This document shows positions 1 through 57,066 of a stretch of DNA of 57,066 nucleotides, piece after piece; the first letter of the stretch is position 1, and each line of letters opens with the position of its first letter. The notes beneath the pieces were generated by a model that was not told where the DNA came from, did no database searches, and saw only the letters and a program-made list of their open reading frames with translations. Both the position numbers and the translations under genes were made by a program. Source of the DNA: Alphaproteobacteria bacterium (GTDB lineage: Bacteria; Pseudomonadota; Alphaproteobacteria; Rickettsiales; SXRF01); contig JANYBV010000035.1 in NCBI GenBank assembly GCA_025360605.1, forward strand, positions 1-57,066. Reading direction: 5' to 3'.

Positions 1-138
1 GGTGTAGGTGTTCTTACTGTTCGCTTCGGCGAGCACCTTCGTAATAGCAGCCGTCAGAGACGTCTTGCCATGATCCACGTGACCGATGGTGCCGATGTTG
101 CAGTGTGGTTTATTACGTTCAAATTTCTCTTTAGTCAT
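1..138 (-). CDS. tuf: Elongation factor Tu, N-terminal part (runs off the window)
   Basis: Translation of the reverse strand from the ATG at 138 starts [20 protein letters not shown] and continues with [12 protein letters not shown], the P-loop (GHVDHGKT) of EF-Tu. Only the first 46 codons are inside the window. EF-Tu delivers aminoacyl-tRNA to the ribosomal A site in a GTP-dependent way. It lies 40 bases downstream of fusA on the same strand, the usual last gene of the str operon. Identity is certain; whether a second tuf copy exists cannot be seen here. Confidence 0.97.
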
Positions 139-178
139 GACTCAATTCTCCGATGAGTGTTCGATAATTATAAAAATA

Positions 179-2254
179 CTAAGCTACTTTTTTCTTGATC
201 TCTTCCGCTACCGCGCTTGGTACCTGCTCATAATGGTCAAACTGCATGCTGTATTGTGCACGACCCTGAGACATGGAACGCAACGTATTAACGTAACCAA
301 ACATGGAAGCCAAAGGCACCATCGCATCAACCACACGCGCATTACCACGGCTGTCCATGCCAGTAACCTGACCACGACGTGATGACAAATCGCCGATCAC
401 ATCACCCATATAATCTTCCGGCGTTACTACTTCCACTTTCATGATAGGCTCAAGCAGAACCGGTGACGCCTTAGGCAGACCTTCACGGAATGCCGCACGC
501 GCCGCAATTTCAAACGCAAGCGCCGAGGAATCCACGTCATGGTACGCACCGTCAACCAGTGTCGCCTTGAAGTCGATCATTGGGAAGCCGGCAACAACGC
601 CATTACCCAGAGAAGCATCCAGACCTTTTTCAACGCCCGGGATGTATTCTTTCGGAACCGACCCACCAACGATTTTGGATTCGAATATGAAACCTTCACC
701 TGCTTTCAGAGGTTCGAAATCGATGATAACGCGAGCGAACTGACCTGAACCACCAGATTGTTTCTTGTGGGTGTAATCCATCTGGTATTTCTTGGTGATC
801 GTTTCGCGGTACGCAACCTGAGGCGCGCCCACGTTTGCTTCCACCTTGAATTCACGCTTCATACGGTCAACGATAATTTCCAGATGCAATTCGCCCATAC
901 CTTTTAAGGTGGTCTGGCCGGTTTCTTCATTGGTAGAAACGCGAAGCGAAGGATCTTCAGAAACAAGGCGGCCAAGAGCCATGCCCATTCTTTCCTGATC
1001 CGCTTTGGTTTTTGGCTCAATCGCGAGTTCGATTACGGGCTCTGGGAATTCCATACGTTCGAGAATCACCTGATGATCCACATCGCAAATCGTGTCACCA
1101 GTGGTGGTATTTTTCAAACCCGCCAGCGCAACGATATCGCCTGCATATGCTTCTTTTACGTCTTCACGGCTGTTTGCGTGCATAAGCAACATACGGCCTA
1201 CGCGTTCGCGGTTGTCTTTTACCGTATTCTGAACATAAGAACCCGAAGTCAACGTACCTGAGTAGATACGCACGAAAGTCAGCGAACCTACGAACGGATC
1301 GGTCATGATTTTGAATGCAAGGCCAGCAAACTTTTCATTGTCATCAGCTTTGCGGATCGCCATCTCTTCCGAATCAGGCAAATGCACTTCCATCGGCGGA
1401 ATGTCCAGCGGGCTTGGAAGGAAATCGATCACCGCATCAAGCATCGGCTGCACACCTTTATTTTTAAAGGCAGCACCGTTGGTGACAGGAACAAATTTGA
1501 AAGCAACCGTACCACGACGGATACATTCTTTGATTTCCGCTTCGGTTGGCTCTTCACCACCCAGATATTTTTCCATGACCGCGTCATCCATTTCGACTGC
1601 TGTTTCCAGCATAGCGGTACGGGCTTTTTTAGCCGCTTCGAGCAATTCAGCGCGGATAGGACGCTCTTCAAAGCTTGCGCCAAGTTCTTCACCACTCCAG
1701 ACAATTTCTTTCATCTTGATCAGGTCAACGATACCTTCATACTTGTCTTCGCTACCAATCGGAAGCTGAAGAACCAAAGGTACGGTACCAAGGCGGTCGA
1801 TCATCATGTCGACAGTGCGCTGGAAGTTAGCGCCAGTGCGATCCATTTTGTTCACAAAGCAGATACGCGGCACTTTGTATTTATCAGCCTGACGCCATAC
1901 GGTTTCCGACTGCGGCTCAACGCCAGCAACGGAATCGAATACGGCAACGGCACCGTCGAGTACGCGCATGGAGCGCTCTACTTCAATGGTAAAATCTACG
2001 TGACCAGGGGTATCAATGATGTTAATGCGATGTTCTTTCCAGAAGCAGGTGGTAGCGGCAGAGGTAATTGTGATGCCGCGTTCTTGTTCCTGTTCCATCC
2101 AGTCCATGGTGGCAGCACCTTCGTGCACTTCACCGATTTTATGGGATTTACCGGTATAATAAAGAATACGCTCGGTGGTCGTGGTTTTACCCGCGTCGAT
2201 ATGCGCGCAGATACCAATGTTACGATAGTCTTTTAAAGGTGTGTTACGAGCCAT
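179..2254 (-). CDS. fusA: Elongation factor G
   Basis: The 691-residue product has the full length and domain order of bacterial EF-G. The G domain has its P-loop [13 protein letters not shown] near residue 17, switch-[10 protein letters not shown] near 82 and NKMD near 136. The translation domains follow and the C-terminal [18 protein letters not shown] ends the protein. EF-G catalyses GTP-driven translocation of tRNA and mRNA and, with RRF, ribosome recycling. It sits 16 bases after rpsG and 40 bases before tuf, so it is part of the str operon. Nothing is truncated. A paralogue of different role (EF-G2) is unlikely given this context. Confidence 0.98.
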
Positions 2255-2270
2255 GTGATCCTATTCCCTA

Positions 2271-2741
2271 CTACCAGCGATAATGAGAGAAGGCTTTATT
2301 GGCTTCGGCCATCTTGTGCGTGTTTTCACGTTTGTTCACAGCACCACCACGACCATTGACTGCATCCATCAACTCAGCAGCGATACGGTCACGCATGGTC
2401 TTTTCTTTGCGTTCGCGTGATGCAGTGATCAACCAACGCAGGGCGAGCGCGAGACGGCGTTCTTCACGAACTTCGGTTGGTACCTGATAGGTAGCACCGC
2501 CAACACGGCGGGAGCGAACTTCCACCGACGGCTTAATGTTATTCAGTGCATCGTGGAAAAATTTCAGCGGATCCTGACTGGTTTTTTTCTGGATGATATC
2601 GAATGCTGCGTAAGCAATCGTTTCAGCGGCAGATTTTTTACCATCATACATCATGGTATTGATGAGTTTGGTCAATACGATATCACCGTATTTAGCATCC
2701 GGTAATACAACTCTTTTAATCGCGGCACGACGACGTGACAT
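2271..2741 (-). CDS. rpsG: 30S ribosomal protein S7 (uS7)
   Basis: The 156-residue protein opens [20 protein letters not shown] and carries the family core [17 protein letters not shown] and a C-terminal [15 protein letters not shown]. This is the standard length for alphaproteobacterial S7. S7 nucleates assembly of the 16S rRNA 3' major domain (small-subunit head) and contacts E-site tRNA. It lies 18 bases after rpsL and 16 bases before fusA. In enterobacteria S7 is the feedback repressor of the str operon; whether that applies here is not visible. Confidence 0.98.
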
Positions 2742-2759
2742 AGTTTAATCCTATCTAGC

Positions 2760-3131
2760 TTATTTCGGACGTTTCGCGCCGTAAGCGGAGCGAGACTGTT
2801 TACGGTTTTTAACACCCTGAGTATCCAGCGTACCGCGAATAATGTGGTAGCGAACACCTGGTAAATCCTTTACGCGGCCACCGCGGATCAGCACAACGCT
2901 ATGTTCCTGCAGGTTATGGCCTTCCCCTGGAATGTATCCAAACACTTCATGGCCGTTGGTGAGGCGAATACGGGCAACCTTACGGAGCGCCGAGTTCGGC
3001 TTCTTTGGTGTCACGGTTTTCACCTGTGTACATACACCACGTTTCTGCGGGCAAGCCTGCAAAGCCGGTACCTTGTTACGCTTGGTAACGAGGCGACGAG
3101 GGCTGCGGACCAACTGATTGATGGTTGGCAT
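2760..3131 (-). CDS. rpsL: 30S ribosomal protein S12 (uS12)
   Basis: The 123-residue protein begins [13 protein letters not shown] and contains the two decoding-centre loops, [17 protein letters not shown] and [18 protein letters not shown]. The lysines that change in streptomycin-resistant mutants are both still lysine in PKKPNSA and GRVKDLPG. The DLPG aspartate is the one methylthiolated by RimO in other bacteria. It is the first gene of the str operon, with 381 bases of non-coding sequence upstream. Confidence 0.98.
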
Positions 3132-3512
3132 TCAAATATCCTTATATATCAAATAGTTTCGGCAATAGTTTCGCTTTAGAAGCGGAGCATCTTACACATT
3201 ATATAGTAAGGGCGACTCACGCTGACTTGGTACGTAACCCTCTTTTGAAACTTCGGGGACTTACTTTTAAACCTTTGTAAACCTTTTCAGGCGTATAGTC
3301 GGTCTTAACAGTAGTATCGTCCTCGTTTCTCGAGAGGCGCGTAACTTAGAGATACTGCGGCCACCCGTCAAGTAGAAATTGGTGGGAAACATAAAAAAAT
3401 AACTGATTGTTTTTTTTAAGTTGGCAGGCGGATAAAAATCCCCTAGTCCTTAGCTTCAAATTTACAATCTATAGTAAATGTATTACTTTTATTAACAATT
3501 AGTAGTAAGGTT
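3132..3512. other. Divergent intergenic region between rpsL and the M23 peptidase gene
   Basis: 381 bases with no convincing gene on either strand; the short ORFs overlapping it are antisense to rpsL. It must hold the str-operon promoter (minus strand) and the promoter of the peptidase gene (plus strand). A clear TATAAT lies on the minus strand at 3198-3203. The half nearer the peptidase is AT-rich with a run of T at 3410-3418. No riboswitch-like fold was recognised by eye. Confidence 0.6.
3198..3203 (-). promoter_or_regulatory. Candidate -10 element of the str operon
   Basis: Reading the minus strand, a consensus TATAAT lies 67 bases upstream of the rpsL start. The hexamer 17 bases further upstream (GTCAGC) is a poor match to the -35 consensus, so the assignment rests on the -10 and its position in front of a highly expressed operon. 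Confidence 0.4.
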
Positions 3513-5000
3513 ATGCAGGAGCAAACCCCCTTCTACCCAGTGAAGATAGTTTCACGCTCGATCGCTAAAAAGCGCTTCAAGCGTGTTTCTTGGTTTGTGC
3601 TGGGTGCCGGCTTTGGGGTTGGCTGTGCCCTTTTAATGATCAATGTACTGGATCCAGCCCTGTTGACGACTGTTCAGCAGGCGGATAACGCTGCCAGTTC
3701 CACCTATCCTTACGATGTGCCGATGACCCAAAGCATCGATGTCACCGCCCTTGCCCTCCCTGCTACCAGCTCGGATCCTTCTGCTAAATCTTCTGCCAAG
3801 CCACAGGACCCTATGGTGTATCCTGTTGCTATGGCTATGAAAGTCCAGAATGGTGATACGCTGATGAATCTATTGACGGACGCGGGGGCTTCCTATGAAG
3901 AAGCGCAGAATGCTGTCGATTCGATCCGCACCGTTTACAATCCCAAGAAGCTGGATATCGGCCAGAGGGTGTCTATCGTCATGGATAAAACCTCTGAGAG
4001 TAATGGTATTCCGGTCATCACCAGCGTGAAAGTGCCTACATCCGCCACGTCCACGATTGAAATCGTCAGGAAAGCGGGACAAACCCACGATTTTGAAGTT
4101 AAAAAGATTATTGAACCGGTAGAGCGCCGCCTTGCGCACGCAGGCGGCAAGATCAACAGCAGCCTGTACGAAACCGGTATGAATTCCGGCATTCCGGCGG
4201 GATTGCTCAATGATATTATCACGGCTTATAGCTACGATGTTGACTTTCAACGTGATATACAACCTGGCGACACGATGGACGTGCTCTATGAGCGTCTGGA
4301 AACTAAACAGGGAACCGCCGCCGGACACGGTAATGTACTATATGCCGAGCTGAACCTGAGCGGCGATGTCATGAAAATTTACCGCTATGTCGATAAAAAT
4401 GGCCTCGTCGATTTTTATAACCAGAGCGGCGAAAGCCTTAGAAAAGCCATGTTGCGTACCCCTATCAACGGCGCAAAAATTACTTCCGGTTACGGAATGC
4501 GCAGCCATCCTATCCTTGGCTATTCCAAAATGCACCGCGGGGTTGACTTCGGCGCGCCTACCGGCACTCCGATTTATGCGGCAGGCGACGGAACCGTTGA
4601 TTTTGCAGGCCGCAAAGGCGGCTACGGCAACTACCTGCGTATCAAACATAATGACAAATATTCCAGCGCCTATGGCCATATCAGCCGCTTTGCCGGCAAT
4701 GTCTCCCCCGGACACCGCGTAAAACAAGGACAAATTGTCGCCTATGTCGGTTCCACAGGCATGGCCACCGGCCCGCACCTGCACTATGAAATACTTGTCA
4801 ATAACGAGCAGGTAAACCCTTCAAACGTCAAATTCAAAGCAGGCAATGTGCTGGCTGGAAGGGAAATGGCGGCATTCCGCAAAAACATGAACCAGATCGA
4901 AGCGCAGCGCGAAAGCACGCCGCTTAAAACCGATGTCGCGTCGAACAGCCACAAAAAACTCGAAATGGCGCAAGTCACCCCATCCGATTCGGGTCGCTAA
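3513..5000 (+). CDS. Membrane-anchored M23 family peptidase (LytM/NlpD/MepM type)
   Basis: The 495-residue protein has a basic N-terminus, one membrane span near residues 26-46, then a long periplasmic part. A LysM/OapA-like stretch (QNGDTLMNLLTDAG near 112) is followed by a C-terminal M23 domain. The zinc and catalytic motifs are visible as HRGVDFGAPTGTP near 340 and GPHLHYE near 420, so the domain is probably an active peptidoglycan endopeptidase rather than a degenerate LytM activator. Proteins of this layout cleave peptide cross-links during wall growth or division. The gene stands alone, divergent from rpsL and convergent with the next gene. The last 60 residues look disordered. Confidence 0.9.
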   Translation: MQEQTPFYPVKIVSRSIAKKRFKRVSWFVLGAGFGVGCALLMINVLDPALLTTVQQADNAASSTYPYDVPMTQSIDVTALALPATSSDPSAKSSAKPQDPMVYPVAMAMKVQNGDTLMNLLTDAGASYEEAQNAVDSIRTVYNPKKLDIGQRVSIVMDKTSESNGIPVITSVKVPTSATSTIEIVRKAGQTHDFEVKKIIEPVERRLAHAGGKINSSLYETGMNSGIPAGLLNDIITAYSYDVDFQRDIQPGDTMDVLYERLETKQGTAAGHGNVLYAELNLSGDVMKIYRYVDKNGLVDFYNQSGESLRKAMLRTPINGAKITSGYGMRSHPILGYSKMHRGVDFGAPTGTPIYAAGDGTVDFAGRKGGYGNYLRIKHNDKYSSAYGHISRFAGNVSPGHRVKQGQIVAYVGSTGMATGPHLHYEILVNNEQVNPSNVKFKAGNVLAGREMAAFRKNMNQIEAQRESTPLKTDVASNSHKKLEMAQVTPSDSGR

Positions 5001-5006
5001 ATCTGA

Positions 5007-5408
5007 TTATTGCAAGGAACGGACGGTGGCGGGCGGCTGCTTGGCCGAAGGATTCAGCCCAAGCTCGCCCATAAGGGATTTAAGCATCAGCTTGCTCTGG
5101 TCTGACACGCCCATATAAGCACTCCCGAGCGCATACTGCGCGTGTTCAACAAACGATTTGTCATCCACCACTTTAGGCCCCGATGCAAGACGTGAATAGG
5201 ATTCCGGCACCGTAATAGTCTCGCCGACGGCTTCCACCTTCCACTCGCCCGCCGCATAGGAGTCGGCGGCATTACGCTGCAGTTCCACCAGTGCGTCACG
5301 CAGTGGCGGCGACAATAGTGGCTCTATGCGGTCCAGCTCAGGGCCAGACCGCAGGATGACATCCAATTGCGTATTATTTAACAATGGTTTGTTTTGCATG
5401 GTAATCAT
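5007..5408 (-). CDS. Unknown protein of about 134 residues
   Basis: No family was recognised. The product is acidic and soluble, with no signal peptide or membrane span. It reads as a helical N-terminal half (LDVILRSGPELDRIEPLLSP) and a C-terminal half with DKSFVEHAQYALGSAYMGVS. Codon use resembles the neighbours, and the reading frame is open from 5435, where the codon is TTG. I prefer the ATG at 5408 or 5399 (starting MITMQNK or MQNK), although no strong ribosome site precedes any of them. It ends 6 bases from the stop of the convergent M23 gene. Probably a real small gene of unknown role. Confidence 0.65.
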   Translation of the reverse strand: MITMQNKPLLNNTQLDVILRSGPELDRIEPLLSPPLRDALVELQRNAADSYAAGEWKVEAVGETITVPESYSRLASGPKVVDDKSFVEHAQYALGSAYMGVSDQSKLMLKSLMGELGLNPSAKQPPATVRSLQ

Positions 5409-5494
5409 TATGCCAGCGGAATGAACATATGACAACAGCCTATCACACCATTATGTAGGGATAGTGTGACGGTTTGATGAAAAATACAGCTCTC

Positions 5495-8092
<2,598 letters not shown>

Positions 8093-8127
8093 AACTTATG
8101 CTTCCATTCAATGTTTTGCTGATTGTG

Positions 8128-8967
8128 ATGGATATGGTTACCAAGCGGTCATTCTTCAATATCCTGTTTCTTTTTTTATCGTATCCCGCATCAGCCGCCG
8201 ATACTTTGACGGCAATCAACCCCGATCCTATCCAGTTCAAAGGTATATATAATTTTGAACTTTCCGGTGTGCCGCTCGGAAAATTGGGCATTGAAGTCAA
8301 GCAGACCAAGCGTGATTATACTATCGTGTCCGATGTCGTCACCAGCGGGCTGGTGAAACTGTTTGTCAAACATTCCAGCCATACGATGGTGGATGCCACG
8401 GCGACTCAGGATTTCGCCTATACCGAAGCAACCTACGAATCCCATTACCAGACCCGCAACAAGAAAAAATACGTCAAAATGCTGACCAAGGACGGCATCA
8501 CCGGCGAAGAAACACTGGTGCCGCCGGATAATCCGCTCACCCGCCCGAAAGTAACCGCAGACCTGAAAAAAGATGTGGTTGATCCGCTTTCACTTACACT
8601 ACGCATGCGCAGCGAGCTGTGGAAGGCACAACAAAACCACACTCCCCAATTCACTATACGAATGTATGATGGCCGGAGACTGAGCGAAATACACTTCGTC
8701 GTCGGCGAGAAAAAGACGCTGCGCTACAATGACGGCAAGGTTCCGGTGATTATGGTCAGTGTCGCACGCAAACAAATAGCCGGATTTACCAAAACAGAGC
8801 TGGACGACTTCGATCCCAAAGAACCAGAGCTGCGTCTTTATTTCACCGACGACGCACGGCTACTGCCCATCAGGGCGGAATTCACCCTGATGTTCGGCAC
8901 AGCTTCCGCCACACTCGCGAAAGAGTGCCTAGCAAACGAGAGCTGCCTGTTCGGACTTAAGGATTGA
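8128..8967 (+). CDS. Exported DUF3108 domain protein
   Basis: The product of about 279 residues has an N-terminal signal peptide (hydrophobic FFNILFLFLSYPASAAD, cleavage likely after ASA). The mature part reads GIYNFELSGVPLGKLGIEVK and later DPLSLTLRMRSELW, both characteristic of DUF3108 proteins, which are predicted periplasmic or outer-membrane-facing beta-rich proteins of unknown function. The frame is open from an ATG at 8098, five bases from clpB. The ATG codons at 8128 or 8134 give a more normal signal peptide, so I chose 8128, but none has a good ribosome site. Two cysteines near the C-terminus (ECLANESCLF) could form a disulfide. Confidence 0.8.
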   Translation: MDMVTKRSFFNILFLFLSYPASAADTLTAINPDPIQFKGIYNFELSGVPLGKLGIEVKQTKRDYTIVSDVVTSGLVKLFVKHSSHTMVDATATQDFAYTEATYESHYQTRNKKKYVKMLTKDGITGEETLVPPDNPLTRPKVTADLKKDVVDPLSLTLRMRSELWKAQQNHTPQFTIRMYDGRRLSEIHFVVGEKKTLRYNDGKVPVIMVSVARKQIAGFTKTELDDFDPKEPELRLYFTDDARLLPIRAEFTLMFGTASATLAKECLANESCLFGLKD

Positions 8968-8984
8968 GTTTTCACATAACTATT

Positions 8985-9013
8985 AAGCCCCATCAGAAAA
9001 CGGGGTTATTTAT
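8985..9013 (+). terminator. Weak hairpin after the DUF3108 gene
   Basis: AGCCCC at 8986-8991 can pair with GGGGTT at 9002-9007, including one G-T wobble, around a 10-base loop, followed by a broken T-rich stretch (ATTTATG). It lies just after the DUF3108 stop and before the next start at 9078. Weak as an intrinsic terminator. Confidence 0.3.
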
Positions 9014-9077
9014 GTATACCCATTCATTAAAATGTTTTATTGAAAATATTAACGATATCATCAACGCAGGAACTTCT

Positions 9078-9695
9078 ATGAAATTTCATAAGGCATTGAT
9101 TGTAGGTATTTTTACATTAACACTACTACCTTCAGCATCAGCTCAGGCCAATATAGTTGATATTACTGGCTCCGGAAACGGATGGACAATGCTGTTCAAT
9201 GCTACCGTTGGACAGTCAGGCCATTTATATAATTGGTATACCAATCTGAATGCTGGCCCGGGATCATTGTCTGCTTATCAGGAAGGTTCCATTCCTGCTC
9301 ATAGCGACATTATATTTTCTTATTCGGCACTGGGAACGCCGGTACATGCGGAAGGTAGTTATTACGATGCTTCTTTGTATGGTCGGGCACTCTACGGTAA
9401 TGGGTTATATGGCAATACGCTCTATAACGATGTCACCAGTATTTTAACATCCGGCAATGCATTAATTACAGTCAGTGCAAGTGGCAAGAGGGCCGCTATA
9501 GCTAATTACTCGAATGTAGAAGCATATTTTATGACCGACTTTGAAGGAACCCAAAGCACTGGTTATTTGGCAACCGCATCCTATGCCGTCAACGCCGTCC
9601 CCATCCCGCGCACTCTATATTTATTCGCTACAGCCATACTGGGCCTGCTTGTGTTCAGACGTATGAATAGGTCAGAACTTACGCCAAACCAATAG
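9078..9695 (+). CDS. Small secreted protein with a PEP-CTERM-like (VPxP) sorting tail
   Basis: The 205-residue product starts MKFHKALIVGIFTLTLLPSA, a signal peptide cleaved near SASAQA, and ends with AVPIPRTLYLFATAILGLL followed by VFRRMNR. That is a VPxP motif, one membrane span and a short arginine cluster, the tripartite layout of PEP-CTERM-type exosortase substrates. The middle has tandem LYG units (SLYGRALYGNGLYGNTLYND). The ATG at 9078 has AGGA 6 bases upstream; the frame is open back to 8964 but that upstream part is unlike protein. No exosortase gene is in the window. Function unknown; a surface or matrix protein is an inference. Confidence 0.72.
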   Translation: MKFHKALIVGIFTLTLLPSASAQANIVDITGSGNGWTMLFNATVGQSGHLYNWYTNLNAGPGSLSAYQEGSIPAHSDIIFSYSALGTPVHAEGSYYDASLYGRALYGNGLYGNTLYNDVTSILTSGNALITVSASGKRAAIANYSNVEAYFMTDFEGTQSTGYLATASYAVNAVPIPRTLYLFATAILGLLVFRRMNRSELTPNQ

Positions 9696-9702
9696 AAGTA
9701 CC

Positions 9703-10266
9703 CTACTCTTCCCAGCTCTGAACGATCACTGGTTCAGCAGGCGCCTGTGCCTGAGCATGTTCAAAATTAGCGGTCAGGAATGCTGGAAGCTGGTGGATGG
9801 TGTCTGGCAGGTTTTCCTGTTCAGACGCTTCTTCGGTATGACCTGCATGTTGCTGGCCACCATGTTCCATCGGTTCACCCTGAGTATCGTTCATCTGGTT
9901 GCCCTGCTGGTCGCCAGACTGGTCACCGGACTGGTCACCGGACTGCTCCTGCTGCGCAGGGGTGTAATTGTTACGTACCTGATAGCCCTCTTCCACCATC
10001 ATACGGTAGCAATGATCGGCATGCTGAAAATAATTTTCGGCCAGTACACGGTCACCCGATGCCAGCGCATCACGCGCCTGTAACAGATATTTCTCGCGCA
10101 TCGCCGAATAATTTTTACGCGGGCGGCCACCGGAATTATGGTGCCCTGCATTATGGGAGCGATGCTCACCACCATTGCTTCCACCTTGCTGGTAACGCGG
10201 CTTGCTGCGTTGTTGATTGTTATTATAACCGCCGCCGCTACCTGATGTGGTTGGTTTTCTTCTCAT
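9703..10266 (-). CDS. DUF4167 domain protein
   Basis: The 187-residue product opens MRRKPTTSGSGGGYNNNQQR, a low-complexity Gly/Asn/Gln/Arg region. It then has the DUF4167 core YSAMREKYLLQARDALASGD with RVLAENYFQHADHCYRMM (about residues 53-95), and a Gln/Glu-rich disordered tail with QSGDQSGDQSGDQQG. This domain is largely confined to Alphaproteobacteria and lies next to prmC-prfA in many of them, as here (24 bases after prmC). Its function is not established; the basic Gly/Arg-rich N-terminus suggests RNA or ribosome association, which is inference. Confidence 0.88.
   Translation of the reverse strand: MRRKPTTSGSGGGYNNNQQRSKPRYQQGGSNGGEHRSHNAGHHNSGGRPRKNYSAMREKYLLQARDALASGDRVLAENYFQHADHCYRMMVEEGYQVRNNYTPAQQEQSGDQSGDQSGDQQGNQMNDTQGEPMEHGGQQHAGHTEEASEQENLPDTIHQLPAFLTANFEHAQAQAPAEPVIVQSWEE
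9917..9949 (-). repeat. 12-base tandem repeat inside the DUF4167 gene
   Basis: Two exact copies of GACTGGTCACCG (9917-9928 and 9929-9940) and a partial third (from 9941) encode the QSGD repeats of the disordered tail. The length is a multiple of 3, so copy-number change would keep the frame. Confidence 0.85.
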
Positions 10267-10290
10267 GATTTTTTCCTTAATGGTTTTAAA

Positions 10291-11226
10291 TTAGTTCTGT
10301 TGTTTTATATCGGGGCTGATCACCAGACATCTGGCAATGCCACCTAAATCATATTTTACATCGCTTACGCATAATCCTTGTTTTTGTGCGATAGCGGTTA
10401 CCTTGTGCTGCTGGGCGAAACCGATCTCTATCACGGCAACACCATCATCCTTCAAAACAGAGGGCAGTTGCTGCATGATATCGCGATAACAGTACATCCC
10501 GTCTTCACCACCATCAAGCGCAAGAAGCGGTTCATGACACCGTACCTCCGGCTCCAGTGCCGCAATATCACCTGTAGGAATATACGGTGGATTAGAAATC
10601 ACAATATCAAACTTGCTCAAACTATCGTTATCACTTTTTTCTGTTGTCATCTGTGACATTTTTTCACACCAGCGCGATTGCTCAAATACTACCTGCTGCC
10701 CTAACCCCAGTTTCTGTGCGTTAGCACCCGCCACGGCCAATGCCGCTTCGCTGATATCGACACCAACTCCGCTTGCATTCGGATATTCCGCCAGCAACGT
10801 CAGCAACAAGCATCCCGTGCCAGTGCCTAAATCCAGAATCCGAAGCGCGCGCTCACGGTCTTTGTATTTTCCCAGCACCGCTTCAATCAGCGTTTCGCTG
10901 TCAGGCCTTGGATCCAGCGTATCTTCCGTGACGCTAAACGCACGCCCGAAAAATTCGCGCTGGCCTATAAGCTGTGACACCGGTTTATGTTTCAGCCGCT
11001 GGGCAATCAGCACCTGATAGGCATCATGCTGCTGATCTGTCAGCACGACTTTATCATCAGCCAACAATTGTTCGCGGGTTATATGCAACACATGCTGAAG
11101 CAAAATCCTCGCATCCAGCGAGGCAGTCCTTATATGGCCGCGCTGTAACGCAATGGCCCCTGAATAAAGCACCGTCTTCACATTATACTGAGGTTTGACT
11201 TCTTGTTCAAGTTTTCTTGCCAACAT
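10291..11226 (-). CDS. prmC: Peptide chain release factor N5-glutamine methyltransferase PrmC
   Basis: The 311-residue enzyme has the N-terminal helical domain and a class I methyltransferase fold with SAM motif ILDLGTGTGCLLLTLLAEYP near residue 134 and the diagnostic substrate-glutamine motif SNPPYIPTGDIAAL near 211. It methylates the glutamine of the GGQ loop of RF1 and RF2. It starts 4 bases after the prfA stop, so enzyme and substrate are translated from one transcript. The N-terminal 20 residues (MLARKLEQEVKPQYN) are slightly longer than usual. Confidence 0.96.
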   Translation of the reverse strand: MLARKLEQEVKPQYNVKTVLYSGAIALQRGHIRTASLDARILLQHVLHITREQLLADDKVVLTDQQHDAYQVLIAQRLKHKPVSQLIGQREFFGRAFSVTEDTLDPRPDSETLIEAVLGKYKDRERALRILDLGTGTGCLLLTLLAEYPNASGVGVDISEAALAVAGANAQKLGLGQQVVFEQSRWCEKMSQMTTEKSDNDSLSKFDIVISNPPYIPTGDIAALEPEVRCHEPLLALDGGEDGMYCYRDIMQQLPSVLKDDGVAVIEIGFAQQHKVTAIAQKQGLCVSDVKYDLGGIARCLVISPDIKQQN

Positions 11227-11230
11227 ATAA

Positions 11231-12301
11231 TTAACCTAGTTCCGCCAGCATTTTAGCCTGATCATCAGCGATCAGCGCATCAATAAATTCGGATAGCTGG
11301 CCGTTCATCACATCATCGATTTTATAGAGGGTCACGTTGATACGGTGGTCGGATACGCGCCCCTGCGGGAAGTTGTAGGTGCGGATACGTTCAGAGCGGT
11401 CGCCCGAACCCACCTGCTCCTTACGCATCCCTGCGCGTTCGTTCGCCAGTTTTTCACGTTCCATTTCGTACAGGCGCGAACGCAACACCTTCAGCGCCTT
11501 CGCCTTGTTTTTATGTTGCGATTTTTCATCCTGTTGCTGCACGATCAGTCCGGTAGGCAGATGCACAATACGCACTGCCGAATCCGTGGTATTCACCGAT
11601 TGCCCCCCTGGACCGCTCGAGCGGAACACGTCGATACGCAAATCTTTGTCCTCGATTTTAATATCCACCTCTTCCGCTTCGGGAAGCACGGCCACCGTTG
11701 CCGCCGAGGTATGGATTCTTCCTTGCGTTTCCGTGGTGGGCACGCGCTGTACGCGGTGTACGCCGGATTCAAATTTCAGTTTAGCGAATACGCCCTTGCC
11801 GGTGATTTCTGCCGTTGCGTCCTTGTAGCCACCGAGTTCGTTTTCAGAAATGGAGATGACTTCAAATTTCCAGTTTTGCGTCGTAGCATATTTCTGGTAC
11901 ATGCGAAACAAATCCGCAGCAAACAACGCGGCTTCATCACCGCCCGTACCAGCACGGATTTCCATAATGGCGTTCTTTTCATCGGCGGCATCTTTGGGAA
12001 GCAACGCCAGCTGCATGTTGCGCATGAGCGCCGGAAGCTTGTGCTGGATGTCGTGCATTTCTTCTTCGGCCATCGACTTCATCTCGGCATCACACGCCGG
12101 ATCGGCGGCCATATGCTTCAGCTCATGCAGCGATTTCTGCGCATTCTGGTAAGTCTGGATGGTTTCCACCAACGGCGTGAGATCGGCATATTCTTTAGAA
12201 AATTTGGCAAAATCACTGCCACCGATTTTCCCCTCGCCCAGCATGTCACGTAATTCATCGTGACGGCGTACCAGCATATCGAGACGGTCTTCAAAGTTCA
12301 T
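11231..12301 (-). CDS. prfA: Peptide chain release factor 1
   Basis: The 356-residue protein has an N-terminal helical domain, the PxT-type stop-codon recognition region ([14 protein letters not shown] near 186), and the catalytic loop [17 protein letters not shown] near 228. PVT is replaced by the equivalent PTT here, which is common. RF1 reads UAA and UAG and triggers peptide release. It lies between hisS (4 bases upstream) and prmC. No RF2-type frameshift site or SPF motif is present. Confidence 0.97.
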
Positions 12302-12305
12302 TGTT

Positions 12306-13571
12306 CTATACCTTTATAGTCAGCAGGTGTTCCTGCAATTGCGCATATTCCACTTCGTGCTGGGAACCGTCACTCATGTGCTTGACCATCACTTTGCCCT
12401 GAGCCACTTCATTTTCACCCAGCATCAACACCGCCACCGCACCAAGCTTATCCGCGCGTTTCATTTTTTTACCCATATTGCCGTGCGTCAGCAACTCGAT
12501 GACAAAACCCGCCACGCGTAATTCCTGCGCCATGCGCAGCGCGGCCATTTCCTGCGCCTCGTCAATCGGCATCACCGCCAGCGGCTTCACGTCACGGTTG
12601 AGTCCTTCCACCTGTACGGCTTCCATCAACGCCAGCAAACGCTCGATGCCCGCAGCAAAACCAACCCCTGCAATATCATGCCCGCCCATCATTTTCACCA
12701 GCCCGTCATAACGCCCACCCGCCAGTACCGTGCCTTGCGCACCCAGCTTGTCGGTGGTGAATTCAAACACTGTATGCGAATAATAATCAAGCCCGCGGAC
12801 GATGCGTGGATTGATCTCGTACTGGATATCGATCGCATCCAGACCCGCCATTACTTTTTTGAAATAGGCTTTCGCGTTTTCCGTGAAATGGTCGTGCATC
12901 AGCGGCGCACCGGCGAGTAATGCACGGTCACCTTCATCTTTGGAATCAAGGATACGCAGCGGATTACGCTCCAGCCTTGCACGGCTTTCTTCCGACAGGC
13001 TGGCCTGATGTTGCGTAAAATACGCCACCAGCGCATCACGGTACGCTTTGCGGCTTTCTGAATCTCCCAGCGAATTCAGCTCCAGCTTTACATGCTCGGC
13101 CAACCCCAGCACTACCAGCCCATGCACCGCCATGCCGATTAGCTCGATATCGCCGATAGGGTCAGGCTCGCCCAGAAGCTCCGCACCAAACTGATGGAAC
13201 TGGCGTAGACGGCCTTTTTGCGGGCGTTCATAGCGAAACGCTGGGCCATTATAATAGACCTTGAACGGCAGTTTTTCCTGCAAACCGTTACTGATAAAGG
13301 CACGTACCACCGCAGCGGTAAACTCCGGACGCAGGGTGATAGATTCCCCTCCGCGATCCTCAAATGTATAGGTTTCTTTCGTTACCACGTCGGATGTATC
13401 ACCCAGCGTACGCAGGAATACTTCGCTGAATTCAAATACCGGTGTTGAAATCTCGCCGTACCCATAGGTCGTGCAGACCATGGCCAGCATATTTTCAATC
13501 AGCCGGCGCTTACGGCTTTCTTCCGGCAGGATATCATGCGTGCCACGCACAGGTTGTAATTTAACTGACAT
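12306..13571 (-). CDS. hisS: Histidyl-tRNA synthetase
   Basis: The 421-residue class II synthetase starts with [12 protein letters not shown] (motif 1 region). It has motif 2 [20 protein letters not shown] near residue 111, the histidine-binding [13 protein letters not shown] near 258, and motif 3 [14 protein letters not shown] near 308. The C-terminal anticodon-binding domain ends at 421. It charges tRNA-His. The length is that of the bacterial enzyme and distinguishes it from HisZ (shorter, lacking GLDYY). It is 30 bases after ispG and 4 bases before prfA. Confidence 0.97.
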
Positions 13572-13601
13572 TGTTACCTTCCTGTTATTTTTTTAGCCAT
13601 A

Positions 13602-14840
13602 CTACGCTACGTTTTGCTGAGGGCTGTAGGTTTTTTGCACATAGTCTTCGACAATCGCCTGAAATTCTTCCGCGATGCGTTCGCCGCGCAGCGTGACGGT
13701 TTTTTTACCGTCAACAAACACAGGCGCCGACGGGGTTTCACCCGTACCAGGTAGGCTGATGCCGATATTGGCATGCTTGCTTTCACCAGGGCCATTGACG
13801 ATGCAGCCCATGACCGCCACGTTCATTTCCTCAACACCCTGATACTGCTGCTTCCACTGCGGCATGCGGTTGCGCAGATACGTCTGGATGGTATCAGCGA
13901 GTTCCTGAAACACGGTGCTTGTGGTGCGCCCACAGCCCGGACATGCCGTCACCTGCGGCACAAAAGCGCGCAAACCGAGGCTTTGTAAAATTTCCTGCGC
14001 CACGCGCACTTCCTGCGTGCGGTCACCGTTGGGTTCGGGAGTCAGAGAAATACGGATAGTATCGCCAATACCTTCCTGCAACAACACCGACAATGCTGCC
14101 GTCGAGGCCACGATACCCTTGCTGCCCATGCCTGCTTCGGTCAGCCCCAGATGCAGCGGATACTGGCAACGCGCCGCAAGATCGCGATACACCGCAATCA
14201 AATCCTGCACGCGGCTCACCTTGCACGACAATAGTATCTGGTCGGAGGCCATACCGATGGCTTCGGCCTGTTTTGCACTTTCCAGTGCCGAACGCACCAG
14301 CGCTTCACGCGCTACACCGGAGGCATCCTCAGGCCGTGCGAGTTTTGCATTTTCATCCATCACCTTCGCCAGCATCTGCTGGTCAAGGCTGCCCCAGTTC
14401 ACACCGATACGCACGGGCTTTTGGTATTTCAATGCGGTTTCAATCATCATGGCAAACTGCGCATCATGTTTGTCGGCAAATCCGACATTGCCCGGATTGA
14501 TACGGTATTTGGCAAGCGCCTGCGCTGCCTCGGGATAATCATGCAATAGCGTGTGCCCATTATAATGGAAATCCCCCACCAGCGGCACATGGCACCCAGC
14601 GGCTTCCAGTTTTTCATAAATGGCGGGGACAGCTTTGGCGGCAGCATCATTATTGACCGTCAGGCGCACTACTTCTGATCCGGCTTCGGAAAGTGCGCGT
14701 ACCTGCGCAACCGTCGATGCCACATCCGCCGTATCGGTGTTGGTCATGGATTGCACCATCACCGGCGATTGCGAGCCAACCGGCACGTTGCCGATACGGG
14801 ATTGATACGTTACCCTGCGTTGCAAAAAATGAGCGCTCAT
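13602..14840 (-). CDS. ispG: (E)-4-hydroxy-3-methylbut-2-enyl-diphosphate synthase IspG (GcpE)
   Basis: The 412-residue protein has the TIM-barrel part with VGDFHYNGH near residue 90 and [12 protein letters not shown], and the C-terminal iron-sulfur part with [15 protein letters not shown] near 300 and [16 protein letters not shown] near 345. These hold the three cysteines of the [4Fe-4S] cluster. It converts MEcPP to HMBPP in the non-mevalonate isoprenoid pathway, so the organism makes isoprenoids by that route. It follows the HTH membrane protein and precedes hisS, an order common in Proteobacteria. Confidence 0.97.
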
Positions 14841-14859
14841 ATTTCAAATAATTAGTGGT

Positions 14860-15486
14860 TTAAGGCACTTCCGGTTGCGCCAGTTCCATTACAGAACGAA
14901 TATGGCCATGCCTCGGAATCATACTGAAAAATGGCTCCTTCGCCATCGTGCAAGGCGGATATAATACGTCTTGGCTTTGAAGGCAAGCAACATCATGCAA
15001 GGTGGCGGCAGAAAGAACAACTTCCGGTCTGGGGATAAAAAGCCTTTCCACCTGCGAAATACGCACCGGCGCAGGATGCAGGAAGACCGACCACAGCGCA
15101 TACACCACAAAAGCCATGGCCAGACTGCCCCAGATCATCCAACGGCTAGGGGATTTATCCTTGCTAAATACCTGTGGGAAATAGAAACTTTTACGTCCAA
15201 GCAGGGATTCCATATCTTCAAAACGGCGCAAAATTTCGTCTTTATCAAGACCTAAGAACATGGCATAGGATTGGAGATAGCCGCGCGTATAGGTCAGGCC
15301 AGGCAATTCGGCTAAACGCCCCTCTTCAAGCGCCTCCAAATACCGTACGCGGATATGTAGCAAATGCGAGGCCTGATCGAGCGATATACGCGATTGCATG
15401 CGGGAAGAACGCAGTAATTTGCCGATTTCTCCATAACTATCCACTTGGGCAAGCGCGTCGGCGGTATGAGGTGCGGTTATATTCAT
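14860..15486 (-). CDS. RodZ-like helix-turn-helix membrane protein
   Basis: The 208-residue product has an N-terminal XRE-type HTH (GEIGKLLRSSRMQSRISLDQ, then HLLHIRVRYLEALEEGRLAE, LPGLTYTRGYLQSYAMFLG) of the kind found in RodZ. One membrane span follows (MIWGSLAMAFVVYALWSVFL, near residue 120-140) and then a short periplasmic tail with two cysteines. RodZ links MreB to the wall-elongation machinery. The periplasmic part is much shorter than in E. coli RodZ, and the position before ispG matches. The frame opens at 15531, but the ATG at 15486, two bases after the ptsP stop, is the better start. Confidence 0.82.
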   Translation of the reverse strand: MNITAPHTADALAQVDSYGEIGKLLRSSRMQSRISLDQASHLLHIRVRYLEALEEGRLAELPGLTYTRGYLQSYAMFLGLDKDEILRRFEDMESLLGRKSFYFPQVFSKDKSPSRWMIWGSLAMAFVVYALWSVFLHPAPVRISQVERLFIPRPEVVLSAATLHDVACLQSQDVLYPPCTMAKEPFFSMIPRHGHIRSVMELAQPEVP

Positions 15487-15488
15487 AG

Positions 15489-17756
15489 TCAGACGATAAT
15501 TCCATGATCCCGCGCATACGCCGCCAACCACTGGCGAATGCTGGGCTCTGATAGGGTGGTGAGGTAATCAAGATAGGTACGTAATTCAGAAATCGTAACA
15601 CTCCGGATCATGGCCTTTAATGGCCCGATACTGGATGCCGACACCGACAGGCTCCTGACCCCTACCCCGATCAATGCCAAAGCATCAAGCGGCTTGCGGG
15701 CCATTTCACCACAGAAGCTCACTTCTACCTGATGCGCTTGCGCCTTGTCGACTACTTCATGCACCACCTTGAGCATTACCGGCGAGAGTGTGTCATAACT
15801 GTCAGCCATGTGGACCGCACCACGATCGCAAGCAAATAAAAATTGCATCAGGTCGTTGCTGCCAATAGAGACGAAATCCACCCGTTCCATCATCGGATCC
15901 AGCTGCCAGAGAATGGATGGAATCTCAATCATCATGCCCATATTGACAACGGATGGTTTGTGTTCCGCCAGCGCCATCTCCTGATCGAACAGGCGCTTGG
16001 CCATATCGAATTCCGATACCTGCGCGATAAACGGCAGCATGATATGTAGCGGCCTTCCCGCCGCCGCCTCAATTAATGCACGAAACTGTTTGCGCAAAAT
16101 TCCCGGACGGTCAAGGCCGATGCGCGTTGCACGCCAGCCCATGGCCGGATTTTCTTCTTCACCCGCCTGCAGATAAGGAACTTTTTTATCACCGCCAATA
16201 TCAAAACTGCGGAAGATAATGCGCTTACCGGGAAGCTGCTCATACATGCCAGCGTAAAGTGCGCGCTGCATTTCCACATCGGGAAAATAATCGGATGTCA
16301 TGTAGGGAAGCTCGGTACGATACAATCCAATGCCGTCAATGCCTTCTTGCAACACGCTTTGCGTATCGACAAACAAACCTGCATTGATATTCAGCGAAAT
16401 CCGCACACCGTCTTTAGTGACCGCAGGAAGGCTGCGCAGTTTTTCATACTCTGCTTCGCGCTGCGCATGGCTTCGGATTTGCGCATCGAGTGCCTGCTCC
16501 ACCTGATCGCTCGGACGCAAATACACATTGCCGTTTTCGGCATCGAGAATCACCATATCACCCGGCTGGATGAGTGCGGTGGCTTTCTCAACTTTTCCCA
16601 GCGCCGGAATATCCATGGCACGCGCAATCACCGCCGTATGTGCGGTGGTGGAGCCCTCTTCGAGAATAAGGCCTTTAAGGCGCTTATGGTCATAATCCAG
16701 CAGATCGGCAGGGCCGAGCGTGCGTGCCACCAGAATAAATTCCTGTGGCAAATCCTGCGGATTGGCCACCACAGGCTTACCCAACAACACCTGAAGCAAA
16801 TGGTTAGAGAGGTCTTCCAGATCCTGAATGCGCTCCTTAATATAAGGACTCGCCAGCTGGCTCATTTTGGCCTGCAATTCTTCCTGCACTTTTTTAACCG
16901 CCGCTTCAGCGGTGAGGCCCGAGGTGATCGCTTCGTTCATACGCGCAATCCAGCCGCGATCCTGCGTGAACAGCAAATAGGTCTCGATAATCTGGCGCTG
17001 TTCATCGTCGTCCGATAATCCTGCCGACTGGATGTAATGGTCGAACGATTCCTGTAAGGAACGCAATGCCTTCTCGAAATGCTCGCGCTCGTAATTCGGG
17101 TCGCTGGCGACGTAACGGGTGATGACCAGTTGCGGATTGTGCAAGACTGCAACTGCTTTGGCCATGCCTGAGGACAGGCGCATACCCGACAATTGCTGCG
17201 TCATCAGACCGCCTGTCGCCTGCTTTATTTCCTGCAGATCAACCAGCTGGCCGGAAATGGCAAGCTCGGACAGCACCATCGCCACCGTCTGCATCACTTC
17301 CATCTGGTCGGGCGAATATTGCTTGGCTTCTTTACTTTGCACAACGAGAACACCAATGGCCTTGCCGCTTTGCAGCACCGGCACGCCGATAAACGAGCTG
17401 TAAATTTCTTCACCCGTTTCCGGACGGTATTCAAATTTTGGATGGGATTGCGCATCCGCAAGGTTCAGCGCTTCCGCCGTGGCAGCAATTTCACCCACAA
17501 GGCCTTGGCCCACCTGCAGGCGGGTTTTATGTACCGATGAGGCTTTCAAACCTTTACTGGCGAAGAGTTCTAAAATGTCACCGGCGCGCAGCAGATAAAC
17601 CGAACACACGTCCGACGTAAAACCGCTGGCAATCACCTCCACCACCTGATCGAGGCGTGCCTGTGCGCCCATGGCCTGCGCCATGACGTCACGAATCTGC
17701 CGCAGCAACAATAGCGGCGATGACGTATGAACGATAGCCTTGCTTATGCGCTGCAC
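15489..17756 (-). CDS. ptsP: Phosphoenolpyruvate-protein phosphotransferase PtsP (EI-Ntr)
   Basis: The 755-residue protein has an N-terminal GAF domain (about 20-165), as in EI-Ntr. The PEP-utilising N domain follows, then the swivelling phosphohistidine domain with EEGSTTAHTAVIARAMDIPA near 368, and the C-terminal PEP-binding barrel with FRSFDIGGDKKVPYL, SIGSNDLMQFLFACDRG and VSFCGEMARKP. It passes phosphate from PEP to NPr and IIA-Ntr in the regulatory nitrogen PTS. The start codon is GTG, and the first 13 bases overlap the end of the nitronate monooxygenase gene. Confidence 0.96.
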   Translation of the reverse strand: MQRISKAIVHTSSPLLLLRQIRDVMAQAMGAQARLDQVVEVIASGFTSDVCSVYLLRAGDILELFASKGLKASSVHKTRLQVGQGLVGEIAATAEALNLADAQSHPKFEYRPETGEEIYSSFIGVPVLQSGKAIGVLVVQSKEAKQYSPDQMEVMQTVAMVLSELAISGQLVDLQEIKQATGGLMTQQLSGMRLSSGMAKAVAVLHNPQLVITRYVASDPNYEREHFEKALRSLQESFDHYIQSAGLSDDDEQRQIIETYLLFTQDRGWIARMNEAITSGLTAEAAVKKVQEELQAKMSQLASPYIKERIQDLEDLSNHLLQVLLGKPVVANPQDLPQEFILVARTLGPADLLDYDHKRLKGLILEEGSTTAHTAVIARAMDIPALGKVEKATALIQPGDMVILDAENGNVYLRPSDQVEQALDAQIRSHAQREAEYEKLRSLPAVTKDGVRISLNINAGLFVDTQSVLQEGIDGIGLYRTELPYMTSDYFPDVEMQRALYAGMYEQLPGKRIIFRSFDIGGDKKVPYLQAGEEENPAMGWRATRIGLDRPGILRKQFRALIEAAAGRPLHIMLPFIAQVSEFDMAKRLFDQEMALAEHKPSVVNMGMMIEIPSILWQLDPMMERVDFVSIGSNDLMQFLFACDRGAVHMADSYDTLSPVMLKVVHEVVDKAQAHQVEVSFCGEMARKPLDALALIGVGVRSLSVSASSIGPLKAMIRSVTISELRTYLDYLTTLSEPSIRQWLAAYARDHGIIV

Positions 17757-18757
17757 GCAACTCGCCTGTGTTGTTTCAAATAATCTTCTCCCTGTGCAAT
17801 CAGTTCATTGATGATGTCCTGCACCGGTTCAACTTTCGTCACCATGCCGACGCTCTGACCTGCCATGACCGAGCCATGCTCGACATCGCCGTCAATGACC
17901 GCTTTCCTGAGTGCCCCCGCCCAGAAATGCTCAATTTTTAATTGCGCTGCTTTTTTATCCAGCTCGCCTTTATTCACCTGCTCGATTACCTCGCGCTGCA
18001 TGCGCGCAAACGCATCGGTCGCCTTGTTGGCAATGGCGCGCACCGGAATCACCGGAAAATCAGGGTCGATCTGTACAGACGGAATCGCGTCGCGTGCCTG
18101 CGAACGGATAAACGTGTCTTTGAAATTTTTATGGGCAATGGATTCGGTGGCACAGACAAAGCGCGTGCCAAGCTGAACACCCGACGCTCCCATCTCCAGA
18201 TAGGATACCATCGCCTCACCGCGTGCAATGCCACCCGCGATAAACACCGGCACGTCAGTAATCTGCGGCAATACTTCCTGTGCGAGAACAGACGTTGTTA
18301 CCGGACCGATATGCCCGCCCGCTTCCATGCCCTCAATCACCAGCGCGTCCACGCCATTACGCACGAGCTTGCGCCCGATGAGGGCCGATGGGGCAAAACC
18401 CATCACCTTCGCGCCGTAATCTTTGATAGCCTTCACCGTCGATGAGCTTGGGATACCACCTGCCAGCACCACATGCGTCACGTTCTGGCGCTTGCACACT
18501 TCAATCAGCTGCTCAAGCTGCGGGTGCATGATGATGAGGTTGACACCAAACGGTTTGTCGGTGAGTTTTTTGGTTTCGATGATTTCTTTTTCAAGCAACT
18601 CGGGTGGCATCGAGCCGTTGGCAATCACACCAAATGCTCCGGCGTTAGAAAGTGCCGACACAAGGTTGCGTTCCGACACCCACGACATCGCCCCGCCCAT
18701 GATGGCGTAGCGTGTGCCTAAAAAATCCGTGCCGCGCTCCCATAATCTATCTAGCAT
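17744..18757 (-). CDS. Nitronate monooxygenase (2-nitropropane dioxygenase family)
   Basis: The product of about 337 residues starts MLDRLWERGTDFLGTRYAIM and forms an FMN TIM barrel with GGAMSWVSERNLVSALSNAG, EGMEAGGHIG and the flavin-phosphate loop VFIAGGIARGEAM plus GASGVQLGTRFVCATES. Family members oxidise alkyl nitronates, such as toxic propionate-3-nitronate, to the carbonyl compound. The physiological substrate here is unknown. The frame opens at 18787, but the ATG at 18757 has AAAGG about 9 bases upstream and reduces the overlap with the upstream gene to 11 bases. It overlaps the ptsP start by 13 bases. Confidence 0.9.
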   Translation of the reverse strand: MLDRLWERGTDFLGTRYAIMGGAMSWVSERNLVSALSNAGAFGVIANGSMPPELLEKEIIETKKLTDKPFGVNLIIMHPQLEQLIEVCKRQNVTHVVLAGGIPSSSTVKAIKDYGAKVMGFAPSALIGRKLVRNGVDALVIEGMEAGGHIGPVTTSVLAQEVLPQITDVPVFIAGGIARGEAMVSYLEMGASGVQLGTRFVCATESIAHKNFKDTFIRSQARDAIPSVQIDPDFPVIPVRAIANKATDAFARMQREVIEQVNKGELDKKAAQLKIEHFWAGALRKAVIDGDVEHGSVMAGQSVGMVTKVEPVQDIINELIAQGEDYLKQHRRVACSA

Positions 18758-19130
18758 TTGGTCTACCTTTATTGTTGTCATCATCATTACGGTTTTCTTG
18801 TTTCCACAGCTTCATTTCCGCCTGCAGCTCGTTAAAACACGCATCATCTATCATATTAAAACCCTGCAGAAAACTGGAGAGATATTGCGGCGTAATCCCG
18901 CTACTAAGCGTCACTATACTCTCTTTCAGTCCACAGTGCGGGTCAAACTTCCGCATCTCGTCAATATAGTCACGCGCCACTTCCGTGCTTTCAAAATGCG
19001 CCTGAAGTATCGCATGAGGCGGCCTGCCTTTATGCCCCCCTACTTTGGGAAAACCTTTGGAAACATCGTAGGTCACTTTACGAACCGGAAGACCATCAGC
19101 CTCCACTTTCCATGTCCATCGTCTGCCCAT
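18747..19130 (-). CDS. Unknown protein of 127 residues
   Basis: No family was recognised. The product begins MGRRWTWKVEADGLPVRKVT, continues with HKGRPPHAILQAHFESTEVA and ends in a very polar tail (KQENRNDDDNNKGRPNAR). It has two cysteines and no signal peptide or membrane span. It lies 24 bases after lysC and overlaps the start of the nitronate monooxygenase gene, so it is probably cotranscribed with both. A GGGATAA-like site precedes the ATG. I judge it a real small gene because the frame fills the space between two known genes on the same strand. Confidence 0.65.
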   Translation of the reverse strand: MGRRWTWKVEADGLPVRKVTYDVSKGFPKVGGHKGRPPHAILQAHFESTEVARDYIDEMRKFDPHCGLKESIVTLSSGITPQYLSSFLQGFNMIDDACFNELQAEMKLWKQENRNDDDNNKGRPNAR

Positions 19131-19154
19131 AAGGTTATCCCATTTGAATTAGTT

Positions 19155-20381
19155 TCAGGCCTTCTCCAGCTCAAACGCCGCATGCAATGCACGCACTGCC
19201 AGTTCGGTGTATTCCTCTGCAATCAGTACACTGGTTTTAATCTCGGAGGTTGAAATCACGAGTATGTTGATATTTTTATCCGCCAGCGCTTTGAACATGG
19301 TCAAAGCCACGCCAGCGTGGCTGCGCATACCCACCCCCACGATCGATACTTTCGCAACATTGCGATCAGCATGCATAGATTTGAATTTCAAATGCGTCTT
19401 GGCTTTTTCCACCGCCATCAGCGCACGGTCGAGATCGCTCTTGGGTACGGTGAAGGTGATGTCGGTGTTCTTCCCGTCTTCGGTGACGTTCTGGACGATC
19501 ATATCGACGTTGATGTTGGATTCGGCAAGCGGGCCGAACAACGCCGCCGACATGCCCGGCACGTTGGAAATCTGCGTAAGCGTGATGCGCGCTTCGTCGC
19601 GGCTATAGGCAATGCCCGTGATGCGTTTTTGTTCCACAATATTCTCCTCGTTTACTAGTAATGTCCCCGGAATGTCAGCAAAGCTGGTGAGTACCTGCAC
19701 CGTGACCTGATGGTTCATCGCCATTTCCACCGAACGCGTCTGCAATACTTTTGCCCCCAGCGATGCCAGCTCCAGCATTTCTTCGTACGTAATTTTGTCG
19801 AGCTTGCGTGCGCCTTCGACAATACGCGGGTCAGTGGTGTATACACCATCCACGTCCGTGTAGATATCGCAGCGATCCGCTTTGAGCGCGGCGGCAAGTG
19901 CGACGGCGGAGGTGTCCGAACCGCCACGGCCCAGCGTGGTCACGCGCCCGTTATAGGTACCCTGAAAACCGGCAACCACAGCCACCATACCCTGCGACAG
20001 CACCTGCTTCACGTTATCGGGAATGATCTGCGCAATACGCGCCTTGCCGAACGCATCATCGGTTTCGAGCGGAATCTGCCAGCCGGAGAACGACCGCGCC
20101 GGAATGCCCATTTCCTGCAACGCCAGCGCGAGCAGGCCGCTGGTCACCTGTTCGCCGGACGACACCACCTGATCGTATTCCGCCCATGCCACTTGCGTGT
20201 TCAACGGTGAAAGCTCCTGCACGTAGCCCACCAGCTGATTGGTCACACCCGACATCGCCGAAACCACCACTGCCACCAGATTTCCCTGATCGACTTCTTT
20301 TTTCACCTTGGTCGCAACATTGCGTATGCGCTCGATAGTGGCGACCGACGTGCCACCAAATTTCTGTACTATAAGTGCCAT
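19155..20381 (-). CDS. lysC: Aspartate kinase
   Basis: The 408-residue protein has the kinase domain opening VQKFGGTSVATIERI, with TLGRGGSDTSAVALAAAL near residue 150 and DVDGVYTTDPRIV near 177. Two C-terminal ACT domains follow (SNVPGMSAALFGPLAE and VSIVGVGMRSHAGVALTMF), typical of the monofunctional, allosterically inhibited enzyme. It phosphorylates aspartate, the first step to lysine, threonine, methionine and diaminopimelate. There is no homoserine dehydrogenase fusion, and with 45 bases upstream of the start there is no room for a lysine riboswitch. thrB lies separately at 27683. Confidence 0.97.
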   Translation of the reverse strand: MALIVQKFGGTSVATIERIRNVATKVKKEVDQGNLVAVVVSAMSGVTNQLVGYVQELSPLNTQVAWAEYDQVVSSGEQVTSGLLALALQEMGIPARSFSGWQIPLETDDAFGKARIAQIIPDNVKQVLSQGMVAVVAGFQGTYNGRVTTLGRGGSDTSAVALAAALKADRCDIYTDVDGVYTTDPRIVEGARKLDKITYEEMLELASLGAKVLQTRSVEMAMNHQVTVQVLTSFADIPGTLLVNEENIVEQKRITGIAYSRDEARITLTQISNVPGMSAALFGPLAESNINVDMIVQNVTEDGKNTDITFTVPKSDLDRALMAVEKAKTHLKFKSMHADRNVAKVSIVGVGMRSHAGVALTMFKALADKNINILVISTSEIKTSVLIAEEYTELAVRALHAAFELEKA

Positions 20382-20426
20382 GAACGAACTCGTATTTTAA
20401 GCCAAACTATTCAAAAGAGGCGTACT

Positions 20427-20891
20427 TTAAGCAAGTTTGCACTTCATGACAAGTGCATCTGTAAAAGAGCCGTCCTTTTGCCTGTAATAGAGCTTGCGGC
20501 GGCTGATGTGGCGGAAACCAAACCCTTCATACAGTGAAATGGCGGCATTATTTCCATCTTCTACATCTAAAAACATATGCTTACAGCCTTTTTCGGTCGC
20601 ATTCCTGATCGCTTCGGCCAGCAACATGCGCGCAACCCCCTGACGGCGGTGTTCGGGCAGTACGGCAATGGTAATAATATCTGCTTGCTCGTACAGCACG
20701 CGGTACACCACCATCCCCTTCGGGAGGGGCGATTCCGCCACCAGCGCATAGGTGCCAGCGACGGTAAAAAAATCGCTGAAAGCATCCAGATTCCAATAGT
20801 TGGTAAAGCACTGCCGGTGGATACCGGTCAATAATTCGGCTTGATCAGAGGTGACCGGCCGGAGCAAAATGGGCTTATTTTTCGTAGACAC
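20427..20891 (-). CDS. GNAT family N-acetyltransferase (RimI-like)
   Basis: The product of about 154 residues has the GNAT fold, with the acetyl-CoA motif A ITIAVLPEHRRQGVARMLLA, then FLDVEDGNNAAISLYEGFGF and HISRRKLYYRQKDG as in RimI-type N-alpha-acetyltransferases. Its substrate cannot be told. No ATG fits near the start: the frame opens at a TTG (20924), and a GTG at 20891 gives a start just before the conserved ILLRPVTSDQAELL. Either choice overlaps the stop of the upstream TPR-methyltransferase gene (by 17 or 50 bases), pointing to translational coupling. Confidence 0.85.
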   Translation of the reverse strand: MSTKNKPILLRPVTSDQAELLTGIHRQCFTNYWNLDAFSDFFTVAGTYALVAESPLPKGMVVYRVLYEQADIITIAVLPEHRRQGVARMLLAEAIRNATEKGCKHMFLDVEDGNNAAISLYEGFGFRHISRRKLYYRQKDGSFTDALVMKCKLA

Positions 20892-21948
20892 ACACCCACG
20901 CCGGATACTCCGCGTATATAGCAAGATCTTTAAATTTCAGCTCTTTAAACCCATGACGGCTGGCCAGTTCCTGCAGATATGATTTGGAGAATCCGAAGCG
21001 AGCCTCTTTCGACATAAACTGATAGCCCTCGCCTTCAGGCAACACATCCGCCGTAAAGGCAAAATGCCCCTTGTCTTTCAGCACACGTTTAATCTGCTCG
21101 AAAAAAGCTTCCAGATCGCCAATGTAACTAAACATACCCGCCGACATAATAATGTCGTAGCTGTTATCGGAACAGTCTTTCAGGAAATCGAGCGCCTCAC
21201 GCTTAATCAGCGCATCATATACTTTCTTACCGCTGCGATCGAACACATTCATCGCCTCATCCACCATGTTGCCTGAAATGTCCACGCCGGTCAGATGCGC
21301 GGCAACGTCACGGATACCCGAACCGCACAACCCCGTTCCCACGCCAAGCTCCAGCACCAGATGATCCATGCGGCCAGTGACAAGTGTCGGGCGCAGGGCA
21401 TTATCCAACTGAATGTGACCTTCATATTTCAGCACCTGCAGCTGCTGGGTATTATAATCTCTGGCCATCCCGTCAAAATATTCAACCGCCAGTGATATAG
21501 GCATGCTCTTGGGTGTCTGTTCCTTGGTCAGTTTGCGGATACCCACCACGCACAGAAGGTATTTCGCTTCTTCAAAGTTTGGCCGGAGTTTAATGGCTTT
21601 AACAAAACAATCGGCGGCCTGACGTTTTTTTCCCATCGCCATGTAGGTTGCGCCTAAATAGTACATAGCGTCCACATGCGCAGGCTCAATCCATAGCACA
21701 AATTTCAGGCGTAACAGCGCATCTTTCAGGTTTCCCCTGCCAAGATGGTAGCGTCCAAGCTCGTAATTATTTTTGACGATGTCCTTGAACTTTTCCCAGT
21801 TCATGACGAAATCCAGCAAGGATTTCTTGACATCGCCTGCAAATGCTAGGATTTCTTGTTTAGCATTTCCCGCGAGGTCAGCGGGGCTGGCCTTGACATT
21901 TTTGCCTGCGGGGAATGTCTTGGGTGCGCTCTGTTTTGGATCGGGCAT
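20875..21948 (-). CDS. TPR-containing class I methyltransferase
   Basis: The 357-residue protein has TPR-like helices in about residues 65-135 (YELGRYHLGRGNLKDALLRL; HVDAMYYLGATYMAMGKKRQ; AADCFVKAIKLRPNFEEAKY). A SAM-dependent methyltransferase domain follows, with LVLELGVGTGLCGSGIRDVA near 205, GVDISGNMVDEA and a DIIMSAGMFSYIGDL post-motif. The N-terminus is Lys/Pro-rich and probably disordered. Substrate unknown; such TPR-methyltransferase fusions often act on proteins or lipids, which is only inference. It is divergent from ubiG, 62 bases away, and overlaps the GNAT gene downstream. Confidence 0.85.
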   Translation of the reverse strand: MPDPKQSAPKTFPAGKNVKASPADLAGNAKQEILAFAGDVKKSLLDFVMNWEKFKDIVKNNYELGRYHLGRGNLKDALLRLKFVLWIEPAHVDAMYYLGATYMAMGKKRQAADCFVKAIKLRPNFEEAKYLLCVVGIRKLTKEQTPKSMPISLAVEYFDGMARDYNTQQLQVLKYEGHIQLDNALRPTLVTGRMDHLVLELGVGTGLCGSGIRDVAAHLTGVDISGNMVDEAMNVFDRSGKKVYDALIKREALDFLKDCSDNSYDIIMSAGMFSYIGDLEAFFEQIKRVLKDKGHFAFTADVLPEGEGYQFMSKEARFGFSKSYLQELASRHGFKELKFKDLAIYAEYPAWVCVYEK

Positions 21949-22010
21949 AGTCCATAATCCCCTAGGGTGCTTTGTTTCGACTTATCTACTTTAAAATTAA
22001 TGGGATAAAA

Positions 22011-22775
22011 ATGAAAGAACAAAATACATCCACCAGCGCCACAACCGTCGATCCTGACGAAATCGAACGTTTTTCGCGTATCGCCAGCGAATGGTGGAAT
22101 ATCCACGGAAAATTCAAGCCATTACACCTGATCAATCCGCTTCGCATCGGCTATATCCGCGATCAGGCGCTGGCGCATTTTGGCTTGCCCGAGACTAGCC
22201 CTGCCCCGCTTAACACCCTATCGTTGCTAGATATTGGCTGTGGCGGCGGGCTGATTTGTGAACCGATGGCACGTCTGGGCGCGCAGGTGACGGGCATTGA
22301 TGCCTCGGATAAAAATATCAAAGTGGCCTCCTTGCACGCGCAGCAGGGTAACCTGCCCATCGATTACCGCGCCACCACCGCCGAAGCGCTGGTGGACACC
22401 AACGCCCGTTTTGACATCGTGCTGGCGCTGGAAATTATCGAACATGTGGCGAATATTCCGGCCTTTGTCGAATCATGCTGCAAACTATTGAAACCGAATG
22501 GATTTATGGTTTGGTCAACGATCAACCGCACCCCAAAATCCTACGCGTTGGCCATTGTCGGCGCCGAGTATATCTTGCGCTGGCTGCCGCGCGGCACCCA
22601 TACATGGAAAAAATTCGTCAAACCTTCGGAATTACATAGCGAACTTCGCCATAATGGCCTGCATGTAACCGATATGACCGGAATGACGCTTAATCCACTG
22701 AATTTTAAATGGCAATTAACCAAATCAGACCTATCGGTGAACTACCTGCTATCGGCACAAAAAACACAATCTTAA
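22011..22775 (+). CDS. ubiG: Ubiquinone biosynthesis O-methyltransferase UbiG
   Basis: The product of 254 residues has DPDEIERFSRIASEWWNIHG and FKPLHLINPLRIGYI, the UbiG/Coq3 N-terminal signature. The SAM motif LLDIGCGGGLICEPMARLGA follows, then VTGIDASDKNIKVA and the late WSTINRTPKSYALAIVGAEY. It performs both O-methylations of ubiquinone synthesis. The ATG at 22011 begins MKEQNTSTSATTVDPDEIER; an upstream ATG at 21972 adds 13 unlikely residues. The gene diverges from the TPR-methyltransferase and is near lysC, as in many Alphaproteobacteria. Confidence 0.95.
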   Translation: MKEQNTSTSATTVDPDEIERFSRIASEWWNIHGKFKPLHLINPLRIGYIRDQALAHFGLPETSPAPLNTLSLLDIGCGGGLICEPMARLGAQVTGIDASDKNIKVASLHAQQGNLPIDYRATTAEALVDTNARFDIVLALEIIEHVANIPAFVESCCKLLKPNGFMVWSTINRTPKSYALAIVGAEYILRWLPRGTHTWKKFVKPSELHSELRHNGLHVTDMTGMTLNPLNFKWQLTKSDLSVNYLLSAQKTQS

Positions 22776-22808
22776 CCGAAATGTCACACACTTAGACCAT
22801 TTGGGTAT

Positions 22809-22814
22809 TATAAT
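22809..22814 (+). promoter_or_regulatory. Candidate -10 of the unknown gene at 22856
   Basis: A consensus TATAAT lies 41 bases before the ATG at 22856, in the 80-base gap after ubiG. No good -35 hexamer is seen at 16-18 bases. A strong ribosome site AAAGGA (22842-22847) follows it, 8 bases before the ATG. Confidence 0.4.
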
Positions 22815-22855
22815 GAGCGTGTATTGTATAGCTACCTGTGTAAAGGACGATTCAT

Positions 22856-24270
22856 ATGCCTACACCTGAAGAAATCAGAAAAGAAAACGAACGACTGGCC
22901 AAACTTTCCGCAGAGGAAAAGCAGCGCGTCTATCAGGCGAAAGCCCGCGAAGCACTGGATGAGGTTTTTAAAACCCAGACCCTATCCGATGAAGAAAAAG
23001 CAGCAGCACGCGCAAGATTAGATGTCCGCCTGAAAGAAATTTATGACCCACGTGCTTCGGTTGACTTTACCGATCTTGAAGCCAAAAAAATGGTCAAAGA
23101 TATTGTAGTGTTGGTAATTCCACGCAATAACGACTCTAAAAAACAGGAGGAATATGATGGCCGCTTAGCAAAGTCAGAAGCCGCGATTACAAAAGCATTT
23201 AAAAACAGAACCGTCGTAACAGACGAAATCTCGAACGCATTGAAAGGCGCAGCATTACTAAGCCCTGAATTCGAAAAGGTGACGGACGCTAAAAAACTAC
23301 AAGTTATGGCCGATCTGCAAGCCCAGATCCCCGTAATATTGAACACTGAATTCAAAAATGAGGCGGCCCCTGGTAAGCCTGCTGACGAACAGAAAATGGC
23401 TGCGTTAGATGCGGCCGTTAAAGAGGCACTGTTGCGTGCCACTGGTGGACGAGATGAGGTAAATATTAAAGTGAACGCTACGGCGATCGCAAAAAATATA
23501 TTTGATCGCGACAAAGCAATGCGTGCAGAATTAACAAAGTTCATGAAAGATAATGACGTCGGCAGCGAACCTGAAAAAAAGACCGCCGCCGAAAAAACTG
23601 CGATGCGATCATTACTACAACCAACGCATCCATCGGTGGTGCATCAACCATGCCGGCTACCTTTGCAGCGGATGCAAACGCGCTGGCCGAAGAAGCCGTG
23701 AAACAAACGGCTCTCATTAAAGCGACCCGCAACAGCGAAGTGAAAAGACTTGATGACGCTGAGAAGGTTGTACGCGATGAGGTGATGAAAAAAGCCGTTG
23801 GCGCCGTCTGGCCGGAAATGCTGCGCTCGACTGTTCCTGAAGGAGAAAAGGTAAAATTGGTAACTTCAGCGGTTGCCGACGCGGTGCGCGGCGAGGGTAC
23901 GTTGTCGGCGGATCAAGTAACCAAAATTAAAGCACTTGGCGAGAAACTGACTGATTCCGTGAAGCTGGGTGGCTTCCAACAGGTAAATGGCGCTATTTCC
24001 GCTAACCACGCCACCCTTATTGATAATGTCAGAGGGGCTGCAGGCAGCAAAGGTGCGTTCAGTAATGTAAAAGTGGGTCTGGTGACTGCGGGTGCTGTGG
24101 GCAGTGCCGCGCTTGTCGGTCTTGGCACCGAAATGAGCACATGGAAAAAAGTGACATTAGGAGCAGCTGCTATTGGCGGCGCGTTCGCCTACGAAAATGG
24201 TATGCTGGACGGCCTGTTCAAACCAAGCGGAACGCCAGAAGGCGATAAAAGTAAACGCCAAGTCACCTAG
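22856..24270 (+). pseudogene. Unknown helical protein of about 470 residues, split by a -1 frameshift
   Basis: Two overlapping frames look like one gene. Frame A (22856-23701) gives a Lys/Glu/Ala-rich helical protein starting MPTPEEIRKENERLAKLSAE; after about 23600 its translation becomes unlike protein (PTHPSVVHQPCRLPLQRMQT). In that stretch the -1 frame reads naturally (AIITTTNASIGGASTMPATF) and joins frame B, whose own ATG is at 23650 and which runs to 24270, ending in a Gly/Ala-rich hydrophobic region (KVGLVTAGAVGSAALVGLGT) followed by a second one. The switch lies between 23574 and 23605, which holds an A7 run (in frame A_AAA_AAG) and an A6 run. It may be a mutation, a base error or programmed frameshifting. 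No family was recognised; the C-terminus suggests a membrane anchor. Confidence 0.6.
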
Positions 24271-25094
24271 AAGCTATAATCCCTGTCATGCCCCAGCGAG
24301 GGTAAGCGGCCACGCACCTGATCAATCAGATTCAGGTCTATGTCGGCCATGATAATGCCAGTGTCCTCACATGCTTCCGCTATTATTTTCCCCCACGGAT
24401 CAACGATCAGCGCGTGGCCATAGGTTTTGCGCCCACCGGAATGTGTTCCGGTTTGCGCCGGAGCAATGACAAAACAGCCATTTTCAATCGCCCGCGCCCG
24501 CAGCAACACATGCCAGTGCGCCTCTCCCGTGGGTACGGTAAATGCCGCAGGAATGGATAAAATCCCCGCCCCCGCCTTCGCCAGCATACGGTAAAGATGT
24601 GGGAAACGCACATCGTAGCACACGCTCATCCCCAGCTTGACGGATGGCATATCGGCAATCACCGCCTTGTTGCCCGCGATGATGCGTGAGGATTCCGTAT
24701 AGATTTCACCATTCGGCAACGCCACATCGAAGAGGTGTATCTTGTCGTAGCTTGCAACAACAGCTCCTTGCGGACTAATCAACAGGCTGCGGTTGTAATT
24801 TTTCTCGGGATATTGCACCTGTGACTGCGCGGTCTGCACAGCCACCGACCCTATCAGGAGCCAACATTGATATTCTTTGGCCATCTGCAACGCCGCCAGC
24901 ACCCCCGGATGATTCTCCTGCGTGTAAAACACGCGCGGTTCACCGCTGGCAGGCTCGCCCATAACAAACGTGTTCTCCGGCGTGGCGACCAGCTGTGCGC
25001 CTGCGCTAACCGCCTCTTTGACGATGGCGTGAAGCGTGGCTATATTGGCTGCGATATCGCGGCTGCTGTTCATTTGCAGACAGGCTATTTTCAT
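24267..25094 (-). CDS. Carbon-nitrogen hydrolase, Nit subfamily of the nitrilase superfamily
   Basis: The 275-residue enzyme has the nitrilase triad: Glu in ATPENTFVMG near residue 41, Lys in SYDKIHLFDV near 119, and Cys in LGMSVCYDVRFPHLYRM near 157. The pattern best matches the Nit1/NitFhit group, whose members act as deaminated-glutathione amidase (metabolite repair). Exact specificity is an inference. Its stop codon shares four bases (CTAG, 24267-24270) with the stop of the convergent unknown gene. The start ATG at 25094 is 90 bases from the divergent oxidoreductase. Confidence 0.92.
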   Translation of the reverse strand: MKIACLQMNSSRDIAANIATLHAIVKEAVSAGAQLVATPENTFVMGEPASGEPRVFYTQENHPGVLAALQMAKEYQCWLLIGSVAVQTAQSQVQYPEKNYNRSLLISPQGAVVASYDKIHLFDVALPNGEIYTESSRIIAGNKAVIADMPSVKLGMSVCYDVRFPHLYRMLAKAGAGILSIPAAFTVPTGEAHWHVLLRARAIENGCFVIAPAQTGTHSGGRKTYGHALIVDPWGKIIAEACEDTGIIMADIDLNLIDQVRGRLPSLGHDRDYSF

Positions 25095-25184
25095 CCGTTT
25101 TCCCTTATCGCTACAAAGCCTTTGTCAAGGCGTTGTAATCATGGTTAAACCTGAACAGACAAGGTTTCAATACGGAATTGAAGA

Positions 25185-26249
25185 ATGGCACTGACAGAAG
25201 TCGTCATAGCAGGCGGAGGGTTTGCCGGACTGGCCTGCGCGAAAGCGCTGGCGGCACAGAATATTCCCGTGGTCGTGCTGGAGCGGAAAAAAGCGGCAGG
25301 CATTGGTATGCACACCACCGGCATTATCGTCAAGGAATGCGCCGATGAATTCGCCATTCCCGACCACCTGACCCGCAAGGTCACGGATGTCAGGCTGTAC
25401 GCCCCTTCGCTGAAATCCGTCGAACTACACTCACGCGATTATTTTTTCCTGACCACCGACACCCCCGCGCTCATGCAATATCTCTCGGATGACGCGGTTC
25501 AGGCGGGTGCGGTGATACTATACGATACGCCGTATGAATCGGCGATACTGGCGAATGAGCGTATCAACGTCAATAACGGCTCGTTTTCCTGCCAGTTCCT
25601 CATTGGTGCGGATGGCCCACGCTCCAAAGTGGCGGATCATTTTTCGCTGGGCCAAAACACCAAATTCCTGCTGGGAGCCGAAGCCGAATATACCGGCCTG
25701 AATTTACCTGATACTAACGCGTTTTACTGCTTTTTAGACCAGCAACTCGCACACGGCTATCTGGGATGGGTGATACCTGGTGTGGGCGTGACGCAAATCG
25801 GCATTGCCCAGCGCATGCCAAGGCGGCCTGATATCGATGCGTTTGTCGAGCGCATGAAACCCTTGTTTGATTTCACTAATACCAGTGTGGTGGCACGCCG
25901 TGGCGGGTTGATACCCGTAGGCGGTCTGGTACGCCCTTTCGCACGTGGAAACGTGATTTTGCTGGGAGATTCCGCTGGCATTGTATCACCACTTACCGCG
26001 GGCGGCATTCACACCGCACTGCGGTATGGCAAAATTCTTGGTGAAACCATTGCAAACTATCTCCACAACGGTGGCGCACATCCGGTGCAGCGCCTCGAAC
26101 ACATCTACCCGCGCTTCTATTTCAAGCAGATGCTACGCCTCACATACGAACGATTTACACCTGACTGGATGTTGAATTTTGCTTTCACCAACCCACTCTT
26201 CAAAAGCGCGGCAAGCACGGTTTTTTTCAAGAAAAAAAACCTGAAATAA
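25185..26249 (+). CDS. FAD-dependent oxidoreductase of the geranylgeranyl-reductase-like group
   Basis: The 354-residue flavoprotein begins MALTEVVIAGGGFAGLACAK, a Rossmann GxGxxG dinucleotide site. It has the mid-protein LIGADGPRSKVADHF (the DG motif of PHBH-type flavoproteins) near residue 147, and GNVILLGDSAGIVSPLTAGG near 262, the second FAD contact. The last motif with IHTALRYGK is typical of geranylgeranyl reductases and related lipid or quinone oxidoreductases. The C-terminus is basic and aromatic (YFKQMLRLTYERF), consistent with membrane association. Substrate not known. The gene is monocistronic by position. Confidence 0.85.
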   Translation: MALTEVVIAGGGFAGLACAKALAAQNIPVVVLERKKAAGIGMHTTGIIVKECADEFAIPDHLTRKVTDVRLYAPSLKSVELHSRDYFFLTTDTPALMQYLSDDAVQAGAVILYDTPYESAILANERINVNNGSFSCQFLIGADGPRSKVADHFSLGQNTKFLLGAEAEYTGLNLPDTNAFYCFLDQQLAHGYLGWVIPGVGVTQIGIAQRMPRRPDIDAFVERMKPLFDFTNTSVVARRGGLIPVGGLVRPFARGNVILLGDSAGIVSPLTAGGIHTALRYGKILGETIANYLHNGGAHPVQRLEHIYPRFYFKQMLRLTYERFTPDWMLNFAFTNPLFKSAASTVFFKKKNLK

Positions 26250-26308
26250 TCAGCAAAAAAATGGGCGGCTTGCCAATATTAATTTTTATCACTTTATGTT
26301 AAAGATTC

Positions 26309-26338
26309 TTGTGGCATAAACAAAACAATTCTTATAAC
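26309..26338 (+). promoter_or_regulatory. Candidate sigma-70 type promoter of the bactofilin gene
   Basis: TTGTGG (26309-26314) and TATAAC (26333-26338) are separated by 18 bases and lie about 70 bases before the bactofilin ATG. Both hexamers are imperfect, so this is tentative. Confidence 0.35.
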
Positions 26339-26407
26339 CTCGGTTTTATAGTCGTGCGGGAATGCATCGTACGCTCGAATTAATACAAGCTGCCAGGGAG
26401 AGATTTT

Positions 26408-27181
26408 ATGTTTCGTCGCAAGGATGCAGATAACGGTCTGTTTGATACCACAACTGAACAAGGACAAGGAGGGCTTATGTCCGGGGATACAACCACTACT
26501 ACCGCTCAACCATCATCAATGATGGGCAATTCCACTACCGCTACCACTGCGAGTGCAGCTACCGCTGCTCCTGTTGTTGGTGGTGTTGCCGCACAACCAG
26601 TTAACCCAGCTGCTCGTGCTGCTGAAGCTCGTCCAGAAGCCCGTTCGAACCCAGCGCCAAGCGCATCCACGTTCCGTCCCAACACCTCGCCTATGTCATC
26701 CATGGGCGGCGATATGGTTCGCAGCCGTATGCCGGAAACCAAAGTCAACGCCTCGCCTGCTACCGGTGTTGGCATTGACAAAGCAAACAAAACCGGCCGC
26801 CGTGTGCTGACCGTTGGTAACGACATCCTCCTCAAGGGCGAAATCGCAACTTGCGACCGTCTCGTGATCGAAGGCAAAGTAGATGCAACTCTCAACGATG
26901 TTCACACCGTTGAAATTGCTGAAACCGGTTCTTTCAAAGGTTCGGCCAATATAGAGGATGCTGAGATTAGCGGTTTGTTCGAAGGTGACCTCGTAGTTCG
27001 TAACCGCCTCGTGATCTATGCAACTGGCAAAGTTCGCGGAAAAATTTCTTATGGTGAAATCGAAATCGAACGCGGCGGTGAGCTGACGGGCGAAATCAAG
27101 ACCACCAGCCCACAATCTTCAAACACTGGTCCGCGCCCAACACGCGCTGGTATCAAAGAAGAAAAGGTTGTTGCAGCGTAA
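26408..27181 (+). CDS. Bactofilin (polymer-forming cytoskeletal protein)
   Basis: The 257-residue protein has a disordered N-terminal half rich in Thr, Ala and Pro. The bactofilin beta-helix follows, about residues 133-235: LTVGNDILLKGEIATCDRLV, EGKVDATLNDVHTVEIAETG, IEDAEISGLFEGDLVVRNRL and YATGKVRGKISYGEIEIERG. Bactofilins polymerise without nucleotide and place wall-modifying enzymes or envelope structures. The long N-terminal region is larger than in the smallest family members. An AGGGAGAG ribosome site precedes the ATG. Unlike many bactofilin genes it has no M23 peptidase neighbour; the M23 gene of this window is 21 kb away. Confidence 0.93.
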   Translation: MFRRKDADNGLFDTTTEQGQGGLMSGDTTTTTAQPSSMMGNSTTATTASAATAAPVVGGVAAQPVNPAARAAEARPEARSNPAPSASTFRPNTSPMSSMGGDMVRSRMPETKVNASPATGVGIDKANKTGRRVLTVGNDILLKGEIATCDRLVIEGKVDATLNDVHTVEIAETGSFKGSANIEDAEISGLFEGDLVVRNRLVIYATGKVRGKISYGEIEIERGGELTGEIKTTSPQSSNTGPRPTRAGIKEEKVVAA

Positions 27182-27201
27182 GCTCAGCGACTTTGCGACA
27201 C

Positions 27202-27234
27202 AAAAACCCCGACTGGCAGCAGTCGGGGTTTTTT
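27202..27234. terminator. Bidirectional intrinsic terminator between bactofilin and rnhA
   Basis: CCCCGACTG (27207-27215) pairs perfectly with CAGTCGGGG (27220-27228) around the loop GCAG, flanked by A5 on the left and T6 on the right. Because A and T runs flank both sides, it can end transcription of both convergent genes. Confidence 0.93.
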
Positions 27235-27238
27235 ATTG

Positions 27239-27670
27239 CTATTTTCTGATAGCGGCAACCGCCAGCTTGTCGACGCGTTCATTATATTCATGGCCATTAT
27301 GGCCACGCACCCAATGCCAGCGCACCTGATGATGCGAGGCGGCAAGCTCAAGGCGCTGCCATAGATCGCTATTTTTGACCGGCTTTTTATCCGCCGTTTT
27401 CCATCCCCTCGCCTTCCAGCCGGAAATCCACTCGGTGATGCCCTTCTGCACATAGGTGCTATCAGTATAGACATCGATACTACACGGTGATTTAAGCGCT
27501 TCTAATGCAGCAATAGCCGCCATCATTTCCATCCGGTTATTAGTCGTGTCACTGTCCGCGCCGGACATTTCTTTTTCTACCTCACCGTACACCAGTATCG
27601 CCGCCCAACCCCCGGGGCCCGGATTGCCGGAGCATGCACCATCCGTATAAATTTTGACCTGTTTTTTCAT
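27239..27670 (-). CDS. rnhA: Ribonuclease HI
   Basis: The 143-residue enzyme begins [20 protein letters not shown] and carries the four catalytic acids in order: Asp in YTDGACSG, Glu in NNRMEMMAA, Asp in [10 protein letters not shown] and Asp in [11 protein letters not shown]. It also has the basic protrusion [19 protein letters not shown]. It degrades the RNA strand of RNA-DNA hybrids. It follows thrB by 12 bases, the arrangement seen in many Alphaproteobacteria. Confidence 0.97.
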
Positions 27671-27682
27671 GGGATACGGGAA

Positions 27683-28672
27683 CTATGCCAGACCATATTC
27701 GCGTGAATGGCGCACACGCTGATGAAAACGCAATTTGGTGACGTATTCCATCGGATCTTTGGGATTCACAAGCGCACCGTCCACGCGGTGCAGCCAGTCA
27801 TGCGAACGCGTCACCAGAAACCGCATGGCGGCACCGCGCGCCAGTACCGGCATGGCGGCACGTTCCGCTTCCGTGATAGGCCGTAAACGGTGATAGGCGT
27901 TGAGCATCGCCGAGGCACGCTCAGGCATGAACTTATGTGCCGCATCAAAGCACCATGCATTCATGCAAATCATCAGGTCATACATCCAGAAATCATTGCA
28001 GGCAAAATAGAAATCAATGACTCCGGAAAGCTCGGGCTGATCGGTATTCCCATCGACAAAAAAAACGTTATCCGGAAATACGTCAGCGTGAATGACGCCT
28101 TGCGGCAAACCATGTGGCCAGTGTTCCTCAAGATAGGCGAGTTCTTCCACCATATCCTGCTCCAGTCCCAGCGTAATTGTATTGGCATCGCGGCGGAAAC
28201 GCTGGAACAACCCGTTCCAGCCATCCACCGACAGAGCATTACGGCGTGTCATTGGAAATCCTTCTGCTGCCAGATGCATGCGCGCCAGCAACTCACCGGT
28301 GAGTTGCGTGTGACGCGGGGTAATATGAGGGCTGCCACGGCCATGTAAAAAATGAATCAATGCTGCTGGCCTGTCCTTCAGCGTAAAAACAACACGCTCG
28401 TCACGGCTTTTGACCGGACGCGGGCAGGAGATGCCGCGATCAGCCAGCCATTCGGTTAAGCCCAGAAAAAACGGCAATTCCGAGGACAATACACGCTGCT
28501 CATATAACGTCAGGATATAACGGCCAAGTTCACCGTTGATAGAAGTAACGATTAGGTAGTTGGTGTTTTCAACGCCTTCGGTGATGCCTTTGAAAGACAC
28601 CAGCGTGCCAATATCATAATTCTCGAGGAATGATTCAATGTCCTGTGCTGTGAGCTTGGTGTAAACAGCCAC
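27683..28672 (-). CDS. thrB: Homoserine kinase (aminoglycoside-phosphotransferase fold)
   Basis: The 329-residue kinase begins MAVYTKLTAQDIESFLENYD with FKGITEGVENTNYLI. It has the phosphotransferase catalytic loop VIHADVFPDNVFF near residue 196 and the metal-binding GVIDFYFACNDFWMYDL. This is the ThrB type used by Alphaproteobacteria and Pseudomonas, unrelated to the GHMP-type ThrB of E. coli. It makes O-phosphohomoserine for threonine synthesis. The start codon is GTG, one base after the sdhB stop, so it may be transcribed with the sdh operon. Confidence 0.94.
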   Translation of the reverse strand: MAVYTKLTAQDIESFLENYDIGTLVSFKGITEGVENTNYLIVTSINGELGRYILTLYEQRVLSSELPFFLGLTEWLADRGISCPRPVKSRDERVVFTLKDRPAALIHFLHGRGSPHITPRHTQLTGELLARMHLAAEGFPMTRRNALSVDGWNGLFQRFRRDANTITLGLEQDMVEELAYLEEHWPHGLPQGVIHADVFPDNVFFVDGNTDQPELSGVIDFYFACNDFWMYDLMICMNAWCFDAAHKFMPERASAMLNAYHRLRPITEAERAAMPVLARGAAMRFLVTRSHDWLHRVDGALVNPKDPMEYVTKLRFHQRVRHSREYGLA

Positions 28673-28673
28673 C

Positions 28674-29474
28674 TCACACCACCTTTTTGACCATGAGTTT
28701 TTTAATTTCAGCGATGGCTTTGGCGGGGTTCAGGCCTTTAGGGCAGGTCTTGGCGCAGTTCATAATCGTGTGGCAGCGATAGAGCTTGAACGGGTCTTCA
28801 AGATCATCCAGACGCTCGCCGGTGAATTCATCACGGCTATCGATAATCCAGCGGTAGGCCTGCAGCAAAATAGCAGGGCCTAAAAAGCGGTCAGAGTTCC
28901 ACCAGTAGCTTGGGCAGGACGTTGAGCAGCAGGCGCAGAGAATACATTCGTACAGCCCATCGAGCTTCGAGCGGTCTTCCGGCGATTGCAGGCGTTCGCG
29001 GTTGGCGGGTTGCGGCGTGGTGGTTTGCAGCCACGGTTTGATCGACTCATACTGCGCATAAAAATGCGTCATATCCGGCACGAGGTCTTTGATCACCGCC
29101 ATGTGCGGTAGCGGATAGATTTTGACATCGCCCTGCACATCGGCAATCGGCTTGATGCAGGCAAGGGTATTAGTACCGTCAATGTTCATCGCACAGCTAC
29201 CACAGATACCTTCACGGCAGGAACGGCGGAAGGTGAGCGTAGGGTCTATTTCGTCTTTAATTTTGATCAGCGCATCCAGCACCATCGGGCCACACGTGTC
29301 CATATCAATTTCATAGGTATCCATCTTTGGATTGCTTGGTTTTCCTTTGTCATCGACATCCTCTGGGTTCCAGCGGTAGATGGAAAATTTACGCACGCGC
29401 TTTGCGCCAGCCTGAGCCGGATGGGTTTTGCCGGTGCCTACAACGGAGTTGGGAGGAAGTCTGATTTCTGCCAT
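28674..29474 (-). CDS. sdhB: Succinate dehydrogenase iron-sulfur subunit
   Basis: The 266-residue protein holds the plant-type [2Fe-2S] motif [20 protein letters not shown] with a further C, near residue 85-105. It also has the two bacterial-ferredoxin-type cysteine sets [19 protein letters not shown] and [17 protein letters not shown] for the [4Fe-4S] and [3Fe-4S] clusters. It passes electrons from SdhA to ubiquinone at the inner membrane. It is separated from sdhA by two lipoprotein genes, with only 15 bases between it and the second, so the transcript is probably still continuous. Confidence 0.97.
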
Positions 29475-29489
29475 ATTTAGTATGCCTAA

Positions 29490-29993
29490 TTAATCCACTA
29501 TTTTTATGCCCTTGGGGCGTTTAATTTCTGAAGGTAGATCATCTGCCTGTAAAACCCGCTGATATGTACCAGTTGTTTGAACCATAACAGGATCACCCTT
29601 TTTAAAAATTATATCTTCTTTATTCTGATACTGAACAATCGTTTTTGTTTTTTTTGACTCGGTCACTACTGTATATTCGTAACCTTTTTGATCTGCTGCT
29701 GCCTGTTCAGCCATATTACCCGCTACTGCACCAATAAGAACGCCACCTAAAGTAGCAGCCAGCTGACCATTCCCATTACCCACTTGATATCCAGCCACTC
29801 CGCCAGCGGTGCCTCCCGCTAAAGCACCTGCTCCAGTATTCCTACCTGTTATATCAACTTCTTTTGTTTTAACAATAGTGGCATATTCGACAATCGTAGA
29901 TTGGCCAACTTCGTTATAGTTATAATGATTCTGGCCAAGATTACGAGCGCATCCTGTCAGAAGAAAGGGGATTAAAAAAAGCTGTTTTCTCAT
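29490..29993 (-). CDS. Glycine-zipper outer-membrane lipoprotein (SlyB / 17-kDa antigen type)
   Basis: The 167-residue product has a lipoprotein signal peptide MRKQLFLIPFLLTGCARNLG with lipobox LTGC. A glycine-zipper two-helix region follows (GAGALAGGTAGGVAGYQVGN, then LAATLGGVLIGAVAGNMAEQ, about residues 55-95), and then a C-terminal part with EYTVVTESKKTKTIVQYQNK. This is the layout of SlyB-like lipoproteins and the rickettsial 17-kDa antigen, thought to sit in the outer membrane. The start overlaps the stop of the preceding lipoprotein gene by four bases (ATGA). The sequence is visibly more AT-rich than sdhA and sdhB on either side. Confidence 0.88.
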   Translation of the reverse strand: MRKQLFLIPFLLTGCARNLGQNHYNYNEVGQSTIVEYATIVKTKEVDITGRNTGAGALAGGTAGGVAGYQVGNGNGQLAATLGGVLIGAVAGNMAEQAAADQKGYEYTVVTESKKTKTIVQYQNKEDIIFKKGDPVMVQTTGTYQRVLQADDLPSEIKRPKGIKIVD

Positions 29994-30535
29994 TTTAAAT
30001 CCTCTTGTGTTTTATTCGCTAATACATGAATCAAATGCGCGAAATTATTACCCAGAGCCGCACCCATGGCATCCCTAATCACAAATGCCATATTTGCGCC
30101 TAAAATGGGATAATCATAATTTTGAGGTACGACTAACACTTGTTGATAAACAATATTCTCGTTCTGTTTTAATTCATATTTTATTGTAGATCCAGTTTCA
30201 CAGGTTCCGAAGAAACAGCGAGGATCTGCTACGTCAATTAGCGTTGCCTGCAATATATATTTTGCTTTAGAGCCATCCTGAACTAGCATTCCGGCTTTAT
30301 ATAAAGATCCAGATAACGCTAACGTAGCATCTTTATATAACTCGTTGTAATAGTCATGATTTAATAGCTTCGGTGGAAGCTCAGATTTTATGGGCGCTAC
30401 CACCATTTTATTTTTAAGGTAAAAATCTTTTTCTATTTGATTATACACAGCCGATGAAGCCTGCATAGAGCTTACCGGCAAAGGTTGAATACCGCAACCT
30501 GCCAGAGGAAAAAGAAGGAGAAGGTATTTTTTCAT
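29990..30535 (-). CDS. Unknown lipoprotein lying between sdhA and sdhB
   Basis: The product of 181 residues starts MKKYLLLLFPLAGCGIQPLP, with lipobox LAGC. The mature part has KMVVAPIKSELPPKLLNHDY, YKDATLALSGSLYKAGMLVQ, two close cysteines (DPRCFFGTCET) and a C-terminal MAFVIRDAMGAALGNNFAHL. No family was recognised with confidence; the pattern of a conserved strand followed by a small-residue helix recalls periplasmic assembly lipoproteins. The ATG at 30535 comes one base after the sdhA stop; the frame is open further upstream only within sdhA. AT-rich compared with sdhA. Confidence 0.8.
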   Translation of the reverse strand: MKKYLLLLFPLAGCGIQPLPVSSMQASSAVYNQIEKDFYLKNKMVVAPIKSELPPKLLNHDYYNELYKDATLALSGSLYKAGMLVQDGSKAKYILQATLIDVADPRCFFGTCETGSTIKYELKQNENIVYQQVLVVPQNYDYPILGANMAFVIRDAMGAALGNNFAHLIHVLANKTQEDLK

Positions 30536-30536
30536 C

Positions 30537-32327
30537 TCAGTACACGCGCGCTTTCGGCGGAACGGCCTGCACTTCGTTCGACAAAGTGTTGAGATGCACC
30601 GGACGGTAGTCGAAATAGGTTTTGCCCTTGTCATCCAGCCACGCCAGCGTGTGCTTCATCCAGTTGCGGTCATCACGGTCAGGATAGTCCTCACGCGCAT
30701 GCGCGCCACGGCTTTCCTTGCGGTTGAGCGCGCTGTTCATGGTGAGTAACGCCTGTGAACGCAAATTATCCAGCTCGAGCGCTTCGACTAAATCACTATT
30801 CCACACCAGCGAACGGTCGGACACTGAAAGCTGGTCGAAGCTGTGCCAGATGTCTTCGATCGTGTGCGAACCTTCGGAGAGAATTTTTTCATCACGGAAC
30901 ACGGCTGCATGGTTTTGCATGCAGCGCTGCATGGCACGGCGTATTTCCGAGGTGCGTAGACTGCCATTTGCATGGCGGATACGGTCAAACCGCGCGAGGA
31001 TAGCATCAGAATTAACACCGTTCATCGGTTTATGGCGCGTTCCGGGTTTCACTATTTCAGCAGCACGCAGCGCCGCCGCGCGGCCAAATACCACCAGATC
31101 GAGCAATGAATTACTGCCCAAACGGTTTGCACCATGCACGGATACGCACGCTGCCTCGCCAATGGCCATGAGGCCGGAAACGACAGATTCAGGATTGCCT
31201 TTTTTGAGTGTCAGCACTTCACCGTGATAGTTGGTAGGCACGCCGCCCATATTGTAATGTACGGTCGGCAACACCGGAATAGGCTGTTTAGTCACGTCAA
31301 CGGCTGCAAAAATTTTCGCCGTTTCGGAAATACCTGGAAGGCGCTCATGCAAAATCGACGGATCCAGATGATCGAGATGAAGGAAAATATGGTCTTTATC
31401 CGGCCCCACCCCTCTGCCCTCGCGGATTTCAATGGTCATCGCACGCGATACCACGTCACGCGACGCAAGATCTTTGGCATGCGGCGCATAACGTTCCATG
31501 AAACGTTCGCCCTGTGAATTCACGAGATAACCACCCTCGCCGCGCGCACCTTCGGTAATCAGGCAGCCCGCACCGTACACACCCGTGGGGTGAAACTGCA
31601 CGAATTCCATGTCCTGCAGCGGCAGGCCCGCACGTACTGCCATGCCACCACCATCACCCGTACAAGTGTGGGCCGAGGTAGCGGAGAAATAGGCACGTCC
31701 GTACCCACCCGTGGCCAGCACGGTGATGTGGGCGTTGAAGCGGTGCAACGTGCCGTCATCGAGGTTCCACGCCATAACACCACGGCAGGTTCCCTCTTCG
31801 TCCATCATCAGATCGACGGCAAAATATTCGATGAAAAATTGTGCATTATGGCGCAGTGCCTGCGTGTAGAGCGTATGTAAAATAGCATGTCCGGTGCGGT
31901 CAGCGGCCGCGCAGGTGCGCTGGGCGGTGCCTTTGCCGTAATTGGTGGTCATGCCGCCGAAGGGACGCTGATAAATTTTACCATCTTCGGTGCGTGAAAA
32001 CGGCACGCCGTAATGTTCTAGTTCGACCACCGCTTCCATAGCGTTTTTGCACATATATTCAATGGCATCCTGATCGCCCAACCAGTCGCCGCCTTTAATG
32101 GTGTCGTACATGTGCCAGCGCCAGTCATCCTCGCCCATATTGCCGAGCGCTGCTGAGATACCGCCCTGCGCGGCCACCGTGTGCGAACGCGTGGGGAATA
32201 CTTTGGTCACGCAGGCCGTATTCAGGCCCGCAGCAGCCATACCGAACGTAGCACGCAAACCGGCACCGCCGGCCCCCACCACAACGACATCGTGAAAATG
32301 ATCAATAATTTTATAGGATTGGGTCAT
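30537..32327 (-). CDS. sdhA: Succinate dehydrogenase flavoprotein subunit
   Basis: The product of 596 residues has [20 protein letters not shown] near the N-terminus and [20 protein letters not shown], whose histidine carries the covalent FAD in this family. It also has [20 protein letters not shown] at the active site and [20 protein letters not shown]. It oxidises succinate to fumarate in the TCA cycle as part of complex II. I prefer the ATG at 32327 ([20 protein letters not shown]) to the TTG at 32345. It follows sdhD closely and is followed after one base by a lipoprotein gene instead of sdhB. Confidence 0.97.
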
Positions 32328-32348
32328 ATTTTTTTCATGTTCCAAGAG

Positions 32349-32762
32349 CTAAATAGATGCGCCCATGTCAAGGAAATGAAGCTTGAGCACCGCAAGGATG
32401 GACAACGCCGCAAATGCAAAACATACAAAGGTATTCAAAAGTAATAAGCCGTATTTCTTCACCGGACATTTGACGTAATCTTCGACGATGACCTGAATGC
32501 CAAGGCGCGCATGCATGAACATAGCCACCAGCAACATCACCATCACAATCGCATTCACCGGCGACGCAAACCACGTCGCAATCTTCACCACATTAGGTGA
32601 CAGCATCGCCGTCACCAGCGATCCGGTAAACCACAGTGACAAGGGAATCAGCGCCACAGCGGTGACACGCTGCATCCACCAGTGTTGCACCCCGTGATGG
32701 GCAGAGCCAAGGCCTTTGACGCGTTTTAATTTGCTTTGAAGATTAGAGGAATTGGCGCTCAT
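32349..32762 (-). CDS. sdhD: Succinate dehydrogenase hydrophobic membrane anchor subunit
   Basis: The product of 137 residues starts MSANSSNLQSKLKRVKGLGS and has AHHGVQHWWMQRVTAVALIP, then three membrane spans. The conserved haem-ligand region AMFMHARLGIQVIVEDYVK is near residue 85-105. It anchors SdhAB and helps form the quinone site. The ATG at 32762 overlaps the sdhC stop (ATGA), which argues for it over an in-frame start at 32798 that would overlap sdhC by 40 bases. Confidence 0.94.
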   Translation of the reverse strand: MSANSSNLQSKLKRVKGLGSAHHGVQHWWMQRVTAVALIPLSLWFTGSLVTAMLSPNVVKIATWFASPVNAIVMVMLLVAMFMHARLGIQVIVEDYVKCPVKKYGLLLLNTFVCFAFAALSILAVLKLHFLDMGASI

Positions 32763-33172
32763 GACATCGCTCCCGTTGAGGTCATCGCCACAAACCATGT
32801 CAGCAGCGTCATGCCGATAGTAAACGCCACAACCAGCAGGCCTGAGCGGCGCATATCCGGCAAGGCAAAGCCTTTACCCGTATCCCAGAACAGGTGGCGG
32901 ATGCCGTTACCCAGATGATAATAAAAGGCAGAAACCCAGCCAAAAAGGCATATTTGGCCAAGCACAGACGATAAAGCGCCGTGCAGGGTGGTATAAAATG
33001 CCGGAGCGTAGGCCGCGGACCACAACCACACCACAATCAGGGCACTGCCAGCAAACAACGCCATACCCGTCATGCGATGCAGGATTGAAAGCACCATGGA
33101 ATTCTGCCAGCGATAGATAGAAATATGCGGCGATATGGGGCGAGCGTGAATGGTTTTGGTATCAGATGACAT
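32759..33172 (-). CDS. sdhC: Succinate dehydrogenase cytochrome b556 subunit
   Basis: The 137-residue protein has RPISPHISIYRWQNSMVLSI and LHRMTGMALFAGSALIVVWL, the SdhC signature, plus SAFYYHLGNGIRHLFWDTGK with the haem-ligand histidine, and three membrane spans. It is the first gene of the sdh operon. About 105 bases separate it from the quinone oxidoreductase gene upstream on the same strand; that gap holds strong palindromes described separately. Confidence 0.95.
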   Translation of the reverse strand: MSSDTKTIHARPISPHISIYRWQNSMVLSILHRMTGMALFAGSALIVVWLWSAAYAPAFYTTLHGALSSVLGQICLFGWVSAFYYHLGNGIRHLFWDTGKGFALPDMRRSGLLVVAFTIGMTLLTWFVAMTSTGAMS

Positions 33173-33195
33173 AGATTCAATGGTACAAATGATGA

Positions 33196-33228
33196 CGGGA
33201 TACAGTTATCCCGCCTTTATATAAAGGC
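33196..33228. promoter_or_regulatory. Two adjacent palindromes upstream of the sdh operon
   Basis: CGGGATA (33196-33202) pairs with TATCCCG (33207-33213) around CAGT. Directly next to it lies GCCTTTATATAAAGGC (33213-33228), a perfect 16-base palindrome. They lie 24-56 bases before sdhC and after the stop of the quinone oxidoreductase gene. Neither is followed by a T-run on the minus strand, so an operator or transcript-end structure is more likely than a simple intrinsic terminator; the TATATAA core could also be a -10 element. Confidence 0.45.
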
Positions 33229-33277
33229 TTCGGCAAATAATCCATAACAAATTTGCCTCAAGGGCAGACTTCCTTGT

Positions 33278-34288
33278 TTAGTGGGATACGTTAAGCATGA
33301 TTTTGCCTATATGCAGGCTGCTTTCCATGAGCGCATGGGCGCGGGCTACCTCCGATAAATCAAAGGCCTTGTAAATCACCGGAGCGCATCGGCCCGCATC
33401 CAGCACCGGCCAGAGGCGCTGATACAGAGAGCTTGCAATGGCCGCTTTTTGTTCAGTTGTACGCGGGCGCAGGGTCGAGCCGGTAATAACAAGGCGGCGG
33501 GACATCACCTGCACGAGGTTAAACTGCTCAACTTTGGCTCCCAGCATCACCGAAATCTGCACCAGACGGCCTTCCACCGCCAAAGCGTCAAGATTGCGCT
33601 GGAAATAGGGCGCACCGACCATGTCGAGAATAACATTCACTCCCTTACCGTCTGTGAGCTGTTGTAGCCTCAGGGCAAAATCCTCCTGCTTGTAATCAAT
33701 GGCAACACGGGCTCCCGCCTTGATGCACGCCGCTTGTTTATCCGCATTCCCCACCGTGGTATACACCGTATTGCCATATTCATGCGCCAGCTGTATCGCC
33801 GTCAGGCCGATACCGCTGCTGCCGCCATGCACCAGCAGGGATTCACCGCGTATCAGACGGTCATGCTGGAACAGATTCGCCCACACGGTAAAATAATTTT
33901 CCGGCAACGCCGCTGCCGACACCGCGTCATAACCCTTCGGCCATGGCAGGCATTGGGATGCTGGTGCAACAGCATATTGCGCATAACCACCGCCATTGGT
34001 CAGTGCGCACACACGCTCACCCAACTTCCATGTTGTTACCTGCGTTCCAACCGCAACCACCTCGCCTGCAACCTCCAGCCCCAAGACCGGACTGGCAGAC
34101 GGCGGCGGCGGATAGGCGCCTTTGCGTTGCAACACATCCGGACGGTTGACACCGGCTGCCATGACACGGATTAACACCTCATCCACCTTAGCTTGCGGCA
34201 CCGCAACCGTGGCCAGACGCATCACATCCGCCTCACCTGCCTGCGGCACATCCACGCAATACATTGTATCAGGAATTGCCAACGCCAT
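33278..34288 (-). CDS. NAD(P)H:quinone oxidoreductase, zinc-independent MDR family
   Basis: The 336-residue enzyme has VMAAGVNRPDVLQRKGAYPP near residue 45 (quinone oxidoreductase signature), GLEVAGEVVAVG, and the NADPH loop LVHGGSSGIGLTAIQLAHEY near 150. It lacks the structural zinc cysteines of alcohol dehydrogenases. The sequence is closest in feel to the PIG3/QorB-type group. It reduces quinones or reactive carbonyls; the precise substrate is unknown. Its start codon shares one base with the stop of the DUF983 gene, so the two are coupled. Confidence 0.9.
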   Translation of the reverse strand: MALAIPDTMYCVDVPQAGEADVMRLATVAVPQAKVDEVLIRVMAAGVNRPDVLQRKGAYPPPPSASPVLGLEVAGEVVAVGTQVTTWKLGERVCALTNGGGYAQYAVAPASQCLPWPKGYDAVSAAALPENYFTVWANLFQHDRLIRGESLLVHGGSSGIGLTAIQLAHEYGNTVYTTVGNADKQAACIKAGARVAIDYKQEDFALRLQQLTDGKGVNVILDMVGAPYFQRNLDALAVEGRLVQISVMLGAKVEQFNLVQVMSRRLVITGSTLRPRTTEQKAAIASSLYQRLWPVLDAGRCAPVIYKAFDLSEVARAHALMESSLHIGKIMLNVSH

Positions 34289-34686
34289 TATTTTTCAGAC
34301 CCCACACTTCCGGTGCGCCAGATCAGCCCGATAAAAAGCCCTTTCGCACGCGGCAATATGAGCAACGCAAGGATAAAAGCAAAGCTCGGCCACACCACCA
34401 TCGACACCCAGTCCGGCCAATGGGAATTTGGAATCACATACAGTAAAATAGGGGCGAGGATATGCCCTACCAACACAATCGTAAGCCATGCCGGCCCGTC
34501 ATCGGCGCGAATATGACCATATGCCTGCGCGCACACCGAACAGTGATCGACGGGTTTTAAATAATTACGTAATAGCCGTCCTTTCCCGCAATGAGGACAA
34601 CGGCCGATCAGCCCGCGCAACAGCACCAGCCAGAAATCATGGCTGGAACCTTTGGGTTCGGGGGATGGATCGGAAAGCAACGGCAT
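34288..34686 (-). CDS. DUF983 zinc-ribbon membrane protein
   Basis: The 132-residue product has LRGLIGRCPHCGKGRLLRNY and DHCSVCAQAYGHIRADDGPA, that is two CxxC pairs forming a zinc ribbon. Two hydrophobic segments follow (LTIVLVGHILAPILLYVI and WPSFAFILALLILPRAKG). This matches DUF983, a small membrane protein family frequent in Alphaproteobacteria, of unknown function and often near cytochrome oxidase or respiratory genes. It is translated just before the quinone oxidoreductase with a one-base overlap. Confidence 0.9.
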   Translation of the reverse strand: MPLLSDPSPEPKGSSHDFWLVLLRGLIGRCPHCGKGRLLRNYLKPVDHCSVCAQAYGHIRADDGPAWLTIVLVGHILAPILLYVIPNSHWPDWVSMVVWPSFAFILALLILPRAKGLFIGLIWRTGSVGSEK

Positions 34687-34908
34687 ATACTGGTTTTAAT
34701 TGATACGTGCCGATTATGAATCTTCGTCCGTCGTTCGGCAAGCTGGAAGAAGAGCACCCTCAAAACAATATAATCGATTGAATTATATTGTTAGTTTTAT
34801 GACAATGGCTTAAAGAATGCCCCATCCATGTCATGGACTATTCACACGCTTGCTAACGGATTCATAGTAAAATGGTTGTATTATAATAGGCAACCGTTGA
34901 GGCATCAC

Positions 34909-37725
34909 ATGGAATTTCTGGCCGTTGTACTTGGAATGGGGGGCATCGCTACCGGTGCCTATATGATTATTCCTGCCTTCAAGCAGTGGATCGATAAACT
35001 GTTCAACCTTAATCCCCCGCCCAAACCAGACCCTACTAAGGATCAACAGCCTAAGGAAATGGCTGAAAAACTTCGCAAAGCCGAAGAAGAAAGAGCCGCA
35101 GCGCAACAGCGTGCGGAGACGGCTGAAAAACGCTCGGCGGCCCTTGATAAAGAAATGGGTGATGTCAAAGCACAGGCAGGCGCACTCGCAGGCCAGAAAC
35201 AAGCCGCCGAAGAGAAATTAAAAGATTCACAACAAGCCGCGGGGGCGGCCACCGCACGTGCAGAGACGGCCGAAAAACAAGTGGCAGGGCTCACCCAAAC
35301 CGTTTCCGGCCTGCAAGCCAGCGTGCAGCAAACCGCCGCCACAAACGCCAGCTTAACGTCTGATCTGGCAACGCTTAAAGCTGCCAATGTCGATCTGAAT
35401 GCACAATTGAAAGCAGCTATAGACACCGTAGCAGAACAGAAAGGCAAACTGGCCGCTGGCGATGCACAAATGGCCGCCCTTGCCACACGCGCAAAAGAGC
35501 TTGGCGATAAAGAAGATGCCGCGAATAAAGAAAAAGACCGCCTTGAAGAAGAAAGAGGAAGATTAGCCGGAAAAAATAAAGAACTCGCCGATTCCCTGCG
35601 CGACGAAACCAGCAAAAAGACCGCTGCCGAAAAATCCGCTGGCGAAGCACAGCTCGCATTGGAAGCACTCAAAGCGAGTGGTACCGCTACCGATCAACAG
35701 TTAGCCGATGCTAAACGCAATGTCGAACAAACCACTCAGAACTTGGCAACGGCCACCCAGAAAATCGAAAACCTGAACGCTGCCGCACAGGAGACCGCCA
35801 ATACCCTGAAAGACCTGAAACAACAGCTGGGCGTAGCGGTTGCGGCAGCCAAAACTGCAAAAGACGAAAAAGAATCGCTTGGAAAAGACATTGAAGGCCT
35901 GAAAGCACAGGTGGCTACGCTGGCTCAAAGCGTTACGAGTGCCGAAAAAAGCAGGGATGACGCAGTGGCAGCTGCCAAAGCCCAGCAAGAAAGCACACAG
36001 GCCACTGAAAAAGCGATTAAGGATAAGCTGGACGCAGCCAACAAGGAATTGGGAACGCTTAAAACACAGATGACAGAGTTAGCGCAGTCCAATGCCAGCA
36101 AAGATAAAGAAATTCAGACATTAAATGGTGCGCTCGCTACTGCCAGTGCCAAGGCCGACACAGCGGCAAAGGATGCCGCACAAAAAGAGGCTACCGCCAA
36201 AGAACTATCCGGACAATTGGATAAAGCAAAGGAAGCGGAACGCCGTGACAAAGCGGCTTTTGATCAGGCAGTGAGGGAAAAATCGGACAAACAATCCGAA
36301 CTGGAAACCAAGCTGGCAGCCTCAATCGCCGCCGCAAGTGCCCTTGCTGCCAAACTGGGACAAGCCAGTGATGAAGCCAAACAACAGCAAAATGCCGCTA
36401 AAGAAGCCAAACAAACTGCCGAAAATCTGCAATCGCAACTGGATGCACTGAAATCTGCCAAGGCAGATGGAGATCAAAAAGCACAAACAGCGCAGAACGA
36501 GCTGCAACAGGAATTGACCAAAAAGGAAGCGGCTAGCCGTGAGTTGACCAGCCAGATGACCGCTATGAAAGATACTACTACTAAAGACAAAGCCGCCGCC
36601 AAAGCACTGGAAGAAGACTTACGCGGACAGCTGGGCGAAGCTACCCAGAAACTCGACGGGCTGCAAAAACAGCTTCAGACCGCCGCCGATGCCAAAGCCA
36701 CCGCCGACAGCCAACTGGATGCCGCACGTAAAGATGTCACTCAAAAAGCCAAGGAACGCGATGCCGAGAAAGAGAAAGTCAACGCATTGAAGCGTGAAAT
36801 CGCAAGACTGAATGAGGCGTTGCGAAGCCAGTCCAACAAGGTGGGCTGGGATGTAAAGGCATCAGGGTATGAAGGCATGCATGTCCCTATTGGCGGTACC
36901 CAGAAAATGCAGATCGTCATGAGCCCGCCGCAAGACAATATACCGGATTATTCCGACCCCCAAAAGATGATCTACCAGAACAAAGGCCGCTCCGGCGCCG
37001 TCACGTTTGTATTACCGCCAGATATTCAGTGGAAGGATATCGAAATTGTCGACACCAAACAATCCATTGCAATTGATGACTGGCTGGACAGAGAAGGTAA
37101 GCCGCGCGCAGCTAACAATAAAAAAATTGTGCCGTGGTATGCTATTAAAATTAAAGGTGAAATTAAAGCGGCCTTTCCGCCGACGCTGGGTATCCGGATT
37201 GTCGGGCATGGTTTCGACACCAAGCAACCTTTAGGTGATAACACGCCGCTGACGGACGGTGAACCTATCCGTGATATGATTGTGCAAGCCCCGCTCAGGC
37301 TTAGAATGTCTGGCAGCACCTATTCCGACGATGATAACGACATCGATATTCAGGGACTGAGAGAAGATACGTATTCCAATCAAGGAGTCGTACCGGACGA
37401 TAAAACTATTGAAGCCATGAAAAGCCGCTCCAGCGAGCTTCCGCTGCTAATGCTGCAAAAACGTGTGGAAATCATGAAGGATATTGAAACCAGATACAAA
37501 AAAGTACGTGAACCGGAACGAGGCTATTTACCACCTGAACCTGCGCCATCCGCCAAAGACAATAGCCCTGAAACCACTCCGCAAACGATGAATATGCAGC
37601 AACTTATGGAGTTTGGCCGGATGATGAATGCAAGTATGCCATTTGGAAGCAGTTTCGGCAGCCTGCCCACTATCATCGCGCCGCTGTTACAGCAAAAGCC
37701 GCAGGAGCCTGTGCCCACCAAGTAA
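34909..37725 (+). CDS. Long coiled-coil, membrane-anchored protein of unknown function
   Basis: The 938-residue product begins MEFLAVVLGMGGIATGAYMI, one N-terminal membrane anchor. From about residue 40 to 640 it is almost unbroken coiled coil rich in Ala, Lys, Glu and Gln (KLRKAEEERAAAQQRAETAE, EKDRLEEERGRLAGKNKELA). A globular part follows, about 645-800 (VGWDVKASGYEGMHVPIGGT; GAVTFVLPPDIQWKDIEIVD), then a short helical and Pro-rich tail. It has no ATPase motifs, so it is not an SMC protein. The ATG at 34909 has GAGG six bases upstream and starts at the anchor; an in-frame ATG at 34828 lacks this. Role unknown; a scaffold or filament is an inference. Confidence 0.8.
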   Translation: MEFLAVVLGMGGIATGAYMIIPAFKQWIDKLFNLNPPPKPDPTKDQQPKEMAEKLRKAEEERAAAQQRAETAEKRSAALDKEMGDVKAQAGALAGQKQAAEEKLKDSQQAAGAATARAETAEKQVAGLTQTVSGLQASVQQTAATNASLTSDLATLKAANVDLNAQLKAAIDTVAEQKGKLAAGDAQMAALATRAKELGDKEDAANKEKDRLEEERGRLAGKNKELADSLRDETSKKTAAEKSAGEAQLALEALKASGTATDQQLADAKRNVEQTTQNLATATQKIENLNAAAQETANTLKDLKQQLGVAVAAAKTAKDEKESLGKDIEGLKAQVATLAQSVTSAEKSRDDAVAAAKAQQESTQATEKAIKDKLDAANKELGTLKTQMTELAQSNASKDKEIQTLNGALATASAKADTAAKDAAQKEATAKELSGQLDKAKEAERRDKAAFDQAVREKSDKQSELETKLAASIAAASALAAKLGQASDEAKQQQNAAKEAKQTAENLQSQLDALKSAKADGDQKAQTAQNELQQELTKKEAASRELTSQMTAMKDTTTKDKAAAKALEEDLRGQLGEATQKLDGLQKQLQTAADAKATADSQLDAARKDVTQKAKERDAEKEKVNALKREIARLNEALRSQSNKVGWDVKASGYEGMHVPIGGTQKMQIVMSPPQDNIPDYSDPQKMIYQNKGRSGAVTFVLPPDIQWKDIEIVDTKQSIAIDDWLDREGKPRAANNKKIVPWYAIKIKGEIKAAFPPTLGIRIVGHGFDTKQPLGDNTPLTDGEPIRDMIVQAPLRLRMSGSTYSDDDNDIDIQGLREDTYSNQGVVPDDKTIEAMKSRSSELPLLMLQKRVEIMKDIETRYKKVREPERGYLPPEPAPSAKDNSPETTPQTMNMQQLMEFGRMMNASMPFGSSFGSLPTIIAPLLQQKPQEPVPTK

Positions 37726-37742
37726 CACCGTCACGCGTGAAT

Positions 37743-37775
37743 AAAAAAGGGGCGGCACGAATGCCACCCCTTTTT
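37743..37775. terminator. Bidirectional intrinsic terminator between the coiled-coil gene and the HU gene
   Basis: GGGGCGGCA (37749-37757) pairs with TGCCACCCC (37762-37770) with one C-A mismatch around the loop CGAA. It has A6 before and T5 after. It lies between two convergent stops and can serve both. Confidence 0.88.
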
Positions 37776-37798
37776 CTTACCTTACAGACAATCTAAAA

Positions 37799-38182
37799 TT
37801 AGAGAGCTGCGTTCTTGAGCTTCGACAGCGCACGAACTTTGACGCGAACGGAAGCAGGTTTTGCCGCCGCTTTCATCATTTCGCCGGTGGCTGGATTGCG
37901 GATAAGAGTTCCGGCTTTGCGGGCAGGCACCTTACGCAGGGTCACTTTGAAAAGACCAGCGAGGGTAAATTCACCAACACCATTTGGGTGAACGCAGCCG
38001 AGGATTACACCTTCGAGGGTGCTGATAACATCAGCTACCTGTTTGCGGCTGAGTTCGTTCTTTTCAGCGATCAAATTTAACAAAGCAGACTTTGTCAGCG
38101 CTTCCTTTACAGGACGGATGACAACAACTGGTTTAGCTTTGCTAGCGACTGGTTTGCTTTTCTTTTTAGTGCTTGTAGCCAT
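37799..38182 (-). CDS. HU/IHF-family DNA-binding protein with basic N-terminal extension
   Basis: The 127-residue product has about 30 basic residues (MATSTKKKSKPVASKAKPVV) before an HU fold: LTKSALLNLIAEKNELSRKQ, VGEFTLAGLFKVTLRKVPAR and the DNA-arm end RNPATGEMM. The second half of the arm (KAAAKPASVRVKVRALSKLK) is typical. HU proteins bend DNA and compact the nucleoid. The Lys/Ala/Pro-rich extension is not present in E. coli HU and is reminiscent of the histone-H1-like tails on HU variants of some bacteria. An AGGGAG ribosome site lies before the ATG. Whether another canonical HU exists is unseen. Confidence 0.9.
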   Translation of the reverse strand: MATSTKKKSKPVASKAKPVVVIRPVKEALTKSALLNLIAEKNELSRKQVADVISTLEGVILGCVHPNGVGEFTLAGLFKVTLRKVPARKAGTLIRNPATGEMMKAAAKPASVRVKVRALSKLKNAAL

Positions 38183-38356
38183 TAGAAACTCCCTTCGGTT
38201 AAAACTAGTAAGTATGGTTAAAGTAGATAATTTAATTCAATTTTAACAATGTGCGGCTAATCAATGAAGCAATGAATATCCACCTGAACTTATCGCGAAT
38301 TCACGCATTTCACGCCCAAGCATTAGCACAAAATAAAATGAATATCACGCAAAACT

Positions 38357-39529
38357 ATGCGTAAAATGTGTGTATTTTTAAAAAATAGCATAAAATCCGC
38401 CTTGAATATGCCCTATATCGATCAGGATGCTCTAGATAGTAAGGACAGACCCATTTCACCCGACCACCGCAACAACGCATCGGTTTTTGGCACGTTCGGC
38501 ACACTGCGCTACCTCCTTGCCTTTATGGTCATCATCACCCATACCGGACCAAGCAATTGGGCTTTTACCGGACAATATGCCGTTTTTTCTTTTTTTATCC
38601 TCAGCGGTTATGTGGTTTCGTATATTTTAACGCATACCTACCTACCCCTACCCAATGGCCTGTGGCACTATGCACGCAATCGCGCCTTGCGTATATTGCC
38701 CCTTTATTGGTTCGCTGCGCTGGCTGCAATCCCAATTACACTTTGGTACCCAAATCAAGGACATTCTATCGATATTTCCTTTGGGTTACCGCCTTCCGCT
38801 CTATCCTGGGCACATAACATCTTTATCATGACCACCAATTATTATCTCAATAGTCCGGGGACGGAACGCCCTGCATTGTTATTGCCGGTTGCGTGGTCGC
38901 TCAGTAATGAGATTATTTACTGGGGTGTTATTCCTCTGGTGCTTGTCTTCCCACAACTGCAAAAAATTTTGCTGATCTATGCGGTGCTTTATACGGCCTA
39001 TGCCTATGAAACTCATGCTGGCGCTTCTGGCATCGTTTTCTGGTTGATGGTGAAAGACCGCTATTTCAGCGTACAAGCAGCAGCATTGCCATTTACTCTT
39101 GGCCTGTATTTGTTCCTTGGAAAACAATACCCAAAGAAGCATGTTACTCCAGTGACAGGCTATGCTGCAATGGCGGGCTTTGTCTTTCTACTATATATGT
39201 CGCACGCTATTTTCACCGATATGATTGCTGGTGGATTCTATGCCTCAATAGCCTTAAGCACACTGGTTATCGGGCACCTGTCGCAAGTCGATCCCCGCAC
39301 ATTGCCCTTGTGGTTTCAGCACCTCGACCGTTTTTTAGGCAATCTTTCGTACCCGATTTACCTCATCCACATGTCAATCGGGACTGGGCTACTGATAATA
39401 GTTCCGGAATTAACCCCGCATAGCACCGAATTAGCCTTTGCCACCCTTGCCCTTTCAACGCCATTGGCGTGGCTGCTAAACCTCATGGTAGAAAAGCCGA
39501 TCAATCGCTGGAGGCGTGCAAAGAGTTAA
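38357..39529 (+). CDS. Acyltransferase-3 family membrane protein (OafA/YrhL type)
   Basis: The 390-residue product has the acyltransferase-3 signature LRYLLAFMVIITHTGPSNWA with the conserved histidine. FSFFILSGYVVSYILTHTYL and ARNRALRILPLYWFAALAAI follow, then about ten membrane spans. The late LSYPIYLIHMSIGTGLLII is also typical. Such enzymes move acetyl or other acyl groups onto O-antigen, exopolysaccharide or peptidoglycan. The start is uncertain: ATG at 38357 or 38408, neither with a good ribosome site. The end overlaps the convergent deacetylase gene by 29 bases. Confidence 0.9.
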   Translation: MRKMCVFLKNSIKSALNMPYIDQDALDSKDRPISPDHRNNASVFGTFGTLRYLLAFMVIITHTGPSNWAFTGQYAVFSFFILSGYVVSYILTHTYLPLPNGLWHYARNRALRILPLYWFAALAAIPITLWYPNQGHSIDISFGLPPSALSWAHNIFIMTTNYYLNSPGTERPALLLPVAWSLSNEIIYWGVIPLVLVFPQLQKILLIYAVLYTAYAYETHAGASGIVFWLMVKDRYFSVQAAALPFTLGLYLFLGKQYPKKHVTPVTGYAAMAGFVFLLYMSHAIFTDMIAGGFYASIALSTLVIGHLSQVDPRTLPLWFQHLDRFLGNLSYPIYLIHMSIGTGLLIIVPELTPHSTELAFATLALSTPLAWLLNLMVEKPINRWRRAKS

Positions 39530-40301
39530 CAAACGCCGAAAACGTCACAAAACGTCCCCGCGCAGTAAGCCAAACCAGATACGACTCAAGCCGTTTCAGC
39601 AACACCTCACCTGAAGGTGAGGCAACATGGTGCGGCAATCCGTACGTTGCAAGGTCGGCATATTCCCATGAATGATAATAAAGGCACAAATAACGGTCAG
39701 TCGCCAGACACCGTGATGAAGCGTAGCGGATAAAGCATAACGGCGCGTTTTTAAATGCTAGCCAGAACAGCGGAAAACGCAGGATGGGTGTGACTGATGC
39801 GGGGATTTCCCACACACCGCATTCCTGATAGGGGGTGCGCGGCGCTGCCCAGTGGTTATAACGTCCGGGCAAAAAAGTAGGGTGCAGCGAGCTATCATAA
39901 CGATACCCTGACGATTGCAGAAACGGCATCGAAACAGGCTTCATGCGCGGCATGCGAAATCCATGAACCGGTTTGCCAGTAATCGCTTCCAGCGCCAGCC
40001 GTGATGCCTTGTAGTCTTCATCATTTACAACATCGTGGCGCATTCCGTGCGAGGCAATTTCATGTGTTTTCGCCATCTGCGCGATCAATGCCGAATACCG
40101 GCTGGCAAAGGCTACCGTCACAAAAAAAGTCGCCACCACCCCCAGCTTTTCCAGCAAAGCCAGCAATCGTTGCAACCCCACCAGCGACGGTGCGAAAAGC
40201 GCTTCTCCCTCAGTTTCAAGTCCGTATTCGCCTGCGATATCAAATTCTTCAATATCGAAACTCAGCAATATAAAACGTTCAGTAATATCCAGCGAGATCA
40301 T
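39501..40301 (-). CDS. Polysaccharide deacetylase (NodB homology domain)
   Basis: The 266-residue enzyme has the NodB motifs FILLSFDIEEFD (metal and base aspartates) near residue 10 and KTHEIASHGMRHDVVND (metal histidines, H-x3-H) near 78, then GFRMPRMKPVSMPFLQSSGY and FVTFSAFVNSL. It has no signal peptide, so it likely acts in the cytoplasm on a lipid-linked sugar, as in the family that removes N-acetyl or formyl groups from undecaprenyl-linked sugars. Its start overlaps the end of the GT2 gene by 23 bases, and no later Met is close, so the overlap is real. Confidence 0.88.
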   Translation of the reverse strand: MISLDITERFILLSFDIEEFDIAGEYGLETEGEALFAPSLVGLQRLLALLEKLGVVATFFVTVAFASRYSALIAQMAKTHEIASHGMRHDVVNDEDYKASRLALEAITGKPVHGFRMPRMKPVSMPFLQSSGYRYDSSLHPTFLPGRYNHWAAPRTPYQECGVWEIPASVTPILRFPLFWLAFKNAPLCFIRYASSRCLATDRYLCLYYHSWEYADLATYGLPHHVASPSGEVLLKRLESYLVWLTARGRFVTFSAFVNSLHASSD

Positions 40302-41013
40302 AATAACGAACCCTCAGCACCTGAAAAAACATAATGGCGGAGCGTAATCCGATTCGCCACACACTGCCAGCGCCGTGATGTTCCGGCCTAACCTGTGCAG
40401 GAAACTCGCACACACTGAATCCATATTTTTTGGCCAGAAAAAGCAACTCGGCATCGAAAGCAAACCCCGTGATCTTCTGTGCCGTAAAAAGCCGATCTGC
40501 CGCTTTGCGCCGGAACCCTTTCAACCCCGCCTGAATGTCCGTTTGCGTCAATGCGAGTACAAAGGCCGTATAGCGGTTATAAACAAAACTGACAAAGCCG
40601 CGCATGGTCAGGATTCCAAGCGTGGCATCACCTCCTTTGCGGCGGGACGCAATTGCCATATCACAATGATTAAGTGTTTCACGCAATACCAGCAAAAAAT
40701 TCAGGTCATACGCCAGATCACCATCGGTGAATATCACGTAATTTCCACAGCACTGCACAAAGGTGTCACGTACCGCCCCACCTTTGCCCTGATGCCTGTC
40801 ATAATGAATGATTTTTATCGGCGAAGCGCCGTGTTGCCGTATCACATCAGCAAAAATGTCCTGCGTTCCATCGGTGGACCCATCCGATGCAAAGAGGAAT
40901 TCATACTCCGGATGCAACGCGCTGAAAGCCATCAACTCCAGCAACAACGATGCAATCGTGCTGGCCGCATTGCGGATGGGCAATATCACAGAAACATCAG
41001 GAATCTGCGCCAT
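40279..41013 (-). CDS. Family 2 glycosyltransferase (polyprenyl-phosphate sugar synthase type)
   Basis: The 244-residue GT-A enzyme starts with DVSVILPIRNAASTIASLLL. It has EFLFASDGSTDGTQDIFADV, a metal-site NYVIFTDGDLAYDLNFL near residue 95, TDIQAGLKGFRRKAADRLF near 165 and a C-terminal hydrophobic patch. The pattern is that of the ALG5/dolichyl-phosphate glucosyltransferase group, which charge a polyprenyl phosphate with a sugar for transfer outside. It overlaps the adjacent acyltransferase gene by 17 bases and the deacetylase by 23, a tightly packed operon. Confidence 0.9.
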   Translation of the reverse strand: MAQIPDVSVILPIRNAASTIASLLLELMAFSALHPEYEFLFASDGSTDGTQDIFADVIRQHGASPIKIIHYDRHQGKGGAVRDTFVQCCGNYVIFTDGDLAYDLNFLLVLRETLNHCDMAIASRRKGGDATLGILTMRGFVSFVYNRYTAFVLALTQTDIQAGLKGFRRKAADRLFTAQKITGFAFDAELLFLAKKYGFSVCEFPAQVRPEHHGAGSVWRIGLRSAIMFFQVLRVRYYDLAGYY

Positions 41014-42040
41014 GCATCCCTTTCTTTACGGTGCCTTTGGGGTGTAAGCGCGATGATATAACATTCAACGCAAAAGCAATCGCTAACGAAATAATGACCG
41101 TCACCGTTCCCTGCCATTGCTGATTTGGAAATAGCTTGTACACCAGAAAGGCTACAATCAAATGACACAAAAACACGGTATATGCCATAGCCGAACATAA
41201 GCGATCCCACGCACTGCCATGCGAAAAATAATAGGCTGGAATCATGGCACATGCCAAAAGCACGTTATAGGCGAAAAACACCATCCATTTACCCATAATG
41301 CCTTCAACGGGAAGATAGAAGATACTCAGAATCACAACAGGAACAATCGTCACAACCCCTAACATCGTCATGTTTTGCCGGTTGGCAAACTTTGCCAGCC
41401 ATAGCGAAAACCTTGCCACGTATGCCCCCACCCAGAAATAGATCAGCTCGGTGGCAAATACATTACGCGCTATCTTCATCATAAAGCAGGCATAAAGCAG
41501 AGAGGCCGCGCACAAAAGGGTCACGATCAGTAAGCGGCGGCCCGAGGTAAGCATAAACGGTGCCAGCAGGATAAATCCGGCCTGAAAGGTCAGCGTCCAT
41601 GATTGTGTCAACAGCATGTGCCGGCTGCCCGCCATGTAATCCAGATTGAACAGATTAAGTGTTTGAAAATTCAAGCCAAGTATGTTCGAAAGAACCGCTT
41701 CATAGGGCGAAATATCTTCTTTACTCATTAGTTCCAGATAGCGTGCATCGCTATAAACCATAGCGACAACAAGTGTCAGCACTGTAAAAAGTATATATTG
41801 TGGATAAATGCGTTTTATACGTTTCCAATAATATCGTGTGGCTTGATCGGGCATAAATCCCGTCGCCAAAAATGCCAACTGCGTAAGAAATCCGGATTGC
41901 AGAAAATAGACATGCACTTTAGAGATGCCAGATAATCCACCACTGTGAATAACCCCCAATAGAGGAATTTGCATTTGGTAATAGGTTTTGATGTGGCCAA
42001 TGACAATAACGAGGGTTATGAAAAGACGTAACGCGCCCAT
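40997..42040 (-). CDS. Acyltransferase-3-like polytopic membrane protein
   Basis: The 347-residue product opens MGALRLFITLVIVIGHIKTY, which gives the LR and H of the acyltransferase-3 family. It has YYWKRIKRIYPQYILFTVLT (the conserved R..RI.P) and about ten spans, ending in KLFPNQQWQGTVTVIISLAI. It is more divergent than the protein at 38357, and some conserved motifs (FFxxSGF) read here as FLATGFM. Likely to acylate a lipid-linked or surface glycan made by the neighbouring enzymes. It sits three bases after the large membrane-protein gene in the same operon. Confidence 0.78.
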   Translation of the reverse strand: MGALRLFITLVIVIGHIKTYYQMQIPLLGVIHSGGLSGISKVHVYFLQSGFLTQLAFLATGFMPDQATRYYWKRIKRIYPQYILFTVLTLVVAMVYSDARYLELMSKEDISPYEAVLSNILGLNFQTLNLFNLDYMAGSRHMLLTQSWTLTFQAGFILLAPFMLTSGRRLLIVTLLCAASLLYACFMMKIARNVFATELIYFWVGAYVARFSLWLAKFANRQNMTMLGVVTIVPVVILSIFYLPVEGIMGKWMVFFAYNVLLACAMIPAYYFSHGSAWDRLCSAMAYTVFLCHLIVAFLVYKLFPNQQWQGTVTVIISLAIAFALNVISSRLHPKGTVKKGMHGADS

Positions 42041-42043
42041 GGA

Positions 42044-43831
42044 TCAGTATCGCACCTCCGAAGATGGGGTAAACACCAGAGGATTTCGCAGCAGCAATCC
42101 AGCGGCCATCAGCACCATCACGATCACAGCGTTGCGCCATTGCCAACCGGTCGGGCCGTCGTAATAGGCTTGCAGGTCATACTCACCTGCTGCCAAAAAC
42201 TGCACCCCGATCGTTCCGTCCGCCATAGGAAATGGTTCAGCAGGTACACCATTTACCAGCACTCTCCAGCCTTCCATATAGAGCTGGCGAATCGTCATCA
42301 CCGCTTTGGACCTACCATCCTTAAACGGCTTGACTGATACCTTATAGTGCAAGTGAAAACGCGAATGCTCACTCGCTTCAAACAGTGTCGCCGCATCCAC
42401 CGTTTCAGGGTAGGCCATCAGGTGCGTGAACGGCGTATGGGTGGCAGAAAATGTTTTCAGATCAACCGAACGTGGGGTAAATTCATGCAGGAACGTCATG
42501 TCCTCAAAACGCTGGTTCATGGCGGCAGTGAATGCGGCATAGTCCATTTCTTTCACCCCGTCATAAGCAGCGGCAAGTGTAAAAGAAGTATGCTTGGTAG
42601 GCGGGTGCGGAATCGGCCAGTATACGCTGGCAACAAACGTCAGAACACATGCCATTACCCCTGCTCCCATACGCAATCCCACCGTATAAGAACCAAGGCG
42701 TTCGGCCAAAAGCCGCAACGCCACCGCATGGCCGATCAACCGCAACAGCATATCCGCCGATAACAAACGGCTGGGCAACTGCGTGAACCGCAAGGGGTCG
42801 ACATGCTCCCAGAGCGGACAAGCCGCTTCTGACAACAACGCCATATCCCACACCCACGCCAGCGCAACAGCACGCATCACCGGATGATGCCTGCCACTCC
42901 ACAGCGCAAAAACCATCATCAGGTTGCTCAGCGGGTTGGCCACAATAATATCGAAAAAAGGAATCAGGCCTTTGAAATACACAAACAACCCAAGCTCATA
43001 CTGGATGTCATGCTTCATCACCAGCAGTGTCAGAAGATAAGGTGATGCCAGTGCCAGCGACACCATAAACCCAAGCCCGCACACAACCGGAAAATGCCAT
43101 TTCCATCGCGCCTGCGACCACATGCCCACACCAATCATGGCAAGTGCGATAAGCACATGTAACGTTACGAACGGATGCGCGGTAATCATCAGCGCCACGC
43201 TTAGGATCCATCCCATAATCCATGGGCGCAAGGACACCGCCTGCTTCATTGCCAGATATATTCGCAAAAGGAAATAGGCGCACCACGGCGACAGCATAAT
43301 AGCATAAATTTCGCTATAAACCGCGCGCACATACAAATCCACCAGCAAGTACGGCGCTGCCAGAAACAGGCACGCCGCCATCAACGCGTAAACCGAAGGC
43401 GCAAACAACCCCGCCAGCCGGTATGCCCCCATCCCGCCAATCATAAACATCAGCACCAGCGTGATTTTCATGGCCACGACGGCACTGCCGGTCAGCAGCA
43501 TCCAAGGCAATGCAAAATAGAATATTCCGGACTGGTAAAAGACAAATGTCGGATAGCCATATCCCCCCATCAGGTCAGGGGCCCAGCGCGGATACCAGAT
43601 ACCTTGGCGGAAAGCGTCAGCAAATTCCTGCAATAAGAAAGGATAGCGATAAGACCAGTTTTTCAACCGCCACGCTTCCGCATCGTCAAAACGGATCCAG
43701 TCTGCCGCCAGCAGCATGCGCGAATGAATCAGCAGCGTCAGCACAAGGATGAATGCCAATGCGGGCAATGCAGCGGTGGATGATGGCAACCGCAACCATA
43801 CGTTGCTGGCAGGAGATTCATTCATGGCCAT
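42044..43831 (-). CDS. Large polytopic membrane protein, GT-C-like (PTPS-related/YfhO-like)
   Basis: The product of about 595 residues has some ten or more membrane spans, a first extracytoplasmic loop with WIRFDDAEAWRLKNWSYRYP and PRWAPDLMGGYGYPTFVFYQ, and a C-terminal soluble part of about 150 residues with WRVLVNGVPAEPFPMADGTI. The loop with YPRWxPDLxxGYGYPxF is that of the 6-pyruvoyl-tetrahydropterin-synthase-related membrane family and YfhO-like GT-C transferases, expected to use a polyprenyl-phosphate sugar such as the GT2 downstream would make. Start at ATG 43831 or 43825; the frame opens with TTG at 43861. First gene of the glycan operon. Confidence 0.8.
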   Translation of the reverse strand: MAMNESPASNVWLRLPSSTAALPALAFILVLTLLIHSRMLLAADWIRFDDAEAWRLKNWSYRYPFLLQEFADAFRQGIWYPRWAPDLMGGYGYPTFVFYQSGIFYFALPWMLLTGSAVVAMKITLVLMFMIGGMGAYRLAGLFAPSVYALMAACLFLAAPYLLVDLYVRAVYSEIYAIMLSPWCAYFLLRIYLAMKQAVSLRPWIMGWILSVALMITAHPFVTLHVLIALAMIGVGMWSQARWKWHFPVVCGLGFMVSLALASPYLLTLLVMKHDIQYELGLFVYFKGLIPFFDIIVANPLSNLMMVFALWSGRHHPVMRAVALAWVWDMALLSEAACPLWEHVDPLRFTQLPSRLLSADMLLRLIGHAVALRLLAERLGSYTVGLRMGAGVMACVLTFVASVYWPIPHPPTKHTSFTLAAAYDGVKEMDYAAFTAAMNQRFEDMTFLHEFTPRSVDLKTFSATHTPFTHLMAYPETVDAATLFEASEHSRFHLHYKVSVKPFKDGRSKAVMTIRQLYMEGWRVLVNGVPAEPFPMADGTIGVQFLAAGEYDLQAYYDGPTGWQWRNAVIVMVLMAAGLLLRNPLVFTPSSEVRY

Positions 43832-43981
43832 GGCATACGGATTTTCATGGGGTTCAAGCAATCATAGCCTTCATTATGTAGCGTAAAGCCCCGAAACTGT
43901 CCACCAACGCCAGAAAGCACTAGAAAGCACAAGCGCAACACGCTACTTTTAGCGCGTAGCGACTAACTGATCGGATGATCT

Positions 43982-45748
43982 ATGGACATGCAAAAACTCT
44001 CCCCCTTGCGTAATACGACCAAGGCCACCACCGCCAACGCGCTGGCCACCGAGCAGCTCCGGCATTTCGGCATTGATCCCGCCACGCCGTTCGGGGAGTC
44101 ATTGCAGCATATTTCCGAAAAGCTCTATCACTGCACGTCCGACCTCAACCAGTTATGGACGGCGACATTACAAGCGGTTCAAACCTTAGACCGCGCCGAC
44201 CGCATCGCCTATTTCAACGCACTCAAATTCCTTTCATTCCAGTTTGCCAAGCTGCTCGACCTCGCCCAGAACCCCACACGCAAAAGCTATCAGGCACTGA
44301 ATTACGATGCCGCCACCCAATGCGCCAAAGGCCCCTATGCGGTGTTCGATAACGTCACGGCAATTTTTTCCGCCACGCCCGTCATTGCCCGCACCGCCAC
44401 CTACATTTATGCCTGCACCGAATGGATTGCCGATGCGTTTGAAGGCAAGGAATTGTTGCTGGAAATCTATTCCCGCCTGTTAAACCCAACCGCCGTTGCG
44501 CTTGCCAACCATGTGGTTGATCTGGAAGCGGGGCCGTATGCGGGTGATTATTTCGCGTGGAATTTTAACAGCGGCATGGCGGCCATTGACGCAGTACTCG
44601 CACACCTGCTAGGGCGCAATGATATACTAATTTCCAGCCGCCATATTTACGGCGGAGCCCACCAGCTCATTCACGACTGGTACGCTAAGCCAAGCAACCT
44701 TGCCATTCACGTCGAAACGTTTGACGGCACGGGCGTTGATGAGTTCCTTGCCTGCTGGCACAAGGTCAAACAATCGCAGGCCGAGCGGCTGGCTTCGGGG
44801 CGCAAAGCCTATGTATATCTTGAATCACCCTGCAACCCGCATGGCTATGTGCTGGACGTGCCAGCTATCTGCCGCGAAGCACACAAGCTCGGCTTGCGCG
44901 TTATTCTGGATGCCACCGTCGGCACCCCCTTCCTGATTCGCCCATTGCAGCGCGAAAATCCGGATGAACGTCCGGACTTCATTATCCATAGCTATACCAA
45001 AGACCTCTCCGGCACGGGTAGTGTTATTGCCGGTGTGGTCATTGGCCGCAACGAGGACATGTTCCTGCCCAAAGGCGCCACCGCCAATGGCATTGCATGG
45101 AATGAAACCATGTTCTGGAACGTGTATTACATCAAGGGCGCGTTCTTAAATGCCGATGCGGCGTTTGAAGTGTTGCAGGGCATCCACACCCTTGAAGTCC
45201 GCATGATTGCCAAATGCATCAATACCCTTATTCTGGCTAAATTCCTCAGCACGCACCCTGCCATCCGCGTGCATTGCAATGTGCTGGAAAGCGACAGCAA
45301 CTACGCGCTCGGCCAACATTTGCTCCATCTGGGCCTGCCTGCCCCGCTCTTCACCATTGATTTCGATGCCGCCGAAAACAGCATCCCACTTCAGGCGTTC
45401 CAGCGGTTTTTTGATAATTTGTCGCCCACTTTCGGGCACATGATCAGCCTTGGGCAATCCAACACCATCGTCACCTGCCCAGGACTAACCACCCATTCGG
45501 AGCTATCCCCTGAATCACAAGAGCAGGCAGGCATCAGCCCAACAACCATCCGATTCGCTGTCGGCGATGAGGATCCCAAGGATTTGCTGGCGCATCTGGT
45601 GCATACGGCCCGATTGACCATCGACCCGCAAGTGGCTGGATTTTCTTCTTCTTTCCCTACAGCCGCCGAAGCGAACCGACTGGTTCAGGAGTGCTATATG
45701 GAAACGCACCGCAAATACATTGAATCCCGCCAATCGCTGGATTACTGA
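43982..45748 (+). CDS. PLP-dependent enzyme of the Cys/Met metabolism (gamma-synthase) family
   Basis: The 588-residue protein has an N-terminal part of about 170 residues not found in ordinary cystathionine gamma-synthases. It is followed by the PLP fold: FAWNFNSGMAAIDAVLAHLL near 195, SSRHIYGGAHQLIHDWYAK, YLESPCNPHGYVLDVPAICR near 280, GLRVILDATVGTPF, and the PLP lysine in FIIHSYTKDLSGTGSVIAGV near 340. Family members perform trans-sulfuration or gamma-lyase reactions. The exact reaction is unknown, and the long N-terminus marks a distinct subgroup. The gene is divergent from the glycan operon and monocistronic or followed by the dioxygenase gene. Confidence 0.85.
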   Translation: MDMQKLSPLRNTTKATTANALATEQLRHFGIDPATPFGESLQHISEKLYHCTSDLNQLWTATLQAVQTLDRADRIAYFNALKFLSFQFAKLLDLAQNPTRKSYQALNYDAATQCAKGPYAVFDNVTAIFSATPVIARTATYIYACTEWIADAFEGKELLLEIYSRLLNPTAVALANHVVDLEAGPYAGDYFAWNFNSGMAAIDAVLAHLLGRNDILISSRHIYGGAHQLIHDWYAKPSNLAIHVETFDGTGVDEFLACWHKVKQSQAERLASGRKAYVYLESPCNPHGYVLDVPAICREAHKLGLRVILDATVGTPFLIRPLQRENPDERPDFIIHSYTKDLSGTGSVIAGVVIGRNEDMFLPKGATANGIAWNETMFWNVYYIKGAFLNADAAFEVLQGIHTLEVRMIAKCINTLILAKFLSTHPAIRVHCNVLESDSNYALGQHLLHLGLPAPLFTIDFDAAENSIPLQAFQRFFDNLSPTFGHMISLGQSNTIVTCPGLTTHSELSPESQEQAGISPTTIRFAVGDEDPKDLLAHLVHTARLTIDPQVAGFSSSFPTAAEANRLVQECYMETHRKYIESRQSLDY

Positions 45749-45827
45749 CACTGGCCATTGCCGGATTTCTCTTGTATAGCGTTACCTCTTAACACCATCC
45801 CATATGTGAAAAGGTTTCAAATCGCCC

Positions 45828-46604
45828 ATGGCACAGATGCCAGCACTGTTTATTTCGCACGGTTCGCCGATGCTGGCGCTTGAAGAAGCGCCCACGACTG
45901 TTTTTTTGCGCCAGCTTTCCTCACAGCTTCCCACGCCTAAAGCCATCATCGTCGCTTCGGCACACTGGGAAACCGAACCGCTGTCGATTACAGGAGCGAC
46001 ACATCCCCGAACCATTCATGATTTTCAGGGATTCCCGAAAGCATTGTATGAATTGCGTTACCCCGCCGCCGGAAATCCGGAACTGGCAAAACGCCTTCAG
46101 ACGTTATTCAAAGAATCAGGTATCGAATCGCGCATCGACAGCGAATACGGGCTGGATCACGGCGCATGGAACCCGCTGCTGCTGATGTATCCGCGTGCCG
46201 ATATTCCCGTCATTGAAATTTCCGTGCAGCCACACCGCGATGCGCGCTGGCACTACCGCATCGGTCAGGCGCTCGCTACGTTAAAGCAGGAAGATATACT
46301 CATCATTGGCACCGGCAACCTGACCCATAATCTGCGCGAAGCGTTCCTCGGCCAGCACACCACCACGCCGCCATGGGTGAGCGAGTTTGCCACATGGGTA
46401 GATGCCCAACTTGCACATGGCGACATCGAAAGTTTGCTCGACTGGCACACCCTCGCCCCGCATGCCAAGCGTAATCATCCGTCACCGGAACATTTTTTGC
46501 CATTCTTTGTTGCGCTTGGTGCTGCAGACACTCCACTACATGCAAAGCGTTTGCATAACGAGGTGGCAATGGGCGTACTGGCGATGGACGCGTATGTTTT
46601 TTAA
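45828..46604 (+). CDS. DODA-type extradiol aromatic ring-opening dioxygenase (YgiD-like)
   Basis: The 258-residue enzyme of the LigB superfamily has LFISHGSPMLALEEAP near residue 8 and IIVASAHWETEPLSITG near 40, which supply two metal histidines. YGLDHGAWNPLLLMYPRADI near 106 supplies the acid-base histidine, and GTGNLTHNLREAF follows near 160. Members cleave catechols such as DOPA at extradiol bonds; the physiological substrate in bacteria is generally not known. The stop is 18 bases before the ABC-F gene, suggesting cotranscription. Confidence 0.92.
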   Translation: MAQMPALFISHGSPMLALEEAPTTVFLRQLSSQLPTPKAIIVASAHWETEPLSITGATHPRTIHDFQGFPKALYELRYPAAGNPELAKRLQTLFKESGIESRIDSEYGLDHGAWNPLLLMYPRADIPVIEISVQPHRDARWHYRIGQALATLKQEDILIIGTGNLTHNLREAFLGQHTTTPPWVSEFATWVDAQLAHGDIESLLDWHTLAPHAKRNHPSPEHFLPFFVALGAADTPLHAKRLHNEVAMGVLAMDAYVF

Positions 46605-46622
46605 CCGAAGGCAGCCGCGCTG

Positions 46623-48482
46623 ATGGCCGAAAACGTCCTGATAAGCTTAGAAGATGTGCGTCTGACCTTTGGGGGGAAACCACTGTTTGAAGGCCTGAAG
46701 ATGCATATCTGCGAAGGCGATAAAATCTGCCTCGTGGGTAAAAATGGCGCAGGTAAAACCACGCTGATGCGCCTGATTATCGGTAACCTCGAACTGGACG
46801 GTGGCAGACGCTTTGCCATGCCGGGCATCACCATTGGCTATCTGGCGCAAACGGTGGCACATATTCCCACCGATACCGTCCATCAGTTTGTCATGTCTGG
46901 CCTGAAGCCAGAAGACCAGACCGAGGCCAAACATCATCTCGCCGACATGGCCATCACGCCACTGGATCTTAATCCCGATTCCCTGATGGGAACGCTTTCC
47001 GGCGGACAGCTGCGCCGCGCCGCCCTTGCCCGCGCGCTCATCGCCGAGCCGGATATTTTGTTATTGGATGAACCAACCAACCATCTCGACCTTGCAGCGA
47101 TTGAGTGGCTGGAACAATATCTGAATGCCTACCGTGGCGCGTTGGTGTGTGTCAGCCATGACCGTGCTTTTTTAGCGGCCATTTCTCGCAAGGTATTCTG
47201 GATTGACGCCGGCATGATTCGCGTCTGCCCTGAAGGCTACCGTAATTTTGAGGCATGGGCGGAACAAATTGTCGAACATGAAGCCCGTGCCTTACAAAAT
47301 ATGCAGAAAAAACTCGCCGCTGAAGTGGACTGGACGCAAGGTGGTGTCACCGGCAGGCGCAAACGCAACCAGCGACGGCTAGGCGAACTGTATAAACTGC
47401 GTGAAAAACTAAAAGCCGACAAAGCTGCGTATAACCAGCGCATGCAGAAAATCGATATTGAAAACATGCCGCCTGCGCAGGCATCGAAAATTATTGTCGA
47501 GTTCAAGCATGTAGATAAATCCTTCACAACTTCCGAACGTGAAATCCCTATTCTCAAGGATTTCAATTTACGCATTGTGCGCGGTGACCGTATCGGCATT
47601 TTAGGTAAGAACGGTTCGGGTAAATCGACGTTTATTAAACTGCTGATTGGTGAATTGGAACCGGATGCTGGACGGGTGTTTCGCGGAAAAACTATCGAGA
47701 TTGCCTATTTTGACCAGAACCGCATCCAGCTAAACCCTAAAAAAACCTTGTGGGATACGCTGTGCCCTAACGGTGGCGATTATGTCTTTTTAGGCAAAGG
47801 ACAGGAACGCCCGCAGCACGTATGCGGCTATTTGAAATCGTTCCTTTTCGATCCGCGCAATGCGCGTGACCGCGTGGAAACGTTATCGGGTGGACAGCAA
47901 AACCGCCTGATGCTCGCCAAGCTGATGACCAATCCGGGCAACGTTCTAATTCTTGATGAACCTACCAACGATCTGGATATGGACACGCTGGATATGTTGC
48001 AGGAACTGCTTTCGGAGTATGAAGGTACACTGCTGATCGTCAGCCATGACCGCGATTTTCTCGACCGCACCGTCACCGAAGTACTGGCGTTTGAAGGTGA
48101 TACCAAAATCGAAGGCTATATGGGCGGCTACAGCGATTATCACGCCGCAAAAAAGAAACTGCTCGCACCCCCTCCCAAAAAATCCAGCCAGAAAAATGCG
48201 CCCGCCCCCGTCATTGCCGAACAACCTGAAAGCGCTCCCAAAATCAAACTTTCCGGCAAACACAAACATGAGCTGGAAAAACTGCCTGAACGTATCGCCG
48301 CACTGGAACAGGAAATAACCACCCTTAAGGATACGCTGCTGGATGTGGATTTATACACCAGCGATCCCGAACGGTTTGATAACGCCACACGGCGCTTTGC
48401 CACTGCCCAGCATGAGCTGGAAGTTGCTGAAAGCCGCTGGCTGGAACTGGAAGAATTGCGCCAGAAGGCTGAAGCTAAATAA
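46623..48482 (+). CDS. uup: ABC-F ATPase Uup
   Basis: The 619-residue protein has two ATPase domains with Walker A LVGKNGAGKTTLMRLIIGNL near 39 and ILGKNGSGKSTFIKLLIGEL near 330. The signatures are LSGGQLRRAALARAL and LSGGQQNRLMLAKLM, and the Walker B motifs are LLLDEPTNHLD and LILDEPTNDLD. The linker is the Uup type. The C-terminal coiled coil of about 80 residues (KHELEKLPERIAALEQEITT) is the DNA- or ribosome-associated tail specific to Uup. ABC-F proteins act on the ribosomal E site; Uup is also linked to transposon excision control in E. coli. It has no membrane domain, so it is not a transporter. Confidence 0.93.
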   Translation: MAENVLISLEDVRLTFGGKPLFEGLKMHICEGDKICLVGKNGAGKTTLMRLIIGNLELDGGRRFAMPGITIGYLAQTVAHIPTDTVHQFVMSGLKPEDQTEAKHHLADMAITPLDLNPDSLMGTLSGGQLRRAALARALIAEPDILLLDEPTNHLDLAAIEWLEQYLNAYRGALVCVSHDRAFLAAISRKVFWIDAGMIRVCPEGYRNFEAWAEQIVEHEARALQNMQKKLAAEVDWTQGGVTGRRKRNQRRLGELYKLREKLKADKAAYNQRMQKIDIENMPPAQASKIIVEFKHVDKSFTTSEREIPILKDFNLRIVRGDRIGILGKNGSGKSTFIKLLIGELEPDAGRVFRGKTIEIAYFDQNRIQLNPKKTLWDTLCPNGGDYVFLGKGQERPQHVCGYLKSFLFDPRNARDRVETLSGGQQNRLMLAKLMTNPGNVLILDEPTNDLDMDTLDMLQELLSEYEGTLLIVSHDRDFLDRTVTEVLAFEGDTKIEGYMGGYSDYHAAKKKLLAPPPKKSSQKNAPAPVIAEQPESAPKIKLSGKHKHELEKLPERIAALEQEITTLKDTLLDVDLYTSDPERFDNATRRFATAQHELEVAESRWLELEELRQKAEAK

Positions 48483-48495
48483 GCCCGTTAACGAA

Positions 48496-49224
48496 CTATG
48501 AAGCGCAAGCGGGTGGGCGTTTCTGAATGTTTTTTTTGAGGTCGTTGTGGGTAGGGCAATCCTCGACAATCGAACACGCACTACAGACGAAATTTTCAAT
48601 CGCAAGCAGATTACCGATAATAACCTTCGAGCCTTCGACGGTGATGCCATGCTCTTTTAATTTCGACAGGGTGAGCGAGAATGTCTCCAGCTCCATCCCC
48701 AGCCGCGAAGCAATCAGTGTTTTGCTATAGGGAAGTTCAAAGCCCGCCGGATTAAAATCATAAATCACGCATACACGCTGCAGGAAGCACGCCACCAGTT
48801 GGGCAGCCGACATAGTCGCCTGATGCTCGGCTTCGACTTCCGCCATATATTCTTATTTTGCCGTCAGAGACAATAAATTAAGGGCAAAATCACTGTGGTT
48901 TCTGGCCGATTCTTTCAACCAATGGTAAGGAAATTCCAATACGCTGACTTCATCAACCGCCACCGCGCTGGTGCGGTATAGGCGGCAAGAATCCAGAATA
49001 TCCCCTTCGCATAACGTCTGGCCAGACCTGCGAATATCGATGGTTTTCTCGCTGCCTTCCGGATTGGTACGCACCAGTTGCACATTACCACTTAAGATAA
49101 TGTAAAAATGAGACACCGGATCGCCGTGCGTAAACAGCCTCTGACCGCGCGGCAACTGGCGGATGAAAGAACGATAAATGGACGTACTGCTGTACCTTAT
49201 TCCCATTGCACTAACACTTGGCAT
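48496..49224 (-). pseudogene. Crp/Fnr-family regulator interrupted by one in-frame stop
   Basis: From 49224 the frame gives a cyclic-nucleotide-binding-type sensor domain (RGQRLFTHGDPVSHFYIILS, then GNVQLVRTNPEGSEKTIDIR) and ends at TAA (48853-48855) after SLTAK. Three codons later the same frame resumes (ATG at 48846) with the dimer helix and a C-terminal HTH (YSKTLIASRLGMELETFSLT, LSKLKEHGITVEGSKVIIGN), stopping at 48496. Without the stop the protein would be about 242 residues, the normal Crp/Fnr length. The tail adds a cysteine cluster CSACSIVEDC unusual in position. It may be a nonsense-mutated pseudogene, or a split or recoded gene. Sensor-side cysteines of a classical FNR are absent. 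The 5' end overlaps ccoS on the other strand. Confidence 0.75.
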
Positions 49225-49318
49225 GCTTGGGCTGGTGGGATTTTTCTGGGCAATGAAAAATAATCAGTTCGACGATCCCGAAGGCAACGCCCAGCGGATA
49301 TTGCAAGACGACGACTAA
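49178..49318 (+). CDS. ccoS: cbb3-type cytochrome oxidase assembly protein CcoS (FixS)
   Basis: This 46-codon gene is too short for many gene finders. The product starts MDVLLYLIPIALTLGMLGLV, then GFFWAMKNNQFDDPEGNAQR, and ends ILQDDD. That is the complete CcoS/FixS pattern: one N-terminal membrane span, then the N-x-QFDD-EG-A-RIL signature. CcoS is needed for cofactor insertion into cbb3-type oxidase. No ccoNOPQ or ccoGHI gene is in the window, so it is an orphan here. It overlaps the 5' end of the broken Crp/Fnr gene head to head, and its stop lies 3 bases from the mscL stop. Confidence 0.9.
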   Translation: MDVLLYLIPIALTLGMLGLVGFFWAMKNNQFDDPEGNAQRILQDDD

Positions 49319-49321
49319 CTA

Positions 49322-49726
49322 TTATTTTTTCAACAGATCGCGGATTTCTTCCAGCAGCAATTCCGAGCGTGGTGGCACCGGCGGCTTGGCATCTTCACTT
49401 TTCTTGAACCTGTTGACCTGTTTGACCAACATGAATACTGCAAACGATACAATCAGGAAGTTGATAATCTGATTGAGGAAAACACCATAATTGAGGGTGG
49501 CCGCACCCGCATCCTGTGCTGCTTTAAGCGTCGCATAGCTGCCGCTCGAAAGGTTGATGTACAGTCCGGAAAAATCAATGCCCCCCATGACTCTGCCAAC
49601 GGGTGGCATGATGATGTCCTTGACCAGCGAATTCACGATTCCGGTAAACGCCGCACCCATAATGATACCAACCGCAAGGTCAATAACGTTTCCGCGTGAG
49701 ATAAACTGTTTGAATTCCTGAAGCAT
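49322..49726 (-). CDS. mscL: Large-conductance mechanosensitive channel MscL
   Basis: The 134-residue protein starts MLQEFKQFISRGNVIDLAVG and continues IIMGAAFTGIVNSLVKDIIM, the amphipathic N-terminal helix and TM1 pore helix of MscL. A periplasmic loop follows, then TM2 (VFLNQIINFLIVSFAVFMLV) and the charged C-terminal bundle ending SELLLEEIRDLLKK. It opens under membrane tension to release solutes on osmotic downshock. The gene follows tRNA-Phe on the same strand and converges with ccoS. Confidence 0.97.
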   Translation of the reverse strand: MLQEFKQFISRGNVIDLAVGIIMGAAFTGIVNSLVKDIIMPPVGRVMGGIDFSGLYINLSSGSYATLKAAQDAGAATLNYGVFLNQIINFLIVSFAVFMLVKQVNRFKKSEDAKPPVPPRSELLLEEIRDLLKK

Positions 49727-49782
49727 GATAATCCTCCTGATGTGTACATGTGGGATTCTTGGAACAAAGAATCCTTGTAAAG

Positions 49783-49858
49783 TGGTGCCCGGAGCCGGAA
49801 TCGAACCAGCGACACAGGGATTTTCAGTCCCTTGCTCTACCGACTGAGCTATCCGGGC
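49783..49858 (-). tRNA. tRNA-Phe (anticodon GAA)
   Basis: The reverse strand folds as a 76-base tRNA with CCA encoded. The acceptor GCCCGGA pairs with TCCGGGC before discriminator A and CCA. The D arm contains TAGCTCAGTCGGTAGAGCA. The anticodon stem-loop is GGGACTGAAAATCCC with anticodon GAA, and the T arm is CTGGTTCGATTCCGGC-like. The GAA anticodon identifies phenylalanine. It lies alone, 57 bases upstream of the mscL start. Confidence 0.97.
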
Positions 49859-50048
49859 ACAGGCAAATATTTAGCAACTGCGCTAACAAAGAGCTAAGTT
49901 TTATAGAAGATGGGCCCCTTATTGTCCACCTAGAAATAGAAAACAGTTATCATTATATTTCAATAAGATAGCCAAAAACAACCTCGCGTGGCAGTACAGT
50001 AATTGAATTGCCGCCGGAGATAGAGGCGCAATACGAATAGGTAGAAGA
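49859..50048. other. Non-coding stretch between murJ and tRNA-Phe
   Basis: About 190 bases follow the murJ stop and precede tRNA-Phe on the minus strand. It is AT-rich in the middle, with no hairpin plus T-run that I can defend as a murJ terminator. On the plus strand a short open stretch near 49980-50040 reads STVIELPPEIEAQYE and stops; it has no start and could be the tail of a lost gene. The tRNA promoter must lie here, but no clear -10/-35 pair was identified. Confidence 0.5.
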
Positions 50049-51506
50049 CTATCTTTTCTGCAAACGTTGCAACGCCCATGCACGCACCGGCGCGTTAAAC
50101 GCCAGCCCTGCCGCCAGCAATACCGCACCCATCACCACCGCCAGCAATAGCCCCGCCACTGCAGGCAGGGCGAGAGAGTGATACACCACCGCAAGCGGTA
50201 CCCACAGCGCCACCACCACCAGCGTTATTTTTCCATTTGCCCATGAAGGCCTATAGCACGATAGTATCCCCAACCGGTACCCCACATATGCCATCCAGCC
50301 TAGCGGCACCATCTGGGCACATACGAACATCACCGCCAGCCCTTTCAGGCCGAAAGCCCATTTGCCCAACGCGCATGCCGGAACCACCACTGCCGCCAAC
50401 AGCGTATTGGCAAGTAGCGGCGTTTTTGCATTACTGCGCGCATACATGATCTGCTGCCAGACGCTGGTCAGTAACATGCAAGGAAGCGCCCAGACCCCTA
50501 TGGCGAAGAGGGTGGCGACGACATCCACATCATCTGCCGTCATTTTGCCGTAGCCGAAACACAACACCACCACATCGTGGCTGGCGAGCATCAGCGACAG
50601 GCACATCGCCAGAGAGACCATCCATGTACATTGTAAGGTAGTTGCGTGATGATCCGATCCCTCGCCGCGAAGATGCACCAGCCATGGCAGCAGCACCATC
50701 TGTATCACCCCCTGCCCCAGAATCGCCGGCATCATCATCAGCTTGAAAGCGTAATTAAAAATAGCCACCCCGCCGCCTGCCGCCGCAAGAATAAGGTAAG
50801 GCGTATATTGCGGCACCATGTTCAAAAACCCTGTACCTGCCGTAGCTGCGTAATGTTTGAATAATGGCTTATCAATCTGCCATGGCCGCCACGCCACCTT
50901 GGGGAACGCACCTTCAGCGCGGTAATACGAGTAGGCATGCGCGAAAAAACGCACCAGCGTTGCCACCATAATCGCCACCGACAAAATAGGTAACTGAGTC
51001 GGCATGAATAACAATGCCAGTATCACCACTCCGTTAAAAATCGCATTGGCAAAGGCAATCACCGTAAAGCGTCCGCGATATTGCAGCCATGCGGTGAGGA
51101 TAGAAGTCAACGCCGTCAACGGTAAGGAAGTCAGAAACAGCAGGCATAGCGCGCCTGAAATATGGGTGGTAATAAACGCGTGATTGAATTCTTCATTGGC
51201 AAAAAGCAGCAGAGCCATTGTGGTAAACACCACCAGACTCATCACCAGCGATTGCCACATCAGTGCCAGCGCGTTCTCGCGGTTGCGTGCAGAAAATGCA
51301 GGTACCAGTGTGGCGCTCGCCGTGCCCCCCAGCAAGGCAAGGGTAATCACATCGGGAATGAGCAACAGCATGATGGCCATGTCCGCCAACTCACTGGTGC
51401 CAAAGGTTTTGGCCAGCAGTGTTTCACGCAGCAGCCCCAGAATACGCCCCACCAGCATCCCGAAGGTCACGAGTGCGCCGGCTGTAAAGAGGGAACGAAG
51501 CGTCAT
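50049..51506 (-). CDS. murJ: Lipid II flippase MurJ
   Basis: The 485-residue MOP-superfamily protein has about 14 spans and the N-terminal MurJ signature FGMLVGRILGLLRETLLAKT with FGTSELADMAIMLLLIPDVI, then TLVPAFSARNRE near 65. The conserved polar positions of TM1 and TM2 (R-x-LGLxRE) are intact. It flips undecaprenyl-linked peptidoglycan precursors across the inner membrane. Length is slightly shorter than the roughly 510 residues of E. coli MurJ. The gene stands alone between tRNA-Phe and the OsmC gene on the same strand. Confidence 0.95.
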   Translation of the reverse strand: MTLRSLFTAGALVTFGMLVGRILGLLRETLLAKTFGTSELADMAIMLLLIPDVITLALLGGTASATLVPAFSARNRENALALMWQSLVMSLVVFTTMALLLFANEEFNHAFITTHISGALCLLFLTSLPLTALTSILTAWLQYRGRFTVIAFANAIFNGVVILALLFMPTQLPILSVAIMVATLVRFFAHAYSYYRAEGAFPKVAWRPWQIDKPLFKHYAATAGTGFLNMVPQYTPYLILAAAGGGVAIFNYAFKLMMMPAILGQGVIQMVLLPWLVHLRGEGSDHHATTLQCTWMVSLAMCLSLMLASHDVVVLCFGYGKMTADDVDVVATLFAIGVWALPCMLLTSVWQQIMYARSNAKTPLLANTLLAAVVVPACALGKWAFGLKGLAVMFVCAQMVPLGWMAYVGYRLGILSCYRPSWANGKITLVVVALWVPLAVVYHSLALPAVAGLLLAVVMGAVLLAAGLAFNAPVRAWALQRLQKR

Positions 51507-51601
51507 CGGAGTATTCCTGTCACCCGCTGGATTAATAACGATTGCTTTGAAAGCTTATGGCACAGCTTCACCAAAGCTTCAAGAAACCCTTGCCAGAAAC
51601 G

Positions 51602-52009
51602 TTATGCTACAAGCGTTTGAATCGTTGGCGTTCCTTCGAGTGTACGCTGCACAGGGCATTTCGCCGCCACTTCCACCAGTTTTTTCCGCTGGTCTTCGGA
51701 TAGCGCGGTACCGTGGATGGTAATACGCTTGGTAAACACATCGGCTTTGTTTTCTTTATGATGGGTCAGTGCCACTTCCACCTTATCCAGCGGCCATTTT
51801 TGCTGAATGGCATACCAGCGTATGGTCATTGCGGTGCATTCGCCGAGCGCCGCCAGCAATAAATCAAACGGCGCAGGCCCTAAATTCAGGCTACCCATCT
51901 CCACCGGTTCATCGCCTTTGATCGTATGTCCGGAGACTTTAATATCAACCGCATAGGCGCTTTCACCGGTTTCCGTTACTTCAGCATGAATCGTTTTATC
52001 ACCAGCCAC
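51602..52009 (-). CDS. OsmC/Ohr-family protein
   Basis: The 135-residue protein has GPAPFDLLLAALGECTAMTI near residue 44 with the first conserved Cys, and AAKCPVQRTLEGTPTIQTLV near 115 with the second. These are the two redox cysteines of OsmC-type hydroperoxide reductases. The Gly/Ala/Leu-rich helix around the first Cys fits the small OsmC subgroup rather than Ohr. The start codon is GTG (52009), supported by a good ribosome site TTGAGGAGA about 9 bases upstream. It lies divergently from the flavoprotein gene. Confidence 0.93.
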   Translation of the reverse strand: MAGDKTIHAEVTETGESAYAVDIKVSGHTIKGDEPVEMGSLNLGPAPFDLLLAALGECTAMTIRWYAIQQKWPLDKVEVALTHHKENKADVFTKRITIHGTALSEDQRKKLVEVAAKCPVQRTLEGTPTIQTLVA

Positions 52010-52187
52010 AGACTTATCTCCTCAATTCAATTGTTACGGGAATCCATTTGGATAATAGCAGCAATGGCTATTTTATAAATAGCAGAGATAGAATAAAGCA
52101 TTGGCTACAATGCTAAGCACTGCTAGCTGTTATACTTCTCCTGTTACCGAAAAACATCTCGCCAAAAGGCCTTACCATTTGTCCTCT

Positions 52188-53411
52188 ATGCACTCACAGC
52201 GCAAACGCATTGCAATCATAGGTAGCGGCCCCAGCGGGTTAATGGCGGCGGAGATCATGGCCGAAGCGGGGCATCAGGTCACCGTGTACGACCGCATGCC
52301 CAGTGCAGGACGGAAATTGCTCATGGCAGGGCGCGGCGGACTAAACCTTACGCACAGTGAAGCGCTGGATCGTTTTTTGCCGCGTTATGGCGATGCAGCC
52401 AACTGGCTGGCTCCTTCCATACAAGCATTTCCGCCCGATGCGCTGCGTCGCTGGTGTGAGGGCCTCGGTCAGGAAACGTTTGTCGGCAGCAGCGGACGTA
52501 TATTTCCGCGCAGCATGAAAGCAGCGCCGTTACTACGGGCGTGGCTGCGGCGGCTGGAGCAGCTCGATGTACGCTATGCCTCATCACATGACTGGCACGG
52601 ATGGGACGGCAACGCGTTGCATTTTACCAATGCCAAAGGCAACCTCTTCATTACCGCCGATGCCGTACTTCTGGCACTCGGAGGTGCCTCATGGCCACGC
52701 TTGGGATCGAATGGCGGGTGGGTGAAGATACTAGCTGATGGCGGTGTTGACATTACCCCTTTACGTCCGGCCAATTGCGGCTTTACGGTTGCATGGTCGG
52801 AACATTTCATCTCGCGTTTTGCCGGACAACCCCTTAAGCCAGTGACCCTTACTCATCATGCCATATCACGCCAAGGTGAAGCCATGATCACCTCTAAAGG
52901 CATAGAAGGTGGCGCGGTGTATGCGTTGTCAGCACCATTGCGTGATGCCATTGAACGCGATGGATCAGCAGTTATGCATGTCGACCTTCGCCCCGATATG
53001 CACCAAGATATTTTGGTCAAAAAACTCAGTGCAACGCGCGGAAATAAATCCCTCAGCACCCATCTGCGTAGTGCGGGACTCTCGCCACTTGCCATCGGTT
53101 TATTGCGCGAAGTCACCCCGCCTGACCATCCGGCCTACGCCTCTAATGACGCGCTGGCAGCACGACTTAAGTCGCTGCCGATAACACTTAACGCAACGAC
53201 CGGTTTGGCGCGCGCCATTTCCAGCGCGGGAGGAATCCGTCAAAGCGCAGTGAATGAACAGTTTATGCTACGTGCCAAAGAAGGAATTTTTATCGCAGGG
53301 GAAATGCTGGATTGGGAAGCCCCCACAGGCGGCTATCTATTACAAGCCTGCTTCAGCACGGCCGTGGCAGCAGCTAACGGCATGTTGCGTTATTGCAAAA
53401 CAGAGGGTTAA
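52188..53411 (+). CDS. FAD-dependent flavoprotein of the TIGR03862/HI0933 (YhiN-like) family
   Basis: The product of about 407 residues starts MHSQRKRIAIIGSGPSGLMA with a Rossmann GxGPxG FAD site. GRKLLMAGRGGLNLTHSEAL follows, and GRIFPRSMKAAPLLRAWLRR near 105; both are hallmark motifs of the BaiN/HI0933-type flavoproteins. It ends with GEMLDWEAPTGGYLLQACFS and a final helix. The exact reaction is unknown. I chose ATG 52188, directly before the FAD motif; an upstream ATG at 52101 would add 29 residues of non-conserved sequence. Its stop overlaps the DUF4169 stop by four bases (convergent). Confidence 0.88.
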   Translation: MHSQRKRIAIIGSGPSGLMAAEIMAEAGHQVTVYDRMPSAGRKLLMAGRGGLNLTHSEALDRFLPRYGDAANWLAPSIQAFPPDALRRWCEGLGQETFVGSSGRIFPRSMKAAPLLRAWLRRLEQLDVRYASSHDWHGWDGNALHFTNAKGNLFITADAVLLALGGASWPRLGSNGGWVKILADGGVDITPLRPANCGFTVAWSEHFISRFAGQPLKPVTLTHHAISRQGEAMITSKGIEGGAVYALSAPLRDAIERDGSAVMHVDLRPDMHQDILVKKLSATRGNKSLSTHLRSAGLSPLAIGLLREVTPPDHPAYASNDALAARLKSLPITLNATTGLARAISSAGGIRQSAVNEQFMLRAKEGIFIAGEMLDWEAPTGGYLLQACFSTAVAAANGMLRYCKTEG

Positions 53412-53596
53412 TCATCCTCATCCTTTTCCCGTTTATGCCCATCCAGATGCTGCTGATCGCGCTTGGATTCAAGTATCTCTTTTTGTTTTTCTTCTTTGGT
53501 ACGCCCATATTTAAGGCGGTTTTCCGAAGCCATCTTCTCTTTTTCCGTACGCGCCTTGGCTTTACGTTTTTGCTTCAGATTGATTATTTCAGTCAT
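53408..53596 (-). CDS. DUF4169 family small protein
   Basis: The 62-residue product starts MTEIINLKQKRKAKARTEKE and continues with KMASENRLKYGRTKEEKQ and the end HLDGHKREKDEDD. It is a very basic-acidic helical protein whose pattern (INLxxxRKAKAR, NRxxxGRTKxEK, LDGH) matches DUF4169, a small family of Alphaproteobacteria with unknown function. An AAAGG ribosome site lies about 8 bases before the ATG. The gene converges with the flavoprotein gene and its stop overlaps that gene by 4 bases. Confidence 0.85.
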   Translation of the reverse strand: MTEIINLKQKRKAKARTEKEKMASENRLKYGRTKEEKQKEILESKRDQQHLDGHKREKDEDD

Positions 53597-54066
53597 CGTG
53601 ATAACCTTTGATGCTTGTTACCATTGAAAAAAATGGTGGTGGATGGAGTCTATCCCGAACCCCTCTCCGGTGCAATTCCCTGTTTAACAGGGTATTTACA
53701 GGGAATTTTGTTGTTTATAGGCAGTATTGGCGATAATACACCCCCAATACTTCTGTGATAATAGCAGCTTATCAATAAAATTCCCTAAACATCGTATCAG
53801 AGAATTATATTTCCATAACAGGCAATTAGTTTTAAGTAACAGGGAAACATCAGGGGCCATCAGGGAAGTGATTATGGCAATTCGTACCGATGCCTTCTAC
53901 CTGTTTTTATAGGTATGATTATACTGACATAGTGTTGACACTGTCGTGGTTAAGGAGAAGCAGGGTCGGCAAGAAATTATTTAAATATTTCACATAGATA
54001 ATATATCCGAAGTGTGCGTAGGGTGCGTGGAGCAATCCTACAGCCTAATGGCAGATAGAGTAAAAA
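53597..54066. other. Gene-poor region with clustered CAGGGAA repeats
   Basis: About 470 bases with no gene I can support. It holds several copies of a CAGGGAA/TTCCCTG element (separate entry) and a 61-codon plus-strand open frame (53727-53912) with peptides such as HRIRELYFHNRQ and NRETSGAIREV, which look like decayed repeats rather than a functional protein. A small inverted repeat TACCT...AGGTA sits near 53899-53916. It separates conserved core genes from the two kinases and may be a scar of past insertion. Confidence 0.5.
53674..53867. repeat. CAGGGAA / TTCCCTG repeat cluster
   Basis: AATTCCCTGT (53674-53683) is the exact inverse of ACAGGGAATT (53698-53707), with an extra ACAGGG between (53687-53692). 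Further copies are AATTCCCT (53779-53786), ACAGGGAA (53839-53846), CAGGGG near 53851 and CAGGGAA (53861-53867). In both orientations the element occurs at least six times in under 200 bases. No mobile gene is adjacent. Confidence 0.7.
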
Positions 54067-55677
54067 ATGGCCTCCTGTAAAACAATTCTATTAGATTATG
54101 GCATATTTATCCTTATTGCGCTGACGCTTGGGCGTGTACTACTTAATCCCCATGTTGACGCGATGTATATGTATGAAATGGTTGCTGTGTCGACCGGATT
54201 ACTTATAGCCGTCTTTTATGTGCAGCATGGAACCAATAAGGCAGCCATCGCACATGCGCTTGGCCTGGAACAGGTCGCAGATGATCTGGCTCAATCCAAT
54301 GAAAAAATGGCCGCGGAATTGGCCCAGGCTAACGTGGTAATTGCTGAGAAGTTAGCCCAGTCCAATGTGGATATTGCAGAGGATTTAAAAACTAAAAGTG
54401 ATGCACGGCAAGATGTCGCCGACCGGGGCCGCGTCGCAGCCGAAGATGCCACGCAGTTTGCAGAAAAAGGCCAGGCATCAGCCGAAGTCGCCACCCTTGT
54501 TGCCGAAAAAGCCAATAAAGCCAAATCTGACTTTCTGGCCAATATGAGTCATGAGATCAGGACACCGATGAATGCCATCATAGGGCTTCCCAACATCCTG
54601 CTGACGACTAAGCTGGATGATAAACAAAAACAATACGTCGATGTATTGCAAACAAGCGCCGATGGATTGATGGTGCTAATTAATGATCTTTTGGATATCG
54701 ATAAGATAGAAGCTGAAGTCATTGAACTCGAACAAGCCCCTTTTAATCTGACCGCCCTGCTTGAACGGGTTATCAGCATAATGTCGGTGCGTGCCGAAGA
54801 AAAAGGCATCACGCTCGATGTACGTTATGAAGCCGGTCTCTATAAGACATTCATTGGGGATTGTGGGCGCATCCGCCAGATACTGCTTAATCTGGTAGGC
54901 AATGCCGTTAAGTTTACGGACAAGGGAACCGTATCTGTTTTCCTTGCTAACAGTGGCAAGGGAAATGGAAAGAAGCATTTGACCATTTCTGTAACGGATA
55001 CGGGAATCGGTATTCCTGAAAATAAGATTTCGGATATATTTGGTAAATTCATACAGGCTGATCCTACGATTACCCGCAGGTATGGCGGTACTGGTCTCGG
55101 GCTTGCCATTTCCAAATCACTGGCAGAACAAATGGATGGATCTATAACTGTTACCAGCGAAGTGGGTAAAGGTTCTACGTTCGTCCTGCATTTAAGTCTT
55201 CCGGTCGCAGTCACCGAGAATAGCAAACCAACATACCAGGAAAATATTATTTATCTTGATACGCATAAAAACGCTGCGCAATTGCCCATCCTGTTAGTCG
55301 AAGATTATGAGCCTAATATTCTGGTGGCAACCGTTATGCTTAAGAACTTTGGCTACCGTTATGAAGTGGCCCGTAATGGGCAGGAAGCTATTGATACCTT
55401 TTCTCCCGGCAAATATTCGCTCATATTACTGGATGTGCAAATGCCCTTTATGGATGGCTTTGAGTCCACCCGTCATATTCGTGGCTTGGAGAAAGTGGCT
55501 AAGGGTTCATTGCGTGTGCCTATCATAGCGATGACGGCGCATTCCCTGAAGGGAGATCGCGAGAAGTGTATTACTTCAGGTATGGATGATTACATCGCCA
55601 AGCCATTTAATCCACACCAATTGCAGGCGGTCCTCATCAAACATATGGCGGAAAGTCCACCTAAAATAGCAGCCTAA
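54067..55677 (+). CDS. Hybrid sensor histidine kinase with C-terminal receiver domain
   Basis: The 536-residue protein has two membrane spans in residues 5-60 with almost no periplasmic loop. A coiled-coil linker with repeats of the type [20 protein letters not shown] follows (75-150). The HisKA domain [20 protein letters not shown] has its phospho-His near 161. The HATPase domain has [14 protein letters not shown] and [10 protein letters not shown]. The receiver domain [20 protein letters not shown] has its phospho-Asp in [14 protein letters not shown] near 460. It senses something in the membrane or cytoplasm; input unknown. No phosphotransfer (HPt) protein or response regulator is next to it. 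Confidence 0.93.
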
Positions 55678-55697
55678 TACTCTTAGAAAGATTTCAC

Positions 55698-56897
55698 ATG
55701 CGTCTAGCAGATTTCATCCGTGAAAATAAGCAACCAATCATCGCTGAATGGGAAAACTTTGCCAGGACACTGTCACCTGCTGTCAATATGACCGCTTTCC
55801 AGCTAAGAGACCATATTGAACAAATACTCTCTTTTATTTCTGAAGACTTGGAATCTCCCCAAACAGCCAGGGAGCAAATTAGGAAATCCCATGGTAAAAA
55901 CGACAGTGTAGATTATGAAGACAGTGCTGCCGAAATTCATGGGAATATCAGGCATGATGAAGGATTCGATATCGTTCAAATGGTCTCAGAGTATCGTGCG
56001 TTACGCAGCAGTGTTATTATCTTATGGACGAAGGCTAATAGAACCTTGTCCGATGAGGACGTAGTGGATTTGACCAGGTTTAATGAATCCATTGACCAGG
56101 CCCTGGCTGAATCCGTTGTTAAATTCACCAAGAAAGTTGACTATTCCAAAGACTTGCTTTTAGGCGTATTGGGGCATGATATTCGCAGCCCGTTAGGTGC
56201 CATGAGTATGTGTGCGCAGCTCATGTCAAGAGTGGGAATATTGAATGACAAACAAGTAGAACTTACGGCCCAAATTGTTGATAGCGGCGCCCGTATATCC
56301 GATATTATTACCACGTTACTCGATCTCACTCGCGCCCGCGTAGGAACGGGGCTACCTATTCTCCGGATGCGTATAGATATTGAGATTGTGGCCAGTAAAG
56401 TGGTTGATGAGATGAAAATCCAGCATCCTGATCGCAGTTTCGTATTGAAAATTGCAGGTGATGTGCATGGTGAATGGGATACCACACGCATAGGGCAGCT
56501 ATTTTCCAATTTAATTGGCAACGCAGTGCAGTATGGGACTAAAACTGATCCCATAGATGTAATGGTAAAAGGGGATTCTCTGGGGGTAATTATATCAGTT
56601 CACAATACAGGTGTCCCTATACCTCCCAAGCAGCTAACTACGTTATTCAATTCTTTTACCCGCGGTGAAAGCAATGGCAATCAGGCCGGTGGTGTTACTT
56701 CGAACTTAGGGTTAGGGTTATTTATTACCAAAGAAATTGTTTTGGCTCATGAGGGTACGATTAAAGTTATCTCAAATGAAAAAGAAGGCACTATTTTTAG
56801 CGTGTGGTTACCGAAAGTGGCACATCCCGCAAATGTGGCCTTAAAGAAATCAGACCCTGCTCAGGAACGTATCAAAGAAGAGCTTATAGAGAAGTAG
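55698..56897 (+). CDS. Sensor histidine kinase with RsbRD-like N-terminal domain
   Basis: The 399-residue soluble protein starts MRLADFIRENKQPIIAEWEN with a helical domain resembling RsbRD/globin-like sensors (to about 150). The HisKA motif LLGVLGHDIRSPLGAMSMCA follows near 160, with phospho-His in GHDIRSP, and then the HATPase with LFSNLIGNAVQYGTK and SNLGLGLFITKEIVLAHEG. It has no membrane span and no receiver domain. The gene starts 20 bases after the hybrid kinase, so the two form an operon and probably act in one phosphorelay. Substrate regulator not seen. Confidence 0.9.
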   Translation: MRLADFIRENKQPIIAEWENFARTLSPAVNMTAFQLRDHIEQILSFISEDLESPQTAREQIRKSHGKNDSVDYEDSAAEIHGNIRHDEGFDIVQMVSEYRALRSSVIILWTKANRTLSDEDVVDLTRFNESIDQALAESVVKFTKKVDYSKDLLLGVLGHDIRSPLGAMSMCAQLMSRVGILNDKQVELTAQIVDSGARISDIITTLLDLTRARVGTGLPILRMRIDIEIVASKVVDEMKIQHPDRSFVLKIAGDVHGEWDTTRIGQLFSNLIGNAVQYGTKTDPIDVMVKGDSLGVIISVHNTGVPIPPKQLTTLFNSFTRGESNGNQAGGVTSNLGLGLFITKEIVLAHEGTIKVISNEKEGTIFSVWLPKVAHPANVALKKSDPAQERIKEELIEK

Positions 56898-57066
56898 TGA
56901 TGCAGGTGTACTCTTCGCAAAAATCGACAATATTGCGAACCAAGAAATTCTCCGGAAACCGAGAAAGACTTTAAAGGTGCCGAGGGATTGTTGGAAAAAT
57001 GATATCCGCGCCATCTGGTATTTTGAACTAAAGCGAATTGACGCATGATACCAGAGGTGGTTGCTC

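Follow-up and report, generated by a model that had tools for sequence, protein, structure and literature searches.

Why should two small lipoprotein genes stand inside the operon for succinate dehydrogenase (complex II)? We met this arrangement in the window, by which we mean the whole analysed stretch of 57,066 nucleotides from an alphaproteobacterial genome (G000). The first-pass annotation had described intact sdhC, sdhD, sdhA and sdhB on one strand, with sdhA and sdhB split by two lipoprotein genes, and this proved correct to the base. With the inserted genes called LP2 and GZ, the minus strand reads sdhC-sdhD-sdhA-LP2-GZ-sdhB-thrB-rnhA:

32759..33172, minus strand: sdhC, cytochrome b556 subunit (TIGR02970, 120 bits; cut-off 52.3)
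32349..32798, minus strand: sdhD, membrane anchor subunit, overlapping sdhC (TIGR02968, 85.9 bits; cut-off 41.8)
30537..32345, minus strand: sdhA, flavoprotein (TIGR01816, 984.7 bits; cut-off 727)
29990..30535, minus strand: LP2, first inserted gene, a 181-aa lipoprotein of unnamed family (no Pfam or NCBIfam match)
29490..29993, minus strand: GZ, second inserted gene, a 167-aa SlyB-family glycine-zipper lipoprotein (PF05433, 30.7 bits; cut-off 24.2)
28674..29474, minus strand: sdhB, iron-sulfur subunit (TIGR00384, 278.9 bits; cut-off 88)
27683..28672, minus strand: thrB, homoserine kinase, GTG start (TIGR00938, 369.6 bits; cut-off 255.9)
27239..27670, minus strand: rnhA, ribonuclease HI (NF001236, 239.7 bits; cut-off 160)

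Each of the four sdh products scores above the cut-offs of one NCBIfam and one Pfam family. The true start of sdhD may lie further inside the listed reading frame, and that of sdhA is more likely the ATG at 32327, six codons downstream of the TTG that was listed, as alignments to most relatives begin only at about residue 7.

The inserted genes and their fit in the operon

The coordinates agree exactly with the spacing first reported. One base separates the sdhA stop (30537) from the LP2 ATG (30535), the end of LP2 (29990) and the start of GZ (29993) overlap by four bases (ATGA), and 15 bases lie between the end of GZ (29490) and the start of sdhB (29474). The close packing extends beyond sdhB, with thrB following after 1 base and rnhA after 12 bases. 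Because the fit is so close, LP2 and GZ are presumably transcribed with sdh and partly coupled to it in translation, at TGAGATG and at ATGA; they would then need no promoter of their own and be carried along as complex II is steadily expressed. A promoter-like site on the operon strand (30072-30044) and a terminator-like site within GZ (29757-29741) belong to classes found at chance level (7 found vs 7.6 +/- 3.0, and 9 found vs 6.3 +/- 2.7, respectively), and there are no Rfam matches in 27000-34000. The insert consists of two genes only, and we found no transposase, integrase, target-site duplication or matching terminal repeats at it, which led us to reject a self-mobile element. Shortly upstream of the sdh region lies a gene for a protein of 965 aa whose very long middle part resembles a coiled coil (34828-37725, plus strand). 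The window's genome also encodes a second SdhA-like flavoprotein (C16:18605-20413, 56% identical), and many relatives have similar second copies.

Each of the two inserted proteins starts with a signal peptide and a lipobox (PLAGC and LLTGC, read by eye), as the first-pass annotation had claimed. It had also placed one of them in the SlyB/17-kDa glycine-zipper type, which is borne out by two comparisons: GZ exceeds the Pfam cut-off of Rick_17kDa_Anti (PF05433), and positions 2-147 of the 169 in a GZ-family profile (6 homologues) match E. coli-type SlyB (PDB 7ojf) at E 7e-19. The likeness spans most of the chain (146 profile positions). SlyB is an outer-membrane lipoprotein (PDB 7ojf/7ojg), reportedly the subject of work on nanodomains. 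GZ resembles it in its lipobox, glycine zipper and SlyB-like C-terminal part, but has a longer C-terminal tail, the LP2 gene in front and a location in the sdh operon. GZ probably acts like SlyB at the outer membrane with LP2 as its partner, and no direct role in complex II would be required.

The other lipoprotein had been called one of unknown family, and LP2 indeed matched nothing in Pfam or NCBIfam. A kinship with YajG was rejected: LP2 and five homologues lack a PF03923 match, and the LP2 profile matched an Azospirillum YajG-family protein with a probability of 2.5%. A single-sequence structure model of LP2 reached a mean pLDDT of 35.7 and was set aside. We also rejected the idea that LP2 and GZ are a split TraT, as GZ scores 16.3 bits against PF05818 (cut-off 31) and LP2 has no TraT match; the glycine-zipper stretch alone is what GZ shares with this surface-exclusion lipoprotein. 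A literature search on glycine-zipper lipoproteins and superinfection exclusion found nothing.

Cargo at the sdhA-sdhB junction across the order

To see how the junction looks in relatives, we surveyed 90 genomes of the order (probably the wide-sense Rickettsiales of GTDB, mostly uncultured families with larger genomes). SdhA was found in 85 and SdhB in 80, and sdhA and sdhB were contiguous in 52 of these 80. The other 28 have the two genes far apart or on different contigs, some surely through draft fragmentation, and were left out of the counts. A gap of at least 400 bp (range 0.5-1.9 kb) separates sdhA from sdhB in 22 of the 52 contiguous genomes, while 30 have no insert of 400 bp, one of these having 236 bp. 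That the window's arrangement is an assembly artefact or a chimeric contig is highly improbable: although its genome is a 2.68-Mb draft in 57 contigs, the genes are all intact and coupled in their spacing, and 21 other genomes also have this junction filled. The 22 filled slots contain:

M48 metalloprotease: G004, G009, G019, G027, G035 (twice), G038, G040, G042, G056, G070, G081, G089
Response-regulator proteins, alone or together with a helical protein: G005, G007, G011, G014
Two related helical proteins: G001
Nucleotidyltransferase and a weakly HepT-like partner (16.6 bits against a cut-off of 23.5): G008
DUF4160 and DUF2442: G065
Methyltransferase: G022
Three reading frames (unscanned): G053
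LP2 and GZ: the window's genome (G000)

M48 thus occupies 12 of the 22, and ten hold other contents. Gene pairs in the slot are called toxin-antitoxin-like by the presumed nature of their families. Recognisable cargo is co-oriented with sdh in 21/22 slots, judged by eye, the exception being an opposing reading frame in G053. In a further genome outside the 52 (G012), a response regulator precedes sdhB on a contig that starts inside sdhA. The helical proteins of about 190 aa (L115, L066, L065) belong to no Pfam family at cut-off, and follow response regulators or stand in tandem in the slot. The sisters G004 and G009 share the M48 gene, and their first slot genes (L068:3089-3535 and L072) align poorly, with dN about 1.1.

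Only the window's genome has LP2 and GZ in the slot; the other 51 contiguous genomes have other contents or none. In a moderately supported tree of SdhA and SdhB (68 rows; 26/65 branches well supported; outgroup split across the tree), G000 and its sister G001 (support 99) differ in cargo, and their nearest congener, G002, lacks an insert (4 bp). This tree requires at least 22 changes of slot state, at least 11 between filled and empty and at least 9 in M48 presence. The first-pass annotation had suggested a later insertion of an envelope cassette, adding that the same insert in most relatives at normal composition would make it an old lineage trait. The comparison of sdhA-sdhB spacing divides this proposal: the AT-rich LP2-GZ pair occupies this place in no other genome examined and is likely late, but the junction itself is old and much used, and what recurs in relatives is a filled slot (22/52) with mostly other genes in it.

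The neighbouring junctions behave differently. In the fetched stretches, with the window's own genome left out and sdhB sought within 6 kb, gaps of at least 400 bp occurred in 1/47 genomes between sdhC and sdhD, 0/48 between sdhD and sdhA and 19/38 between sdhA and sdhB (Fisher p 1e-7 and 6e-9 for the last against the first and second, kinship ignored). The sucC-sucD junction has such a gap in 3/28 contiguous genomes (G022, G033, G036); over the same 37 genomes, this compares with 13/22 at sdhA-sdhB (p 0.0005, kinship ignored). These three gaps measure 0.46-0.85 kb (G022:C2:47277-48070, G036:C12:4981-5834, G033:C50:4202-4659).

We also examined the best 80 SdhA loci of 595 in named proteobacteria. 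Here, sdhB lay downstream in 78, or 77 once L126 (identical to G089 at 99.8%) was excluded, and L125, whose SdhA is 89% identical to that of G065, may belong to the order, as may L164, L146 and L155. The sdhA-sdhB gap reached 400 bp in 3/77 (L160, L192, L203) and the other two junctions did so in 0/78. In the Enterovirga/Prosthecomicrobium pair among these, the intervening genes look like toxin-antitoxin pairs, with DUF433 and DUF5615 proteins in L160, and a PIN domain and a small unassigned protein in L203.

Could such inserts simply be accidents, surviving and drifting at the sole junction where genes do not overlap, with no benefit from the place? The median spacing is -41 between sdhC and sdhD and -7 between sdhD and sdhA, so that an insertion there breaks a gene, and sdhA-sdhB has a short spacer. 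However, the 77 named loci have the same overlaps, and no more than three of them carry inserts; the sucC-sucD spacer (23 bp in the window's genome) is typically 20-60 bp, yet is filled in only three genomes; and the cargo nearly always reads with sdh. We therefore regard a neutral accident as quite unlikely.

Genes inserted in this operon have a precedent. A 2012 study of Roseobacter (PMC3305630) describes genes that lie within its sdhCDAB and sucCD operons without being conserved there, and states that such genes in sdhCDAB are absent from other bacteria. One of them, SPO_PG016 of Ruegeria pomeroyi, was cotranscribed with its neighbours by RT-PCR, and the study left open whether the inserted genes aid the cycle or are opportunists profiting from high expression. 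Among the papers listed by our literature searches on this operon, on gene insertion and on M48 together with sdh, this study was the only one seen to describe inserts in sdhCDAB. LP2 and GZ resemble the Roseobacter genes in lying within sdhCDAB, on the same strand, and in being unconserved at that place among relatives. In both groups, extra genes that vary between relatives sit within an operon of the TCA cycle. The differences are that this is another order, that sucC-sucD is rarely used here, and that most of the inserted genes in Roseobacter are of unknown nature, whereas many occupants here are of known families, with M48 recurring. Inserts in sdhCDAB, known from Roseobacter, are now extended to another order.

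Origin of the LP2-GZ pair

The insert had been described as visibly richer in AT than its flanks, and the GC check proposed with that claim confirms it: GC is 0.37 in LP2 and 0.41 in GZ, against 0.51-0.56 in the four sdh genes. At third codon positions, the values fall to 0.31 and 0.268. Among 54 non-overlapping window reading frames of at least 100 aa (mean GC3 0.546, sd 0.079), LP2 and GZ are the two lowest, LP2 being scored there from a longer start (0.353). In five other genomes, the GC of the pair runs from about 2 points below to 6 above that of its own stretch. LP2-GZ probably entered an old slot only recently.

LP2 followed by GZ occurs in 7/90 relatives (G000, G002, G006, G011, G035, G060, G089), a count biased towards pairing in that LP2 in G002 and G035 was noticed by its adjacency to GZ, the G002 copy being short. 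Over 240 genomes sampled from the class, LP2 was present in 14, and GZ lay within 1.5 kb in 4 of these 14 (G000, G006, G222, G194). The two genes often go together in this branch, but not in general.

Did the pair come from outside, or was it already elsewhere in the genus and moved into the slot without any transfer? G002 has a GZ and the short LP2 after pnp, and the G000 genome contains a single LP2 and a single full GZ. A GZ tree with G000 and G002 as sisters was not rejected (p-AU 0.067), so an old relocation within the genus followed by drift is possible. However, G000 GZ is closer to those of G060 (66% identity), G011 (58%), G089 and G035 (56% each) than to that of its congener G002 (49%), and the pair has a strong AT bias relative to its host. 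A clade of the family members G000, G011 and G002 was rejected (p-AU 0.002). We consider relocation doubtful, though the least improbable of the alternatives, and a recent transfer from an AT-richer source is likely the better reading.

Relatives of GZ (55%) are found on two Azospirillum plasmids. A search of a phage collection with GZ and the G089 LP2 homologue gave no match, and GZ-like genes without LP2 are present on two IMG/VR contigs (52% and 49%; L247:4001-4510 and L248:3998-4492). Phage carriage of GZ is possible on these similarities. On one of the two viral contigs, a terminase gene lies 2 kb on from the GZ relative.

M48 and the role of the slot

The usual occupant is a lipobox M48 metalloprotease (PF01435; 72.0 bits for the G004 copy, cut-off 20.3), found in 25/90 genomes of the order; a search at E 1e-10 gave no hit in the genome of the window or in its genus. 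Besides the 12 in the slot, one M48 gene is next to sdhA where a contig ends (G055), three lie 5' of sdhB with sdhA elsewhere (G006, G010, G013), one follows sdhA after 0.6 kb (G078), and eight were seen beside neither sdhA nor sdhB. M48 trees agree with families where resolved (5/19 inner branches well supported), and M48, the commonest occupant, was probably an early one. In three genomes of one genus (L214 and L215, both on G006 C1; L216; L217), sdhCDA is apart from M48-sdhB-thrB-rnhA and M48 has remained with sdhB; in G006, the 30 kb between sdhA and this cluster contain ordinary-looking genes, judged by eye.

The first-pass annotation had raised a lineage-specific link between complex II expression and envelope lipoproteins. 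A specific link of this kind is weakened by the presence of response regulators, toxin-antitoxin-like pairs and methyltransferases among the occupants; it may nonetheless exist, since 12/22 slots hold an M48 that usually resembles a lipoprotein. M48 or LP2-GZ might thus be co-expressed with complex II to adjust the envelope to the respiratory state. The retention of HExxH in 22/22 M48 copies and of a simple lipobox pattern in 17/22 speaks for this, as does purifying selection between G004 and G009 (dN/dS 0.07, with dS about 1.25 and thus near saturation), and 16 of the 25 M48 genomes have the gene in the slot, beside sdhA or 5' of sdhB. Yet ten of the 22 slots hold other things, 30/52 genomes have no 400-bp insert and M48 is away from sdh in eight genomes as far as seen. 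We judge such functional coupling unlikely.

We find it somewhat more probable than all other readings together that the sdhA-sdhB junction serves as a cargo slot in a core operon, permissive and used over and over, with LP2-GZ as a recent, presumably cotranscribed hitch-hiker from an AT-richer source. The slot would have been emptied, filled and refilled many times in the order, and the two-gene cassette would have arrived recently in the window's species from its donor. The variety of cargo favours profit from expression. M48 in 12/22 filled slots is more uniform than expected of a blind landing site, and its frequency leaves a role in the cycle possible.

Operons of core metabolism are assumed to be fixed, yet in this respiratory operon a single, precisely defined junction repeatedly takes unrelated cargo and its neighbours do not. 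Perhaps, though this is rather unlikely, the junction is a selected cargo bay, in which cassettes for the envelope or for self-persistence are kept since expression locked to complex II is advantageous. If so, the status of complex II would be tied to envelope upkeep, through M48, SlyB pairs and toxin-antitoxin-like modules. With many lineages carrying recognisable cargo at one junction, the question of whether such genes are helpers or opportunists becomes testable.
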